DNA from: Lichenibacterium ramalinae
GTDB lineage: Bacteria > Pseudomonadota > Alphaproteobacteria > Rhizobiales > Beijerinckiaceae
DNA: 64,000 bases
Assembly: GCF_004137085.1 (NCBI RefSeq)
Contig: NZ_QYBC01000019.1
Coordinates: 1 to 64,000, forward strand
Direction: 5' to 3'
The notes under the pieces are model-generated. The model had not been told where the DNA came from. It worked only from the letters and a program-made list of their open reading frames with translations, and made no database searches. Made by a program: the position numbers and the translations under genes. How positions within the stretch are numbered: position 1 is the stretch's first letter; each line of letters begins with the position of its first letter. Below are positions 1 through 64,000 of the stretch, one piece after another.

Positions 1-96
1 CTGACGACCTAACTGAATCACACTTCACACCGCGCCGCCACGCCGTCGAGATTCTAATGCTCGCTGACGAACTCTAGCGTGGCGCGCCAGCGCCGG

Positions 97-197
97 ACCG
101 CTTTCGCCCCCGGCGGTTCGCTCCAGCTCCGAATCGAAAGCATATGCAGGGGCTTGGAGCCGCCAGGGCCACCGGGAGTCGGCCGAGAGGCGCTAGA
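97..197 (+). repeat. Dispersed intergenic hairpin repeat, copy A (degenerate)
   Basis: About 95 bp here align with copy B near 36.3 kb. Shared blocks include a TTCGCC-CCGGCG hairpin, CGCTCCAGCT, CGAA, GGCTTGG and CGCCA-GGC. The nested stems that are perfect in copy B have decayed here. The copy lies just beyond the stop of the minus-strand sirtuin gene. A flanking pair, TCTAGCG at 73-79 and CGCTAGA at 191-197, forms a perfect inverted repeat. It may act as a transcript end or be a relic of a small mobile palindromic element. The rest of 1-192 holds nothing I can name. Confidence 0.5.
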
Positions 198-953
198 AGT
201 GGAGCCGGTTCAAGGGCTCCAGCACGTCGCCGATGTCGGCGTGGAGGACGAGGTCGGCCGCGGCGTCGAGAGGTGTCGCTTCCCGGTTGACGATGGCGAG
301 CCGGGCGCCGTTGCCGGCCGCCAGTTCGGGGAACCGCGCGGCCGGGCGCACCAGCAGCGTCGACCCCAGCACGACGAAGAGGTCGCAGCCGAGCGAGGCC
401 GCGACGGCCCGGCGCAGCGTCGCTTCGTCGAGCGACTGGCCGAAGGCGATGCTGGCCGACTTGACGATGCCGCCGCACCGGCATTGCGGCAAGGCGCCGT
501 CCCGCTCGAACCGGGCCCGGATGGGCGCGAGCTCGTAGCGGGTGCCGCAGCCGAGGCACCGGGCATGGCCGCCGTTGCCGTGCAGTTCCACGATGTCGTC
601 GCCCGCGCGGCCGGCGGCGGCGTGGAGCCCGTCGATGTTCTGCGTGATGATCGTCCGGGCGAGGCCCACCTCCACCCAGCGCGCCACGGCGCGGTGGCCT
701 CGGTTCGGCACGGCCCCGGCGTAAAGGTCGTCCATGGCGAACTTGCGCCGCCAGGCCTCGGCCCGCAGCGCGGGCTCCGCCAGGTAGTCCTTGAAGGCGA
801 TGGGCGCGTGGACCCGCCAGGGGCTGCCCGGCGAGCGGTAGTCGGGCACGCCGGATTCGGTGGAGATGCCGGCGCCGGTGAACACCGTCACGGCCCGCGC
901 GGCGCCGAGCAGGCGCGCGAGGGCCTCCGAGGCCGCGGTGGCGTCCCGCGCCG

Positions 954-957
<4 letters not shown>
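193..957 (-). CDS. NAD-dependent protein deacylase, Sir2 family
   Basis: This is a sirtuin of 254 residues, which removes acyl groups from protein lysines using NAD. The NAD-binding GAGIS motif is at residues 29-33, the TQNID motif at 105-109 and the catalytic His in VELHG at 126. Four zinc ligands are visible as CxxC (134, 137) and CxC (159, 161); most sirtuins have two CxxC pairs, so the second pair is compact. The start is a TTG that overlaps the TGA of the upstream aminotransferase gene (TTGA, 4 nt), so translation is probably coupled. In-frame ATG codons lie too far inside the Rossmann fold. The natural substrate cannot be read from the sequence. Confidence 0.9.
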
Positions 958-2171
<1,214 letters not shown>

Positions 2172-2245
2172 GGGAAGGACGACCCTGGAACGGGATGAGC
2201 GGGCAGGTCGCCCGCTGTTGGGGGAGAATGCGGCGACGTGGTGAA

Positions 2246-2644
2246 TTAATCCGCAACGGCGGGAGCGGACGTGGGCTTGGCGCGCCTGCGCCCCTTGGGC
2301 AGATCGACCGGCGCGGCGGCCGGGTTCAGCTGGCGCGCCTTCGCGGCATCGAGCGCATCCGTGGCGGCCTCGATCTCGGCGGGCGTCTTCACGGCGCGCG
2401 GGCTCACCTTGTGGGGCAGCGCCGTCGGGATGTAGCCGAGCTCGGCGGCGTTCGGCCGCGTGCGCTCGACGAAGGCGGGCGGGGGCTCGGCCGGCGTCGC
2501 CTTGAGGTTCAGCGTCTGCAGCGCCTGGTCCCACAACCCGTCTCCGGCGCGCGCCGGCGCCGCGGCGGCCAGGCCCGCCAGGGCCACCAGGATGGCCAGG
2601 GCGGAGCGGGAACTCGGGTTGCGGTCGGGGTCTTTCCCACACAT
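2246..2644 (-). CDS. Small secreted protein of unknown function
   Basis: The protein has 132 residues. Residues 1-33 form a signal peptide: charged start, a hydrophobic ALAILVALAGLAAAA core, then an APARAG cleavage-like site. The mature part is Pro/Ala-rich and contains a conserved-looking segment around ERTRPNAAELGYIPTALPHK. I do not recognise a domain. It lies 74 nt upstream of the aminotransferase on the same strand and divergent to phaC, so the 228 nt to phaC should hold two promoters. Probable periplasmic protein. Confidence 0.6.
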   Translation of the reverse strand: MCGKDPDRNPSSRSALAILVALAGLAAAAPARAGDGLWDQALQTLNLKATPAEPPPAFVERTRPNAAELGYIPTALPHKVSPRAVKTPAEIEAATDALDAAKARQLNPAAAPVDLPKGRRRAKPTSAPAVAD

Positions 2645-2872
2645 ATATCGACTCCCGCGGGACCGGGGACGGGCGAAGACCCCGGGCGGGGTTTCGATCA
2701 CGATCGGTAGCGGGATATTGTGTTCGGAGATGGACGGCAAGCGCCGCGGCCCGTCGGCGCAGGCCGGTGATGCGGCGGTGCCGGTCCGCCCCGGCGCGCG
2801 GCACGCCCCGGCCGGGATCGACAGAACGGGGCGCCGCATGCACGGCACCCCTCTCGAGCGAGGGAGATCGTC

Positions 2873-5074
2873 ATGAAGGACCAGCGTCCGCCGAGACAGC
2901 CGGACAGCGCCCGGAGACGGTCCGTGTCCGGCAAGCCGAGCGTCGCCAAGCCCGTCGGATCCAAGCCACCGACCGCCAAACCCGGCCGTGTCGACCTCAA
3001 GGACGCGGAGCACGAGGTCGTCGGGCCCGAGGTCGTCGCGCACGAGGTCGTCGAGCCCGAGGACGCAGGAACCGAGGCTGCGGGATCCGGAACCGGGACG
3101 CCCGGCGCCGCGACCGCCGGGGATGCACCGGCGAGGGACGCGAAGCCGCTCGGCGCCCGTGCGTCGGCCCTCCAAGACATGGCCAGGACCATGCCCAATG
3201 CCCGCCCGCCGGCCGGGGAGCCGCGACCGGGCGCGACGACATCGGCGCCGGCCGACCCCGGCGCCCCCGCGGCGGATCCCGCGCCGGCCGATCCGGCGCC
3301 GGTGCCGGGCCTCGCCGAACTCGACAAGCTGTCGCGCAACATGAGCCTGCTCGTCGAGGAGAGCCAGAAGGTCGCCAGCGCCTACATGGAGCCCCGCACC
3401 CGCGGGGCCGTGCCGGCGCAGGGCGGCGAGGAAGCCAAGGACATGGTGCAGACGCTGGGCCAGGTCGCCGCGCAATGGCTGACCGACCCCGCCCGCATGA
3501 TGGTGGCGCAGGCGACGCTGTCGAGCCAGATGGTCGACCTGTGGGCCGGCACGATGCGCCGCATGGCGGGCGGACCCGCGCCCGAACCCGAACCGGCCAA
3601 AACGGCGGACAAGCGTTTCGCCGCCCCCGAATGGCGCGAACTGCCGGGCTTCGACTTCCTGCGTCAGGCCTATACCATCACCAGCGACTGGGCCAACGGC
3701 CTCGTCGAGGAGGCCGACCTCGACGAGGCGACCCGGGAGCGCGCACGCTTCTACCTTCGCCAGATCACCGGCGCCCTGTCGCCGTCGAACTTCCTCGCCA
3801 CCAACCCGGAACTGCTCAGGCACACGTTCGAGGAGGGCGGCGAGAACCTCGTGCGCGGCATGCGGATGCTGGCCGAGGACATCGCGGCCGGCAAGGGCGA
3901 CCTCAAGATCCGCCAGAGCGACAACACGGTGCACAAGCTCGGCGTCAACATGGCGATGACGCCCGGCAAGGTCGTCTATCGCAACGCGCTGATGGAACTC
4001 ATCCAATATGCGCCCGCCACACCCGACGTGTACCGGCGCCCGTTGCTCATCGTGCCGCCCTGGATCAACAAGTTCTACGTGCTCGACCTCAACCCGGCCA
4101 AGAGCTTCGTGAAATGGGCGGTCGACCAGGGCCTGACGGTGTTCGTCATCTCCTGGGTCAACCCTGACGAGCGCCACGCCGACAAGGACTTCGAGAGCTA
4201 CATGCGGGAGGGCATCCTCGCCGCCCTCGACGCCGTCGAGCAGGCGACCGGCGAGCGCGACGCCACCGCCATCGGCTATTGCGTGGGCGGCACGCTGCTG
4301 GCCGTGACGCTGGCCTATATGGCGCTGAAGGGCGACACCCGCATCTCCAGCGCCACGCTGTTCACGGCGCAGACGGATTTCCGCAACGCCGGCGACCTCA
4401 AGGTTTTCGCCAACGAAGAGCAGATCGCCGCCGTGGAAGCCCAGATGCGCGAGCAGGGCTACCTGCAGGGCTCGAAGATGGCCAACGCCTTCAACATGCT
4501 GCGGCCGAACGATCTCATCTGGTCCTACGTGGTCAACAACTACCTGAAGGGAAACGCGCCCTCGGCCTTCGACCTGCTCACCTGGAACTCCGATTCCACC
4601 CGTATGCCGGCCGCCAACCACGCATTCTACCTGCGCAACTGCTACCTCGGCAACAAGCTGACCAAGGGCGAGATGGTGGTGGGCGGCGAAACCCTGGACC
4701 TGAAGCGCGTCACGATCCCGGTCTACAACCTCGCCACCAAGGAGGACCACATCGCGCCGGCAAAGTCGGTGTTCGTGGGGGCGGGGTTCTTCGGCGGGCC
4801 GATGCGCTACGTGCTGGCGGGCTCCGGCCACATCGCCGGCGTGGTGAACCCGCCGGCCAAGCCGAAATACCAGTTCTGGTCCGGCCCCGCGGTCGGCGAC
4901 AGCTTCGAGGCTTGGCTCGATGCCGCGACCGAGACGCCCGGCAGCTGGTGGCCGGACTGGGCCGCCTGGGTCGCCGCCCAGGCGCCCGACAAGGTGCCGG
5001 CGCGCCAGCCGGGCGGCGGCGTGCTGGAGCCGCTCTGCGACGCGCCGGGCGAGTACGTCCGGGTGCAGAGCTGA
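2873..5074 (+). CDS. phaC: Class I poly(R)-hydroxyalkanoate synthase with long N-terminal extension
   Basis: PhaC polymerises (R)-3-hydroxyacyl-CoA into polyhydroxyalkanoate on the granule surface. The catalytic triad is visible: Cys470 in the lipase-like box GYCVGG, Asp625 in KEDHIAP and His653 in GSGHIAG. The family N-terminal region with NPE and WINKFY motifs is also present. At 733 residues it is about 130 longer than typical class I enzymes. The excess is residues 1-150, rich in Lys, Pro, Ala and Glu with three EVV units. A GGGAGA ribosome site lies just before the ATG. No phaA, phaB, phaR or phasin gene is adjacent. Its stop is 11 nt from the convergent gene at 5086. Confidence 0.93.
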   Translation: MKDQRPPRQPDSARRRSVSGKPSVAKPVGSKPPTAKPGRVDLKDAEHEVVGPEVVAHEVVEPEDAGTEAAGSGTGTPGAATAGDAPARDAKPLGARASALQDMARTMPNARPPAGEPRPGATTSAPADPGAPAADPAPADPAPVPGLAELDKLSRNMSLLVEESQKVASAYMEPRTRGAVPAQGGEEAKDMVQTLGQVAAQWLTDPARMMVAQATLSSQMVDLWAGTMRRMAGGPAPEPEPAKTADKRFAAPEWRELPGFDFLRQAYTITSDWANGLVEEADLDEATRERARFYLRQITGALSPSNFLATNPELLRHTFEEGGENLVRGMRMLAEDIAAGKGDLKIRQSDNTVHKLGVNMAMTPGKVVYRNALMELIQYAPATPDVYRRPLLIVPPWINKFYVLDLNPAKSFVKWAVDQGLTVFVISWVNPDERHADKDFESYMREGILAALDAVEQATGERDATAIGYCVGGTLLAVTLAYMALKGDTRISSATLFTAQTDFRNAGDLKVFANEEQIAAVEAQMREQGYLQGSKMANAFNMLRPNDLIWSYVVNNYLKGNAPSAFDLLTWNSDSTRMPAANHAFYLRNCYLGNKLTKGEMVVGGETLDLKRVTIPVYNLATKEDHIAPAKSVFVGAGFFGGPMRYVLAGSGHIAGVVNPPAKPKYQFWSGPAVGDSFEAWLDAATETPGSWWPDWAAWVAAQAPDKVPARQPGGGVLEPLCDAPGEYVRVQS

Positions 5075-5085
5075 GCGCGGAGGAC

Positions 5086-6954
5086 TCACGGGGCGGCGGT
5101 CGCGTCCTGCGATGCCGAGACGTCCCCCGGTGCCATGACGAAGACCCGCACCGGCCCGCTCGCCGGGCCGGCGGGGCGGAGCCAGGCGGGCGGGGCGCCG
5201 GCGAGGATGCGGGCCGCCACGCCGTCGGGCCGGCGCTCCGCATCCTCCACCACCTCGGGCGAGGTGAGGCACGCCACCACGTAGCGGACGCCGGCCGCGC
5301 CCGCGATCGCGCGGGCCTCGTCGAGCCCGGCATCGAAGAAGAGCAGCGCGGCCCGGTTGCCATAGGCGTTGCGGTGATACGGCGCCGCCAGCACGGCGTG
5401 ATGCGTGTAGGCCAGGATCTGCGATCCAGGGTCGATCGTGGACAGCACCAGGCCCGCCGGCAGCCGGCCGAGCCCGGCATAGGCGGCGGGAGCGAAGCAG
5501 GCGGTGGCGTCGACCGGATGCACGGGCGCGGGCGCCACCCTGCCCGGCCCCACCGCCATCGCGGCGGCCCAGCCCGCCTGCGTCAGGCCCTGGCCCACCA
5601 CCACGCAGGCCAGAGCGGCGAGGGGCCGCCGCGGCCGCGCGGGATCGAACAGCCGGCACAGGGCCCAGGCGCCGCCGAGCGCCGCGAAGGCTTCCGCCGA
5701 GGCCGCCACCCGCACCGCCCAGCAGGTCCCGGCGATCCCGGCGGCGAGGAAAGCCGCCACCACGGCCCAACGCGCCCGCACGGCGCCGGAGGACCGCGCC
5801 AGCGCGGTGCCGACCAGCACGGCTCCCAGCATCAGCATGGCGGCGATCGGCACGGCGCCGGCCGGGTCGCGCCGGAGGAGTTCGCCCAGCGGCAGCGCCT
5901 CGCCGACATCGGCCAGCCAGCGGCTGCGCAACAGCGGGTCGACGCCCGAGAAGGGATCGGCGAGGCAGCCCGGGAAGGCCGTGACCAGCACCAGCGCGGC
6001 GCCGACGCCGGCGACGAGCGCCGCGCCCGCCCGCAGCACCGGCGTCCCCAGACGGGCGGTGGCGAGCGTGAGGGCGAGCGAGACGAGCCCCGCGCACCAG
6101 CAGGCGGCCAGATGCGGTGCCCCGAAGGCGTCGCAGCTGCGCTCGCCCCAGCGGTCGGGCGGGATCTGCACCACGACCACCAGGGCGGTGGCGGCGAGCA
6201 GCGCGCCGGCATAGGTCCGCAGCGCGCCTTCGGCCTCCCGGCCCCGCAGCACCCAGGCGAGGACGGCGGCGGCGCCCGGCACCACGGCGAAGGGGAGGTT
6301 CTGCAGGTTGATGGCCAGGGTCACGGCCGTGAGCATGCCAGCGGCGGCGGCATGCGCCGCCCGGCCCCGCGTCGCGCCGATGCCCGCCACGGTCTCGCAG
6401 GCCAAGGCCGCCAGCAGCGTCACCTGGAGGCCGTGGTGATGGATGTGGCCCGGCACGAAGACGCTGGCGGTCTCGAGGCCGCCGACGGCGAGCAGGCAGG
6501 CCGCCAGGGCGGCGCCCGGCCCGGGCACCAGCAGCCGGCCGAGCCGCGCCTGGCAGGCCATGAAGGCCGCCAGCAGGGCGACGGGCTCGACGAGCCGCGC
6601 CAGGCGCTCGGCCGTGTCGGGGGCCGCGACGGCGCGGAACAACAGGATCAGGCCGGCGATCGGCAGGTCAGCCAGGCGCGACCAGTGCATCGGCACGCCG
6701 TGACCCGGCGCCAGGCGGGTCGGCACGAGGTCGTACCAGCCCTGCCCGCCCAGCAGGTCCCGCACCTCGACGGCCCGCATCGCGTCGTCGGGGTTGAAGA
6801 AGATGCCGGTCGACCACACGGCCGCCGCCTTGCCGGCGGTGAGGGCCAGCACCAGCGCGCAGCCGAGCAGCACCGCCGTGCCGGCTCGCCACAGGGGTGG
6901 AGGCACCGGCGACGGTCGGGTCTGGGATGGGGCGTGAAGCATGGCGGACGGCAC
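5086..6954 (-). CDS. Polytopic membrane protein, GT-C glycosyltransferase-like
   Basis: The protein has 622 residues with roughly ten to twelve hydrophobic helices and a C-terminal soluble tail of about 130 residues. After the first helix comes a FNPDDAMRAVEVRDLL segment followed by MHWSRLADLP. The acidic pair in the first periplasmic loop recalls the metal and donor site of GT-C lipid-linked glycosyltransferases (STT3/PMT type). A His cluster in GHIHHHGLQ lies further on. These resemblances are by eye; substrate and exact family are unknown. The gene converges on phaC with almost no space for a terminator. It may modify envelope glycans or glycolipids, but no partner genes lie beside it. Confidence 0.6.
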   Translation of the reverse strand: MPSAMLHAPSQTRPSPVPPPLWRAGTAVLLGCALVLALTAGKAAAVWSTGIFFNPDDAMRAVEVRDLLGGQGWYDLVPTRLAPGHGVPMHWSRLADLPIAGLILLFRAVAAPDTAERLARLVEPVALLAAFMACQARLGRLLVPGPGAALAACLLAVGGLETASVFVPGHIHHHGLQVTLLAALACETVAGIGATRGRAAHAAAAGMLTAVTLAINLQNLPFAVVPGAAAVLAWVLRGREAEGALRTYAGALLAATALVVVVQIPPDRWGERSCDAFGAPHLAACWCAGLVSLALTLATARLGTPVLRAGAALVAGVGAALVLVTAFPGCLADPFSGVDPLLRSRWLADVGEALPLGELLRRDPAGAVPIAAMLMLGAVLVGTALARSSGAVRARWAVVAAFLAAGIAGTCWAVRVAASAEAFAALGGAWALCRLFDPARPRRPLAALACVVVGQGLTQAGWAAAMAVGPGRVAPAPVHPVDATACFAPAAYAGLGRLPAGLVLSTIDPGSQILAYTHHAVLAAPYHRNAYGNRAALLFFDAGLDEARAIAGAAGVRYVVACLTSPEVVEDAERRPDGVAARILAGAPPAWLRPAGPASGPVRVFVMAPGDVSASQDATAAP

Positions 6955-7105
6955 CGGCGCGAGGGCACGGGACGCTTATGGACCGCAAAAGCGAAGCGGC
7001 CCTTACGCGCCGCCTCCCCGCCCGGCCTTGTCGCGGCGGGAGACGGGACGCATAGTCGTCGGCGAGCCGGCCCCCGCGTGAGGCGCCGGACTGCGGGAGA
7101 CGGAC

Positions 7106-7954
7106 ATGAAATTGGTGCGCTACGGCGAGCCCGGACACGAGAAGCCGGGCCTGATCCACGGCGGCACGCTGCGCGACATCGGCCATATCGTGCCGGATCT
7201 CGCCGGCGAGCATCTCGGCCGCGAGTCGCTCGGCCGGATCAGGGCCGCGAACCCCGACGACTTGCCCGTGGTCGACGGCTCCCCGCGGATCGGGCCCTGC
7301 GTGGCGCGGCCCTGCAACTTCATCGCGGTGGGGCTCAACTTCGCCGACCATGCGGCGGAAACCGGCGCCCCGATCCCGAAGGAGCCGATCCTCTTCAACA
7401 AGGCTCCGAACTGCATCGTCGGGCCCAACGACACGGTGATGCTGCCCAAGGCGTCCGAGAAGAGCGACTGGGAGGTCGAGCTCGCCATCGTGATCGGCGC
7501 GCGGACGTCCTACGTCAACGAGAAGGAGGCGATGGACCACGTCGCGGGCTTCTGCGTCTGCAACGACGTGTCCGAGCGCGCCTTCCAGACCGAGCGCGGC
7601 GGCCAGTGGATGAAGGGCAAGGGCTGCGCCACCTTCGGCCCGCTCGGCCCCTGGCTGGTGACGCCCGACGAGATCGCCGACGTCCAGGCGCTCGACATGT
7701 GGCTCGACGTCAACGGCCGGCGCATGCAGACCGGCTCGACCGCCACGATGATCTTCAACGTGGTGCAGATCGTGTCCTACATCTCGCACTTCATGGTGCT
7801 GGAACCCGGCGACGTCATCACCACCGGCACGCCCCCCGGCGTCGGCCTCGGCATGAAGCCGCCGGTCTTCCTCAAGCCCGGCGACGTCATGGCGCTGGGC
7901 ATCGCGGGCCTCGGCGAGCAGAAGCAGAGCGTGGTGGGCTGGACCCGGGGCTGA
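7106..7954 (+). CDS. Fumarylacetoacetate hydrolase family protein
   Basis: The 282-residue protein covers the whole FAH fold used by hydratases, isomerases and acylpyruvases of aromatic and sugar-acid catabolism. Visible family signatures are NFADHAAETG, the metal-binding glutamates in DWEVELAIVIG, and Asp in CNDVSER. TTGTPPGVGLG near the C-terminus is also standard. It starts at ATG 7106 after a GGAGACGGAC stretch. It stands alone, divergent from the gene at 6954 and followed by a strong hairpin. Family assignment is firm; the substrate is not deducible. Ureidoglycolate lyase and 2,4-diketo-3-deoxy-sugar-acid hydrolase are among the possibilities. Confidence 0.88.
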   Translation: MKLVRYGEPGHEKPGLIHGGTLRDIGHIVPDLAGEHLGRESLGRIRAANPDDLPVVDGSPRIGPCVARPCNFIAVGLNFADHAAETGAPIPKEPILFNKAPNCIVGPNDTVMLPKASEKSDWEVELAIVIGARTSYVNEKEAMDHVAGFCVCNDVSERAFQTERGGQWMKGKGCATFGPLGPWLVTPDEIADVQALDMWLDVNGRRMQTGSTATMIFNVVQIVSYISHFMVLEPGDVITTGTPPGVGLGMKPPVFLKPGDVMALGIAGLGEQKQSVVGWTRG

Positions 7955-7963
7955 ACGGCAGAC

Positions 7964-7991
7964 CTCGCCGGCCGGCGCATGGGCCGGCGAG
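7964..7991 (+). terminator. Hairpin terminator after FAH-family gene
   Basis: A perfect 10-bp stem pairs 7964-7973 (CTCGCCGGCC) with 7982-7991 across an 8-nt loop, starting 9 nt after the stop codon. There is no T-run, as is usual in this GC-rich sequence. Confidence 0.7.
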
Positions 7992-8867
7992 GGCACAGCC
8001 GTCGAGGCCGAGGCGCGGGGGCGCCGCCGCCATCCCATCTCTGGCGTCCGACCCGCCCGGCGAGGCGGTCGTTATGAGCACGCCAGACCTCGACTGCTCT
8101 TCAGCGCGTGGTCGATCAGTGTTCGAGCCTCGACGCCGTCCGCCGCCACTGACGCGCCCGGTCGGTCGCGGCAAACGCACTCCACTATTCTGGAGCTTTG
8201 AACTCCGTCGGTAGCGCCGCGCGCGCGGACCGAACCACGCCCTTCGATTGCACTCCGAACCATGGTGCAGAAGTGTGGTGCCCGATGCAGAACAGCGCGG
8301 AGGGCCGCCGAGGCTGCAGCCAGGCCAAGATGCCGGGAGTGACCGCTGGCGCGGCTCGGCGGAATGATCCGACAAACGCACCGACCCGGATCATCGCCGA
8401 GGTCGATCAAGACATCATCAGGACGAAGGCCCGGACGCGGCGAACCGCGGCAGCATCATCCGGCTCACCCACCCGGACGGATCCGCGGGTAGGAGCCGAG
8501 GCAGGCGACTCGGCCCCATCACGTCAGCCCCGGACAGCACGACCGAAGCATCGACTGAACTCTGCCGATGTCGCCGCTCGCGTTCGCCCGCCGGTCCCGG
8601 CGTATTGCGGACCATTTGATCGGCTCGAAGAACAGTGCGGCCGTACTCAACGCCGACGTGGTACTGTGACCGGCGCAGCTTCCGGCCGGAGCGATTTATG
8701 AGGGACCACACATCATCGGAGCTGCCAAGACGTGCTTCGCGCCCAGCATAGCAATGCTCCGCAACAGTGCCGGCGGTCGCACCGCGGGTTCGCTCGGCCG
8801 AGCGCATCTTGCTTTCTCTGACATTGACCGTCTAAGTCCCAACCGCAAACGACAGCAAGGAATCGTC
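7992..8867. other. Gene-poor stretch upstream of the atypical methyltransferase
   Basis: No open frame here has the codon bias of the neighbouring genes, and none matches a family I know. Base composition drifts from very GC-rich at the left to clearly lower GC at the right. The last part should hold the methyltransferase promoter. Broken genes may lie here, but I cannot identify any. Confidence 0.5.
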
Positions 8868-9968
8868 ATGCCGCCTCATGCCAAAAAAATCATCGCGGCG
8901 CTTGCTAGCTTGAGATCCGATTGGGAAGGGGAGGCGTCTCTCCCATTCGAGATCTCATTCGACGTCGAATCAGCAGCGCAGATCGACGACATCGTCAGGA
9001 GCGAGCCGAATCTCAAACCTACTTTGGAATTCTACCAAGGACGCATGTACAATACTTGCGATATTCATGGCTCCAAGGTGAGATGGCCGGCTGCGGGAAA
9101 CGGATTACCGTTTGCGCAATGGCTGTACAAAACTCCGATCACAGAGTTCGATGTGCCGAAACGCGATGAGAGTGAGCCCTTCATGGCGAGCTCGTCGTGC
9201 TGTGCTGCTGATTTCTTCCACCCGAGGTTCAAGGAACTCAGCGCGCTACTTGGCTTCGCACCCATCTACCACAGAAAATATTGGGAGTGGGTATTCATAC
9301 TGCACAAGGCTATGTCGCTCGGTGCTTGCGGGAACGGGAAGCGTGCACTCGGCTATGGGGTCGGCACAGAACCACTCCCCGCTGCGCTGGCCAAGGCTGG
9401 ATCATTTGTCCTCGCGACAGATGCGCCGGTGGAGATCGGCGTGAGTAAAGGCTGGTTGGCGGGAGGTCAATATTCGAGTGGCGTGGACAATCTTCACTAC
9501 CAGGGGATCATCGAACTCGACGAATTTCGGCAGAAAGTGGACTTCGCAGAAGCCGACATGAACGCGGTGTCGACCGGGTTCAACGATTTCGATTTTGTAT
9601 GGTCGTCATGTTGCCTGGAACATCTAGGGAGTCTGAAACATGGGCTAGATTTCATCGAGAATACCGTGGAGAAGAATTTGAAGGTCGGCGGGGTCGCCTG
9701 CCACACCACCGAATTCAACGTTTCGTCGGATCACGACACCGTAGAGGCCGGCGCCACCGTCTTATATCGTCGTAGGGATTTGATGGCGTTTGCGGAACGG
9801 CTGAGAAGTCGAGGCCATTCGGTCGAGCCGATCGTATTCGCTCCCGAATCCCATGTGCTGGATCAGTATGTCGACGTGCCGCCTTTTTCATCGCACGGCC
9901 ACCTCAAGTTACTGCTTGAGGGATATGCGTCGACATCGATCGGGATCGTCGTCAGGCGCGGAAAGTGA
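8868..9968 (+). CDS. Class I SAM-dependent methyltransferase-like protein, atypical composition
   Basis: The protein has 366 residues from ATG 8868, which follows an AAGGAA ribosome site; the frame is open upstream but looks non-coding. Near residue 200 is a glycine-rich motif, GYGVGTEPLPAALAKAG, followed by VLATD, matching motif I and the acidic post-motif of Rossmann methyltransferases. DFVWSSCCLEHL matches the conserved helix after motif II. The N-terminal 150 residues are not recognised. Such proteins often sit in O-antigen or sugar-modification clusters, but here it is alone. Its codons are much less GC-biased than those of all neighbours, which suggests horizontal transfer. The methyl acceptor is unknown. 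Confidence 0.72.
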   Translation: MPPHAKKIIAALASLRSDWEGEASLPFEISFDVESAAQIDDIVRSEPNLKPTLEFYQGRMYNTCDIHGSKVRWPAAGNGLPFAQWLYKTPITEFDVPKRDESEPFMASSSCCAADFFHPRFKELSALLGFAPIYHRKYWEWVFILHKAMSLGACGNGKRALGYGVGTEPLPAALAKAGSFVLATDAPVEIGVSKGWLAGGQYSSGVDNLHYQGIIELDEFRQKVDFAEADMNAVSTGFNDFDFVWSSCCLEHLGSLKHGLDFIENTVEKNLKVGGVACHTTEFNVSSDHDTVEAGATVLYRRRDLMAFAERLRSRGHSVEPIVFAPESHVLDQYVDVPPFSSHGHLKLLLEGYASTSIGIVVRRGK

Positions 9969-11043
9969 TGGATGGAACTTTGACGCGGCCCACCTTTTCG
10001 CACCCTGCCCTCTGGGCAAGGCTGTTCGAGCGCCGACGACTTCGACGAAAGGGTGAAACTTTTTCGGTCTGGACACCCGATGCGTCGAAGCTGTTCGACC
10101 GTCGGAACGACGTAGGGCTGCCTCGCGCTGGCTTGAACGAGCAGCCGAGCATGATCGAGAGCCGACGTGCGACACGGCGGATCGTTCGGGAAGTAGGATG
10201 TCCGCGGCAAACCAGCATGCCCGACAGTCTGGCGCTTCAGCTTGCGAGATCGCCTGCCATTACAGTTTGAGGGTGCTTCGAGAAGGCCCAGGCCGTCGTC
10301 CGTGTCCCTTGACCGGCGCAGCCGGATGGCCACCGCGATGGCGGCCTTCAGGCGACGACCCCGTGAGGCCCGACGAGCTGTCGAGCCTCAGCTCATTGGG
10401 CAAGGCAGGCCGATACCCGCGCCTGCGAGCCGGGTGCTGAGCCCGTGATCGGCCGTTCCGCCTGCAGCCCCTACCATCACCGTCCAGAAGCGACCTATGC
10501 CGAGAACGGACGGAGTCGGCACTGAACAGCTGGCTGGCGTCAGCCCACGCGCCATCGTCTGTCCTTCGCCCCGATGCGATGCCCGGCCCCCGGCCGACCC
10601 TGGCGACCTGCGAGCCGTGCTGTCGGCCATGGCGGACGCGAGGCAGCCGGGGTGGGTGCGGTGAGATGCGGCGTATCTGAGATGCGGTCCCGCCGATCTC
10701 CGAACGGGCGCCGGTCCGCTCGCATCGGCCGGCTTCCCAGCGAGCCGTCGCGCTGCACGGGAGTTCGAGCGGTCGAAGTGCGGCAGTCTGGTCGTCGACG
10801 CACCTTTGGCAAGGCCCGATCTCCGCGAGGCGCCGCGTTCGAAGCGCTTGTGTCGGACGGGTCCATTGTCGATAGCTTGGGCCTCATGCTGGCCGGGAGA
10901 TCATCCACCATTCGCCCTCGTCAACCTGGTCGGGCCTTCATCGCTCGAAACGCGCCGGGTCGACGGCGGCGGATGCGGGACCGCGACCTGGCGGCACGGG
11001 AAGGCCGCTCGTCGCGCCCGGTCGCGGAACGCGGGCGCCTCGG
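9969..11043. other. Gene-poor stretch downstream of the atypical methyltransferase
   Basis: About 1.07 kb with only short, overlapping, repeat-free open frames on both strands, none with a recognisable motif. Between 9970 and 10070 two AT-richer segments containing AACTTTG and AAACTTTTTC flank a GC-rich part. They could be the end of a lost insertion sequence, but no terminal repeat or transposase fragment can be shown. The right end should hold the promoter of the kinase gene at 11044. Confidence 0.45.
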
Positions 11044-14000
11044 ATGCAGCGCACGATGAACCCTCACATCCAGGCACCGCGATCATGCCTCGCGGGAGGT
11101 GGTGCGGCCGGAGAGCGGTTGCGAGCCACGGATTGGTCGGTCAACCCGCTCGGTCCCGTCGCGGCTTGGCCGCTGTCCCTGCAGGCGGCGGTGCGGATCG
11201 TGCTCAGCTCCAAGTTCCCCATGATGCTGCATTGGGGACCGGACCTGGTCACGATCTACAACGACGCTTACGCGCCCAGCCTCGGCCACAAACATCCCGG
11301 CAACCTCGGCCGTCCCGCGCGGGAATGGTGGTCGGAGATGTGGGACGAACTGACCCCCATCTTCGACCGGGTCCTGTCCGGAGAGGCCTTCTACGTCGAG
11401 GACGCGCGATATACCCCGGATCGTGACGGGGAGCCACAGGAAGCGTTCTTCACCCACTGCCACAGCCCGCTGTGGGACGACGAGGGTCGCGTCGCCGGCA
11501 TCTTCCTGGTCGTGACGGAAACGACCGCGCGCGTCGTCGCGGAACGCGAACTGTCGCGGACCAACGGCGAGCTGTTGGACAGGGTCGAGGCGGTTCGGGC
11601 CAGCGAGGCGCGCCTGCGCGCGATCGTCGGCACCGTGCCGGTCGGCATCGTCATGGCCGACGAGCGGGGTGCCGTGTACGGCGGCAACGCCCGTGCCGAG
11701 CAGATCTTCGGCCACGCCGTCCTGCGCTCCCCCGACCTGGACGCCTACGGTGACTGGATCGCCCACCATCCGGACGGCCGCCGCGTGCAGGGGCGAGAGT
11801 ACCCCCTGGCGCGCGTCTACGCCGGTGAGGAGCGGCCCGAGTTGGAATGCCTGTACCGCCGGGGCGACGGCCGTGAGGCCTGGGTGCGGATCATCGGCGC
11901 CCCGGTGCTCGACGGGGCGGGCGGGCTCATCGGTGGCATCGTCGCCGTGGTCGACATCGACCAGGAAAGGCGGGCGGCGGAGCGGCTGAGCGCCAGCGAG
12001 GCGCACTGGCGCGGGTTGTTCGAACGGCTGAACGAAGGGTTCATGGTCGTGGAGATGATCCGCGACGCCTCGGGTGTCGCCAGGACGTGGCGCTTCGTCG
12101 AGGCCAACGACGCCTGGGACCGCATCTCCGGCCTGTCACGGGCGAGCGCCATGGGCCGCGCCGTCGACGACGTGATCCCCGGCGTCGAGCAGGACTGGCT
12201 CGACAGGTACATCGCGGTGGCGGAAACCGGAGAGCCGCAGGCTTTCAGGATGCCGCTGCGGGTCCTCCACCAGATCTATGACGTCCGTGCGTTCCGCGTG
12301 GCCCCCGACCGCGTCGGCGTCCTGTTCCAGGAAGTGTCGAGGCAGCAGCGCGAGGAGATGCTTCGCTCGGCTCTGCTGCGCCTGGCGGACCGACTGCACG
12401 AGTTGAGCGATCCCGCCGAGATGGCGTTCGCGGCGTCGGAGGTCATCGGCGAAGCGCTGCGGGTCGCCCGCGTGGGATACGCCACCATGAGCGAGGATGG
12501 TGAGGCACTGACCATCGAGCGGGACTGGACGGCGCCGGGCTTCGCGAGCGGGACTGGCCTGCACCGGGCCTCCGACTACGGCAGGGCCGTTTCGGATCTG
12601 CGCGACGGCGATGCCGTGGTCATCGCGGACACGGCCCTCGACCCGCGGACCGCCAGGGACGGCATCGCGGGTTTCGACGCCTATGCCGTCCGTGCTCTCG
12701 TCAACCTGCCGCTGATCGAACAGGGGCGCATGGTGGCCTTCCTCTACGTCAACGACCAGGCCTCCCGGGCCTGGACCCCTGAGGAAGTCGCCTTCATCCA
12801 GACCGCGGCAGGGCAGACGAGGGTGGCGACGGAACGGCGCCGTGTCGAAGGCGAGCTGCGACGGCTGGCGGCATCGCTGGAGCAGCAGGTCGAACGGCGA
12901 ACCGCCGAGCGCGACAGGGCGTGGCGCTTGTCGCAGCAGTTGCTCGTGACCGCCACGCAGGACGGCGTCATCGTGAGCGTCAACCCGGTCTGGACGCGGC
13001 TGCTCGGCTGGACGGCGGCCGAGCTCGTCGGCACCTCCTTCGCGCATTACACGCATCCCGACGACCTCGCCGCGACGCTGCAGGCGTTCGCGAGCGTGCT
13101 GGAGCGACCCCTGGCCGTGCCGTACGAGTACCGTTTCCGTCACAAGGATGGTGCCTATCACTGGTTCGCCTGGACGGGCGCCTTCGAGGACGGACTCGTC
13201 TACGCGACCGGCCGCGACCTGAAGGTCGAACGCGAGCAGGCCGAGGTCCTGCGGCAGGCGCAGAAGATGGAAGCCGTGGGGCAACTCACGGGTGGCGTCG
13301 CTCACGACTTCAACAACCACCTGACCGTGATCCGCTCGTCGGCCGACCTCCTGAAGCGTGCGGACCTGCCGGAGGAGCGCCGCCGTCGCTACGTGGCCGC
13401 CATCTCCGACACTGCGGACCGTGCGGCCAAGCTCACCGGCCAATTGCTCGCCTTCGCGCGGCGCCAGGCGCTCAAGCCCGAGATCTTCGATGCCTGCGCG
13501 AGCGTGCGCGCCTTGTTGGACATGATGGCAACGCTGACCGGTTCGCGGATCAAAGTCACCCTCGACCTGCCCGACGGTGGCTGCTTCGTGGTTGCCGATC
13601 CGAGCCAGTTCGACACGGCCCTGGTCAACATGGCCGTCAACGCGCGAGACGCCATGGACGGCGTTGGCCTGCTCACCATCGCCGTTCGCGAGGTCGACGG
13701 GATGCCCGCCGTCCGCGCCGATCCCTCCCGGCAGGGGCCGTTCGTGGCCATCACCCTGGCGGACACGGGGAGCGGCATCCCCGCCGACCGCTTGGACCGC
13801 ATCTTCGAGCCGTTCTACACGACGAAGGACACCGGCAAGGGCACAGGGCTCGGCCTGAGCCAGGTGTTCGGGTTCACCAAACAATCCGGAGGTGAGGTCA
13901 CGGTCGCGAGCGTGGTCGGGAAAGGCACCGCATTCACGCTCTATGTGCCGCGTGTCGCGGCCGAGGCGCCCGCGCTCGCGGCGGGCGAACCCGCCATCGA

Positions 14001-14418
14001 GATGCTGGCCGACGGGCACGGCACACGCGTCCTCGTGGTCGAGGACAACGACGACGTCGGCACCTCCGTCGAGCAGGCCCTGGCCGACCTGGGTTACGTT
14101 ACCGTCCTGGCCCGCAGCGCCGAGGAGGGCTTGGCGGAACTGGCCCGCGATCCGGACCGGTTCGACGTGGTGTTCACCGACGTCATGATGCCGGGCATGA
14201 ACGGCATCGACCTGGGTCACGAGATCCGGCGCCTCCACGGTGACCTGCCCGTGGTCCTGACGTCCGGCTACAGCCTCGTCCTGGCGCAGGAGGGCACGCA
14301 TGGGTTCGACCTGCTGCGAAAGCCCTACTCGGCGGAACAACTGTCCCGGATCCTGCGTGGCCATGCCGGGCGGAAGACGCGCACGGCCACGCCCGGGCCG
14401 GCCACCTCGCCACCTTGA
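11044..14418 (+). CDS. Multi-PAS/GAF hybrid histidine kinase with C-terminal receiver
   Basis: A soluble hybrid sensor kinase of 1124 residues. Order: an N-terminal PAS-like region (about 20-160, with SLQAAVRIVLSSKFPMMLHWG), two further PAS regions (about 175-310 and 315-425), a GAF domain (about 435-600), a coiled linker, a PAS domain (about 640-745), then HisKA with His754 in GGVAHDFNN. The ATPase N-box is [12 protein letters not shown], with G-boxes DTGSGIP and GTGLGLS, and the receiver carries Asp1046 in VVFTDVMMPG. No membrane helix is visible. ATG 11044 or 11056 may be used. It is a close paralogue of the next gene and has no output domain, so it should feed an external phosphotransferase or regulator. 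Confidence 0.88.
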   Translation: MQRTMNPHIQAPRSCLAGGGAAGERLRATDWSVNPLGPVAAWPLSLQAAVRIVLSSKFPMMLHWGPDLVTIYNDAYAPSLGHKHPGNLGRPAREWWSEMWDELTPIFDRVLSGEAFYVEDARYTPDRDGEPQEAFFTHCHSPLWDDEGRVAGIFLVVTETTARVVAERELSRTNGELLDRVEAVRASEARLRAIVGTVPVGIVMADERGAVYGGNARAEQIFGHAVLRSPDLDAYGDWIAHHPDGRRVQGREYPLARVYAGEERPELECLYRRGDGREAWVRIIGAPVLDGAGGLIGGIVAVVDIDQERRAAERLSASEAHWRGLFERLNEGFMVVEMIRDASGVARTWRFVEANDAWDRISGLSRASAMGRAVDDVIPGVEQDWLDRYIAVAETGEPQAFRMPLRVLHQIYDVRAFRVAPDRVGVLFQEVSRQQREEMLRSALLRLADRLHELSDPAEMAFAASEVIGEALRVARVGYATMSEDGEALTIERDWTAPGFASGTGLHRASDYGRAVSDLRDGDAVVIADTALDPRTARDGIAGFDAYAVRALVNLPLIEQGRMVAFLYVNDQASRAWTPEEVAFIQTAAGQTRVATERRRVEGELRRLAASLEQQVERRTAERDRAWRLSQQLLVTATQDGVIVSVNPVWTRLLGWTAAELVGTSFAHYTHPDDLAATLQAFASVLERPLAVPYEYRFRHKDGAYHWFAWTGAFEDGLVYATGRDLKVEREQAEVLRQAQKMEAVGQLTGGVAHDFNNHLTVIRSSADLLKRADLPEERRRRYVAAISDTADRAAKLTGQLLAFARRQALKPEIFDACASVRALLDMMATLTGSRIKVTLDLPDGGCFVVADPSQFDTALVNMAVNARDAMDGVGLLTIAVREVDGMPAVRADPSRQGPFVAITLADTGSGIPADRLDRIFEPFYTTKDTGKGTGLGLSQVFGFTKQSGGEVTVASVVGKGTAFTLYVPRVAAEAPALAAGEPAIEMLADGHGTRVLVVEDNDDVGTSVEQALADLGYVTVLARSAEEGLAELARDPDRFDVVFTDVMMPGMNGIDLGHEIRRLHGDLPVVLTSGYSLVLAQEGTHGFDLLRKPYSAEQLSRILRGHAGRKTRTATPGPATSPP

Positions 14419-14649
14419 CCGGGTCGGGCCACCCGTATCGATGGAGCTGCCCCGAACCGTAGGGTGGACCGGCCTGTGCGGGCCGGATCGCGGATCGTCG
14501 GTGGGGCGGTGATCCCGACACCTGAGGGGTCGGCTCGCACGGTGAGGAGCGTCGAGCCAGGTCGGTCATTCCGCCGCAAGCGCTCCGGAGGGCGCCTCGA
14601 CCGATCAGGTACCGTCGAACGCACGACGGTACCATGGTACAAGCGCTGC

Positions 14650-17600
14650 ATGGACAAAGGCGAACTCGATCCGCGCCTCACGGAAGGCGAGTACCGCGCG
14701 GAGATCGTCCGCCTGCGCGCCCTCGTGGCAGGTGCCCCGGCATCATCGACGACATCGGATCACGTCTCCTCCGAGATTGCCGGCACGGACCTCGGCGAAG
14801 ACCCGTTCTTCGCCGCGGTCCAGGCCACACGCATGCCCATGGTGGTATCGAACCCACGCCTGCCCGATAACCCGATCGTCTTCGCCAACGACGCCTTCTG
14901 CAGGCTGACCCGCTACCCTCGTGCGGAGATCCTCGGTCGGAACTGCCGTTTCCTGCAATGCGCCGACACGGATCCCGACACGGTGGCCCGCATCCGGGCC
15001 GCCATAGCCGTTCCCGAGGCCGTCGAGATCGAGATCGAGAACGCGCGTCGAGACGGCACGCGCTTCTGGAATCGGCTCCTGACGGCACCGGTCCACGGTG
15101 CCGACGGCACCCTGCGCTACTTCTTCGCCAGCCAGGTCGACATCACGGCCGAACGGAACCGTCTGACGGGACTGGAGAGCCACAACGTGGCACTCGCCAC
15201 GGAGATGGCCGGACGCGCCGAGGCTCAGGAGCGGAGCGAGGAACGCCTGCGCTTCGCGACCGAGGCCGGCAAGCTCGGCGTCTGGGACCTCGATCTCCGG
15301 ACACACGAGATGGAGGCCTCGCCACGCTGCGCCGAGAACTTCGGCCTCCCGCGATCCTGGCGTCTCACCTACGCCGACATCCAGGCTGCCGTGCACCCCG
15401 ACGATCGAGAGCGTCGCGAAGCGGCAGTGGCGCAGGCGGCGAGGACCGGGGACGATTACGACATCGAGTATCGCATCATCCGCCCCGACGGCAGCACGGG
15501 GTGGGTGCAGGTCCGCGCCAGGACGATGATCGAGGCAGACGGGCGGTCGCCTCACCTCGTCGGCATCTCGCTCGACGTCACGGAACGCGCGGTGGCCGAC
15601 ATCCGCCGGCGTGCCCTCGTCGAACTCGGGGACGCGATCCGCGACGGTACGGACCCGGACGGGGTCGCGTTCACGGCGGCCAGGATCCTCGGCACGACGC
15701 TGGGCGTCAGTCGCGCCGGTTACGGCACGGTCGACCTCACCCGCGAGACGATCACCATCGAGCGGGACTGGAACGCGCCGGGGATCCGAAGCCTCGCCGG
15801 TGTCCTCCACTTCCGCGACTACGGATCGTACATCGACGACCTGAAGCGCGGCGAGACGGTGGTCTTCGCCGACGCGGAAACCGACCCGAGGACGGCGGCG
15901 ACGGCCAACGCCCTGCAGGCCATCAGCGCAACAGCGGTCGTCAACATGCCGGTGACCGAACACGCGGGGCTGGTGGCCCTGCTCTATCTCAACCATGCGA
16001 CGGCGCGACGTTGGTCGCCCGGTGAACTGGCCTTCGTTCGGGACGCCGCCGAGCGGACCCGCGTCGCGGTCGAGCGCCGTCGAGCCGAGCAGGACCTCGT
16101 CGAACTCGCCGCGTCGCTGGAACGGCGGGTCGAGGAGCGCACACGGGAGCGTGACCGGGCCTGGAAGCTGTCACGCGACCTTCAGGCCGTGGTGGACCAG
16201 GACGGGATCTTCGTCGCCGTCAACCAGGCCTGGACCGCCATCCTGGGGTGGAGACCCGACGAGGTCGTCGGCCGCCATCACCTCGCCTTCGAGCATGCCG
16301 ACCATCATGCCGACAGCGTGTCGGCACTCCGGGCGGCGTTGGAGTCCGGGTTGCCCGCCTACGAGACGCGTTGCCTGCATGCCGACGGGAGCACACGCTG
16401 GATCTCTTGGGTGGCCGCCTCCCAGGACGCAATGGTCTACGCCAGCGGCCGCGACGTGTCGCAGGAGCGGGAGCGCGAAGCCATCCTGCGGGACACCCAG
16501 GACTTCGCCCGGCTCGCCCTCTCCGCCGTGGGCGGAGTGGGCGTGTGGATCCATGAGGCCGCCACCGACCGGTTCTCCTACGACGCCGCCATCGCCGACC
16601 TCTACGCTCTCGACCCCCAACGAGGGCCGAAGGGCATCCCGCGCGTCGAATTCCTCGCCAACGTGCATCCCGACGATCGCGCGGCCCTGACGACCACCAT
16701 GGCGAGTGGTCTCGTGCATCCGGGCGATCTGGAACTGGAGTATCGGATCTGCCATCCGAATGGCGTCATACGATGGGTGCTGTCGCGCGGGCACACCTAT
16801 CACGACGCGGAGGGGCAGCCCGTCCGCCGGACGGGCGTGGGCGTCGAGACGACGAAGCAACGACAGACCGAAGAGGCGCTGCGTCAGTCGCAGAAGATGG
16901 AGGCCGTGGGCCAGCTCACCGGCGGTGTCGCGCATGATTTCAACAACCTGCTGACCGTGATCCGGTCGTCGGTGGACCTGCTGAAACGGCGGGACCTGCC
17001 GGAGGAACGTCGCGTCCGCTACGTCGGCGCGATCTCGGACACCGTCGATCGCGCCGCCAAGCTCACCGGCCAGTTGCTCGCCTTCGCGCGCAGGCAGGCG
17101 CTGAAGCCGGAAGTCTTCGCCGCCAGCGACGGCGTGCAAGGCCTCAGGGACATGATCGGCACCCTGACCGGATCACGGATCCTCGTCACGACCGAGCTGC
17201 CGGAGGAGCCCTGCTTCGTCGAAGCGGACCGGAGCCAATTCGACACGGCGCTGGTGAACTTGGCGGTCAATGCCAGGGACGCCATGGACGGCGAAGGGCA
17301 ACTCACGATCCGCGTCGAGGCCGTCGACCACAAGCCGCCCGTTCGCGCGCATGACGGCGTCGATGGAGCGTTCGTGGCGATCTCGGTCATCGATGTGGGA
17401 AGCGGTATCCCGCCAGAGCGCCTCGATCAAATCTTCGAGCCCTTCTTCACCACCAAAGCCGTCGGGCAGGGGACCGGCCTCGGCCTGAGCCAGGTGTTCG
17501 GCTTCGCCAAGCAGTCTGGCGGCGAGATCCTGGTCGAGAGCGAAGTCGGTCGCGGCACGACGTTCACCCTCTACCTGCCCCGCGTCCCGGCGCCCGAACA

Positions 17601-18027
17601 GGCCTCGAACGACCACGAACCCGCTCCTCTCGTGGACGGACACGGCACCGGCGTTCTGGTCGTCGAAGACAATGCCGAGGTCGGCTCTTTCGCGGTTCAG
17701 ACCCTGACCGATCTTGGCTACGTGCCGGTACTGGCAGGCAACGCCGAAGAGGCATTGGCAGAGCTGGCCCGTGACGCCAGCCGGTTCGACGTCGTGTTCA
17801 CCGACGTGGTCATGCCGGGCATGAACGGCATCGAACTCGGGGGGGAGATCCGCCGCCGGTACCGCGACCTGCCGGTGCTGCTGGCGTCGGGCTACAGCCA
17901 CGTGTTGGCGCAGAACGGCACCGACGGTTTCGAGCTGCTGCACAAGCCCTACTCGGTCGAGCAACTCTCCCGCCTGCTGCGCAAGGTCGCCGCCTGGCAG
18001 CGTCGCAGCCGCATCATCAGACCCTGA
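14650..18027 (+). CDS. LOV-domain hybrid histidine kinase (putative blue-light sensor)
   Basis: A soluble protein of 1125 residues. Residues about 45-165 form a LOV domain: the flavin-adduct motif GRNCRFLQ places the photoactive Cys at 99, followed by [11 protein letters not shown] and the [10 protein letters not shown] strand. Then come a PAS (about 195-320), a GAF (about 320-490), a coiled linker, two PAS domains (about 510-620 and 620-745), HisKA with His762 in GGVAHDFNN, a HATPase with [12 protein letters not shown] and GTGLGLS, and a receiver with Asp1052 in [11 protein letters not shown] prefer ATG 14650 because the upstream open frame is basic and non-conserved. In this family blue light forms a Cys-FMN adduct that alters kinase activity; the target is unknown. 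Confidence 0.9.
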
Positions 18028-18351
18028 CGTTCCGCCTGAGTCTCCCGCGCTCGCCCGGTCCGAAGTCGCTGAAGCGAGAACATCTTCCGCCCGGTCGCCG
18101 CATCCCTGCCCCCAGTCAGGGCTTCGCCCGAGGCACGGATCACCGTAGCCCTTCGTGACGTGCACGACGACGTCGTCCGGCATGTCCTGCCAGTCGGGAC
18201 GGATCCGACAAAGGACGACCTGGTTTCGCCGTCCGACTCGCCACTGTGTTCCCAGGCGCGATCAGGCCAGCGCCTGACGAAGCGCCATCGGGCTGGATGG
18301 GTCGGAAAAACCTGTCATGGACGCGGGAAAGGTCTGTCGCGCTCGCAGCGC
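18028..18351. other. Gene-free spacer between kinase gene and tRNA-Gly
   Basis: 324 bp with no open frame that looks coding. It must contain the end of the kinase transcript and whatever follows the minus-strand tRNA genes. I see no strong hairpin. Confidence 0.5.
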
Positions 18352-18425
18352 TGGAGCGGGTGAAGGGAATCGAACCCTCGTCATCAGCTTGGAAGGCTGT
18401 TGCTCTACCATTGAGCTACACCCGC
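18352..18425 (-). tRNA. tRNA-Gly (anticodon TCC)
   Basis: A 74-nt cloverleaf on the minus strand. The acceptor stem GCGGGTG pairs with CACCCGC, the D-arm contains AGCTCAATGGTAGAGC, the anticodon loop is CTTCCAA, and the T-arm holds GGTTCGATTCC. The 3' CCA is encoded, preceded by a T discriminator. Confidence 0.95.
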
Positions 18426-18499
18426 ATGCTCGTCACGCTAGCATCGGCGCCCGGTCGCAGCAACCCTTCGGTGTCGGCCAGACCAGTCGATGGAGGTGA

Positions 18500-18584
18500 T
18501 GGTGGAGGAGGTAGGACTCGAACCTACGAAGGCATAGCCAGCGGATTTACAGTCCGCCCCCTTTGCCGCTCGGGACACTCCTCC
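18500..18584 (-). tRNA. tRNA-Tyr (anticodon GTA)
   Basis: An 85-nt class II tRNA with a long variable arm on the minus strand. The acceptor stem is GGAGGAG/CTCCTCC, the anticodon loop contains CTGTAAA, the T-arm GGTTCGAGTCC, and ACCA is encoded at the 3' end. It lies 74 bp upstream of tRNA-Gly on the same strand and is probably co-transcribed with it. Confidence 0.95.
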
Positions 18585-18695
18585 GTCCCATCCCGCGGCG
18601 CCGCTCGGCGCCGCCGGACTGGCGCGCTTATCGCGGCGGGCGGTGGTTCTGTCAACCCCGAGCGTGACGGCCGCGTGACCGGTCCGGGGCTCCGC

Positions 18696-20522
18696 TCAGG
18701 AGACGGCGGCCCCGGTCTCCTTGCTCTCGGCCCGGTGCTGCGCCGGCCCGAACTCGCGGCTGAGGTTGTGGGCCGTGTTGATCAGGGCCACGTGGGTGAA
18801 GGCCTGCGGGAAGTTGCCGACCTGGCGCTTCGCGACGGAATCGTATTCTTCCGACAGCAGGCCCACGTCGTTGCGGAGCGCGATCAGCCGCTCGAACAGG
18901 GCCCGGGCTTCGTCGAGACGGCCCATGAGGACGTAATTGTCGGCGAGCCAGAAGGAGCAGGGCAGGAAGGCGCCCTCGTGGCCGCCCGCCAGCCCGTCGA
19001 CGTTGCCGGTCTCGTCGTAGCGCTTCACGAAGCCGTCCTCGAGCAGGTGATCCTCGATGGCCTTGACGGTGGCGACCACGCGAGGGTCGTCGGCCGGCAG
19101 GAACCCCACCATGGCCATCAGCAGCAGGCTCGCGTCGAGCGACGTGCCGCCGTAATATTGCGTGAAGCAGCCCTTCTCGGCGCTGAAGCCGCGCTCGCAC
19201 ACCTCGCGGTGCACCTGGTCCCGGACGCCGCGCCACCGGTCGACCGGGCCGGCCAGGCCGTATTCCTCGACGGAGCGGATGGCCCGGTCGAAGGCGGCCC
19301 AGACCATCACCTTCGAGGCGGTGAAATGCTTGCGCCCGCCCCGCACCTCCCAGATGCCCTCGTCGGGCTGCTGCCAGATGGTCTCGAGGTGGCCGACCAG
19401 GGCGCGCTCCAGGTTCCAGCCGTTGTCGTCGGGCGCGAGCCCGAGGCGGCGCGCCTGGTACATGGCGTCGAGCACCTCGCCGTAGACGTCGAGCTGCAGC
19501 TGGCCGGCCGCGGCATTGCCGATCCGCACCGGGGTCGAGCCCTCGTAGCCGGCGAGCCACGGCACCTCGTATTCCTCGAGCCTGCGCTCGCCCGCGATGC
19601 CGTACATGATCTGCATCTGGTCGGGCGAGCCCGCGATGGCGCGGATCAGCCAGTCGCGCCAGGCGCTGGCCTCCTCGAGGAAGCCCGAGGTGAGCAGCGC
19701 GTAGAGCGTCAGCGTGGCGTCCCGCAGCCAGCAGTAGCGGTAGTCCCAGTTGCGCGGTCCCCCGAGCTGCTCGGGCAGCGACGTGGTGGGTGCCGCCACG
19801 ATGCCGCCGGTCTCGTAGTGGGTCAGGGCCTTGAGGGTGATCAGCGACCGCTGCACCACCTCCACCCAGTCGCCCGCCGTCTCGGTCCGGTGCGAGCGGG
19901 CCCAGTCGGTCCAGTCTTCGGTGACGAGTTCGATGATCTGGGCGGGGTCGACCGCCTGCGGCACGGGATGGAAGGAGGGCGACCAGGTCAGCGTGAAAGC
20001 CGTGTCGGCGCCCTCCTCGGCGGTGAACTCGCCCAGCGTGCGGAAGTCCTGGCCGCGCAGCGGCACCGTCGTGTCCAGCACGTAGCGGTCGGGTCCCGCC
20101 ACGGCCGCCACGCGCCCGTCGGCGAGCCGGCTCACCCAGGGCACCACCGTCCCGTAGCCGGGCCGCAGCACGATCTCGACCCGCATCGGCACGCTGCCGC
20201 TCTCGGCCCGCACGAGGCGCACGACGTCGCCGTGGCCTTCGCGCCGGCCCATGGCGTCGACCAGCAGCACGGTGCCGGCCTCCGTCTCGAAGCGGGTTTC
20301 GAGCACCAGCGTGCCCTCGCGGTAGCGCCGCGTCACCCGCGTCACCGGCACGGCCGGGGCGATCTGCCAACGGCCGTTCTCGGGCGTGCCGAGAAGGGCC
20401 GCGAAGGAGGCGTGCGAATCGAAGCGCGGCAGGGCCATCCAGTCGATCGAGCCGTCGCGCCCGACGAGCGCGGCGCTCTCGCAATTGCCGATCAACGCAT
20501 AGTCTTCGATTCGCAGCGCCAT
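18696..20522 (-). CDS. Glycoside hydrolase family 15 protein (glucoamylase/trehalase-like)
   Basis: The protein has 608 residues. The N-terminal beta-sandwich begins with YALIGNCESAALVGRDGSIDWMALPRFD split over the family signature. The catalytic (alpha/alpha)6 barrel starts near residue 230 and includes GGPRNWDYRYCWLRDA and DEGIWEVRG. These phrases are characteristic of the bacterial GH15 group that includes trehalases and alpha-glucosidases. Glu in EGIWE is a likely catalytic acid. No signal peptide is visible, so it should act in the cytoplasm, possibly on trehalose or short alpha-glucans. It stands 70 nt before the nucleoside hydrolase gene on the same strand. Substrate is not certain. 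Confidence 0.88.
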   Translation of the reverse strand: MALRIEDYALIGNCESAALVGRDGSIDWMALPRFDSHASFAALLGTPENGRWQIAPAVPVTRVTRRYREGTLVLETRFETEAGTVLLVDAMGRREGHGDVVRLVRAESGSVPMRVEIVLRPGYGTVVPWVSRLADGRVAAVAGPDRYVLDTTVPLRGQDFRTLGEFTAEEGADTAFTLTWSPSFHPVPQAVDPAQIIELVTEDWTDWARSHRTETAGDWVEVVQRSLITLKALTHYETGGIVAAPTTSLPEQLGGPRNWDYRYCWLRDATLTLYALLTSGFLEEASAWRDWLIRAIAGSPDQMQIMYGIAGERRLEEYEVPWLAGYEGSTPVRIGNAAAGQLQLDVYGEVLDAMYQARRLGLAPDDNGWNLERALVGHLETIWQQPDEGIWEVRGGRKHFTASKVMVWAAFDRAIRSVEEYGLAGPVDRWRGVRDQVHREVCERGFSAEKGCFTQYYGGTSLDASLLLMAMVGFLPADDPRVVATVKAIEDHLLEDGFVKRYDETGNVDGLAGGHEGAFLPCSFWLADNYVLMGRLDEARALFERLIALRNDVGLLSEEYDSVAKRQVGNFPQAFTHVALINTAHNLSREFGPAQHRAESKETGAAVS

Positions 20523-20591
20523 GATGGTCCCGTTCGCCTCGTCGTGTCTCGGGGCAAGTAGCGCCTGGGCCGTCGCCTGCCAGGGCGGAGC

Positions 20592-21530
20592 TCAAGGCAG
20601 GCGGGCGAGCCGCTCGACGAGGAGGTCGAAGAAGCCGGCGTCGTCGACGCCGCGCAGGAACAGCGCGTTGGCGGGCCGCCCGGTGACGCGCCAATAATCC
20701 GCGACCGTCATGCCGAGCGTGAGGGGGCTGGCGCATTCCACCGCGACGTTGATGCGGCGCCCCTCGTAGAGCTCGGGCGCCAGCAGCCAGGCGATGACGT
20801 TGGGGTCGTGGATCGGGGCGCCGGGCGAGGCATATTTTTCGCGGTCGAACCGTTCGGAGAAGCCGAGCATCCCGGCGACGGCCGCTCCGCAGCGGTTGCC
20901 GAGCGCGCGGAAGCGGGCGAGCCGCTCGGGCGTGGCGAGCGCCCGGTGGGTCACGTCGAGCGGCAGCATGGTGATGGGCACGCCCGAGCGCAGCACGACG
21001 TCGGCGGCCTCGGGATCGACGTAGACATTGAACTCGGCCGTGGGCGTGATGTTGCCGACCTCGAAATAGGCGCCGCCCATCATCACGATCTCGCGGATGC
21101 GCGGGGCGATCTCGGGCGCGCGGTTGAGCGCCAGCGCCACGTCGGTCAGCGGGCCGAGCGTGCACAGCGTCACCTCGCCGGAATCGGCGGCCAGCAGGGT
21201 CTCGACGATGAAGTCGATGCCGGGCTTGGGATGCAGCGGCACGTCGGGCTCCGGCAGGTCGACGCCGTCGAGCCCCGTCTGGCCGTGCACGTGCTCAGCC
21301 GTGATGGGCGGGCGCACCAGCGGGCGCACCGCGCCGGCATGGACCGGCACCTCCGGAAAGCCGGCGAGCTCGACGATGCGGCGGGCGTTGCGCTCCGTCA
21401 GGGCGAGCGGCACGTTGCCCGCCACCGCCACGATGCCGAGCACGTCGAGTTCCGGGGAGGCCAGCGCCAGCAGGATGGCGACGGCATCGTCCTGGCCGGG
21501 ATCGGTGTCGATGATGATCTTTCGCGGCAT
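20592..21530 (-). CDS. Inosine-uridine preferring nucleoside hydrolase family
   Basis: This enzyme of 312 residues cleaves ribonucleosides to base plus ribose. The calcium-binding DTDPGQDDAVAI motif at residues 8-19 is diagnostic. TLGPLTDVALAL, MMGGAYFEVGNITPTAEFN and the later D in HDPNVIAWLL complete the active site. The ATG at 21530 has a GGAGG ribosome site. The gene is divergent from the cation transporter, 109 nt away, and may be co-transcribed with the GH15 gene downstream. It probably serves nucleoside salvage. Confidence 0.92.
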   Translation of the reverse strand: MPRKIIIDTDPGQDDAVAILLALASPELDVLGIVAVAGNVPLALTERNARRIVELAGFPEVPVHAGAVRPLVRPPITAEHVHGQTGLDGVDLPEPDVPLHPKPGIDFIVETLLAADSGEVTLCTLGPLTDVALALNRAPEIAPRIREIVMMGGAYFEVGNITPTAEFNVYVDPEAADVVLRSGVPITMLPLDVTHRALATPERLARFRALGNRCGAAVAGMLGFSERFDREKYASPGAPIHDPNVIAWLLAPELYEGRRINVAVECASPLTLGMTVADYWRVTGRPANALFLRGVDDAGFFDLLVERLARLP

Positions 21531-21639
21531 ATGGCCTCCGGCAGGACGATGGTCTATCGGTCTCGTCCGCGCGGGAACCGGCTGGGCCCCGCGCCGCGAA
21601 CCCTTCGCGGGACGGCATCGGGACGGACGGAAGGGACGC

Positions 21640-22527
21640 ATGATCATAACCCAGAAACTCGCCCTGGGCAGCGTCGTGGTGGCGGTCGCGGTGCTGGGGG
21701 TGAAGTTCTATGCCTGGCAGGTGACGGGCAGCGTCGCCCTGCTGTCGGACGCGCTCGAATCCATCATCAACGTGGCGACGGCGCTCGCCGCCGTCTGGGC
21801 CCTGCACGTGTCGCTGCAGCCCGCCGACGCCCGCCATCCCTACGGCCACACCAAGGCCGAATACCTGTCGGCCGTTCTGGAAGGCGTGCTCATCGTCGGC
21901 GCCGCGCTGGCCATCCTGCGCGAAGCCTATGGCGCCCTGCTCCACCCGGAGCCGATCGGCACGCCGGTGCTGGGCCTCGCCGTCGGCTCGGTCGGCACCA
22001 TCGTCAACGCCGGCTGGGCCGCCGTGCTCGGGCATCACGGCCGGCGGCACAGGTCCCCCGCCCTCCTCGCCGACGGCCGCCACCTGATGACCGACGTCGT
22101 GACGTCGGTCGGCGTCCTCGTCGGCGTGGGCCTCGTGGTGGTGACGGGCAAGCTCGTCCTCGACCCCGTGCTGGCCGGGCTGGTGGCGCTCCACGTGCTG
22201 TGGAGCGGCTGGGGGCTGATGAAGGAAAGCGTCAACGGCCTCCTCGACGAGGGCATGTCGGACGAGAGCCTGGCGCGGCTGAAGGCCCTCATCGCCGCCA
22301 ATGCCGAGGGCGCCATCGAGGCGCACGACCTCAAGACCCGCTGCGCCGGCAAGCTGACCTTCATCGAGTTCCACCTGGTGGTGCCGGGCGACGCGACAGT
22401 GACGGAGGCCCACGACATCTGCGACCGGCTCGAGCGCGTGCTCAAGGCCGACGTGCCCGACGCCGCCGTCACCATCCACGTCGAGCCCGAGGACAAGCGC
22501 AAGCACCAGGGGATCGTGGTCCTGTAG
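21640..22527 (+). CDS. Cation diffusion facilitator (CDF) metal efflux transporter
   Basis: A protein of 295 residues with about five to six membrane helices and a cytoplasmic C-terminal domain of about 90 residues. Metal-site residues are visible in LLSDALES, in HPYGHTKAEYLSA and in LLADGRHLMTDVVTS, where spaced Asp and His residues form the transport site. The C-terminal part, with FIEFHLVVPGD and AHDICDRLE, is the dimerising ferredoxin-like domain. It exports divalent metal such as Zn, Co, Fe or Mn in exchange for protons; the ion cannot be told from sequence. A GGAAGGGA site precedes ATG 21640. Confidence 0.93.
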   Translation: MIITQKLALGSVVVAVAVLGVKFYAWQVTGSVALLSDALESIINVATALAAVWALHVSLQPADARHPYGHTKAEYLSAVLEGVLIVGAALAILREAYGALLHPEPIGTPVLGLAVGSVGTIVNAGWAAVLGHHGRRHRSPALLADGRHLMTDVVTSVGVLVGVGLVVVTGKLVLDPVLAGLVALHVLWSGWGLMKESVNGLLDEGMSDESLARLKALIAANAEGAIEAHDLKTRCAGKLTFIEFHLVVPGDATVTEAHDICDRLERVLKADVPDAAVTIHVEPEDKRKHQGIVVL

Positions 22528-22539
22528 CGGTCGATCGGC

Positions 22540-22556
22540 ACGGGCCTCATGCCCGT
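22540..22556. terminator. Hairpin between convergent CDF and tlpA genes
   Basis: ACGGGC at 22540-22545 pairs with GCCCGT at 22551-22556 over a 5-nt loop, extended by outer GTCGA/TCGAC pairing with mismatches. It lies between two converging stop codons and could serve both strands. Confidence 0.5.
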
Positions 22557-22587
22557 CGACGACGACCTGGCCCACGACCGAGCTCGG

Positions 22588-23247
22588 CTATCCCTTCAAC
22601 GCCCGGATCACCGCCTGCCCGTCGGGCGAGGCCCAGTCCGCCGGCCCCGCCATGCGGCCGAGTTCGCAGCCGTTGCGGTCGATCAGCAGGGTGGTGGGCA
22701 GGCCGAGGAGCCCGCCCTGGGCTTTCAGGGACTGCAGGACGTCGGCCGAAGGATCGGCATAGAGGGCGAGGTCGGTGATGCCGTTCTCCTTGAGGAAGGC
22801 GGCCGGTCGGTCGAGCCGCGCCGTGTCGACGTTCACCGCCACCACCTGGAAGTCGCCGCCGCCCTGCTGCCGCTGCAGCGCGTTCAGGGCGGGCATCTCC
22901 TTGCGGCAGGGCACGCACCACGTCGCCCAAAGGTTGACCAGCAGCGCCTTGCCCCGGAAGGCGGCGAGCGTGGTGGGCTGGCCCTCCGGTGTCCTGAAGC
23001 TGATCTCGGGCTCGGCGCGGGCCGGCTGGGCGAGGCCGAGGGCCGCCACCTCGCCGCGGACCAGCGGGTCGAGCCGCGCCGTGGTGCCGGCCGCCGCGGG
23101 ACAGGCCGCGGCACCGCCCTTGCCCGGGACCGCGACGCCATATACCACCGCGACGATCCCGAGGCCCGCGACGGCCCCGAGGGCCGCACGCTTCCGCCCT
23201 CGGCGGGGCGAGGCGGGGTTCGGGGCGGGTTCCGTTGCTTCAGCCAT
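22588..23247 (-). CDS. tlpA: TlpA-type membrane-anchored thiol:disulfide oxidoreductase
   Basis: The 219-residue protein has an N-terminal membrane anchor (about 21-41) and a periplasmic thioredoxin fold. The redox motif is WCVPC with Cys111 and Cys114, and the cis-Pro is in GLPTTLLID. In rhizobial relatives TlpA reduces the copper site and ScoI during cytochrome oxidase assembly. Only 21 nt separate its start from the divergent argH, an arrangement common in Hyphomicrobiales. The C-terminus ends soon after the last strand, as is usual. Confidence 0.9.
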
Positions 23248-23268
23248 TCTTCACGTCCGAGGCTTCCG

Positions 23269-24651
23269 ATGAGCAATGCCATGTGGGGCGGCCGGTTCAC
23301 GGCGAGCCCCGACAGCATCATGGAGGAGATCAACGCCTCCATCGGCTTCGACCAGCGCCTGGCCGCCCAGGACATCGCGGGCTCGAAGGCCCACGCCGCC
23401 ATGCTGGCGCAACGCGGGATCGTTTCGGCCGAGGATGCCGCCGCGATCCAGGACGGGTTAGACCGGATCGCGGGCGAAATCGAGGCCGGTACCTTCACGT
23501 TCTCCCGCGCGCTGGAGGACATTCACATGAACGTCGAATCGCGCCTGGCGGAGCTGATCGGCGAGGCGGCGGGCCGCCTCCACACGGCGCGCTCGCGCAA
23601 CGACCAGGTGGCGCTCGACTTCAGGCTCTGGGTTCGGGACACGCTCGACGCCGTCGATGCCGCACTGCACGACCTGCAGCTCGCCCTGGCCGAGAAGGCG
23701 CTGGCCCATGCCGATGCCGTGATGCCGGGCTTCACCCACCTGCAGTCGGCCCAGCCCGTGACGCTCGGCCACCATCTCATGGCCTATGTCGAGATGATCG
23801 GGCGTGACCGCGGCCGCTTCTCGGACGCCCGGCGCCGCATGAACGAGTCGCCGCTCGGCGCCGCCGCCCTCGCCGGCACCTCCTACCCGATCGATCGCCA
23901 CGCCGTTGCGGCGGCGCTCGGCTTCGACCGGCCGACCGCCAATTCGCTCGACAGCGTGTCGGACCGCGACTTCGCGCTCGAGGCACTCTCCGCGGCGGCC
24001 ATCTGCGCCGTGCACCTGTCGCGCTTCGCCGAGGAGATCGTGCTCTGGGCGACGCCGCAGTTCGGCTTCGCGGCGCTGTCCGACCGGTTCTCGACCGGCT
24101 CCTCCATCATGCCGCAGAAGCGCAACCCCGATGCCGCGGAACTGGTGCGCGGCAAGGCCGGGCGCGTCATCGGCGACCTCGTGGGGCTCCTCGTCGTCAT
24201 GAAGGGCCTGCCCCTCGCCTATTCCAAAGACATGCAGGAGGACAAGGAGGGCACGTTCGACGCGCTCGACGCCCTGGCGCTCACCGTGCCGGCCATGGCC
24301 GGCATGGTGCGCGACATGACCCCCGACCTCGTCCGCATGAAGGCCGCGGCGGGCTCGGGCTACAGCACCGCCACGGACCTCGCCGATTGGCTGGTGCAGA
24401 AGCTCGACATGCCGTTCCGCCAGGCCCATCACGTGACGGGACGCATCGTGGCGCTGGCGGCGGCGCGGGGCGCGACGCTCGAGCAGCTGCCGCTCGCGGC
24501 GCTGCAGGGCATCGAGCCGCGCATCACGGCGACGGTCTTCGACGTGCTCGGGGCGGACAGATCCGTGGCGAGCCGCACCAGCTTCGGCGGCACCGCCCCG
24601 GACAACGTGCGGGCGCAGGCGACGGCCTGGCTGGAACGCTTGAAGGGCTGA
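23269..24651 (+). CDS. argH: Argininosuccinate lyase
   Basis: ArgH splits argininosuccinate into arginine and fumarate in the last step of arginine synthesis. The fumarase/aspartase superfamily signature [12 protein letters not shown] lies at residues 277-288. MWGGRF at the start, [14 protein letters not shown] and [11 protein letters not shown] are ArgH-specific. At 460 residues the length is normal. ATG 23269 is preceded by CGAGG. The gene is divergent from tlpA with overlapping promoter space. The lipoprotein and lysA genes that often follow argH in this order are not here; katE follows after a hairpin. Confidence 0.97.
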
Positions 24652-24663
24652 CGGCACCGAACG

Positions 24664-24681
24664 CCCGGACGTCCGTCCGGG
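24664..24681 (+). terminator. Hairpin after argH
   Basis: CCCGGACG at 24664-24671 is followed after 2 nt by its complement CGTCCGGG at 24674-24681. It starts 12 nt after the argH stop and lacks a T-run. Confidence 0.5.
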
Positions 24682-24784
24682 ATCGGCACCGAGTCCGGGA
24701 AACCGCTCCGACTCTCCGCCCCGGCTTGCGACCTTTCGGCAGGCTGGCCGTTACGACTGGCACTATGACAGTCGGAGTGAAACG

Positions 24785-26962
24785 ATGACCCACGACAGCT
24801 TCGCCCCGCCCCAGGGCGGCGGCGGACACGACCGTGCGACCCACGGCTCGGTCGAGACCGCCAAGACCGTGGCGCTGAAGCACGACACCGTGCCGCCGCG
24901 CGAGGCCATGACGTCGAACCAGGGTCTGAAGATCAGCGACGACCAGAACTCGGAAAAAGCCGGCGTTCGGGGCGGCTCGCTTCTCGAAGACTTCCTCCTG
25001 CGCGAAAAGATCACGGCCTTCGATCACGAGCGCATCCCCGAGCGGGTCGTGCACGCCCGGGGCGCCGCCGCCCATGGCGTGTTCGAGGCCTACGAGGACC
25101 TCGGCGCCCTCACCATGGCGTCGCCCTTCGCGGCGAAGGGCAAGCAGACGCCGGTCTTCGTCCGCTTCTCGACGGTGGCGGGGTCGCGCGGTTCGGCCGA
25201 CACCCCGCGCGACGTGCGCGGCTTCGCCGTCAAGTTCTACACCGACACGGGCGTGTGGGATCTCGTCGGCAACGACATGCCGGTGTTCTTCATCAACGAC
25301 GCCATCAAGTTCCCGGACCTCATCCATGCCGTGAAGCCCGAGCCTCACGTGGAGATCCCGCAGGCGGCCTCGGCCCATGACACGTTCTGGGACTTCGCCT
25401 CGCTCAGCCCCGAGACGGCCCACATGCTCATGTGGACGATGAGCGACCGCGCCCTGCCCCGCTCCTTCGCCCACATGGAAGGCTTCGGCGTCCACACCTG
25501 GCGCCTCGTCGACGCGAAGGGGGGCAGCCGCTTCGTCAAGTTCCATTGGAAGCCCGTGAAGGGCGTGCACAGCCAGGTCTGGGACGAGGCGCAGAAGACC
25601 TCCGGCAAGGACGCCGACTACCAGCGCCGCGAGATGTTCGAGTCGATCGAGCGCGGCGACTTCCTCGAGTGGGAGCTCGGCCTGCAGATCGTCGAGGAGA
25701 CGGACGAGTTCGCCTTCGACTTCGACCTGCTGGATTCCACCAAGCTCATCCCCGAGGAGCTGGTGCCGGTGCGGCCGGTCGGCAAGCTGACGCTGAACCG
25801 CAACCCCGACAACTACTTCGCCGAGACCGAGCAGGTGGCGTTCTGCGTCAGCCACGTGGTGCCGGGGATCGACTTCACCAACGACCCGCTGCTGCAGGGC
25901 CGGCTGCATTCCTACCTCGACACGCAGCTCCGGCGCATCGGCCCGAACTTCGCCGAGCTGCCGATCAACCGCCCGCTGAACCCGGTGTCGAACAACCGTC
26001 GCGACGGGTTCGCCAAGGCGACCATCCATCCCGGCCGCGTGTCCTACTTCCCGAGCGCGCTCGGAGGCACGCATCCCGCACACCAGCCGAAGGCCCCCGA
26101 TGCCTTCCGGTCTTATGCCGAGAAGGTGGACGGCCACAAGATCCGGGCGCGGTCGACGAGCTTCACCGACTACTTCTCCCAGGCCACCATGTTCTGGAAC
26201 TCGATGGCGTCCTGGGAGAAGGACCACATCGTGGCCGGCTTCGCCTTCGAGCTGAACCAGTGCGAGACCAAGGCGGTGCCGAAGGCCGTGATGGCCAACC
26301 TGCTCGTCAACATCCACCCCGACCTTGCCGCCCGCGTGGCCGAGGAGACGGGGCTCGACATCGCCGAATGCCAGCGGGTCGCGCCCAAGCCGGTCGTGAC
26401 CGAGACGGCCGCACCGGCCGAGATGCCGAGCGGTCGGCTGAAGGTGGCGGCCTCGCCTGCACTGTCCATGGACAAGGTGACGAAGGGCATCAAGGGCCGC
26501 AAGATCGCGGTGCTGGCCGGCGAGGGGGTCGACGGCGCCCAACTCGGCACATTGCGCTCGGCGCTCGAAGCGCGCGGCGCCATCATCGAGGTCATCGCGA
26601 ACCGCGGCGGCACCATCACGTGCAGCCTCGGCAAGAGCGTGAAGGTTGACCGGCCGGCCGCCAACGCGCCCTCCGTCATCTACGATGCCGTCGTGGTTCC
26701 CGGCGGCGCCTCGGCTCCCAAGCTGGCCGGGACGGGTCTCGCCCTGGCCTTCGTCGCCGAAGCCTTCAAGCACGGCAAGCCGCTGGCCTTCATCGGCGAG
26801 GGGACGGCGCTCATCGCCAAGGCGCACCTGCCGGTGCCGGCCGCCGGCGCACCGGACCAGGGCGTGACGACGGGCGACGCCGAGGCGGCGGTCTCGGCCC
26901 TGGTGGCGGGCCTCGAGAAGCACCGCTTCCCGAACCGCGACATCGCGTCGGTCGCGGCCTGA
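24785..26962 (+). CDS. katE: Large-subunit (clade 2) monofunctional catalase with C-terminal amidotransferase-like domain
   Basis: This HPII-type haem catalase has 725 residues and decomposes hydrogen peroxide. The catalytic His is residue 90 in VVHARG; the distal Asn lies in VGNDMPVFF and the haem-ligand Tyr in [30 protein letters not shown] is split between family motifs. Residues about 575-710 form the class I amidotransferase/DJ-1-like domain of large catalases. GGAGTG precedes ATG 24785. A perfect inverted repeat, CGACTG at 24754-24759 with CAGTCG at 24769-24774, touches the ribosome site. A very strong hairpin follows the gene. Confidence 0.96.
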
Positions 26963-26966
26963 GGGC

Positions 26967-27006
26967 GACGCGGCACCGGGCGGCTCATGCCGCTCGGTGC
27001 CGCGTC
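26967..27006. terminator. Strong bidirectional hairpin terminator
   Basis: An 18-bp stem with one G-T pair and a TCAT loop: GACGCGGCACCG at 26967-26978 continues through GGCGGC and pairs with GCCGCT plus CGGTGCCGCGTC ending at 27006. It lies between katE and the converging DUF2945 gene and should end transcripts from both sides. Confidence 0.85.
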
Positions 27007-27019
27007 CCTCGGCGAACGT

Positions 27020-27229
27020 TCAGGCCTTCTTCAGGTCCTCGGGCTTGTGCACGGCCTGCTTGCCGGATTTACCGCTCTTGACGAGGACCTGAGGGTCCTC
27101 CTTGGTGGCCTTGGCGGTGTGACCCTTCACGTGGGTCGTCGAGGTCACGACCTTCTCGACGGTGCCGTGCGTTTCCCCGCCCGACGTTCCCCACGTCACC
27201 TCGTCGCCCGGCTTCGGCAGCTTCGTCAT
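27020..27229 (-). CDS. DUF2945 / hypervirulence-associated Tudor-like small protein
   Basis: A 69-residue protein. The pattern GDEVTWGTSGGETHGTV followed by TKEDPQVLVKS and a K-rich AVHKPEDLKK tail matches the DUF2945 family, an SH3/Tudor-like barrel. The function is not established. AGGAG lies 7 nt before the ATG. The start codon shares its A with the TGA of the upstream acyltransferase gene (TGATG), so the two are probably translationally coupled. Confidence 0.82.
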   Translation of the reverse strand: MTKLPKPGDEVTWGTSGGETHGTVEKVVTSTTHVKGHTAKATKEDPQVLVKSGKSGKQAVHKPEDLKKA

Positions 27230-28530
27230 CACCTGCTCCTCTCGATCGCGCCCTCGACGCATTGGGGAATCGCGCGGTCCGTGGGCGCCGTCGGGCCGAA
27301 AGAGGCCTGGAGCCCCTCGGGATCATGTCGGCGGCGCCGGCCCCAGACCCCGGTTCTCGTTTCCAGGCTGGAGCCGATCCGTCCACGGCGAAAGCGCCCT
27401 TGACGTCGCACCAGGGCCCGGCCGAAGCGGATCGCCGGAGCCTCGACGCAGCGCCACGACACCGCCGCGGCGCCGAGCGCGACCGCGAAGCTCACCAGGG
27501 CGTTGGTGGCGGCGCTGCGCCCCGGCAGGAGGGTGCCGACGAGCTGCTGCAGGGCGGCGCCATAGATGTAGAGCCCGTAGGACAGGTCGTGCCGGAGCCG
27601 GAGGCGCCGCAACGGACGCGCCGCGGCGATGGCCAGCACGCCGTAGGCGAGGGCGGGGTAGAGGAGCGGGTTCGGCTGGGGCAGGAGCAGGGTCGCGGCC
27701 CCGAGGACGCAGGCCGTCGTCCCGTCGACGGGAACATAGCGGCGCAGCGCGTAGAGCAGCATGCCGGCGAAGAAGAACAGCACCGGATATGTGGCGTAGC
27801 CGCCCATGACGGTGAATTCGGCATGGAACGGCGCTGAATCGACCGGTGGGTGCCGCACCGCCACCAGATAGGCGGCGAGCAGCGCCAGCGTGGCGACGAC
27901 GAAGCGCGCCGCCTGCCGCGGCGTGGCGCTGAACCGGGAGCGCAGGACAAGCCCCAGCCCCAGCACCATGGCGTAGCAGTGGACCTCGGCCGGCAGGGTC
28001 CACCAGGAGAAGCCGAAGGCGTTCGGCACGGGCGTCCGCGGGAAGGCGCCGGGCAGCGCCCCGCAGACGTCGCGCACGAAGAACAGCGCATCGGCGCCGA
28101 AACAGCTCGCGGCAGCCCGGCGCCAGGCCGGCTCCCACGGCACGATGCCGGAGGCCAGCGGCACCACGGCGACGATCAGAAGGCCGGCGCAGACGACGAA
28201 CCCGGGCCAGATCCGCGCGGCGCGCAGCGTCACGAAGGCCAGCGCCGACCTGTGCTTCTCCATGGAGGCGGTGATCAGCAGGCCGCTGATGAGGAAGAAC
28301 GCATAGACGGCGATGCTGCCGGAGTATTCGGCGCCGCCCAGAAGCGCCTGGACCCGGTCGGGCGTGGGGTCGTCGGGGGCCTCGAAGAAACTGTGCCCGT
28401 AGATCACCAGGGCCGCGGCGCATAGGCGGATCAGGTCGAAGTTGTTCGACCGATCGTCCAGCACCTCACCTAGCCTCGGGCGGCGAGCCCTGTACCAAGA
28501 GACAGCAGACGCTGCCCAGATGCCCACCAT
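27229..28530 (-). CDS. Acyltransferase family 3 membrane protein (OafA-like)
   Basis: The protein has 433 residues with about ten membrane helices. The family opening NNFDLIRLCAAALVIYGHSFF contains the catalytic-type His, and AFFLISGLLI and RAARIWPGFV are standard acyltransferase-3 motifs. Such proteins O-acetylate or succinylate sugars of surface polysaccharides. The last 60 residues are arginine-rich and cytoplasmic, and look less conserved. It is coupled to the DUF2945 gene by a 1-nt overlap. The acceptor glycan is unknown. Confidence 0.87.
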   Translation of the reverse strand: MVGIWAASAVSWYRARRPRLGEVLDDRSNNFDLIRLCAAALVIYGHSFFEAPDDPTPDRVQALLGGAEYSGSIAVYAFFLISGLLITASMEKHRSALAFVTLRAARIWPGFVVCAGLLIVAVVPLASGIVPWEPAWRRAAASCFGADALFFVRDVCGALPGAFPRTPVPNAFGFSWWTLPAEVHCYAMVLGLGLVLRSRFSATPRQAARFVVATLALLAAYLVAVRHPPVDSAPFHAEFTVMGGYATYPVLFFFAGMLLYALRRYVPVDGTTACVLGAATLLLPQPNPLLYPALAYGVLAIAAARPLRRLRLRHDLSYGLYIYGAALQQLVGTLLPGRSAATNALVSFAVALGAAAVSWRCVEAPAIRFGRALVRRQGRFRRGRIGSSLETRTGVWGRRRRHDPEGLQASFGPTAPTDRAIPQCVEGAIERSR

Positions 28531-28597
28531 TCCGCAACGCCCGCCTGGCTTCGAGGCGGCACCATAACCTCACATCGAGCGGTTTGCACCCGGTGGA

Positions 28598-28840
28598 TCA
28601 GGTCGGCGGGGTGGCGCGCCGCCGCGCACCGGCCTCGGCGCCCTCGCCGTAAAGCTCGATGCCGGCCGCCTCGATGGTCCGCCGGATCTGCCGGGCGCGG
28701 TCCAGCGTCACCGGGCATTCGTCGTCGCTCATCTCGGCCAGCTTGACGATCACATGCGGAACGCCGGCCTTTTCGGCAAATTTCGACCGCTGCAGTCCCA
28801 TGAGGGCGCGCGCTTGACGGATCTGCTTCCCGGTGATCAT
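28598..28840 (-). CDS. Small XRE-like helix-turn-helix protein
   Basis: The 80-residue protein starts GKQIRQARALMGLQRSKFAEKAGVP, a helix-turn-helix of the Cro/XRE fold in which the recognition helix follows AGVP. Residues 45-60 look like the rest of the helical domain. The C-terminal tail is Ala/Arg-rich. It probably binds DNA as a single-domain regulator; no target can be inferred. It sits alone, 67 nt before the acyltransferase gene on the same strand. Confidence 0.65.
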   Translation of the reverse strand: MITGKQIRQARALMGLQRSKFAEKAGVPHVIVKLAEMSDDECPVTLDRARQIRRTIEAAGIELYGEGAEAGARRRATPPT

Positions 28841-28981
28841 GCGGCCGACAGTCTCCTTGGGAGCCGACCGCGAGCGGTACGTCCATCCAGCTACGAGACC
28901 CTACACGGGAGGTTTCGATGGGTTCATGACATTTTCCGTCCCGGGCCGCCGGCCCGCCGCCGGTGACGGGCCGCGGCGGCG

Positions 28982-29479
28982 TCAGTCCACCCACAGTCCC
29001 CTTTCCCTGTGCCAGGCCTCGATGGACTGGGCGGGATAGTCGTCGAAGCAGCCGTCGCCGGGCCCGACCTGCGGCACCACCCAGGGCGCCTTCGATTCGA
29101 GCAGGATATGGGTGCTCTCCGGCGGCACCGGCAGGGTGGTGTCGATGACGGACGCGAAGGGGTGGATCAGTTCGGGCCAGCGCGGGTCCCAGAGCCACAG
29201 TGCGGAGGCGCAGCGCGAACAGAAGCTGCGCTCGCCCGGCGACGTGAAGGGCCGGCCCTCCGCGTCGGCCAGCTCGGCGCGGTAGACCCGGCGCAGCCCG
29301 TCGGGGTCCACGATCGCCATCGATCCCGCCGCGGCCGACAGGTTGACGGCGTAGCCGCCCCCACCCGCGGTCTTGCGGCAGATCGTGCAGTAGCATCGCT
29401 GGTAGGGCTGCGGGGCGTGGCTCTCGCAGGTGAAGCGCACGCCGCCGCAGTGGCAGGATCCTTCGAGCCGCGTCGGCAT
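28982..29479 (-). CDS. GFA family (CENP-V/GFA) zinc protein
   Basis: A protein of 165 residues. Zinc-binding cysteines are visible as SCHCGGVRFTC at the start, RCYCTIC in the middle and FCSRCAS later, the order seen in glutathione-dependent formaldehyde-activating (GFA) proteins. Many members have unproven activity, so a role in formaldehyde detoxification should not be assumed. It follows the YghZ-type reductase by 7 nt and is probably in one transcript with it. Confidence 0.85.
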   Translation of the reverse strand: MPTRLEGSCHCGGVRFTCESHAPQPYQRCYCTICRKTAGGGGYAVNLSAAAGSMAIVDPDGLRRVYRAELADAEGRPFTSPGERSFCSRCASALWLWDPRWPELIHPFASVIDTTLPVPPESTHILLESKAPWVVPQVGPGDGCFDDYPAQSIEAWHRERGLWVD

Positions 29480-29486
29480 GGCGACC

Positions 29487-30521
<1,035 letters not shown>

Positions 30522-30853
30522 GGCGTTTCCTGCTGGGTTCCGTCGTTGTATGCAGATGCGCGGCAAAGGTTCCGCGCGCCCGCTCCGACGGATGATGGCG
30601 CGCATTCAGGCCCTATCGCCGGCCTCCTGTCCAGCGAGCGTGAAATGGCCCGCCGCCGGGAGCCGCGGCGGCGTTCACGGCGCCAAGGCGGGCTCGGCCT
30701 GCCCACGGCCCAGGGTCCTGCCGGGGGAAACAGGGCGGCGACCGGCGCTTGACCCCGCGCATCGAATGGCGTCACCCTGATGAACCATTCCCCGCTTCGC
30801 GGCGCAGCGTCCGGCGCCTGGGGGAGCGACGAAGAAGGCGCGGGAGCCCCGGG
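30522..30853. other. Divergent spacer between reductase and SorC-type regulator
   Basis: 332 bp between two divergent genes. It should carry both promoters. No extra open frame or strong repeat was seen. The regulator's frame stays open through part of it, but without codon bias. Confidence 0.45.
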
Positions 30854-31825
30854 GTGAACGAGAAGGCTGACGCCCGGACGAGGCGGCTCGACCTGGCGGC
30901 CCGTGCCGCCTGGCTCTACTACATCAAGCGCCGCACGCAGGACGAGATCGCAGCCGAACTCGGCGTGTCGCGGCCCAACGCACAGCGGCTGGTCGCCCTG
31001 GCGATCAGCGAAGGGCTGATCAAGTTCCGGCTGGACCACCCGCTGCTGAAGAGCATGGAGCTCGGCGAGCGCCTGTGCGAGCGCTTCGGCCTCGACACCT
31101 GCGAGGTCGCGCCGAGCGTCGACGGGCAGAGCGACCGTGCCGGCGTGGCCCTGCTGGCGGCCCAGTTCATCGAAACGCTGCTCGGCGCCGCGACGCCGCG
31201 CATCCTGGCGCTCGGCACCGGGCGCACGCTGCTCGAAACCGTGCGCGAGGTCACCTCGATGGATCGGCCGGACCACAAGGTCGTGTCCGCCGTCGGCAAC
31301 CTGACGCGCGACGGCCGCGCCAGCCCCTACGACGTCGCCATCCGCCTCGCCGACCGCATCGGCGCGCAATGCTATCCCCTGCCCCTGCCGGTGCTGACCG
31401 ACACCCAGGAAGAGTGCGGGTTCCTGCGGGCGCAGCGCGGCTACGGCATCGTCGACGGTCTCGTCCAGGCCGCCGATGCCGAGGTGCTCGGCGTCGGGTC
31501 GATCGGGCCGACGGCGCCGCTGCTCATCGACGGCTTCGTGACGCCGGACGAGCTCGCCGGCCTCGAGGCGGCGGGGGCGGTGGGCGAGTTGCGCTCGCAC
31601 CCGATCGACGCCGCCGGCGCCCTCATCGACAATGCCGTGACGCGCCGGCTCACCGCGATACCGCCGGTGTGGCGGCCGCGACGTCCCACCATCCTGGTGG
31701 CGGCCGGCCGGTCCAAGCTGGACGCCCTCGCGGCGGCCCTGGCCGGACGATTCGCCACGGGCCTGGTGATCGACGAACCCACGGCGACGCGGCTCCTCGA
31801 CCATCAACGGGCGGGAGCGCCATGA
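30854..31825 (+). CDS. SorC/DeoR-like sugar-binding transcriptional regulator
   Basis: The protein has 323 residues from GTG 30854. An ATG 35 codons upstream would add a basic, non-conserved segment. Residues about 15-65 form a helix-turn-helix: WLYYIKRRTQDEIAAELGVSRPNAQRLV. The rest is a sugar-phosphate-isomerase-like effector domain with LGTGRTLLETV and LGVGSIGP phosphate loops, as in SmoC, DeoR and LsrR. It is directly upstream of smoEFGK on the same strand, with an inverted-repeat operator between. It probably controls the transporter in response to a polyol or its phosphate. Confidence 0.9.
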   Translation: MNEKADARTRRLDLAARAAWLYYIKRRTQDEIAAELGVSRPNAQRLVALAISEGLIKFRLDHPLLKSMELGERLCERFGLDTCEVAPSVDGQSDRAGVALLAAQFIETLLGAATPRILALGTGRTLLETVREVTSMDRPDHKVVSAVGNLTRDGRASPYDVAIRLADRIGAQCYPLPLPVLTDTQEECGFLRAQRGYGIVDGLVQAADAEVLGVGSIGPTAPLLIDGFVTPDELAGLEAAGAVGELRSHPIDAAGALIDNAVTRRLTAIPPVWRPRRPTILVAAGRSKLDALAAALAGRFATGLVIDEPTATRLLDHQRAGAP

Positions 31826-31833
31826 AATCGCCC

Positions 31834-31882
31834 TTGACAGCGAGGCTGCCAAGATTGAGCATTTGCTCTCGCGCTGAGCAAA
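31834..31882 (+). promoter_or_regulatory. Candidate promoter and operator of the polyol transporter operon
   Basis: TTGACA at 31834-31839 resembles a -35 box. TGAGCA at 31856-31861 and 31875-31880 flank an inverted TGCTC at 31864-31868. This creates two palindromes: GAGCA-TT-TGCTC, and TTTGCTC (31862-31868) with GAGCAAA (31876-31882). Position between the SorC-type regulator gene and smoE suggests this is its binding site. Confidence 0.6.
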
Positions 31883-31923
31883 GTTCGCGGCCGGCCAACG
31901 GTCGCCATCGGGAGGATCAAGGA

Positions 31924-33243
31924 ATGCGTTTTGCTCGTACTGGCGGGCTGCTGGCCGCGCTTCTGGCTTCGACGATCGCCGGCCGGGCGGCCGACGAACC
32001 CACGCTGACGATCGCGACCGTGAACAACGGCGACATGATCATCATGCAGAAACTGTCTCCGAAGTTCGAGAAGGACACGGGGATCAAGCTGAACTGGGTG
32101 GTTCTCGAAGAGAACGTGCTGCGCCAGCGCATGACCACCGACATCGCCACCAAGGGCGGCCAGTTCGACATCATGACGATCGGGGCCTACGAGACGCCGA
32201 TCTGGGCCAAGCAGGGCTGGCTGATGTCGCTCGACGACCTCGGCCAGGGCTACGACTACAAGGACCTGATCCCGCAGGTGAAGGACGGGCTGAGCCTCGA
32301 CGGCAAGATGTATGCGGCGCCCTTCTACGCCGAATCGTCCTTCACCTATTATCGCAAGGATCTGTTCGACAAGGCCGGCATCACCATGCCGGAAAAGCCG
32401 ACCTACACGCAGATCGCCGAATACGCCGACAAGATCACCGACAAGAAGAACGGCATCTACGGCATCTGCCTGCGCGGCAAGCCCGGCTGGGGCGAGAACA
32501 TGGCCTTCCTCGGGACGGCCGTGAACGCCTTCGGCGGCGAATGGTTCGACATGAAGTGGCAGCCGCAGCTGACGACGCAGCCGTGGAAGGACGCCATCAC
32601 GTGGTACCTCGACGTGATGAAGAAGGATGGACCTCCGGGCCCGACCGCCAACGGCTTCAACGAGAACCAGGCCCTCTTCGCCTCGGGCAAGTGCGGCATG
32701 TGGATCGACGCCACGTCGGGGGCCGGCCGCGTCTACGACCCGAAGCAGAGCCAGGTGGCCGACAAGATCGCCTTCACGGCCTCGCCCGTGACCGACAAGG
32801 ACCCCAAGGCTTCGGGCTGGTTCTGGTCCTGGAACCTCGCCATCCCGACCTCCACCAAGAAGGCGGAGGCCGCCAAGAAGTTCGTCGCCTGGGCCACGTC
32901 GAAGGACTACGTGAAGCTCGTGGGCGAGAGCGAGGGCTGGGTGGCGGCGCCTCCCGGCACCCGCCTCTCGACCTATGACAGCCCGGAGTACAAGAAGGCC
33001 GCGCCCTTCGCCCCCACCGTGCTGAAGGCCATCGAGACCACGGACCCCAAGCATCCGACCGTGAACCCCGTCCCCTACACGGGCGTGCAGTTCGTCGCCA
33101 TCCCCGAGTTCCAGGCCATCGGCACCAACGTCGGCCAGGACATCTCGGCGGCGCTCGCCGGGCAGGATACGGCCGACGCCGCCCTGAAGAAGGGACAGGC
33201 CACCACCGAGCGCACCATGAAGCAGGCCGGCTACCCGAAGTGA
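31924..33243 (+). CDS. smoE: Polyol (sorbitol/mannitol) ABC transporter substrate-binding protein
   Basis: A periplasmic binding protein of 439 residues with a signal peptide (residues 1-22, ending near AGRAAD). It belongs to the SmoE/MtlE group: TLTIATVNNGDMIIMQKLS at the mature start, then FDIMTIGAYETPIWAKQGWL, YAESSFTYYRKDLFDKAG and GKCGMWIDATSGAG. It captures sugar alcohols and delivers them to SmoFG. GGAGG lies before ATG 31924. A strong hairpin follows the stop, which probably raises its level relative to the permeases. Confidence 0.93.
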   Translation: MRFARTGGLLAALLASTIAGRAADEPTLTIATVNNGDMIIMQKLSPKFEKDTGIKLNWVVLEENVLRQRMTTDIATKGGQFDIMTIGAYETPIWAKQGWLMSLDDLGQGYDYKDLIPQVKDGLSLDGKMYAAPFYAESSFTYYRKDLFDKAGITMPEKPTYTQIAEYADKITDKKNGIYGICLRGKPGWGENMAFLGTAVNAFGGEWFDMKWQPQLTTQPWKDAITWYLDVMKKDGPPGPTANGFNENQALFASGKCGMWIDATSGAGRVYDPKQSQVADKIAFTASPVTDKDPKASGWFWSWNLAIPTSTKKAEAAKKFVAWATSKDYVKLVGESEGWVAAPPGTRLSTYDSPEYKKAAPFAPTVLKAIETTDPKHPTVNPVPYTGVQFVAIPEFQAIGTNVGQDISAALAGQDTADAALKKGQATTERTMKQAGYPK

Positions 33244-33259
33244 GCCGGGGCTGACGGCG

Positions 33260-33284
33260 ACGCCGGGGCTTCACGCCCCGGCGT
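33260..33284 (+). terminator. Intra-operon hairpin after smoE
   Basis: ACGCCGGGGC (33260-33269) pairs perfectly with GCCCCGGCGT (33275-33284) over a TTCAC loop, followed by a short TT. Located between binding-protein and permease genes, it probably acts as an attenuator or 3' stabiliser rather than a full stop. Confidence 0.7.
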
Positions 33285-33326
33285 TTCCAGTCCACCATGA
33301 CCCAAAGCCCCAGACGGGAGGCCGCC

Positions 33327-34244
33327 ATGTCGACTTCAGCCCTGCCGCGCGACGCCGTCGCGTCCCCGAAGGTCGGGCGATCGAAACGCGGCATCGACAC
33401 GCGGCCCCTCGTCTGGCCGAGCATCGCCGCACTGCTGGTGTGGATGATCGTCCCGCTTGCGCTGACGCTGTATTTCTCGTTCCGCAACTACAATCTGACA
33501 GATCCGACCGTGCAGGGCTGGGCGGGCCTGTCCAACTACACCTACCTGCTCACCGACGATTCCTTCATCACGTCGATCATCAATACGGTACTGCTGGTCG
33601 GCGGCGTGCTGATCACCACGATCGTGTTCGGCACGCTGTTCGCCGTGTTGTTCGACCAGGAGTTCTACGGCCAAGGGATATCGCGCCTGTTCGTCGTCGC
33701 GCCCTTCTTCGTCATGCCGACCGTGGCGGCGCTGGTGTGGAAGAACCTGCTGATGGACCCGGTCAACGGGCTCTTCGCCTACATGGCGCGCGGCATCGGC
33801 CTCGAGCCGATCACCTGGTTCACCACGACACCGCTGTTCTCCATCGGCCTCATCGTGGCGTGGCAGTGGGTGCCCTTCGCGACGCTGATCCTGCTCACCG
33901 CCATGCAGTCGCTCGACCGCGAGCAGATCGAGGCGGCCCGCATGGACGGCGCCAAGCCGATCGCCCGCTTCCGCCACATCATCGTGCCGCATCTCGCCCG
34001 CCCCATCACCGTGGTGGTGATGATCGAGACCATCTTCCTGCTCGGCATCTTCGCCGAGATTCTCGTCACCACCAGCGGCGGCCCCGGCGACGCGTCGACC
34101 AACCTCGTCTATCTCGTCTACAAGACGGCCCTGCTGCAGTTCGACGTTGGCGGCGGTTCGGCCGGCGGCATCGTGGCGGTCGTGCTGGCCAACGTGGTCG
34201 CCATCTTCCTCGTCCGAACCGTCGCCCGCAACCTCGACAACTGA
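33327..34244 (+). CDS. smoF: Polyol ABC transporter permease
   Basis: An inner-membrane permease of 305 residues with six helices after a short cytoplasmic N-terminus. The EAA loop reads EQIEAARMDGAKPIARFRHIIVP, split about the conserved EAA-G motif that docks the ATPase. ATG 33327 follows GGGAGG; the longer frame from 33297 lacks a ribosome site. It pairs with SmoG. Confidence 0.92.
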   Translation: MSTSALPRDAVASPKVGRSKRGIDTRPLVWPSIAALLVWMIVPLALTLYFSFRNYNLTDPTVQGWAGLSNYTYLLTDDSFITSIINTVLLVGGVLITTIVFGTLFAVLFDQEFYGQGISRLFVVAPFFVMPTVAALVWKNLLMDPVNGLFAYMARGIGLEPITWFTTTPLFSIGLIVAWQWVPFATLILLTAMQSLDREQIEAARMDGAKPIARFRHIIVPHLARPITVVVMIETIFLLGIFAEILVTTSGGPGDASTNLVYLVYKTALLQFDVGGGSAGGIVAVVLANVVAIFLVRTVARNLDN

Positions 34245-34253
34245 GCCGTCGCC

Positions 34254-35069
34254 ATGAAGACCAAGCAGCGCGACAAGATCATCATGACGTTCCTGGGATG
34301 GGGTGTCGCCTTTTTGGTGTTCTTTCCCATTCTGTGGATGGCCATCACCTCCTTCAAATCCGAGATCGACGCCATCACGCCGTCGCTTTTCTTTCACCCG
34401 ACGCTCGAAAGCTACACGACCGTCAACGAGCGGGTGAACTACTTCGGCGCCGTGATCAACAGCGTGGTGGAATCGGTCGGCGCCACGATGGTGTGCCTGG
34501 CCTTCGCAGTCCCGGCCGCCTACGCGATGGCGTTCTACCCGGGCCGGAAGACCAAGGACCTCCTGATGTGGATGATGTCCACCAAGATGATGCCGGCCGT
34601 CGGCGTCCTGGTGCCCATCTACGTCATCTTCCAGCAGCTCGGCCTGCTCGACACTTGGACCGGCATCATCGCCATGTTCACGATGATGAACCTGCCGATC
34701 GTCGTATGGATGCTGTATTCCTTCTTCCGCGAAGTGCCGAAGGAAATCCTGGAAGCCTCCCGCATGGATGGCGCCACCCCCATGCAGCAGATGCGGCTGC
34801 TCCTGCTGCCGCTGTCCCTCCCGGGCGTGATGTCCACGGCCCTGCTGTCCATCATCCTGTGCTGGAACGAGGCCTTCTGGAGCATCAACCTCACCTCAGT
34901 GAAGGCGGCTCCCCTGACCCAGCTCATCGTCAGCTTCTCCAGCCCCGAGGGCCTGTTCTGGTCGAAGCTGTCGGCCGCCTCGCTGCTCGCCATCGCGCCG
35001 ATCCTGGTCTTCGGCTGGCTCACTCAACGTCAACTCGTGCGCGGCCTCACCTTCGGCGCCGTCAAGTAA
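34254..35069 (+). CDS. smoG: Polyol ABC transporter permease
   Basis: A second permease of 271 residues with six helices. Its EAA loop contains [23 protein letters not shown]. It begins 9 nt after smoF and belongs to the same operon. The opening [20 protein letters not shown] is the first helix. It forms the heterodimeric channel with SmoF. Confidence 0.92.
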
Positions 35070-35079
35070 GGGCTCAGCC

Positions 35080-36201
35080 ATGGCTACCGTCACACTGAAG
35101 GACGTGCGCAAGAGCTACGGCGCCGTCAACATCATCCAGGGCGTGGACCTCGCCATCAAGGACCGCGAGTTCGTGGTCTTCGTCGGCCCGTCGGGCTGCG
35201 GCAAGTCGACCTTGCTACGCATGATCGCGGGGCTCGAGGAGATCACGTCCGGCGACCTGATGATCGACGGCGCGGTCGTCAACGACGTGCCGCCGGACGC
35301 CCGCGGCCTCGCCATGGTGTTCCAAAGCTACGCCCTCTACCCCCACATGTCGGTGGCCGACAACATGGCCTTCGCGCTGCGGCTCGCGGGCGTACCGAAG
35401 GCGGAGCGGGACGCCAAGGTGGGGTCAGCGGCGAAGATCCTGCAGCTCGAGAAGCTGCTCGACCGCAAGCCCGGCCAGCTGTCGGGCGGACAACGCCAGC
35501 GCGTCGCCATCGGCCGCGCCATCGTGCGCCAGCCCAAGGTGTTCCTATTCGACGAGCCGCTGTCCAACCTCGACGCCTCGCTCCGCGTTCAGATGCGCAT
35601 CGAGATCGCGCGGCTGCACAGCGAGCTCAACGCCACGATGATCTACGTCACCCACGACCAGATCGAGGCCATGACGATGGCCGACCGCATCGTGGTGCTG
35701 CGGGCCGGAAAGATCGAGCAGGTCGGCTCGCCGCTGGAGCTCTATCACTATCCGGCCAACACGTTCGTGGCGGGCTTCATCGGCTCGCCCAAGATGAACC
35801 TGACGCAGGCGACGGTGAGGGGCTCCCATGCCGGGGGCGTCGACGTCCAGCTGCCGGGCGGCGGCGTCGCCACCATCCCGGTCGAGCCCCGGAACGCGAC
35901 GGCGGGTGCGGCCTGCACGGTAGGGTTCCGGCCCGAAACGCTGGCGATGGCGCCGGAGGGGCCGATGGGCGGCAAGGTCGCCGTGGTGGAGCACCTCGGC
36001 GGCGAGACGCTGGTCTATGTCGACGTCGGCGACGGCCACCTCGTCACCGTGAAGGCGTCCGGGAGCACCTCGGCCAAGATCGGCGACGTCGTGCGCCTGG
36101 CGATCGACACCGTCGAGGCCCGGCTCTTCGATGCCGAGGGTCAGGCCATGGAGCCGATGAACCGGCGCGCCATCGCGGGGCTGGCGACCGCCGCGCAGTG
36201 A
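35080..36201 (+). CDS. smoK: Polyol ABC transporter ATP-binding protein
   Basis: A MalK-type ATPase of 373 residues. Walker A is GPSGCGKST, the signature LSGGQRQR, Walker [14 protein letters not shown], and the switch His is in VTHDQ. The C-terminal 130 residues form the OB-fold regulatory domain with VGFRPETL. It starts 10 nt after smoG. The polyol dehydrogenases that often end this operon (smoS, mtlK) are missing; a structured repeat follows instead. Confidence 0.94.
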
Positions 36202-36243
36202 TCCCGGCGGCGAGCCGAAGGGCGACGATGGCGGCTTGCCGCT

Positions 36244-36345
36244 AGAGCGCCTTCGCCTCCGGCGAAATCGCTCCAGCTTCGAAACGAGAGCGGTTTCATC
36301 GGCTTGGGGTCGCCAAGGCGACCCGGAGAAAGCCGATACGGCTCT
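36244..36345 (+). repeat. Dispersed intergenic hairpin repeat, copy B (best preserved)
   Basis: Three nested stems are visible: outer AGAGCGGT (36287-36294) with ACGGCTCT (36338-36345), middle CGGCTT (36300-36305) with AAGCCG (36330-36335), and inner GGGTCGCC with GGCGACCC (36307-36324, AA loop). A side hairpin TTCGCC/GGCGAA precedes them. Copy A (97-197) matches in the same orientation and copy C (59412-59530) in the opposite one. It lies after smoK and may also end that transcript. Confidence 0.7.
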
Positions 36346-36412
36346 GGTTGGACCGCCGCGCCGCCATGATCCGCGGTCGCCGCCTTTGTGGCGACGCCGC
36401 CGAAAGACCCGG

Positions 36413-36598
36413 TCAGTCCGGGATGCGGACCGACGGGCCGGGAGCCCGGTCGTGCAGCGCCAGGGCGGCGGAGTGCATCTTGAAGGTCTGGCAGTCGTGG
36501 TTCTTGGCCACGGCATGGCCGGCGGTCAGCACGACGGCGCCCAGAGCGAGGGCGCCGAGCTTGACGCGGAGGATCTGGATCGCCGGGGAGAAAGTCAT
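36413..36598 (-). CDS. Short secreted protein of unknown function
   Basis: A 61-residue protein with a signal peptide core, LGALALGAVVLTAGHAVA, and a mature part of about 30 residues containing one Cys and two His. No family is recognised and the ribosome site is weak, so it may not be a real gene. It is isolated, on the strand opposite the smo operon. Confidence 0.4.
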   Translation of the reverse strand: MTFSPAIQILRVKLGALALGAVVLTAGHAVAKNHDCQTFKMHSAALALHDRAPGPSVRIPD

Positions 36599-36730
36599 GG
36601 AAGGACCTGAATCGCGAGGGTGAGCCGTGTGTCCGGCCCACCCACACACGCCTCCCAAATGCGGCACCAACACGGCCGCGAGCCACGAGCCGGCCCGCGC
36701 ATGGAAGGGTTGCGGTGCCGCTTCGGGCCT

Positions 36731-37789
36731 TTACATCAGGAACCCGTCGAGGGCGGCCAGGAAGGCATCGGCCTGTTCGAGGTGGGGGATGTGCCCGACT
36801 TCCGGGATGATGGCGGTCCGACAGTCCCGGATCTCGGCGCAGGCCTGGCGCGCCAGCGCGGGAAAATCGCCCATGCCGGCCGTGCGCGCCGGATCGCCGT
36901 AGCCCTTCATCACCACGGTGCGGTCCTTCGCCCCCACGGCGATCAGCACCGGCATGGCCAGATGTCCCATCTCGTAGCGGACGGGCTGCCGATAGATCAT
37001 CTGATAGGTTTCCGCCGCGGCCCGGGCCCAGCGATCGAACTCGCCCGACCGCGCGATGCGCATGCGCTGCTCGACGAAGGGCGCCTGCTTGTCGGCCGGA
37101 TAGGCGACGAAATAGCGCGCGATGAAGGCGCGGTAGCTTTCGGCCGATTGGCGGCGCTCGGCCGCCGCGAGGGTCTCGGTCGTCTGCGGCGGGATGGCGA
37201 GCCGGTAGTCCTCGAGACCGATCGGGTCCTCGAGGACCAGCTTGCGCACCCGCTCCGGATGCAGGAGCGCGAAGCGGATCGCCAGCATGCCGCCCGTCGA
37301 ATGCCCGACGAGGTCGACGGGGCCGGTCACGCCGAGCGTGTCCAGCAGCGCGAGCGTGTTGGCGGACAACTCGTCGAAGGCGTAGTCGGTGTCGGGCTTG
37401 GACGACTTGTTGAACCCGATCTGGTCCGGCACGACGACGCGGTAGCCGCGGCGGGCGAGGTCGTCGATGACGTTCGACCAATAGTCGCTGGAGAAGTTCT
37501 TGCCGTGCATCAGCACCGCGGTCCGCCCGTTGGCCGGGCCGCGCGGGCCGATGTCCATGTAGGCCATACGGCAGGGCTGGCCGCCGGCGAAGACCTGGAA
37601 GAAGTGCACGGGAGCCGGATAGGGCCAGCCCTCGATGCCGATGCCGAGAGCCGGAAGCTCCTCGGACGGCGCGGGTTGCGCGGCGACCGGCCGGGCCCCG
37701 GGCACCAGGCCCGCCGTCAGGAGGCCGGCCAAAAGCAGCGCGGCTCGCCGACGGAGGCGCCGGCGGCTGCAGACCTCCCGTCCGCTCAT
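36731..37789 (-). CDS. Exported alpha/beta hydrolase
   Basis: The protein has 352 residues from ATG 37789. An arginine-rich start and the hydrophobic AALLLAGLLTAGL form a signal peptide, possibly of Tat type. The alpha/beta-hydrolase core has the oxyanion HGKNFSS segment, the nucleophile Ser in GHSTGG, and the catalytic His in EVGHIPHLEQ. The closest known groups by eye are haloalkane-dehalogenase-like and C-C bond hydrolases; the substrate is unknown. It may be in one transcript with the small Gly-rich protein 22 nt upstream. Confidence 0.85.
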   Translation of the reverse strand: MSGREVCSRRRLRRRAALLLAGLLTAGLVPGARPVAAQPAPSEELPALGIGIEGWPYPAPVHFFQVFAGGQPCRMAYMDIGPRGPANGRTAVLMHGKNFSSDYWSNVIDDLARRGYRVVVPDQIGFNKSSKPDTDYAFDELSANTLALLDTLGVTGPVDLVGHSTGGMLAIRFALLHPERVRKLVLEDPIGLEDYRLAIPPQTTETLAAAERRQSAESYRAFIARYFVAYPADKQAPFVEQRMRIARSGEFDRWARAAAETYQMIYRQPVRYEMGHLAMPVLIAVGAKDRTVVMKGYGDPARTAGMGDFPALARQACAEIRDCRTAIIPEVGHIPHLEQADAFLAALDGFLM

Positions 37790-37811
37790 CGCGCCGCCCC
37801 CGCCCCGCACG

Positions 37812-38072
37812 TCAACGCCGGTGCCGGCGGTGGTGCCGCACAACGTGATGGGCGCCGCGCCGGGGCAATCCCAGGACGCCGCGCGCGCCACCGACGACAC
37901 CCCCGACCGCTCCGCCGAGGACGCCGCCCACGACACCGCCGACCGGCCCGGCGGCTCGCTCGCCGCGGGCCGCGCCCGTCCGGGCCCCGCCGACGATGCC
38001 CTGCGCGTCGGCCTGCGCCGGGAGTGCGAGGAGCCCCAACAGGCTCGCCACCAGCACCAACTGTGTCCTCAC
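37812..38072 (-). CDS. Short secreted glycine-rich protein
   Basis: The protein has 86 residues from a GTG preceded by AGGGGA. A signal peptide (LVLVASLLGLLALPAQADAQ) is followed by alternating GG-V/A units, such as GGVVGGVLGGAVGG, and a His/Arg-rich tail. The pattern resembles small surface or matrix proteins, but no family is recognised. The DNA of the repeat is GC-rich and may be a low-complexity artefact; the clear signal peptide argues for a real gene. Confidence 0.45.
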   Translation of the reverse strand: MRTQLVLVASLLGLLALPAQADAQGIVGGARTGAARGERAAGPVGGVVGGVLGGAVGGVVGGARGVLGLPRRGAHHVVRHHRRHRR

Positions 38073-38167
38073 GATCGATGTCCCCTGCGCCGGGCCCGGC
38101 CGTCGCGGGCGGGCTTCCATCGTGCCCGGCAACGTCCCATGGCGGCGAAAGGTCCAGGACCGCCCCA

Positions 38168-38509
38168 TCAGGCGCTGCCGGGACCGAGCCCGAGACGCTC
38201 GACGACGTCGGGGATCCCGGCCCCTTTCGGGACGAGGATCATGGCTCCGGGCTCGCTGCCCTTCACCACGACGACGGCCTTCTTGGGGCAGATGTCGAGA
38301 CACCCCACCTCGAGCACGGCGATGGCGCGCCGCCGCGCCTTGAGCTTGCGGCCCGGGTCGGCGTCGAACGACCGGCGCAGCGCCTTCGCCAGGCTCTCCT
38401 CGCCGTCGGGCCCGAAGCCGCCGTCGAGCTTCCTGGCGCATTTGCGGCAAACCAGCACGACGTCGCGCCACTCGGCCTCGACCTGCTTCCACGTCCCGTC
38501 CCTACCCAC
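38168..38509 (-). CDS. Thioredoxin-like (2Fe-2S) ferredoxin domain protein
   Basis: A protein of 113 residues. Four cysteines are placed as VCRKC near residue 21 and GCLDIC near residue 70, the order of the thioredoxin-fold 2Fe-2S ferredoxin family (CxxC then CxxxC). PKKAVVVV after the second pair forms the next strand. It may carry electrons or bind metal in the cytoplasm. No redox partner is adjacent. The divergent neighbour is the DsbA-family gene. Confidence 0.65.
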   Translation of the reverse strand: MGRDGTWKQVEAEWRDVVLVCRKCARKLDGGFGPDGEESLAKALRRSFDADPGRKLKARRRAIAVLEVGCLDICPKKAVVVVKGSEPGAMILVPKGAGIPDVVERLGLGPGSA

Positions 38510-38637
38510 GCCTCACCCTTTCCACAGCCCATCGTTCCGCAGATGGACCCGCCCGGCCCGGCCGCAAGGCCGCGGGCGGCGAACCGCGCGACCGCCGCCA
38601 GCGTTGGCCGACAGCCGGAACACGCCGAGACCCTGCC

Positions 38638-39255
38638 ATGCCCTCAGGTACCAGCCTCCTGGTCTGGAGCGACTACGTCTGCCCCTTCTGCTACCTCGCC
38701 CTGCCGGTGGTGCGCCGGGTCGCCGAAGAGCTCGACGTCGCGGTGTCGTGGCGCGCCTTCGAGCTCAGGCCGGAACCGCAGCCGCCGCTCGACCCCGACG
38801 CCGAATACCTCCACAACGTTTGGGACACGGCCGTCTACCCGATGGCGGACCAGCGCGACATGGTGCTGCGCCTGCCGCCCGTGCAGCCGAGGTCCCGCCT
38901 CGCCGCCGTCACGGCCGCCTTCGCCGCCGGGGTCGGCGTCTTCGAGCCCGTGCACGAGGCGCTGTTCCGGGCCTTCTTCGAGGAAGGGCTCGACATCGGC
39001 GACCGGTCGGTGCTGCTCGACATCGCCACGGCCTGCGGGCTCGACAGCGCCGACCTGCACCGGGCGCTCGACGACCCCGCGCTCCTCGCCAGGGTCGTGG
39101 CCGACGAGGACCTCGCGGCGCGGATCGGCATCACGGGGGTTCCGGCCCTGCTGATCCGGCACGAGGGGCAGAACTACCTCCTGAGCGGCGCCCAGCCGTT
39201 CGACATCGTGGCCCAGGCCATCGCCGAGGCCAGGAGCGGGCGGGGCGCCGGCTGA
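38638..39255 (+). CDS. DsbA family oxidoreductase (FrnE-like)
   Basis: A protein of 205 residues with a thioredoxin fold and the redox motif CPFC at about residues 15-18 (WSDYVCPFCYLA). The insert of helices and the end motif GITGVPALLI with cis-Pro match FrnE/2-hydroxychromene-2-carboxylate isomerase relatives. No signal peptide is seen, so it is cytoplasmic, and is probably a disulfide isomerase or stress protein. It converges with the GlxA-type regulator, 32 nt away. Confidence 0.87.
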   Translation: MPSGTSLLVWSDYVCPFCYLALPVVRRVAEELDVAVSWRAFELRPEPQPPLDPDAEYLHNVWDTAVYPMADQRDMVLRLPPVQPRSRLAAVTAAFAAGVGVFEPVHEALFRAFFEEGLDIGDRSVLLDIATACGLDSADLHRALDDPALLARVVADEDLAARIGITGVPALLIRHEGQNYLLSGAQPFDIVAQAIAEARSGRGAG

Positions 39256-39287
39256 GCCCCGTCCGGCCCCCTTCCGAAGCCGGCACC

Positions 39288-40274
39288 TCAAGTCGCGAAG
39301 CGCGCCCGGAACGCGGCCGGGCTGGTGCCGAGACGGGTGCGGAAATGGTGGCGCATGGCGGCGGCCGTGCCGAAGCCGGCCGCCTCCGCCACGTCGGCGA
39401 GCGCCGCCGCAGGGTCGCCCTCAAGCAGTTCGCGCGCCACGCGCAGGCGTTCCGCCATGAGCCACTCGCCCGGCGGCAGGCCCGTGGCGGCGGCGAAACG
39501 GCGCTGGAAGGTGCGCAGGCTCATGCCGGCGCGGCGGGCCAGCGCGTCGAGCCGATGGTCGGCACCCGGCGCCGCCCGCATCGCGTCGATGAGCGGGCCG
39601 AGCCGCGCGGCCTCGCGGTCGCGGGGAACCGGCGCGGCGATGAACTGCGCCTGGCCGCCGTCGCGATGCGGCGGCACCACGAGCCGCCGCGCCACGGCAT
39701 TGGCGGCCCCGGGCCCGAAGTCGCGCCGGACGATGTGCAGGCAGAGGTCGATCCCGGCGGCGCTGCCGGCGGCCGTCAACACGTCCCCTTCGTCGACGTA
39801 GAGCACCCGGGGGTCCAGCGCGATCGTCGGGTGGCGGCGCGACACCGCCTCGACGTAACGCCAATGCGTGGTGGCGCGGCGGCCGTCGAGCAGGCCCGCG
39901 GCGGCCAGCACGACGATCCCCGAACAGAGCGAGGCCACACGGGCGCCGCGGCGGTGCGCGGCCTGCAACGCCGCCGTCAGCGCGTCCGGCACCGGCGCGT
40001 CGATGCCGCGCCAGCCCGGCACGACGACGAGATCGGCCTCGGCCAGCACGTCGAGGCCCCGCTCGACCGTGACGGCGAGGCCGCCGGCGGCGCGGAGCGG
40101 CCCCGGGGCATCGGCACAGACGGCGTAGCGGTACCAGCCGACGCCCATCTCGGGGCGCGGCAGGCCGAAGACCTCGGCGGCGACGCCGAACTCGAACGTG
40201 CAGAGCCCGTCGTAGGCCAGCACGGCGACGCGGGGGCCGGAGAGGCGGTCCGGAAAGGCCAGCGAGATTGGCAT
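39288..40274 (-). CDS. GlxA family AraC-type transcriptional regulator
   Basis: The protein has 328 residues. Residues about 15-200 form a DJ-1/PfpI-like domain, with CSGIVVLAAAGLLDGRRATTHW at the nucleophile-elbow region. Residues about 225-325 form an AraC domain with two helix-turn-helix units: LDALARRAGMSLRTFQRRF and LADVAEAAGFGTAAAMRHHF. Such regulators often control amine or amino-acid catabolism. It is divergent from the rhodanese gene (84 nt) and may control it or itself. Confidence 0.9.
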   Translation of the reverse strand: MPISLAFPDRLSGPRVAVLAYDGLCTFEFGVAAEVFGLPRPEMGVGWYRYAVCADAPGPLRAAGGLAVTVERGLDVLAEADLVVVPGWRGIDAPVPDALTAALQAAHRRGARVASLCSGIVVLAAAGLLDGRRATTHWRYVEAVSRRHPTIALDPRVLYVDEGDVLTAAGSAAGIDLCLHIVRRDFGPGAANAVARRLVVPPHRDGGQAQFIAAPVPRDREAARLGPLIDAMRAAPGADHRLDALARRAGMSLRTFQRRFAAATGLPPGEWLMAERLRVARELLEGDPAAALADVAEAAGFGTAAAMRHHFRTRLGTSPAAFRARFAT

Positions 40275-40358
40275 GATGTCGATGCTCGTCGACGTCGTGC
40301 CTGATGTCCAGGGGCGCTCCGGTGCGGGACGATGCGGACGCCGTTCGAGGAGTCCTCC

Positions 40359-40769
40359 ATGACCAATCCCGTGACCGAGATCCCGCCCGCCGCCGCCGAG
40401 GCCGTCGTGGCGCGCTATGCCGAGCGCCTCGCCTTCGAGACCGATTGCGCCGACGTGGCCGTTGCGCTCCGCGGCGGCTCGCCCGGCTTCGTCCTCGTCG
40501 ACGTCCGCGGCCCCGGCCCCTATGCGGCGGGCCACGTGCCCGGCGCCCTCAACATCCCGCGCGGCAAGTTGACGCCGCGGCGCCTGGAGGACTGGCCCGC
40601 CGACACGCTCTTCGTCGTTTATTGCGCGGGGCCGCATTGCAACGGGGCCGACCGGGCCGCGCTGCACCTGGCGTCGCTGGGACGGCCCGTGAAGGTGATG
40701 ATCGGCGGCATGACGGGCTGGGCCGACGAGGGCCTGGCTTCGGAGCGGAGCGGCCCGTCATCCGCCTGA
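40359..40769 (+). CDS. Rhodanese-like domain protein
   Basis: A single rhodanese domain of 136 residues. DVRGPGPYAAGHVPGALNIP is the typical first signature and the active-site Cys lies in VVYCAGPHCNGA. It transfers sulfane sulfur or senses it. ATG 40359 follows GAGGAG. The sthA gene starts 104 nt downstream on the same strand, so the two may share a transcript. Confidence 0.9.
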   Translation: MTNPVTEIPPAAAEAVVARYAERLAFETDCADVAVALRGGSPGFVLVDVRGPGPYAAGHVPGALNIPRGKLTPRRLEDWPADTLFVVYCAGPHCNGADRAALHLASLGRPVKVMIGGMTGWADEGLASERSGPSSA

Positions 40770-40873
40770 CAAGGGCGGCATGCCCCATGCATCGCGTGAG
40801 CCCGGCACCAGCCCCGCATGGCAGGTGTCGGGGCGAGCCGGCGCGTCCGGGCCAAACGGGGGTGGACGAGCGG

Positions 40874-42268
40874 ATGGCCGAGTTCGACATGATCGTGATC
40901 GGCTCCGGCCCATCGGGCCGCCGGGCCGCCGTGCAGGCCGCCAAGCTCGGCCGCCGCGTGCTGGTGGTCGAGCGCGGGCGCCGCGTCGGGGGCGTCTCGG
41001 TCCACACCGGCACGATCCCGTCGAAGACGCTGCGCGAAACCGTGCTGAACCTGTCGGGCTGGCGCGAGCGCGGCTTCTACGGCCGCTCCTACCGGGTGAA
41101 GCAGGACATCGGCGCCGAGGACCTGCTGGCGCGCCTGCACAAGACGCTCGACCACGAGGTCGAGGTGCTCGAACACCAGTTCAGCCGCAACGCCGTCCGC
41201 ACCCTGCGGGGCGAAGCCCGCTTCGTGGGGCCGCACGGCATCGAGGTCCGGGCCGAGAACGGCGACGTCCACACCCACACGGCGGAATTCGTGCTGATCG
41301 CCTGCGGCACCCGGCCCTTCCGGCCCGACTACGTGCCGTTCAACGGCGCGACGGTGTTCGATTCGGACGAGATCATCGAGATGCCGCGCCTGCCGCGCTC
41401 GATGATCGTCATCGGCGCCGGGGTGATCGGCGTCGAATATGCGACCATCTTCTCGGCGCTCGACGTCGCCATGACGCTGATCGAGCCCCGCGCGAGCTTC
41501 CTCGACTTCATCGACAAGGAAGTCATGGAGGAATTCACCCACGACCTGCGCGACCGCAACGTGGCGCTGCGCCTGGGCTCGCCCGTCACCGCCATCGAGG
41601 CGCCGGAGGGCGGCCGCGTCACCTGCCGCATGGACGACGGCCGCAGCGTTTCGGCCGACATGCTGCTCTTCGCGGCCGGGCGCATCGGCAACACCGACAC
41701 GCTGAACCTCGAAGCCGCCGGCCTCACGACGGACGCGCGCGGCCGCATCGCGGTCGAGCCCAAGACCCTGCAGACCGCCGTGCCGCACATCTATGCGGCG
41801 GGCGACGTCATCGGCTTCCCGAGCCTCGCCTCGACCTCGATGGAGCAGGGCCGCGTCGCCGCCTGTCACGCCTTCGGCCTGCAGCCCCCACCCCCGCCCG
41901 AGTTCTTCCCCTACGGCATCTACTCGGTGCCGGAGATCTCCACGGTGGGGATGAACGAGGAGGAGGTGCGCAAGCGCAAGATCCCCTACGAATGCGGCGT
42001 GGCGCGCTTCCGCGAAACCTCGCGCGGCCACATCATGGGCCTCGACGGCGGCATGATGAAGCTGATCTTTTCGCTGAAGACGCGCCGCTTGCTCGGCTGC
42101 CACATCGTCGGCGAGGGCGCGACCGAGCTGATCCACATCGGCCAGGCGGTGCTGAACCTGAAGGGCACGATCGACTTCTTCATCGAGAACACCTTCAACT
42201 ATCCGACGCTGGCCGAGGCCTACAAGATCGCCGGGCTCGACGCTTGGAACCGCATGGCGCGGGTGTGA
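40874..42268 (+). CDS. sthA: Soluble pyridine nucleotide transhydrogenase
   Basis: This FAD enzyme of 464 residues moves hydride between NADPH and NAD. The first Rossmann motif is IGSGPSGRRAA and the second IGAGVIGVEYA; GDVIGFPSLAS binds FAD. The disulfide seen in related reductases is absent: the segment is GVSVHTGTIPSKTLRE with no Cys, while E. coli SthA keeps one. The C-terminal FNYPTLAEAYKIA motif is typical. ATG 40874 is chosen; a GTG four codons earlier is possible. It balances NADPH, which would suit PHA synthesis, but that link is inference. Confidence 0.92.
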   Translation: MAEFDMIVIGSGPSGRRAAVQAAKLGRRVLVVERGRRVGGVSVHTGTIPSKTLRETVLNLSGWRERGFYGRSYRVKQDIGAEDLLARLHKTLDHEVEVLEHQFSRNAVRTLRGEARFVGPHGIEVRAENGDVHTHTAEFVLIACGTRPFRPDYVPFNGATVFDSDEIIEMPRLPRSMIVIGAGVIGVEYATIFSALDVAMTLIEPRASFLDFIDKEVMEEFTHDLRDRNVALRLGSPVTAIEAPEGGRVTCRMDDGRSVSADMLLFAAGRIGNTDTLNLEAAGLTTDARGRIAVEPKTLQTAVPHIYAAGDVIGFPSLASTSMEQGRVAACHAFGLQPPPPPEFFPYGIYSVPEISTVGMNEEEVRKRKIPYECGVARFRETSRGHIMGLDGGMMKLIFSLKTRRLLGCHIVGEGATELIHIGQAVLNLKGTIDFFIENTFNYPTLAEAYKIAGLDAWNRMARV

Positions 42269-42363
42269 GCGCAGCATGGACGAAAGGTCGCGTCCTCACC
42301 TAACGTAAGGTCAAGGCAGCACGGCCAGCTTGGCCAGTGATCGTGTTCGCCGAGACGCCGACC

Positions 42364-43221
42364 ATGCCGCCTTTGAAGAACCTGTGGACCCGCGACATCC
42401 ACGACGGGCGCAGCCTGGCGCTCTACGTGGCCCGCACGACCGCGCTCAGCGCCGGCTCGGCGCTGGCCCTCGACGTCGTCAACCAGCTCGTCTTCTTCGC
42501 GGGCTGGGAAAGCGCGCTGAGATCCTGGCTGGTGACTCTGCTGGTGGCGAGCGGCATCGCCGCCGTGGCCTCCCGCGCGATCGGCCAGGCACAGCTCGCC
42601 CTTTGGCGCGCGAAGGCCGAGGTGGAGCGCCTGAGCCGGACGGATCCGCTGACCGGGCTGCTCAACCGGCGGGCCCTCCTCGCCGACCTCGACGGGTCGG
42701 TCGACACCATGACGCTGGTCATCACGGACCTCGACCATTTCAAGCGGGTCAACGACACCCACGGCCACCTCGTCGGCGACGAGGTCATCCGCACCGTGTC
42801 GAGCCTCATGAGCGATCATCTCGCGGACCTCGGGCGTGTCGGGCGGCTCGGGGGAGAGGAGTTTGCCTTCCTGTCGTCGGACGTGCCCCTGCCGCACCTG
42901 ATGCAGCGGCTGCAGGCGCTGCGCCGGGACATCGAAGCCACGCCGCTCGCGGGCGGGCGCGTCAGCGTGACGATCTCGGCCGGAGTCGCGACCCGGGCTC
43001 GCGGCCGGAGCTTCGAGACCCTCTACGCCGCCGCAGACCGCGCCCTCTATGCCGCGAAGACGTCCGGCCGCAACTGCATCGTGGTCGACGAGGACGGCGA
43101 GGACAGAATCGTCGACGACGGCCGGGCCGAACCTCACTCCACGTCGCCGTCCACCACCCGCTTGGCCAGCCCGACCGGGAACCCCGCCCGCACCAGCGCC
43201 CGGATGTCCTTGTCGCGGTAG
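42364..43221 (+). CDS. Membrane-associated diguanylate cyclase (GGDEF)
   Basis: The protein has 285 residues from ATG 42364; a GTG nine codons upstream is an alternative. Two hydrophobic segments (about 20-48 and 53-72) anchor it. The GGDEF domain starts at DPLTGLLNRRALL, with TDLDHFKRVNDTHGH and the active-site GGEEF at residues 163-167, so it should make cyclic di-GMP. No RxxD inhibitory site precedes GGEEF. The last 30 residues lie antisense to recX, giving an 88-nt convergent overlap. No sensory domain beyond the membrane part is visible. Confidence 0.85.
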   Translation: MPPLKNLWTRDIHDGRSLALYVARTTALSAGSALALDVVNQLVFFAGWESALRSWLVTLLVASGIAAVASRAIGQAQLALWRAKAEVERLSRTDPLTGLLNRRALLADLDGSVDTMTLVITDLDHFKRVNDTHGHLVGDEVIRTVSSLMSDHLADLGRVGRLGGEEFAFLSSDVPLPHLMQRLQALRRDIEATPLAGGRVSVTISAGVATRARGRSFETLYAAADRALYAAKTSGRNCIVVDEDGEDRIVDDGRAEPHSTSPSTTRLASPTGNPARTSARMSLSR

Positions 43222-43628
43222 GGCTCGCGTTCGCCCGGGCGGTAGGGCCCGAGGCGCTTGCGCTGTGCCAGCCGCGCCGCCTGCGCGGCCTCGTCGAGGT
43301 CGACGGCTTCGGCGACCTCCTCCTGGGCGATGTCGATGTCCTGGCGGGCGAGGTCGGCCTTGACGCGCCACGCCGGCCAGCCCTTGCGCGCCAGGGCGGC
43401 GGCGCGGCCGCGACCATAGGCGGCGTCGTCGACGAGGCCGGCGCGCGTCAGGCGCGCCACCACGCCCTCGACCAAAGCCCGCATCTCATCGGGCTCGGGC
43501 ACGGGCGCGTCGCGAAGCTCGCAGCGGCGGCGGACCTTGCGCTCCAGCACGTCGCGCAGGCGGGCGGTCGAGGCCGAATAGCGGGCGAGATAGTGGCTCG
43601 CCATGCGCATCAGCGCCTCGGGCGACAC
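43134..43628 (-). CDS. recX: RecX family regulatory protein
   Basis: RecX inhibits RecA filament growth. The helical three-repeat pattern is visible: ASHYLARYSASTARLRDVLERK, then VVARLTRAGLVDDAAYGRGRA and VKADLARQDIDIAQEEV. I choose GTG 43628; ATG 43610 is also possible, and the frame is open further up without a start codon. It follows rfbD by about 60 nt on the same strand, away from recA. Its 3' end overlaps the convergent GGDEF gene. Confidence 0.82.
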   Translation of the reverse strand: MSPEALMRMASHYLARYSASTARLRDVLERKVRRRCELRDAPVPEPDEMRALVEGVVARLTRAGLVDDAAYGRGRAAALARKGWPAWRVKADLARQDIDIAQEEVAEAVDLDEAAQAARLAQRKRLGPYRPGEREPYRDKDIRALVRAGFPVGLAKRVVDGDVE

Positions 43629-43689
43629 GGCCGGCTTGGCCGCCGCGCGGGGACGCGCCTCGGGCGCGTCCGGGACGTCGTCCCAGAGC

Positions 43690-44589
43690 TCAGCCAGGGC
43701 TTTTGGCGTCGTTGAGGAGCCGCGACACGGTGCGCTCCAGCGGGCCGTGCCAGTCCGGCAGGGCGAGGCCGTAGACCCGCTCGAGCTTGGCGCAGTCGAG
43801 CCGCGAATTCGCCGGGCGCGCCGCCTGGGTGGGGAACTCCGCCGTGGTGATGCGGTGCACGGTGGCGGACGGGCCGCCCTTGGCGCGCGAGGCGGCGAAC
43901 ACCGCCTCGGCGACATCGGCCCACACCGCCTCGCCCCGCGCCGCCATGTGGAACACGCCCGTGAGCGACGCATCGTCGGGCGCCTCGGCCAGGCGGGCTG
44001 CGACGCCGAGCAGCGTCGTGGCGATGTCGAGCGCCGAGGTCGGGCAGCCGCGCTGGTCCGCCACCACGTTCACCTCCGACTTGCTGCCGGCGATGCGCAG
44101 CATGGTGCGGACGAAATTGGCGCCGTAGGGCGCGTAGACCCAGGCGGTGCGCAGGATCGCGTGCCGCGGGTTGGCGGCCGCGACGGCGCGCTCGCCGGCG
44201 AGCTTGGACCGCCCGTAGGCGCCGAGCGGCCCGACGGCGTCCTCCTCGACATAGGGGCTCGGCTTCGTTCCGTCGAAGACGTAGTCGGTCGAGACCTGCA
44301 GCACCGGCAAGCCGAGGTCCGCTGCCGCGACCGCGACGGCACCGGCGCCGGCGCCGTTCACCGCCTCGGCGAGGTCCGGCTCGGATTCGGCCTTGTCGAC
44401 CGCCGTGTAGGCGGCGGCGTTGATGACGGCCCCGACCCGGGCGTCGCGCAGGGCGGGCGCGATGGTGGAAGGGTCGGCGAGATCGAGGGCGGGGCGGCCC
44501 AGCAGCACGACCTCGTGGCCGTGGCGGCCCGCGATCTCGTCGAGCGCGCGGGCCACCTGGCCGTTCTGTCCCGTGACGGCGATGCGCAT
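43690..44589 (-). CDS. rfbD: dTDP-4-dehydrorhamnose reductase
   Basis: This NAD(P)H-dependent enzyme of 299 residues completes dTDP-L-rhamnose. The nucleotide motif GQNGQVA is at residues 8-14, the catalytic Ser-Thr-Asp-Tyr region is VSTDYVFDG and YGRSKLAGE holds the active Tyr-Lys. It begins 4 nt after rfbB. L-rhamnose is used in lipopolysaccharide or exopolysaccharide. Confidence 0.95.
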   Translation of the reverse strand: MRIAVTGQNGQVARALDEIAGRHGHEVVLLGRPALDLADPSTIAPALRDARVGAVINAAAYTAVDKAESEPDLAEAVNGAGAGAVAVAAADLGLPVLQVSTDYVFDGTKPSPYVEEDAVGPLGAYGRSKLAGERAVAAANPRHAILRTAWVYAPYGANFVRTMLRIAGSKSEVNVVADQRGCPTSALDIATTLLGVAARLAEAPDDASLTGVFHMAARGEAVWADVAEAVFAASRAKGGPSATVHRITTAEFPTQAARPANSRLDCAKLERVYGLALPDWHGPLERTVSRLLNDAKSPG

Positions 44590-44593
44590 GGGC

Positions 44594-45676
44594 TCAGCCC
44601 GCCGTCTTGGCGCTGGCGGACCCGGGCGCGTCGAGGCCCAGGCGTTCGCCCGAGTAGACGCCCTCGCGCAGCGGCTTCCACCACCACTCGTTGTCGAGGT
44701 ACCACGCCACCGTGCGGCGGATGCCGGAGGCGAAATCCTCGCGGGCGCGCCAGCCGAGTTCCGTCTCGAGCTTGGTGGCGTCGATGGCGTAGCGCTGGTC
44801 GTGGCCGGGCCGGTCGGTCACGAAGGTGATGAGCTCGCGCCGGGGCTTGGGGCCGGGGCGCAACTCGTCGAGCACGTCGCAGATGGTCTCGACGACGTCG
44901 AGGTTGGTCCGCTCGTTGCGGCCGCCGACATTGTACTTCTCGCCGAGCCGTCCCGTGATCAGGATGGTCCAGAGCGCGCGGGCGTGGTCCTCGACGAAGA
45001 GCCAGTCGCGGATGTTGTCGCCCTTGCCGTAGACCGGCAGGGGCACCCCGGCCAGCGCGTTGAGCGTGACGAGCGGGATCAGCTTCTCGGGGAAGTGGAA
45101 CGGCCCGTAGTTGTTGGAGCAGTTCGAGATGACGACCGGCAGGCCATAGGTCCGCATCCAGGCCTGGGCCAGGTGGTCGGAGGCGGCCTTGGAGGCCGAA
45201 TAGGGGGAGGACGGGTCGTAGGGCGTCGTCTCCTCGAAAAGGCCTTCGGCGCCGAGCGAGCCGTAGACCTCGTCGGTCGAGACATGCAGGAAGCGGAATC
45301 CCGCCTTGGCGTCTGCCTCGAGGCCGCTCCAATAGGCGCGCGCCGCTTCGAGCAGCGTGAAGGTGCCGACGATGTTGGTCTGCACGAAGTCGCCGGCGCC
45401 CGTGATGGACCGGTCCACGTGGCTTTCGGCGGCGAGGTGCATCACGCCATCGGGCCGGAACTCGGCGAAGAGGCGGTCCATGGCGGCGCGGTCGGCGATA
45501 TCGGCCTGGGCGAAGCGATAGGTCGGCAGGTTGGAGACCGGGCGCAGGCTTTCGAGGTTGCCCGCATAGGTCAGCTTGTCGACGTTGAGCACGTCGACGC
45601 CGAGTTCGCCCGCGAGGTGGCGAACGACGGCCGAGCCGATGAAGCCGGCGCCGCCGGTGACGAGGACGCGCTTCAC
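44594..45676 (-). CDS. rfbB: dTDP-glucose 4,6-dehydratase
   Basis: An enzyme of 360 residues that makes dTDP-4-keto-6-deoxyglucose with bound [11 protein letters not shown] is the Rossmann motif; the active-site triad lies in VSTDEVYGS and [16 protein letters not shown] and [14 protein letters not shown] are family-specific. The start is a GTG overlapping the rfbC stop by 4 nt (GTGA), showing coupling. Confidence 0.96.
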
Positions 45677-46242
45677 TGGCCGGCCTCGTAGGTGAAGATG
45701 GCCGGAAGCTCGGCGAGCCGGGGCTGGCGCCGGTCCTTGTCGGACAGCAGCGCGGCGCCGGGGGCGACCGGCCAGGGGATGTCGAGGGCGGGGTCGTCCC
45801 AGGCGAGGCCGCCGTCGTCGGCCGCGCTGTAGAAGTCCGTCACCTTGTAGGCGATGATGCTGTCGGGCTCGATCGTGCAATAGCCATGGGCGAAGCCGGG
45901 CGGGACCCAGAGCTGGTCGCCGGTCTCGGCGGTGAGCGTCGCCGACACGTGGCGGCCGAAGGTGGGCGAGCCCGTCCTGATGTCGACGGCGACGTCGAAG
46001 ATGGCGCCCCTCAACGCCCTGACCAGCTTGCCCTGCGCGCTCGGCCGGCGCTGGTAATGCAGCCCCCGCACGGTTCCGACCTGGGCCGACAGGGCCTCGT
46101 TGTCCTGCACGAAGACGGCGTCGCCGACCTCGCGGGCGAAGGTCCGGGCGTTGAAGCTTTCGACGAAATAGCCGCGCGCGTCGCCGTGGCGCGTCGGCCT
46201 CAGCAGCACGACATCGGGAATGTCCAGCTTCGTCACCTGCAT
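45673..46242 (-). CDS. rfbC: dTDP-4-dehydrorhamnose 3,5-epimerase
   Basis: A cupin-fold epimerase of 189 residues. The active-site His lies in RGLHYQ and the catalytic Tyr region is [21 protein letters not shown] near the start is characteristic. It is the first gene of rfbCBD-recX. The thymidylyltransferase gene rfbA, usually in the same cluster, is not in this window. Confidence 0.95.
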
Positions 46243-46369
46243 CGTCGCCCCCGGAATCGCGAGGCGAGAGCCTCGCCGTCCCCGGCGCTTTACACCAAGT
46301 CCTCCCGGCCCGCACCTGCCCTCGCGAGGCGCCGCGACCCGGGGACCACCGGGCCCGGACGGCGGCGTG

Positions 46370-46387
46370 CCGTCATCACGGCGTCAC
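46370..46387 (+). promoter_or_regulatory. Candidate Pho box upstream of phoR
   Basis: CCGTCAT-CACG-GCGTCAC has the 7-4-7 structure of the PhoB site, CTGTCAT-N4-CTGTCAC, matching 11 of 14 positions. It lies 57 nt before the phoR start. PhoB control is inferred. Confidence 0.5.
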
Positions 46388-46444
46388 GCTGAGGGATAGA
46401 ACTCCGACGCGAGGCGAAGGCGGCGGGAGCGGGGCACGGGGGAC

Positions 46445-47485
46445 ATGTTGGACGTCAATACGGCATCGACGACGGCGCTCATCGCCGCCATGATCGAGGC
46501 CATGCCGGAGCCGGTGCTGGCCGTGGCGGGCGACGGCCGCGTGATGGCGGCCAACCGGCACGCCAAGGGCGTGCTGCCGGCCCTCAGGATCGGCGGCAAC
46601 CTCGCCCTGGCGCTGCGCGACCCCGACATCCTGGACGCGGTGGACCGTGTCTACGTGTCGGGCCACACCGAGCAGGTGTCCTGGCGCGACCGCGTGCCCG
46701 TCGAACGGGTGTTCGACGTCACGGTGGCGCCGCTCGACCGGCCGGGCGAGGACCGCGCCCTGGTCCTGACGCTGCGCGACCTTACGGAAGCCTTGCGGGT
46801 CGAGCGCATGCGGGCCGACTTCGTCGCCAACGCCAGCCACGAATTGCGCACGCCCCTGGCCTCGCTCCTCGGCTTCGTCGAGACCCTGCAGGGCCCGGCG
46901 CGGGACGACGCCCGCGCGCGGGAGCGGTTCCTGTCCATCATGGCCGACCAGGCGCGCCGCATGGCCCGCCTCATCGACGACCTCCTGTCGCTGTCGCGCA
47001 TCGAGCAGAACCTCCACCTGCGGCCCGACAAGCCCATCGACCTCGCCCTGACGGTGCGGCACGTGGCCGAAACGCTGGCCCCCCTCGCCTCCGAGAGCGG
47101 CGTCACCCTGGCGGTGGACGCGCCGGTGCCGGTCATCGTGGCGGGCGAGCGGGACGAGATCCTCCGGGTGGTCGAGAACCTCGTCGAGAACGCCATCAAA
47201 TACGGTGCGGCCCCGGGACGGGTCGAGATCGGCGTCGGCGCCCAGCGGCGGATCGGCGTGCTGAAGGTGCGGGACTTCGGCGCCGGCATCGCGCCGGAGC
47301 ACCTGCCGCGGTTGACGGAACGGTTCTATCGCATCGACGCCGGCCAGAGCCGTGCCAAGGGCGGGACGGGCCTCGGCCTCGCCATCGTCAAGCACATCGT
47401 GGCCCGCCACCGCGGCCGACTCACCATCGACAGCGACCTCGGCCACGGCACGCTGATCACGGTGACGATCCCGCTCAAGACATGA
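46445..47485 (+). CDS. phoR: Phosphate regulon sensor histidine kinase PhoR, without membrane segments
   Basis: A protein of 346 residues with a PAS-like domain (about 10-115), HisKA with His132 in ANASHELRTPLA, and a HATPase with N-box NLVENAIKYG, FGAGIAP and GTGLGLAIV. Most PhoR proteins carry N-terminal membrane helices; here there are none, and an in-frame TAG at 46397-46399 prevents an upstream extension. ATG 46445 follows GGGGGAC. It should sense phosphate through PstSCAB and PhoU. It is the first gene of the block ending in phoB. Confidence 0.92.
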   Translation: MLDVNTASTTALIAAMIEAMPEPVLAVAGDGRVMAANRHAKGVLPALRIGGNLALALRDPDILDAVDRVYVSGHTEQVSWRDRVPVERVFDVTVAPLDRPGEDRALVLTLRDLTEALRVERMRADFVANASHELRTPLASLLGFVETLQGPARDDARARERFLSIMADQARRMARLIDDLLSLSRIEQNLHLRPDKPIDLALTVRHVAETLAPLASESGVTLAVDAPVPVIVAGERDEILRVVENLVENAIKYGAAPGRVEIGVGAQRRIGVLKVRDFGAGIAPEHLPRLTERFYRIDAGQSRAKGGTGLGLAIVKHIVARHRGRLTIDSDLGHGTLITVTIPLKT

Positions 47486-47511
47486 ATGTTGTTTTTCGTC
47501 AGTGACTTGCA

Positions 47512-47529
47512 TTGTCATATTTCGGAAAC
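47512..47529 (+). promoter_or_regulatory. Weak candidate Pho box upstream of pstS
   Basis: TTGTCAT-ATTT-CGGAAAC: the left half-site matches 6 of 7, the right half 4 of 7. It overlaps a perfect inverted repeat, TCGGAAACG (47522-47530) with CGTTTCCGA (47553-47561). It lies about 115 nt before pstS. Confidence 0.3.
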
Positions 47530-47643
47530 GCCAGCGTCGTAAAAGCTAGTCGCGTTTCCGATACGACTCCGGCCGTCATCGCCCGGGGGCACGGCGCTCG
47601 CGCGACGGGACAGACCTGTTCGACGATTGAACGAAGGCGAACC

Positions 47644-48693
47644 ATGACCATGAAACTCATCGTGCGTGCGGCCCTGCTGGCCACCGCCCTTTCGGCGGGG
47701 ACGCTGTCGGCGCAGGCCGCCGACATCTCGGGCGCCGGCTCGACCTTCATCTACCCGGTTTTCGCCAAATGGGCCGACACCTACAAGAAGGACACCGGCA
47801 CCGGCATCAACTACCAGTCGATCGGTTCGGGCGGCGGCATCAAGCAGATCAAGGCCGGCACCGTGACGTTCGGCGCCACCGACGCGCCGCTGAAGGAAGC
47901 CGACCTCAAGGACGGCGGCCTCGTCCAGTGGCCGATGATCATGGGCGGCATCGTACCGGTCGTGAACCTCGACGGCATGAAGGCCGGCGAGCTGACGCTG
48001 GACGGCCCCACCCTGGCGGCGATGTTCATGGGCACGGTGAAGACCTGGAACGACCCGGCGATCGCCAAGCTGAACCCCGGCGTCAAGCTGCCCGAGACCG
48101 CCATCGTGGTGGTGCACCGCTCCGACGGGTCGGGCACGACCTTCAACTTCACCAACTACCTCAGCAAGGTGTCGCCCGACTGGAAGTCCAAAGTCGGCGA
48201 GAACACCGCGGTCGAGTGGCCGGTCGGCCTCGGCGCCAAGGGCAACGAGGGCGTCGCCAACAACGTCGCCAACACCAAGGGCGCGGTCGGCTACGTCGAA
48301 TACGCCTATGCCAAGCAGAACAACCTCGTCTCCACCAAGATGATGAACCACGACGGCAAGGCCGTGGCGCCCGCCATGGACACGTTCTCGTCGGCCGCCG
48401 CCAACGCCGATTGGGAGCACGCCCCCGGCTTCTACCAGATCCTGACGGACCAGCCCGGCGCGCAGTCGTGGCCGATCACGGCCTCGACCTTCGTGGTGAT
48501 GCACAAGGAGCCCAAGGATTCCGCCGCTTCCGCCGAAGCGCTGAAGTTCTTCAATTGGGCCTTCAAGAACGGCACCAAGGAAGCCGAAGCGCTCGACTAC
48601 ATCCCGATGCCCGCCAAGGTGGTGACGTTGATCGACAAGGAGATCAACACCGGCATCATGGCCGGCGGCAAGCCCGTCTACGACATGAAGTGA
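47644..48693 (+). CDS. pstS: Phosphate ABC transporter substrate-binding protein
   Basis: A periplasmic protein of 349 residues with a signal peptide (residues 1-26, ending AQAAD). Phosphate-binding motifs are [22 protein letters not shown] and [15 protein letters not shown]. It feeds the PstCA channel. ATG 47644 follows GAAGGCGA; a second ATG lies two codons on. The 158-nt spacer after phoR and the hairpin after the gene suggest its own promoter and a raised transcript level. Confidence 0.96.
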
Positions 48694-48702
48694 GGCCCCT
48701 GC

Positions 48703-48730
48703 CCTTCTCCCGCCGCCCGGCGGGAGAAGG
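48703..48730 (+). terminator. Intra-operon hairpin after pstS
   Basis: A 13-bp perfect stem: CCTTCTCCCGCCG (48703-48715) with CGGCGGGAGAAGG (48718-48730), starting 9 nt after the stop. It probably limits read-through to pstCAB or stabilises the pstS message. Confidence 0.75.
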
Positions 48731-48856
48731 CGTCGGCGCCCGGCGACGACGGGCGCGGGGATGTGCCACGCAGGCGCGTCCCCGCGTCCGACCAGGCTTC
48801 GCCTGACCACCTCCTCCCGCCCCGCGGGCGGAGGCCGCCCATCTCCAGGAGCCCCT

Positions 48857-49852
48857 ATGACCGACGTCGCGATGCGGGATCAGCCGGCACGCCGAACCAT
48901 GGATGCCGGCCGCGCGGCCGTCCTGTCGCGGTTCCGGACCTTCGACGCGGTCTTCGGCGGACTGACGCTCGCCGCCGCCGTCTTCGTGCTGGTGCTGCTC
49001 GGCAGCGTCATCGTCTCGCTGATCATCGGTTCCATGCCGGCCTTCAGGGCCTTCGGCCTGGGCTTCCTCACCTCCCAGGTGTGGAACCCGAACGACGACG
49101 TCTACGGCGCCCTCGGCGCCATCTACGGCACCATCGTCACCTCCGTCATCGCCATGGCGATCGCCATCCCGGTCGGCCTCGGCATCGCGGTGTTTCTCAG
49201 CGAGCTCTGCCCCTTCGCGCTGCGCAAGCCGATCGGCATGGCCATCGAGCTGCTGGCCGGCATCCCCAGCATCATCTACGGCATCTGGGGCCTGTTCATC
49301 TTCGCGCCCTTCGTGCAGTCCTACGTCGAGCCGCCGCTCATCGCCGTCCTGGGCCCCATCCCGGGCATCGGCGCCCTGTTCCAGGGCCCCCCCTACGGCA
49401 TCGGCGTGCTGACCGCCGGCATCATCCTGGGCATCATGGTGCTGCCCTTCATCTCCTCCGTGTCGCGCGACGTCTTCGCCACCGTGCCACCGGTGCTGAA
49501 GGAGGCCGGCTACGGCCTCGGCTGCACCACCTGGGAAGTGGTCAAGAACATCGTCATCCCGTTCTCCCGCACCGGCGTCATCGGCGGCGTCATGCTGGCG
49601 CTCGGCCGCGCGCTCGGCGAAACCATGGCGGTGACCTTCGTGATCGGCAACGCCCACAGGATCTCGGCCTCGGTCCTGTCGCCCGGCACCACCATCTCGG
49701 CCGCCATCGCCAACGAGTTCACCGAAGCGGTGGGCGACCTCTACACCTCGTCGCTGATCGCCCTCGGCCTGATCCTCTTCGTCATCACCTTCATCGTGCT
49801 GGCGATCGCCCGCTACATGCTGCTGCGCATCCAGCGCCGCGCCGGAGTCTGA
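48857..49852 (+). CDS. pstC: Phosphate ABC transporter permease PstC
   Basis: An inner-membrane protein of 331 residues with six helices. The motif [17 protein letters not shown] and the cluster [13 protein letters not shown] are typical. The coupling loop contains [25 protein letters not shown] lies before ATG 48857; the open frame upstream is not coding. It pairs with PstA. Confidence 0.95.
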
Positions 49853-49859
49853 AACCGCC

Positions 49860-50702
49860 ATGGCGACCTTCTCCAAGGCGCGGCGCGCCAACAACGCCGT
49901 CTTCCTCGGGCTCTCGGTCGGCGCCGCGGGGCTCGGCCTGCTGGCCCTGGTGTTCATCCTGGTGGCGCTGCTGTGGAACGGCCTCGCGGGGCTCAGGCCC
50001 TCGGTCTTCACCGAGATGACGCCCCCTCCGGGCGCGGCGGGCGGCCTGCTCAACGCCATCTACGGCTCGGTCGTGATGACGCTGCTGGGGCTCGCCATCG
50101 GGGCGCCGATCGGCCTGCTGGCCGGCACCTACATGGCCGAGCACGGCCGCTACTCGAAGCTGACCGTGGTGGTGCGCTTCCTCAACGACATCCTGCTGTC
50201 GGCGCCGTCCATCATCATCGGGCTCTTCGTCTACGAGGTGGTGGTGACGCGCATCGGCCACTTCTCGGGCATCGCCGGCGCGCTGGCCCTGGCCATCCTG
50301 GTCATCCCGGTCGTGGCCCGCACCACGGAGGACATGCTGCTGCTGGTGCCGAACCAGCTGCGCGAGGCCGCCAGCGCCATGGGCCTGCCGCGCTCCCACG
50401 TCGTGCTGAAGGTCGCCTACAGCGCAGCCCGCCCCGGCATCATCACGGGGCTGCTGCTCGCCTTCGCCCGCATCTCGGGCGAAACCGCGCCGCTGCTGTT
50501 CACGGCGCTGAACAACCAGTTCTGGAACGCCGACATCACCGGCCCCACGGCGAGCTTGCCGACCGTCATCTTCCAGTTCGCCCTCAGCCCCTACAAGGAC
50601 TGGCAGCAGCTGGCCTGGACGGGCGCCCTCATCATCACCGCCACCGTGCTGATCCTCAGCATCGCGGCCCGCTCGCTCGGCTCCACGAGGACCGCCAAAT
50701 GA
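49860..50702 (+). CDS. pstA: Phosphate ABC transporter permease PstA
   Basis: A permease of 280 residues with six helices. [28 protein letters not shown] and the coupling loop [19 protein letters not shown] are PstA-type. It starts 7 nt after pstC. Its stop overlaps the pstB start (ATGA). Confidence 0.95.
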
Positions 50703-51535
50703 CCACCGTCGCAGACGCCCTCACCGGCGCAGACGCCTCCACCGCGGCCGAGCCGGCGCCCGAGCGCGCCGGACGCCCCGCCCTGAACAAGGTCTCGGTG
50801 CGCGACCTCAAGTTCTTCTACGGCGACACGCTGGCCATCAAGGGCGTGTCGCTCAACCTCGAGGCCAACCGCGTCACCGCCTTCATCGGCCCTTCGGGCT
50901 GCGGCAAGTCCACGCTGCTGCGCGTGCTGAACCGCATGTACGACCTTTACCCGCGACAGCGGGCGGAGGGCGAGGTCCTGCTCGACGGCCAGAACATCCT
51001 CGACCCCGCCATGGACCTCAATCTGCTGCGCGCCCGCATCGGCATGGTGTTCCAGAAGCCGACGCCCTTCCCGATGTCCATCTACGAGAACATCGCCTTC
51101 GGCATCCGCCTCTACGAGAAGCTGCCGAAATCGGAGCTCGACGGCCGCGTCGAGAAGGCCCTGCAGGGTGCCGCCCTGTGGAACGAGGTGAAGGACAAGC
51201 TGTCGGCGAGCGGCCTCAGCCTGTCGGGCGGCCAGCAGCAGCGCCTGTGCATCGCCCGCACGGTGGCGCTGAAGCCGGACGTGATCCTGCTCGACGAGCC
51301 CTGCTCGGCGCTCGACCCGATCTCGACGGCCCGCGTCGAGGAACTCATCGACGAGCTCAAGGGTCAATACACGATCGCCATCGTGACCCACAACATGCAG
51401 CAGGCGGCCCGCTGCTCCGACTACACGGCCTTCATGTACCTCGGCGAGCTGATCGAGTTCGGCGATACGCAGCGCATGTTCACCTCGCCCACGCAGAAGC
51501 AGACGCAGCAATACATCACCGGCCGGTTCGGCTGA
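50699..51535 (+). CDS. pstB: Phosphate ABC transporter ATP-binding protein
   Basis: An ATPase of 278 residues. Walker [10 protein letters not shown], signature LSGGQQQRL, Walker [13 protein letters not shown] and the switch region VTHNMQQA are complete. The first 35 residues are a non-conserved Ala-rich lead. Start and upstream stop overlap by 4 nt. Confidence 0.96.
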
Positions 51536-51560
51536 TCGAGCTTCGGGAAAGGATCGCGCC

Positions 51561-52286
51561 ATGGCCGACCATATCGTCACCGCCTACGACACCGAACTCC
51601 AGACGCTCGGCCGCAAGATCGCCGAGATGGGCGGCATCGCCGAGAAGATGCTGTCCGACGCCATGGATGCGCTCGTGGCGCTCGACGTCGACCTCGCCCA
51701 GGCGGTCGTCGCCAGCGACCCGCGCCTGGACGTGCTCCAGCGCGACATCGAGTCCGCCTCCATCATGACGATCGCGCGCCGCCAGCCCATGGCGGTCGAC
51801 CTGCGCGAGATCGTGGCGGCCATCCGGGTCTCGGGCGACCTCGAGCGCGTCGGCGACCTCGCCAAGAACATCGCCAAGCGGGCCGTCAAGATCGCGACCG
51901 AGCCGCGGGTGCCCCGCGCCGTGATCGGCCTGAAGCACATGAACGAGCTGGCCGCCAACCAGCTGAAGGACGTGCTCGACGCCTATGCGGAGCGCGACGT
52001 CGAGCGGGCGCAGGCGGTTTGGACGCGCGACAGCGAACTCGACGCGCTGGAAGATTCCATCTTCCGCGACCTCCTCACCTTCATGATGGAGGACCCGCGC
52101 AACATCTCCTTCTGCACCCACCTGCTCTTCTGCTCGAAGAACATCGAGCGCGTCGGCGACCACGCCACCAACATCGCCGAGACCGTCTTCTACCTCGCCA
52201 CCGGCGACACCCTGCCGCTCGATCGGCCCAAGCTGCGCTCCGGCGGCAGCCTGGTGCCGACGCCCGAGGCGCAGGACGAGCCCTGA
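51561..52286 (+). CDS. phoU: Phosphate transport system regulator PhoU
   Basis: A protein of 241 residues made of two three-helix bundles. Metal-binding E/D-rich motifs are seen in LERVGDLAKNIA and IERVGDHATNIAE. PhoU links PstB to PhoR and damps the Pho response. It lies 25 nt after pstB. Confidence 0.95.
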   Translation: MADHIVTAYDTELQTLGRKIAEMGGIAEKMLSDAMDALVALDVDLAQAVVASDPRLDVLQRDIESASIMTIARRQPMAVDLREIVAAIRVSGDLERVGDLAKNIAKRAVKIATEPRVPRAVIGLKHMNELAANQLKDVLDAYAERDVERAQAVWTRDSELDALEDSIFRDLLTFMMEDPRNISFCTHLLFCSKNIERVGDHATNIAETVFYLATGDTLPLDRPKLRSGGSLVPTPEAQDEP

Positions 52287-52309
52287 TCGCCGGCCCGGGA
52301 GCCCCATCC

Positions 52310-53050
52310 GTGAACGTTGTCCGCAGCGCCCCAAAGTCCGCGAACGGCGGCACCGCGCCCTCTATCCTGGTGGTGGAGGACGAGCAGGCCCTCGGCCTGC
52401 TGCTCTCCTACAACCTCGAAGCCGAGGGGTTCACCGTCGAGCGGGTGGAGCGCGGCGACGAGGCCGAGGTCCGGCTGGCGGAGATCCCCCCCGACCTCGT
52501 CATCCTCGACTGGATGCTGCCGGGCGTCTCGGGCCTCGAGATCTGCCGCCGGCTCCGCGCCCGCGAATCGACCCGCACCCTGCCGGTCATCATGCTGACG
52601 GCGCGGGGCGAGGAGGCGGAGCGCGTCCGCGGCCTCTCGGTCGGGGCGGACGACTACGTGGTCAAGCCCTTCTCGGTGCCGGAACTGATGGCCCGGGTGC
52701 GCTCGCTCCTGCGCCGCTCGCGGCCCGAGCGCGTCGCGAACCGCCTCTCGGCCGGCGACCTCGACCTCGACCGCGAAACGCGCCGGGTGCGCCGCGGCAC
52801 CCGGGACATCCACCTCGGGCCGACGGAGTTCCGGCTCCTCGACTACCTGATGGAACGGCCCGGCCGGGTCTTCTCGCGCTCGCAACTGCTCGACGGCGTC
52901 TGGGGCCAATCGGTCGAGATCGACGAGCGCACCGTCGACGTCCACGTCGGCCGGCTGCGCAAGTCCCTGTCGCGCGGCCGCGAGCGCGACCCGATCCGCA
53001 CCGTGCGGGGCGCCGGCTACAGCTTCGACGAGACCTTCGGCCGGACCTGA
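52310..53050 (+). CDS. phoB: Phosphate regulon response regulator PhoB
   Basis: A protein of 246 residues from GTG 52310, which follows GGGAG. The receiver carries Asp67 in LVILDWMLPG, Thr in IMLTARGEE and Lys in YVVKPFS. The C-terminal winged helix of OmpR type includes LGPTEFRLLDYLMERPG and RTVDVHVGRLRK. It is about 18 residues longer at the N-terminus than E. coli PhoB. Likely activates its own block. Confidence 0.95.
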   Translation: MNVVRSAPKSANGGTAPSILVVEDEQALGLLLSYNLEAEGFTVERVERGDEAEVRLAEIPPDLVILDWMLPGVSGLEICRRLRARESTRTLPVIMLTARGEEAERVRGLSVGADDYVVKPFSVPELMARVRSLLRRSRPERVANRLSAGDLDLDRETRRVRRGTRDIHLGPTEFRLLDYLMERPGRVFSRSQLLDGVWGQSVEIDERTVDVHVGRLRKSLSRGRERDPIRTVRGAGYSFDETFGRT

Positions 53051-53099
53051 GCGGCGGGACCCGCCGTCACCGCGGCGGGAGCCGCCGTCACCGCGGCGG
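53051..53099. terminator. Tandem-repeat hairpins between convergent phoB and holA
   Basis: Two identical 18-bp units, CCGCCGTCACCGCGGCGG, at 53061-53078 and 53082-53099, each self-complementary at its ends (CCGCCG/CGGCGG). A further CGGCGG/CCGCCG pair precedes them at 53052. They fill the gap between converging stops and may end both transcripts. Confidence 0.55.
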
Positions 53100-53102
53100 C
53101 GG

Positions 53103-54122
53103 TCAGTTGCGCCCGCCGCGGGGCCGGGCCGACAGCGCCACGGTCCAGAGCGCGCGGGTCGCGTGGTCGACGGCGAGGCGCGGCTCGCGACGCACGAGGG
53201 CGATGCCCTCGCCGAGGCGCACGATGGTGCGGGCCAGCGCGTCGACGCCGAGCGTGGCGAGCTGCCGGTCGATCGCCACCTTGCGCCGGGGCGGCAGGCC
53301 GAAGCGGAAGGGCGAATCGCCGCCCGGGCCCGCCAGCTTGGCGCGGTGCAGCGCCACGGCGTGGCGCAGGGCGGCGCCGAGCAGCAGGCCGGCCTCGACG
53401 GGGCCGAGGTGCAGCTTGTTCAGGGCGGCGTCGAGCCCCGCCATGTCGCCGCCGAAAGCCGCGTCGAGCGCGTCGTCGTTGGCCTGCACCGAGGCATCGG
53501 CCACGGCGGCGATGACGTGGTCCGCCGTGATGGCCTTGGCGCCGTGGGCGTAGAGCAGCAGCTTGGCGATCTCGGACCGGCTGGCGAGGCGGTCCGAGCC
53601 GAGCAGCGACACCAGCAGGTCGCGCGCGTCCCCGTCGATCCCCAATCCCGCGCCCGCCGCCTCCGCCTCGACGAGGCGGGCGAGGTCCTGATCGCTGTCG
53701 GGGTAGCATTCGATGGCGGCCGCCGTGCGGCTACGCTCGACGGCCTTGCGCAGCGCGGAGTCCTTCTTCAGCGTGCCGGCCGACACCACGATCGGGCAGG
53801 CCCCGTCGAGGGTCAGGGCGAGTTCGACCGCCGGCTCGACCTTCTTGGCCGCGGTCCCGTCCACCAGGACGGCACGACGTCCCCCGAACAGCGGCACCGT
53901 CTGGGCCTCGTCGGCGAGGCGCGCGGCGTCGCCTCCGAGGTCCTCGCCGGACAGGCGGACGAGCTGGAACGGATCATGGGGATCGTCGACGAGACCCTTG
54001 ACGATGCGCCGGACGCGCTCGCTGACCAGGCCGACGTCGGGGCCGTGCACGAGGAAGACCGTGTAGCTGCCGACGTCGCGCGCCAGGAACCGTTCCGCCT
54101 CGTGATTCTTGATCGCCACCAT
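53103..54122 (-). CDS. holA: DNA polymerase III delta subunit
   Basis: HolA opens the beta clamp in the clamp-loader complex. The 339-residue protein shows YTVFLVHGPDVGLVSERVRRIV at the start, LFGGRRAVLVDG, a central AAA-type part with SEIAKLLLYA, and the helical C-terminal collar with AALRHAVALHR. The lptE gene that usually precedes holA is not here; a GGDEF gene lies upstream instead. Confidence 0.9.
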   Translation of the reverse strand: MVAIKNHEAERFLARDVGSYTVFLVHGPDVGLVSERVRRIVKGLVDDPHDPFQLVRLSGEDLGGDAARLADEAQTVPLFGGRRAVLVDGTAAKKVEPAVELALTLDGACPIVVSAGTLKKDSALRKAVERSRTAAAIECYPDSDQDLARLVEAEAAGAGLGIDGDARDLLVSLLGSDRLASRSEIAKLLLYAHGAKAITADHVIAAVADASVQANDDALDAAFGGDMAGLDAALNKLHLGPVEAGLLLGAALRHAVALHRAKLAGPGGDSPFRFGLPPRRKVAIDRQLATLGVDALARTIVRLGEGIALVRREPRLAVDHATRALWTVALSARPRGGRN

Positions 54123-54212
54123 GGGTGCTTCATATGCGGATCGCGGGCCGGGTGGAACGCCGGATCGGCGGTCGCCGCCCCGCCGGCCGGTTTCATCGGA
54201 GCGGGCGCGGCG

Positions 54213-56678
54213 TCACGCCGCCACCGGGCCGGCCTCCGTCCCGGCCTCCGAGCCGCTGTCGGCGGCGGCGCGGTCGAGCCCCAGGCGCCGCCGCTCGAGG
54301 TCCTCGACGGCGAGCCGGGCGAGGTCGACCAGCAGGGCGCGCTGATGCGCGTCGAGCGCCGCGCGGGCCTCCGTGTCGACGACGCAGAGCGCGCCGAGCC
54401 TGCGCCCTTCGAGCGGGCTGACGAGTGGCGCCCCGGCGTAGAAGCCCACGCCGTCGCGCGTCAGCGCATTCTCGGTGAAGCGAAGGTCTGCCCGCGTGTC
54501 GGGCACCACCAGGGGATCGTCGCCCTGGATCGTATGGGCGCAGTAGGTGTCGTCGCGCGGGAACCTGCGCATCTCGACGCCGTGGCAGCCGGCCAGCGTC
54601 ACCTCCTCCCGGCCCACGAGCGAGACGAAGCCGACCGGCGCCCCGAGCAGGCGCGCCGCGATCTCGGCGATGGCGTCGAGCCGGGGGGAGCGCGCGGTGG
54701 CGCCCCCGGCGTCGTAATGCGCCAGGACGGCGAGGCGCCGCTCCTCGTCGGGAGGCAGCGGGAGAACGGGCAGGACGGCGCCGTGAGCGACGACGCGGTC
54801 GCGCCCGGTGCGCTTGGCCTCGTAGAGCCGGGCATCGGCCAACGATACCAGGGCGGCGGCATCCGCCGGCGCGCCGTCGCCGGCGTCCAGCGTCGCGCAT
54901 CCGAGGCTCACCGTGACGACGCCGCCGCAGGCGGCATTGCCGGGGTGCGGGCGCTTCAAGGCCGCGACGGCGGCGCGGCACCGCTCGGCGACCCGGAGCG
55001 ACCCGGCCGCGTCGGTACCGGGCAGCAGCACCGCCACCTCCTCGCCGCCGTAGCGGGCCACGAGGTCGCTCGGGCGCCGCACGACGGTGAGCAGGGCATC
55101 GGCGACGGCGCGCAGGCAGGCATCGCCTTCGGGATGTCCGAACGCGTCGTTGTAGAGCTTGAAGCGGTCGACATCGAGCATCAGCAGGGACAGCGGCGTG
55201 CCGTCGCGGGCGGCCCGGCCCGCCTCTTCCGCCAGGGCGGCATCGAAGCGGCGTCGGTTGGCGAGCCCCGTCAGGGCGTCGCTGCTGGCGACGGCGGCGA
55301 GTTCGGCGTTGAGCGCGGCCAGGCGTTCCTCGGCGGCCTTGCGCTGCGTGACGTCGCGCAGCAGGACGATGAAGCCGCCGTCGCCCGGCACCGAATTGTA
55401 GCGGCCCTCCATCCAGAGGTAATGGCCGTCCCGGTGCCGCAGGCGGTAGGTGGCCTCGGCGCTGCCCCCCGTCTCCTGGGCGGCCGCGATCACGTTCAGC
55501 ACCGACGACCAGTCGTCGGGATGGATGATGCCGCGCGGCGTCGAGCCGACGAGGTCCTCGGGCGCGTAGCCCAGCACGGCGCGGACCGCCGGCGACACGT
55601 ATGACCGGCGCAGCGCGCGGTCGAGCCGCATGATGATGTCGAGGGCGTGGTCGGCGAGGAGCCGATATTGGTCCTCGCTGGCCGACGAGTCCCGCTCGGC
55701 CGCGGCCGTGCGGCGGATCTGCCGCGACAGGGCGAACCCCAGCATCGCGGCGGCCGCGCAGAGCGTCGTCAGCGCCACCGCCAGCGCCATGGCCTTGGCG
55801 CGCCAGGGCGCGAAGACGTCGTCCTCCGCCAAAGCGACGCTGAGCACCAGCGGCAGGTCGCCGACCGTCCCGAAGTCGTAGATCCGCCGCACGCCGTCGT
55901 TGGCGGCCGTGCCGGTGAACAATGCGGATCCGCCGGCGATGTAGGCCCGGAAGTTGGGGCTCGCCGCGAAGCTCCGCCCGAAGCAGGAGGTCGCGGACGG
56001 CATGCGCATCAGGCAGATCCCGTCCCGCCGCACGAGCGTGATGGCGCCGTGTGGCCCGATGTCGGCCTTCGAGAACAGGTCGCGGAAATAGGACAGCCGG
56101 ATGGTGCCGGCCACGATCCCGGCGAAGGACCCGTCGGGGGTGTGGAGCCGGCGGCTGAGCCCGACCACCTCCTCGCCCTCGGACCCGCGCCGAAACGGCG
56201 CGCCGACGAAGAGGCCGCGGTCCGCGGCGTCGCGCTGGGCCACGAAGAAGTCGCGCCCGGCGACGTCGGTCCCGACGGCGGCGGGGAGCGAACTGCGCAA
56301 GACCTTGCCGGTGGCGTCGACCACCAGCAGCGCCCCGAGGTCGCGGCCCAGGGCCGACCTGTCGTAGAGCACCATGTCCTGCAGGCGCGGGCTGAGCCGT
56401 GGCAGTTCCGGTTCGGCGACCCCGTCCGCCACCGCCTGCATGGAAAGGTCGTAGGTTTCGAGGCTCCGGGCGATGTCCTGCGACAGGGCCTTCCGCAGGT
56501 TGCCCTCGCCCGTGATGGCGCGGTCCCACGTGTCCTGCCGGATGTCGTTGAGCATGGCGACGGACGCGGCGCAGAACCCCGCCACCACGAGCCCGATGGT
56601 CGGGATGACCAGCCGGCTCGGGTCTCGATGGCCCTTGCGGGCACGCGGTTCGGCGGCTGCGGACATGGCATCTCTCAA
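54213..56678 (-). CDS. Membrane sensor diguanylate cyclase: Cache, PAS, GGDEF, GAF
   Basis: The protein has 821 residues. A first helix (about 24-44) and a second (about 305-327) enclose a periplasmic Cache-like sensor domain with GRDFFVAQRDA and YFRDLFS. A PAS domain (about 345-460) is followed by GGDEF, with DALTGLANRRRFD, DVDRFKLYND and the active site GGEEV (544-548). RPSD at 535-538 is an intact inhibitory I-site. Residues about 655-805 form a C-terminal GAF domain with CAHTI and GFYAGAPLVSP. It should make cyclic di-GMP under product feedback. The ligand is unknown. Confidence 0.9.
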   Translation of the reverse strand: MRDAMSAAAEPRARKGHRDPSRLVIPTIGLVVAGFCAASVAMLNDIRQDTWDRAITGEGNLRKALSQDIARSLETYDLSMQAVADGVAEPELPRLSPRLQDMVLYDRSALGRDLGALLVVDATGKVLRSSLPAAVGTDVAGRDFFVAQRDAADRGLFVGAPFRRGSEGEEVVGLSRRLHTPDGSFAGIVAGTIRLSYFRDLFSKADIGPHGAITLVRRDGICLMRMPSATSCFGRSFAASPNFRAYIAGGSALFTGTAANDGVRRIYDFGTVGDLPLVLSVALAEDDVFAPWRAKAMALAVALTTLCAAAAMLGFALSRQIRRTAAAERDSSASEDQYRLLADHALDIIMRLDRALRRSYVSPAVRAVLGYAPEDLVGSTPRGIIHPDDWSSVLNVIAAAQETGGSAEATYRLRHRDGHYLWMEGRYNSVPGDGGFIVLLRDVTQRKAAEERLAALNAELAAVASSDALTGLANRRRFDAALAEEAGRAARDGTPLSLLMLDVDRFKLYNDAFGHPEGDACLRAVADALLTVVRRPSDLVARYGGEEVAVLLPGTDAAGSLRVAERCRAAVAALKRPHPGNAACGGVVTVSLGCATLDAGDGAPADAAALVSLADARLYEAKRTGRDRVVAHGAVLPVLPLPPDEERRLAVLAHYDAGGATARSPRLDAIAEIAARLLGAPVGFVSLVGREEVTLAGCHGVEMRRFPRDDTYCAHTIQGDDPLVVPDTRADLRFTENALTRDGVGFYAGAPLVSPLEGRRLGALCVVDTEARAALDAHQRALLVDLARLAVEDLERRRLGLDRAAADSGSEAGTEAGPVAA

Positions 56679-56867
56679 GTCTTGATCGAACCTGGGAGCG
56701 CCGTCCCTTACACGGCGTTAATGGCGCCGAGGGGTATACCGCAACGGAAACCGCCATTCTTCCATCGTGAATGCTTCGGCGGGCGAACCGATCCTCGCTT
56801 TGCGACGCCTGGGCGCATCTGCCCGCCGAGAGGCACCGTCGAATGTTTGCGCCGAATGCGCGCCCCC

Positions 56868-57398
56868 TCACCCGCCGGCATGCAGGGCGAGGAAAAGCCC
56901 CGCCCCGGCCAGCAGGAGCAGCAGCGGGTTGACCCGCGTCGCCATCAGCAGCGCCGTCGAGGCGAGGGCGATGGCCTGGGCCGGCCAGCCCCCGTCGAGC
57001 GACCCGAGCAGCACGTAGACCGAGGCCAGGATCATGCCGGCCGCCACGGGCCGCAGCCCGCCCTCGAGCGCGCGTTGCCAGAGCGCGCCCTCGTGGCGCG
57101 ACCACAGGACCGCGACGCCGTAGACCAGCACGACCGTCGGGCCGAAGATGCCGAGCGTGGCGGCGAGGGCGCCCCAGGCGCCCGCAACCTGCCAGCCGAT
57201 CAGCGTGGCCAGCAGCGACCCCGGCCCCGGGGCCATGCGGGAGATCGCGAAGGCGTTGAGGAACTGCGGCGCCGTCATCCAGTGATGCTGGTCCACCACC
57301 TGCCGCTGGATGGCGGCGATGACGGTCTGGCCGCCCCCCACCGTGACCAGCGAGAGCGGGGCGAAGACGCCGAGGAGGCCGAGGACGGGGCGTGCCAC
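56868..57398 (-). CDS. Chromate transporter ChrA, C-terminal-type short subunit
   Basis: The protein has 176 residues from GTG 57398, five nucleotides after the stop of the companion gene and in another frame. It has about five helices. TVGGGQTVIAAIQRQVVD and SRMAPGPGSLLATLIGW are the conserved half-ChrA motifs. With the upstream gene it makes a two-gene (short-chain) chromate transporter; such pairs form heterodimers. Confidence 0.85.
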   Translation of the reverse strand: MARPVLGLLGVFAPLSLVTVGGGQTVIAAIQRQVVDQHHWMTAPQFLNAFAISRMAPGPGSLLATLIGWQVAGAWGALAATLGIFGPTVVLVYGVAVLWSRHEGALWQRALEGGLRPVAAGMILASVYVLLGSLDGGWPAQAIALASTALLMATRVNPLLLLLAGAGLFLALHAGG

Positions 57399-57403
57399 CG
57401 CGG

Positions 57404-57970
57404 TCAGGCCCGCCGCAGCCGGACGTATTCCAGCGCGATGCTGCCCAGCCCCGCCACCGCCACGACCGCCACCAGGGGCAGGTGCAGCGGGCCGATCGCC
57501 ACGAAGGTCGCCGCCATGATGGCGAGCGGCCGCCAGCGCCGCTTGACCCGCAGCGCCGTGGTGATCCCCATGGACAGGCTGAGCCCGATGGCGGCGGCCG
57601 CGGCGCCGTCGAGCGTCCAATGAGTGGCCGGGAAGCGCTGCAGCGCCGTGAACACGGCACTGAGCCCGACGATGAAGATGGCGGGCGGCACCACGATGCC
57701 GGCCAGCCCCGCCGCGGCGCCCCGGAAGCCGAGCAGCCGATGGCCGATCCAGATCGCCATGTTGGTGACGTTGACGCCGGGCAGGGCCTGGGCGAGCGAC
57801 AGCCCGTTCAAGAACTCCTCCTCGGTGATCCAGGCGCGGTCGCGGACGAATTCCCGCAGCAGCCAGCCGCTGAGCCCGCCCCCGAAGCTGGTCAGGCCGA
57901 TGCGGGCGAAGATGCCGAAGAGCTGCAGGGCCGTCGGCCGCGCGTCCACGGGGGAGGATGGGGCAGGCAT
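57404..57970 (-). CDS. Chromate transporter ChrA, N-terminal-type short subunit
   Basis: The protein has 188 residues from ATG 57970, with about five helices. TSFGGGLSGWLLREFVRD and LSLAQALPGVNVTNMAIWIG are typical of the N-terminal half of ChrA. Together with the next gene it should export chromate or another oxyanion. The longer frame upstream is arginine-rich and not coding. Confidence 0.87.
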   Translation of the reverse strand: MPAPSSPVDARPTALQLFGIFARIGLTSFGGGLSGWLLREFVRDRAWITEEEFLNGLSLAQALPGVNVTNMAIWIGHRLLGFRGAAAGLAGIVVPPAIFIVGLSAVFTALQRFPATHWTLDGAAAAAIGLSLSMGITTALRVKRRWRPLAIMAATFVAIGPLHLPLVAVVAVAGLGSIALEYVRLRRA

Positions 57971-58152
57971 GGCGACGCTCCGGCCACGGGTCGGCCCTGA
58001 CCTACAGCCTCGCCGCCCTTTCACCAACCCGCGCCCCCCGGCCCGCCCCCACGACGCCGCCCCCACGGCACGCGACGCCACGCCCGTCCTGACAAAGGCG
58101 TCGGGCCGCGCTATGGCTCACGCCATCCGATCACCTTTCGAGGACACCGCCG

Positions 58153-58905
58153 ATGACCTTCGCCACCTACCCGTCGCTCGCGGGTGCGACCGTCCTGGTC
58201 ACGGGCGGTGCCTCCGGCATCGGCGCCTATCTGGTGCGGGCCTTCGCCGAACAGGGGTCGCGCGTCGGCTTCGTCGACATCGACGCCGAGGGCGGGCGGG
58301 CCCTCGCCGCGGAGGTCGGCGGCAGCGTGCGGTTCGCGCCCTGCGACCTGCGCGACATCGCGGCGCTGAAAGGCGCGGTGGCGGCGCTCAAGGCCGACCT
58401 CGGCCCGGCATCGGTCCTGGTCAACAACGCGGCGCGCGACGACCGGCACGGCTGGGAAGACGTCACGCCCGAATATTACGACGAGCGCATCGCCACCAAC
58501 CTGCGCCACATGTTCTTCGCCACCCAGGCGGTGGCGCCCGACATGGTGGCGGCGGGCCGCGGCTCCATCGTCAACATGGGCTCGAACTCGTGGTGGGAGG
58601 CCGGCGGCGGCATGCCGGTCTACACGACCGCCAAGGCGGCCGTGCACGGCATGACGCGCAGCTTCGCCCGCGACCTCGGCCCGCACCGCATCCGCGTCAA
58701 CACGGTCGTGCCGGGCTGGGTGATGACGGACCGGCAGAAGCAGCTCTGGGTGACGCCCGAGAAGCTGGAAGCCCAGCTGCGGCGCCAGTGCCTGCCCGAC
58801 CCGATCGACCCCGTCTACCTCGCCCGCATGGTCCTGTTCCTGGCGTCGGACGACAGCGCCATGTGCACGGCCAACAACTTCATGGTCGAGGCCGGCTCGA
58901 TCTGA
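58153..58905 (+). CDS. Short-chain dehydrogenase/reductase
   Basis: An NAD(P)-dependent enzyme of 250 residues. GGASGIG is the cofactor motif, NNAAR the structural Asn region, Ser in NMGSNSW and Tyr-Lys in YTTAKAA complete the catalytic set. VDIDAEGG after the second strand suggests NAD preference through Asp. It resembles sugar or sugar-acid dehydrogenases. The next gene starts 2 nt after its stop. Confidence 0.9.
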   Translation: MTFATYPSLAGATVLVTGGASGIGAYLVRAFAEQGSRVGFVDIDAEGGRALAAEVGGSVRFAPCDLRDIAALKGAVAALKADLGPASVLVNNAARDDRHGWEDVTPEYYDERIATNLRHMFFATQAVAPDMVAAGRGSIVNMGSNSWWEAGGGMPVYTTAKAAVHGMTRSFARDLGPHRIRVNTVVPGWVMTDRQKQLWVTPEKLEAQLRRQCLPDPIDPVYLARMVLFLASDDSAMCTANNFMVEAGSI

Positions 58906-58907
58906 CC

Positions 58908-59411
58908 GTGACGGAGCCGGCGGTCGCCACGGCGGAGCACCACCTCGCCCACATCAACGTCGCCCGCTTCCGGCGGCCCAAGGCCGACCCCGCCAATGCC
59001 GAGTTCCTCGCCGCGCTCGACGCCGTCAATGCGGCGGCGGACGGCGGGGACGGGCTGTTGTGGCGCTTCACGCCGGCGGAGGGCGACGCGGAGGACCGCC
59101 GGCTCGCCGCCGACCCGCACGGCCTGCTGAACCTGTCGGTGTGGACCGACCCGGAGGCCCTCAAGGCCTTCACCTACCGGGATCCCCTCCACCGCGCCAT
59201 GATGCGCCGCCGGCGGGACTGGTTCGACCGGCTCGACGTCACGCTGGCGCTGTGGTGGGTGCCGGCCGGCACCCGCCCGACGCTGCGCGAGGGCCTGGAG
59301 CGCCTCGCCCGGCTGGCCCGTCTCGGGCCGACGGCGGAAGCCTTCACCTTCGTCCGGCCCTTCGACGCGGGCGGGTCGGCCCTCGCGGCGCCGCGCCCCG
59401 ACGCGGCCTGA
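58908..59411 (+). CDS. DUF3291 family protein
   Basis: A protein of 167 residues from GTG 58908. HLAHINVARFRRP at the start, LLNLSVWTDPEALKAFTYRDPLH in the middle and ALWWVPAG later are the DUF3291 pattern, an alpha/beta-barrel-like dimer related to antibiotic-biosynthesis monooxygenases. Function unknown. It is probably translated together with the SDR gene (2-nt gap). Confidence 0.85.
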   Translation: MTEPAVATAEHHLAHINVARFRRPKADPANAEFLAALDAVNAAADGGDGLLWRFTPAEGDAEDRRLAADPHGLLNLSVWTDPEALKAFTYRDPLHRAMMRRRRDWFDRLDVTLALWWVPAGTRPTLREGLERLARLARLGPTAEAFTFVRPFDAGGSALAAPRPDAA

Positions 59412-59530
59412 CCGAGAGCCGTACCGGCTTTCCCTAGCGTCGCCTCGGCGACCCTGGGGCCGACGACACGGCTCTCGGCGCGAGATCTTGAGCAGATCCA
59501 CCGAAAGTGAAAGCGCTCTGGAATTCTTCG
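59412..59530 (-). repeat. Dispersed intergenic hairpin repeat, copy C (inverted)
   Basis: CCGAGAGCCGT (59412-59422) pairs perfectly with ACGGCTCTCGG (59468-59478); inside, GTCGCC and GGCGAC (59439-59452) form a stem. The reverse complement aligns with copy B through the nested stems. It lies immediately after the DUF3291 stop, so it may end that transcript. Confidence 0.65.
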
Positions 59531-59547
59531 AAGTCCAGTTTTGCGCA

Positions 59548-59564
59548 TTTAGAACCGATCCAGC
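59548..59564 (+). promoter_or_regulatory. Possible Irr-type (ICE) site upstream of iron operon
   Basis: TTTAGAA at 59548-59554 matches the left half of the rhizobial iron-control element (TTTAGAA-N3-TTCTAAA) exactly; the right half matches only 3 of 7. It is the only iron-regulatory signal I can see before the operon. Confidence 0.22.
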
Positions 59565-59692
59565 TGCCAGCCCGGCTATGGGACCGCCTCGACTTGCCTG
59601 TCCACGGCATGTCGCCTGCCGTCCTCAGGGGACTTCGGCGCCGATGAGGCTCCGGGGCGGCGAGTTCAGCGCGGATCTGCGGCCCGATCACG

Positions 59693-60046
59693 ATGTCGAC
59701 CTTTCCCATCATCCCCAGTCGGCCCGTCGCGGCCCCGGGACGCAGCCTGTTCGGTCGCGGCGGGAGCGCCCTCGCCCGCGTGGCGCTGGCGGGCCCCGGC
59801 GCGGCCCTCACCACCCTCGGGGTGGTGGCGGCGCTGGCGGCGGTGCTGCCTCCGGGCCCCGGAGGCGTCGACGCCATCGCGGTGCCGCTGGTCGCCCTGC
59901 CGCTCGTCTGGGCGGCGGCCTTCTTCCACGCCTGCCTCGACCGGTCGCCGCGCCGCGCCGCCTGGGTGGCGCTGGCGCTCTGGACCCTGTGCGGCGTGGC
60001 CGTGGCTCTCGACCGCGTTCCGCCGCCCGCCACGGTGGTGCGATGA
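59693..60046 (+). CDS. Small membrane protein of siderophore-uptake operon
   Basis: A protein of 117 residues with about three helices, starting near residue 30. I do not recognise its family with certainty; small DUF3649-type iron-transporter proteins occupy the same place in similar operons. Its stop overlaps the next start (ATGA), so it is translated with the PepSY gene. The ribosome site is weak. Confidence 0.6.
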   Translation: MSTFPIIPSRPVAAPGRSLFGRGGSALARVALAGPGAALTTLGVVAALAAVLPPGPGGVDAIAVPLVALPLVWAAAFFHACLDRSPRRAAWVALALWTLCGVAVALDRVPPPATVVR

Positions 60047-61611
60047 TCGCCCTGCCGCAGCGGGAGGCTCGCCTCCTCGTCGCCCTCCACGGCTGGTCCG
60101 CCGTGGCGCTCGGGCTGCTGCTCTACACCGTGCTGGCGACCGGCACCGTGGCGGTGATGGCCGACGAGATCGGCCATTGGTCGACCGGCGCCCTCGACGC
60201 CCGTGCCCCGCTGACCCGGCCCGTCGACGCCATCCTGCGCCGGGCCGTGGCCGACGCCCCGCCGGCCCTGCGCGAGGTCGTGGACCTCGCCGCCTCCGGG
60301 CGCGACGGCCTGCGGGTGTCGCTGCGCGATGCCCCGGGGCCGGAGCAGCGCGGCATCGACGTCGAGACCGGTCCGGACGGCCGCGTGCTGCACCGCCGCG
60401 AGGGCCTCGCCGCCGACATCGCGGGTCGCGACCCCGACGGCGCCCTGGCGGCGTTCCTGGTCGGCATCCACGTCCGCCTCTACATCCCTGGCCTGTTCGG
60501 TTACGTCGTGACGGGCGTGGCCGGGCTGGCGCTGCTGTTGGCCGCCCTGTCGGGCCTCGCCATCCACCGACACCTGCTGCGGGACCTCTTCACCCTGCGG
60601 GTTCTGGCTTCGCCGCCACTCGCGGCGCGGGACCGCCACAACCTCGCCGGCACCTGGGCCCTGCCCTTCGCCCTGGTCCTGGCGGTGACGGGCGCCTTCT
60701 TCTCCTTCGCCGCCCCGGTCGGCTTTCCCACCCTGGCCTGGGTGTCGTTCGGCGGCGACCAGCAGGCCCTGTTCACGGCCCTGCTGGGACCGCCGCCCGC
60801 CGCCGACCCGAGCCCGGCGGCCATCGCCGACCTCGACGCCGTCGCGGCCGACGCGGGGGCGCGCGCCGGCGCTGCGCCGGCCTTCATCCGCGTCGCGCAT
60901 CCGGGCCGGGCCGACGCCCGCGTCACCGTCTATGCCGAGACCCGCCCCGGCGATATCGCCGCCGCCACCCTCGTCTACGACGGGGTGACGGGCGCCTTCC
61001 TGGAGCGGCGGCCGGCGGTGGGGCGGGCGCCTTCGCTCGGCGGCACGCTCTACGGCCTGATGGCGCCGTTGCACTTCGGCCATTTCGCCGGGCTCGCCTC
61101 CAAGCTCGCCTGGACGGCGATGGGCTTCTGCTGCTGCAGCGTCACGGTCGGCGGTCTGCGCCTGTGGCTGGTGCGCCGGGCCACGGCGCGGCCCGGCTGG
61201 GCGGCGCTCGACCGCGCCACCAGCGTCGTCGCCCTCGGGCTCCCCCTGGCCATGGCGGGGTCCGGGGTGGGGTACTTCCTCGGGCTCGCCGACGGCGCCA
61301 CGGTCGAGTCCACCGCCGTCGGCTTCCTGGTGGCGGGGGCGCTCGCCCTCGTGGCGGGCGTGGCCCTGCGCCGGCCGGCGCTCGACGGCGTCCTCAGGGT
61401 CGCGACGGGGCTGGCCCTCGCCGCCCTGCCCCCGCTGCGCCTCGCCGCGGGCGGCCCCGATTGGGCGACGGCGCTCGCGGCCGGGTGCCCGGCCATCGCG
61501 TTCGGCGATGCCGCCCTGCTGGGCCTCGCCATCGCCCTGCTCCATCGGCCCGGCCGCGCGCTGCTGCGGGCCGGGCACGACGCCGCCCTCGCCGGACCCC
61601 CACGGCCGTGA
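60043..61611 (+). CDS. PepSY-associated transmembrane protein, putative ferric reductase
   Basis: The protein has 522 residues. LLVALHGWSAVALGLLLYTVLATG is a first helix with His; IHVRLYIPGLFGYVVTGVAGLALLLAALSGLAIH contains paired His residues suited to haem; RHNLAGTWALPFALVLAVTGAFFSF and the later MAPLHFGHFAG follow. These are PepSY_TM (PiuB-type) features, linked to reduction of ferric siderophores. Extra helices occupy the C-terminal 150 residues. It overlaps both neighbours by 4 nt. Confidence 0.85.
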   Translation: MIALPQREARLLVALHGWSAVALGLLLYTVLATGTVAVMADEIGHWSTGALDARAPLTRPVDAILRRAVADAPPALREVVDLAASGRDGLRVSLRDAPGPEQRGIDVETGPDGRVLHRREGLAADIAGRDPDGALAAFLVGIHVRLYIPGLFGYVVTGVAGLALLLAALSGLAIHRHLLRDLFTLRVLASPPLAARDRHNLAGTWALPFALVLAVTGAFFSFAAPVGFPTLAWVSFGGDQQALFTALLGPPPAADPSPAAIADLDAVAADAGARAGAAPAFIRVAHPGRADARVTVYAETRPGDIAAATLVYDGVTGAFLERRPAVGRAPSLGGTLYGLMAPLHFGHFAGLASKLAWTAMGFCCCSVTVGGLRLWLVRRATARPGWAALDRATSVVALGLPLAMAGSGVGYFLGLADGATVESTAVGFLVAGALALVAGVALRRPALDGVLRVATGLALAALPPLRLAAGGPDWATALAAGCPAIAFGDAALLGLAIALLHRPGRALLRAGHDAALAGPPRP

Positions 61612-62606
61612 CGGTGGCCCTGCTGCTCCTGTCGCTGCCTTCCGCGGCCGCCCTGGCCCTGATGGGGCTGCTCGACCCCAAGCGGCGGCGTTCGCGCGGC
61701 GAGCCGGCGGCGACCGTGGGCCAACGGGCCGCGGTGCTCGGCCTCGCGGCCTGCGGGCTCGCCGCCGCCGTCGCCGGCGGGGCGGCGGCCCTGCTGGTCT
61801 GGGCCATGGCGGCCGCTGCCGTCGGCTGGGCCCTGTCGATGGGGCTCGCCAGGACCCCGCCGGCCGGCCTCGCCTCGGCCGACCGCGCGGTCGCGGCGTG
61901 GCTGGGCGGCACGGGGTCGACGGGGACCGGCCCGCGGCGGAGCGGCTCGCCGCACGGCCTCGTGGCGCGGCGCTTCGGACCCCTGGCCATCCCGGCGGCG
62001 CTCGCCGCCCTGGCGGCGCTGGCGCTGGCCGGGTCGATCCGGCAGGCCCCTCCGGGGTCGGCGGCGACGCCGCGCCTGCTCGCCCTCGGCCTGCTCGACC
62101 GGATCGACCGTGGCGCCGCGGACCGCCGCGCCGCGACGCCGTGCCTCGCCGCCGTCGCGGCCGAGACCGCGGGTCCGGGTCTGCGGGACCTGCTGTCGGG
62201 GCGCGATCTCGCGTTCGACCTCCCGGCCGGACGCGGCCTCGACGGGCCCGACATCGCCCTCCAGCGCTGCATCCTGGCGCAGGGGGGCGAGGGCGCCGAG
62301 GTCACCCGCGCCGGCGACCGGCTCCGTTTCACCGTCACGGGCGAGACCGCGCGGCGCATCGCCGCCGCCGTCACGGGCCAGCTCGTCGAGGCCGATGCCC
62401 TGGCGGCGCTGTCCGAGGACCTCGGACCGGCGGCGGGGCTGCTGTGCCGCCGCCTTCCCGAGGCCGTCGGGACCGAAATCGAGGACGTCGTGGCGGCGCT
62501 GCGACGCGACGCCCTCTACGCCAAGGCCGACGACCTTCTGCGCCGCCTGCCCGCGCTGGACCGCCTCGTCTCGGCACGGCGGGCCGGGATCCCCTGCCCG
62601 CCCTGA
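61608..62606 (+). CDS. DUF3325-like membrane protein fused to an unknown soluble domain
   Basis: The protein has 332 residues from GTG 61608 (overlap GTGA). Residues 1-85 hold three helices with DPKRRRSRG between the first two, like DUF3325 proteins that follow PepSY genes. A short linker and a further helix (about 125-145) are followed by some 185 residues of soluble protein with four or more cysteines. I recognise no family in it. It may lie in the periplasm and interact with the TonB/ExbBD system. Confidence 0.6.
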   Translation: MTVALLLLSLPSAAALALMGLLDPKRRRSRGEPAATVGQRAAVLGLAACGLAAAVAGGAAALLVWAMAAAAVGWALSMGLARTPPAGLASADRAVAAWLGGTGSTGTGPRRSGSPHGLVARRFGPLAIPAALAALAALALAGSIRQAPPGSAATPRLLALGLLDRIDRGAADRRAATPCLAAVAAETAGPGLRDLLSGRDLAFDLPAGRGLDGPDIALQRCILAQGGEGAEVTRAGDRLRFTVTGETARRIAAAVTGQLVEADALAALSEDLGPAAGLLCRRLPEAVGTEIEDVVAALRRDALYAKADDLLRRLPALDRLVSARRAGIPCPP

Positions 62607-62673
62607 CCCCGCGGCGCCCGCCCGGTGGCGCGCGAAAGCCTCCCCGAACCGACACGACAAACGGAGATACCCC

Positions 62674-63489
62674 ATGATCCAAGCGCGCTTCGCGGCACGG
62701 CCGTCGGCGGCCCTGGTGCTGGCCGTGGCGGTGCTGGCCGGGCCGGTCCCGCCCGCCCTCGCCCAGGCGCCGGACGCGCCCGCCGCCGCATCGCCCGCGA
62801 CCCTGCCGCACGACCTGTCGCCCTGGTCGATGTTCATCCACGCCGATGCCGTGGTGAAGGCCGTGATGATCGGGCTCATGGCGGCCTCGGTCGCCACCTG
62901 GACGATCTGGCTCGTCAAGACGCTGCAGCTCGCCGCGGCGCGCCGCGCGGCGCAGCGCGGCCTGAAGGCGCTCGCCGCCGCCGACGACCTCGCGTCCGTG
63001 GCGGAGCGGGACGGGCAGGGGCGAGACCCCGTGGCGCTGCTGGTGGCGACCGCGGCCGCCGAGGTGGCGCGCTCGGCGGCGCTGCCGGCGGAGGGCATCA
63101 AGGACCGGGCCGGGCTGGCGATGGACCGCGTCGAGGCACGCGCAGCCCGGCGCATCACCCAGGGCACGGGCGTGCTCGCCACCGTGGGTTCCACGGCGCC
63201 CTTCGTGGGCCTCTTCGGCACCGTCTGGGGCATCATGACGAGCTTCGTCGGCATCAGCCAGGCTCACACGTCGAACCTCGCCGTCGTGGCACCCGGCATC
63301 GCGGAAGCGCTGCTGGCCACCGCCATCGGCCTCGTGGCGGCCATCCCGGCCGTCGTCATCTTCAACGGCTTCGCCCGGGCCACCTCGGGCTACAAGGCCC
63401 TGCTGGCCGACGCCTCGGCGGAGGTGATGCGCCACCTGTCGCGCGACCTCGACCGGCGCCGCACGACCCACCGCCGGGCGGCGGAGTGA
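62674..63489 (+). CDS. exbB: TonB-system energiser ExbB
   Basis: A MotA/TolQ/ExbB proton-channel protein of 271 residues. It begins with a signal-like segment (1-31, ending ALAQ) and has three helices. TVGSTAPFVGLFGTVWGIMTSF and ALLATAIGLVAAIPAVVIFN are diagnostic. ATG 62674 follows GGAGA. It powers TonB-dependent receptors with the proton gradient. Confidence 0.95.
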   Translation: MIQARFAARPSAALVLAVAVLAGPVPPALAQAPDAPAAASPATLPHDLSPWSMFIHADAVVKAVMIGLMAASVATWTIWLVKTLQLAAARRAAQRGLKALAAADDLASVAERDGQGRDPVALLVATAAAEVARSAALPAEGIKDRAGLAMDRVEARAARRITQGTGVLATVGSTAPFVGLFGTVWGIMTSFVGISQAHTSNLAVVAPGIAEALLATAIGLVAAIPAVVIFNGFARATSGYKALLADASAEVMRHLSRDLDRRRTTHRRAAE

Positions 63490-63493
63490 TCCC

Positions 63494-63922
63494 ATGGCGA
63501 TGAAACTCGGCCGAGGGGACGACGATGCCGGCGAGATCGCCGACATCAACGTCACGCCCTTCATCGACGTGGCCCTGGTGCTGCTCATCATCTTCATGGT
63601 GGCGGCGCCGCTGTCGACCGTCGACGTGCCGGTCGACCTGCCGGTGTCCAACGCCGCCGCGCAGCCCCGGCCCGAGAAGCCCGTCGTGCTGACGGTGAAG
63701 CGGGACCTCGCGCTGGTGCTCGGCGAGGACAGCGTGAGCCGCGAGGCGCTGGGCGAGCGCCTCGACGGCGAGACGGGCGGCGACCACGACCGGCGCATCG
63801 TGCTGCGCGCCGATGCCGGCCTGTCCTACGGGGAGCTGATGGGCACGATGAACCTCCTGCGGCGGTCGGGTTATCTCAAGATCGCCCTGCAGGGGCTCGA
63901 GGACGCGGGCACGGCGCCGTGA
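63494..63922 (+). CDS. exbD: TonB-system energiser ExbD
   Basis: A protein of 142 residues. One helix near residues 24-43 carries the proton-binding Asp in NVTPFIDVALVLLIIFMVA; the rest is a periplasmic domain. It starts 4 nt after exbB and its stop overlaps the next start (GTGA). Confidence 0.95.
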   Translation: MAMKLGRGDDDAGEIADINVTPFIDVALVLLIIFMVAAPLSTVDVPVDLPVSNAAAQPRPEKPVVLTVKRDLALVLGEDSVSREALGERLDGETGGDHDRRIVLRADAGLSYGELMGTMNLLRRSGYLKIALQGLEDAGTAP

Positions 63923-64000
63923 GCCTCGTGCCCTTGGCGGCGGAGCGCCGAACCGTCGACACCCTGCGCTGGGGCGCCGCCGCGCTGGTGGTGGCGGGGC
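63919..64000 (+). CDS. tonB: TonB-like energy transducer, N-terminal fragment (cut by window end)
   Basis: A GTG at 63919 overlaps the exbD stop. The 27 codons visible encode a short polar start and the beginning of a hydrophobic helix (LRWGAAALVVAG). Position after exbBD makes TonB the likely product. The gene continues beyond the window. Confidence 0.6.
   Translation, partial: MSLVPLAAERRTVDTLRWGAAALVVAG

Follow-up and report, generated by a model that had tools for sequence, protein, structure and literature searches.

A predicted LOV blue-light hybrid histidine kinase of Lichenibacterium ramalinae with an apparently chimeric origin

Gene and domain organization

In the window analysed here, the 64 000 nt stretch at positions 1–64 000 of contig NZ_QYBC01000019.1 of Lichenibacterium ramalinae, two hybrid histidine kinase genes lie in tandem on the forward strand. 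The first (11044–14418) is the nearest same-strand gene upstream of the second and, from Pfam and an own-genome search, encodes PAS domains, a GAF domain, HisKA, HATPase and a receiver (REC), without a LOV match; its kinase is of the same class as that of its neighbour. The second, the subject of this study, is open from the ATG at 14650 to the stop codon at 18027 and encodes 1125 amino acids. The ORF, Pfam and segment searches give it the order LOV-PAS-GAF-PAS-PAS-HisKA-HATPase-REC.

Nine Pfam families match the product above their curated cut-offs, including five PAS-family models, with GAF at residues 335–473, HisKA at 754–817, HATPase_c at 860–978 and Response_reg at 1002–1108. The LOV domain (residues 50–170; 14797–15159) is followed by PAS2 (196–316; 15235–15597), in which Pfam PAS_3 matches at 221–306, by the GAF domain (322–478; 15613–16083), by PAS3 (488–612; 16111–16485) and by PAS4 (616–737; 16495–16860); the boundaries of the three PAS domains are approximate and were drawn by the authors. 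The kinase core, HisKA plus HATPase_c (738–985; 16861–17604), retains the phospho-acceptor His762, the N-box Asn874 and intact G1 and G2 boxes, and the receiver (996–1120; 17635–18009) retains the phospho-acceptor Asp1052 and Lys1099, as is characteristic of a hybrid histidine kinase. The full-length structural model has a pTM of 0.38, with low-confidence stretches that include residues 612–629 and 646–661, and secondary structure alone was taken from it.

The preliminary description of this DNA had named the gene product as a LOV hybrid histidine kinase in which light sensing is joined to a GAF and three further PAS regions, and had proposed an HMM search. LOV and PAS models matched, the GAF and the three PAS domains are present in Pfam and segment searches, and the overall identity is upheld by Pfam, NCBIfam, similarity to Brucella LOV-HK and the fold model.

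The LOV domain

Residues 49–177 match the LOV domain of Brucella LOV-HK at 2e-41. NCBIfam models BluLightHisKinLov (8e-47) and YtvA_fam (1e-36) match the same segment as domain-level hits, below their whole-protein cut-offs; the blue-light-activated histidine kinase LOV family (NF052306; cut-off 450 bits) reaches 179.1 bits, over residues 54–191 only. The GXNCRFLQ adduct motif is present as GRNCRFLQ, and its cysteine, predicted to form the flavin adduct, is residue 99 (codon 14944–14946). Across 16 aligned LOV domains, of which 15 come from loci retrieved for the analysis, the Asn-Cys-Arg..Gln motif, two later asparagines, FWN and the terminal glutamine are invariant. The two asparagines and the glutamine (N102, N112 and Q133 in A1 numbering) correspond to FMN contacts of phototropin LOV2. 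The motif, the alignment and the profile matches thus bear out the earlier statement that a complete LOV core with Cys99 stands at the N-terminus. Absence of the FMN-pocket residues around this cysteine had been named as grounds for rejecting that reading; the pocket positions are invariant across the 16 domains.

Two substitutions set this domain apart. The glycine of LTGY, which all 15 other domains of the alignment keep, is arginine (LTRY), and FLQG, kept in 14 others, reads FLQC here and in the LOV kinase of a congener, G002:C92. These changes could alter the predicted photochemistry. The LOV part of the AlphaFold model has a mean pLDDT of 78, and Foldseek places Brucella LOV-HK LOV structures at the top (rmsd 1.3–1.7 Å for 6ph2), so that model and search agree on a LOV/PAS fold. 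On these grounds the protein would be expected to bind flavin and respond to light.

The two halves resemble different kinases

The N-terminal half, from residue 1 to about 597, is closest to G002:C92, to which residues 4–609 are 75% identical, whereas the kinase-receiver halves of the two proteins are only 40% identical. The PAS-kinase-receiver half is instead 78% identical to G005:C220, a LOV-less kinase of a different class from another congener. When the whole protein was searched against the genus (five congeners and the own genome), G002:C92 covered residues 4–615 at 74% and G005:C220 residues 458–1123 at 71%. Searches of 199 family genomes gave the same best matches, G002:C92 for the N-terminal half (75%; at E≤1e-120 six of the genomes match, counting the own one, with six candidates scored per genome) and G005:C220 for the C-terminal half (78%; at E≤1e-130 28 of the genomes match, again counting the own one, with seven candidates per genome).

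In windows of 25 residues, identity to G002:C92 is 52–54% in the first 50 residues, 56–96% over 51–600 and 16–76% in the kinase-receiver part; identity to G005:C220 is 8–60% where alignable before residue 600 and 52–96% after it. The closer relative changes between about residues 576 and 625. DNA-level matches agree, with 14793–16457 matching G002:C92 and 16393–18017 matching G005:C220. PAS3 closes the run of domains held in common with the LOV parent type, and PAS4 is shared with G005:C220 and G076:C8; in segment searches with the domains of this protein, PAS4 found no match in G002:C92 and LOV none in G005:C220. The G+C contents of the two halves are alike (69.0 and 67.4%).

Nine LOV kinases were compared half by half (36 pairs; N-terminal/C-terminal identity in per cent), with the kinase classes labelled C1 and C2 by the authors. 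Against four C2-class rows the present protein gives 76/40 (G002:C92), 60/42, 59/41 and 55/41; against four Sphingomonas rows it gives 51–54% in the N-terminal and 68–71% in the C-terminal half. The C2 rows (G002:C92 and three class-mates) are 57–73/73–92 among themselves (6 pairs), the Sphingomonas rows 74–88/84–93 (6 pairs), and C2 against Sphingomonas 52–58/38–43 (16 pairs). The C2 and Sphingomonas classes carry one type of sensor on different kinases. Of the nine, only the present protein pairs a close sensor of C2 type with a kinase of class C1.

Phylogeny and the breakpoint

In a tree of the sensor part (LOV-PAS2-GAF, 17 rows), the protein pairs with G002:C92 (100/100). In the kinase tree, built from 70 of 103 rows with those from loci L011–L021 and L041–L101 excluded, it belongs to a clade of ten rows (93/93) whose nine other members, the upstream kinase among them, have no LOV match; its placement inside this clade has moderate support (93/85 for six rows), from a bootstrap that had not settled. 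The kinase of G002:C92 lies in a separate 12-row clade (100/98), together with the other LOV-PAS-GAF-PAS kinases of the genus and some LOV-less ones. In AU tests of groups picked after the similarity searches, a kinase clade of the protein with G002:C92 was rejected (delta lnL 373, p 2e-76). The sensor tree shows at least three switches of kinase class. On the kinase tree the LOV label changes 12 times at the least, a count that was discarded as evidence, since the labels are incomplete (L125 may be one half of a split LOV gene, and the label of L146 is provisional as to its cysteine). As a separate observation, L149 (G147), from the same family, almost coincides in the kinase tree with a kinase of Methylobacterium sp. 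Leaf125, so Methylobacterium is probably a member of that family.

Breakpoint scans were run on nine trios in total. With G002:C92 and G005:C220 as the other two rows, the breakpoint falls at 16440, with informative sites divided 275:67 before it and 103:331 after it (gain 416, reached in 0 of 1000 permutations). Taking the upstream kinase for the third gene places it at 16443 (gain 418, 0/1000), and when that kinase is instead added as a fourth row to the codon alignment of the three genes, the best single breakpoint is again 16443 (score 339; 637 informative sites). More distant stand-ins (C36 and L123) give a weaker breakpoint elsewhere (gain 182, 0/1000, gene position 1436), and six control trios without this gene give gains of 2–64. 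The conflicting trees of the two halves and the one sharp breakpoint mark the gene as a likely recombinant, and an inferred crossover can be placed at 16440–16475 on the forward strand, between G002:C92-like and G005:C220-like DNA. Informative sites near the joint are mixed, with four of G005 type at 16393–16404 followed by eleven of G002 type at 16419–16440, so the joint is located to within tens of bases only. Two of the six control trios gave gains that few permutations matched: C36/G003/G001 (gain 64, 23/1000), a possible minor event, and G002:C92/C36/L023 (gain 14, 20/1000), at the N-terminal edge.

In the protein the joint lies at about residues 597–609, at the end of the last PAS3 strand (595–602) and the start of a helix (604–616) in the model. 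The sequence here is GRDVSQERE, and both parental types read GRDVTAEKE. The linker aligns without gaps with that of G005:C220. Among 95 kinases with a recognisable His motif, a PAS-end motif was found in 67 and was absent in 28; in 61 of the 67 the spacing between the final acidic residue of the PAS and the phospho-His is 29, 36, 43 or 50 (7n+1), and in the present protein it is 29, a count that is descriptive because the pattern was altered after a first look and the kinases are related. The spacing in the upstream kinase, which the motif pattern missed, is also 29 when counted by eye. At the level of sequence the joint is in register. The Sphingomonas proteins, L130 and L133–L135 make use of a second joint, located behind the GAF helix.

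Genome setting

At E≤0.001, 11 LOV-like matches were found in the L. ramalinae genome (5.8 Mb in 76 contigs); five of them carry the Cys motif, which the motif pattern did not find in the other six. Besides the present protein these five are C36 (LOV-PAS-GAF-PAS-HK-REC), C74 (LOV-PAS-HK-REC), C58 (LOV-HK-REC) and C71 (LOV-PAS, cut by a contig end). With four more Cys-bearing LOV proteins in the same genome, the domain architecture taken alone is not exotic. Its full order, LOV-PAS-GAF-PAS-PAS-kinase-REC, was found only once among the proteins examined by segment searches, which used the protein's own domains as queries and which divergent PAS domains could escape. The genome also has one phytochrome PHY domain, and no match to a photosynthetic reaction centre was found in it; a link to photosynthesis was dropped on that account.

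In congener G003, tRNA-Gly, tRNA-Tyr and a GH15 gene (18352–20522) are conserved, and the other four congeners match from GH15 on. A blastn search at 1e-8 found no match to the kinase pair in the flanks retrieved from the five congeners (for four of them about 16 kb of the side concerned, for G005 6 kb). In G003 the FAH-family gene found at 7106 in the window lies about 113 kb from GH15 on the same contig. The kinase pair therefore occupies a rearranged location; a clean empty site did not turn up in the five flanks, and no direction of insertion is claimed. Six stretches of viral contigs fit a pattern, none of which encodes a relative of the sensor half, and 8000–11100 has no plasmid match. 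With the G+C of the halves alike, a mobile or phage origin is unsupported.

Output of the kinase

Partner choice of histidine kinases resides in their dimerization/phosphotransfer (DHp) and receiver parts. The 74-residue DHp region is identical at 67 positions (91%) to that of the upstream kinase, and is 85% identical to that of G005:C220 and 84% to that of C36:457433, a LOV-less C1 kinase of the same genome. Identity to the genome's other LOV kinases is 61% (C36), 62% (C74) and 53% (C58); C71 is cut before its kinase, and its presumed continuation, C12, gives 62%. The receiver is 70% identical to that of the upstream kinase, against 32–41% to those of C36, C74, C58 and C12. Since partner choice resides in these parts, the signal of the protein most likely enters the pathway used by the C1 kinases, a large class with up to at least seven matches per genome among the seven candidates scored. 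Its phosphorelay partner would then be one that serves these kinases. The genome has four Hpt matches, all on other contigs.

The preliminary description had noted that no targets are adjacent and that the output pathway was open. Consistent with the former, no stand-alone receiver lies inside the window in an own-genome search with the whole protein (102 matches, with 150 of 169 candidates scored), but the tandem hybrid kinase at 11044–14418 had been left unmentioned. The latter can be narrowed, as the kinase half is of the tandem neighbour's class and not of the class of the other LOV kinases compared. A scan for promoters and terminators found none (0.3 and 1.5 in shuffles).

Comparison with known systems

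The suggestion that known LOV kinases are usually simpler is weak. LOV kinases with extra PAS or GAF domains occur in the same genome, in the genus and in Sphingomonas, and several LOV-HK can occur in a single genome, with seven in M. populi (available part of PMC4844311).

LOV-HK-RR hybrids such as the 540 aa Xac-LOV (as far as outlined in PMC3366940) have an N-terminal LOV, HisKA-HATPase and a C-terminal receiver, as here. Xac-LOV would, from its length and domain order, belong to the PRK13557 subfamily (NF010076), which is the best NCBIfam match of the present protein, with 522.7 bits spread over three stretches against a curated cut-off of 631 bits. The present protein differs in being about twice as long, in having PAS-GAF-PAS-PAS between LOV and kinase and in its mosaic ancestry. 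The LOV-PAS-GAF-PAS-HK-REC kinases of the genus (G002:C92, own C36, G003:C155 and G001:3577) share the order and are 52–75% identical in the N-terminal half, but their C2 kinase-receiver part is 40–42% identical and they lack a PAS4 match. The Sphingomonas LOV-PAS-GAF-HK-REC kinases (L023–L028 and L030) share the LOV-PAS-GAF order and a C1 kinase-receiver (68–71% in the four of seven compared), but have no PAS3 or PAS4 match, a joint after the GAF helix, 51–54% identity in the N-terminal half and another branch in both trees.

The kinase of Brucella LOV-HK is of the HWE type. Its LOV domain (PDB 6ph2–6ph4, 6pps) is the closest solved one by sequence and fold and is also followed by a PAS domain, whereas the present protein has HisKA plus a receiver and more sensor domains. 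The solved kinase core nearest in sequence is 5idj (3e-47), with 5idm (CckA) at 7e-29; the core resembles those of CckA-type hybrid kinases, but the protein is not an orthologue, reaching 337.3 and 285.5 bits against the 1000-bit cut-offs of NF046020 and NF046026. In the engineered YtvA LOV-FixL chimera YF1 (PDB 4gcz), a LOV domain was placed on a foreign kinase at a PAS/helix boundary, and heptad linkers govern the light response (accessible text of PMC6798134). The present protein is natural, a four-domain array was moved, and the joint precedes a further PAS domain rather than the kinase. In build it is a LOV histidine kinase and, judged from its alignments and trees, the gene is probably a natural chimera. 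A literature search of titles and the starts of abstracts, mostly of open rather than subscription literature, found no natural LOV-kinase chimera.

Origin and proposed function

The favoured reading, to which we give a probability of about 0.72, is that the protein is a soluble receptor kinase for blue light, produced when two hybrid kinases that are distant paralogues underwent an exchange, with its output re-wired to the C1 phosphorelay class. The LOV-PAS-GAF-PAS array would derive from the C2 LOV kinase lineage and PAS-HisKA-HATPase-REC from a LOV-less C1 lineage, the two being joined at the end of PAS3 and the start of the signalling helix. Under blue light a Cys99-FMN adduct would form in the LOV domain, and the change would be relayed through the PAS2, GAF, PAS3 and PAS4 linkers, as helix rotation or supercoiling, to the DHp helices. 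Net phosphorylation at His762 would be altered, followed by transfer to Asp1052 and from there to an Hpt or regulator serving the C1 kinases, including the tandem neighbour; GAF and PAS2–4 probably form a second input. The domains, acceptor residues, mosaic ancestry and in-register joint are evident at the level of sequence, and a history with a C2 front and a C1 back is the simplest. At only 75–78% identity, the nearest relatives on either side point to an old exchange and are not themselves the donors. The tandem neighbour as donor was ruled out, as G005:C220 is closer and has PAS4, which the neighbour lacks.

Input domains are commonly gained and lost, and apparent shuffling has been judged less probable as direct shuffling between proteins than as loss followed by gain (PMC4603909, in the part available). 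The mosaic pattern might accordingly reflect uneven rates in a vertically inherited LOV hybrid kinase that gained and lost domains singly. This is quite unlikely: LOV, PAS2, GAF and PAS3 jointly track one relative and PAS4, kinase and receiver another, the sharp breakpoint lies inside alignable PAS3 sequence, and the delta lnL of 373 stands against co-inheritance of the kinase half with G002:C92. The reverse history, in which the LOV-PAS-GAF-PAS array sat ancestrally on a C1 kinase and the kinase was swapped in G002, could draw on the existence of LOV-PAS-GAF with a C1 kinase in Sphingomonas and in L130, L134 and L135. It is very unlikely, as own C36, G003:C155 and G001:3577 have the same LOV-PAS-GAF-PAS-C2 pairing, and the G002:C92 kinase groups with theirs (89/73) inside the 12-row clade. 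Moreover, the nine rows around the kinase half have no LOV match, and the C1 LOV kinases lack PAS3 and form no single clade with the present protein in either tree: forcing the 11 C1-class LOV-PAS-GAF kinases together costs 169 log units for the kinase and 55 for the sensor tree.

A draft genome in 76 contigs with many similar kinases invites the suspicion that two genes were fused in assembly, but the contig (C53) is contiguous across the joint and the frame open, no near-identical own locus exists for either half (the best matches to the sensor and kinase halves are 53% and 71% identical, respectively), and C71 and C12, the only truncated LOV pieces noticed, fit each other; such an artefact is extremely improbable. 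A different alternative concerns function, namely that the LOV domain is present but blind or redox-responsive, so that the kinase is not gated by light. LTRY and FLQC do replace residues at positions that are usually glycine, and a redox-sensing role has been proposed for LOV proteins (PMC6798134, as available in part). With the core adduct and flavin-contact positions intact and the fold model in agreement with solved LOV structures, this is unlikely.

Significance

Under the favoured reading of a C2 sensor array exchanged onto a C1 kinase, a more speculative extension, doubtful at present, is that in-register exchange at coiled-coil boundaries is a recurrent route in the genus by which one LOV array enters different phosphorelays, and that the protein may heterodimerize with its tandem neighbour and so render it light-responsive in trans.

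In engineered light-controlled kinases the cut is made after the PAS/LOV strand and the helix register is kept. The present gene seems to be the outcome of just this operation in nature, and both parental types still have relatives in the genus. It argues for direct exchange at least once, against the general judgement given in the available part of PMC4603909. With the triplet of chimera, LOV parent type and kinase parent type one could test directly whether light coupling survives a natural swap while the partner changes. The C1 kinase phosphorelay would be a concrete guess for the output pathway that had been left open.

In the LOV domain of the target hybrid histidine kinase, the motif LTGY is replaced by LTRY (14905-14916, forward strand). 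An alignment of 16 LOV domains reveals that the target is the only one of those compared that lacks this glycine. Judged from the sequence, the substitution may alter the photocycle.

Immediately 3' of the target gene are tRNA-Gly(tcc) and tRNA-Tyr(gta) (18352-18584). These two tRNA genes and a GH15 gene are kept together in the congener G003, and synteny breaks where the pair of tandem hybrid kinases adjoins the tRNA genes.

A further LOV-PAS gene of L. ramalinae is interrupted by the end of contig C71 (L110:9012-10085), and a GAF-kinase-receiver sequence begins at the edge of contig C12 (L125:40-1821). From their sequences, the two look like fragments of a single LOV-PAS-GAF-HK-REC gene that was broken up during assembly.

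Congener G002 carries the LOV parent type, the kinase whose front half resembles the target's sensor half, and next to it a divergent gene on the reverse strand (L117:5465-6700). The product of this neighbour is likewise a LOV protein, its kinase being of the HisKA_2/HWE type, and the two photoreceptor genes form a head-to-head pair.

The breakpoint test gives a weak signal in the trio C36/G003/G001 (L109:5362-8415, L120:4767-7853 and L121:6560-9619), with a gain of 64 that is reached by 23 of 1000 permutations. This is perhaps a second, smaller exchange. Hybrid kinases of our classes C1 and C2 adjoin in opposite orientation at both the L119 and L123 loci of congener G001; such adjacency could provide a setting favourable to exchanges.
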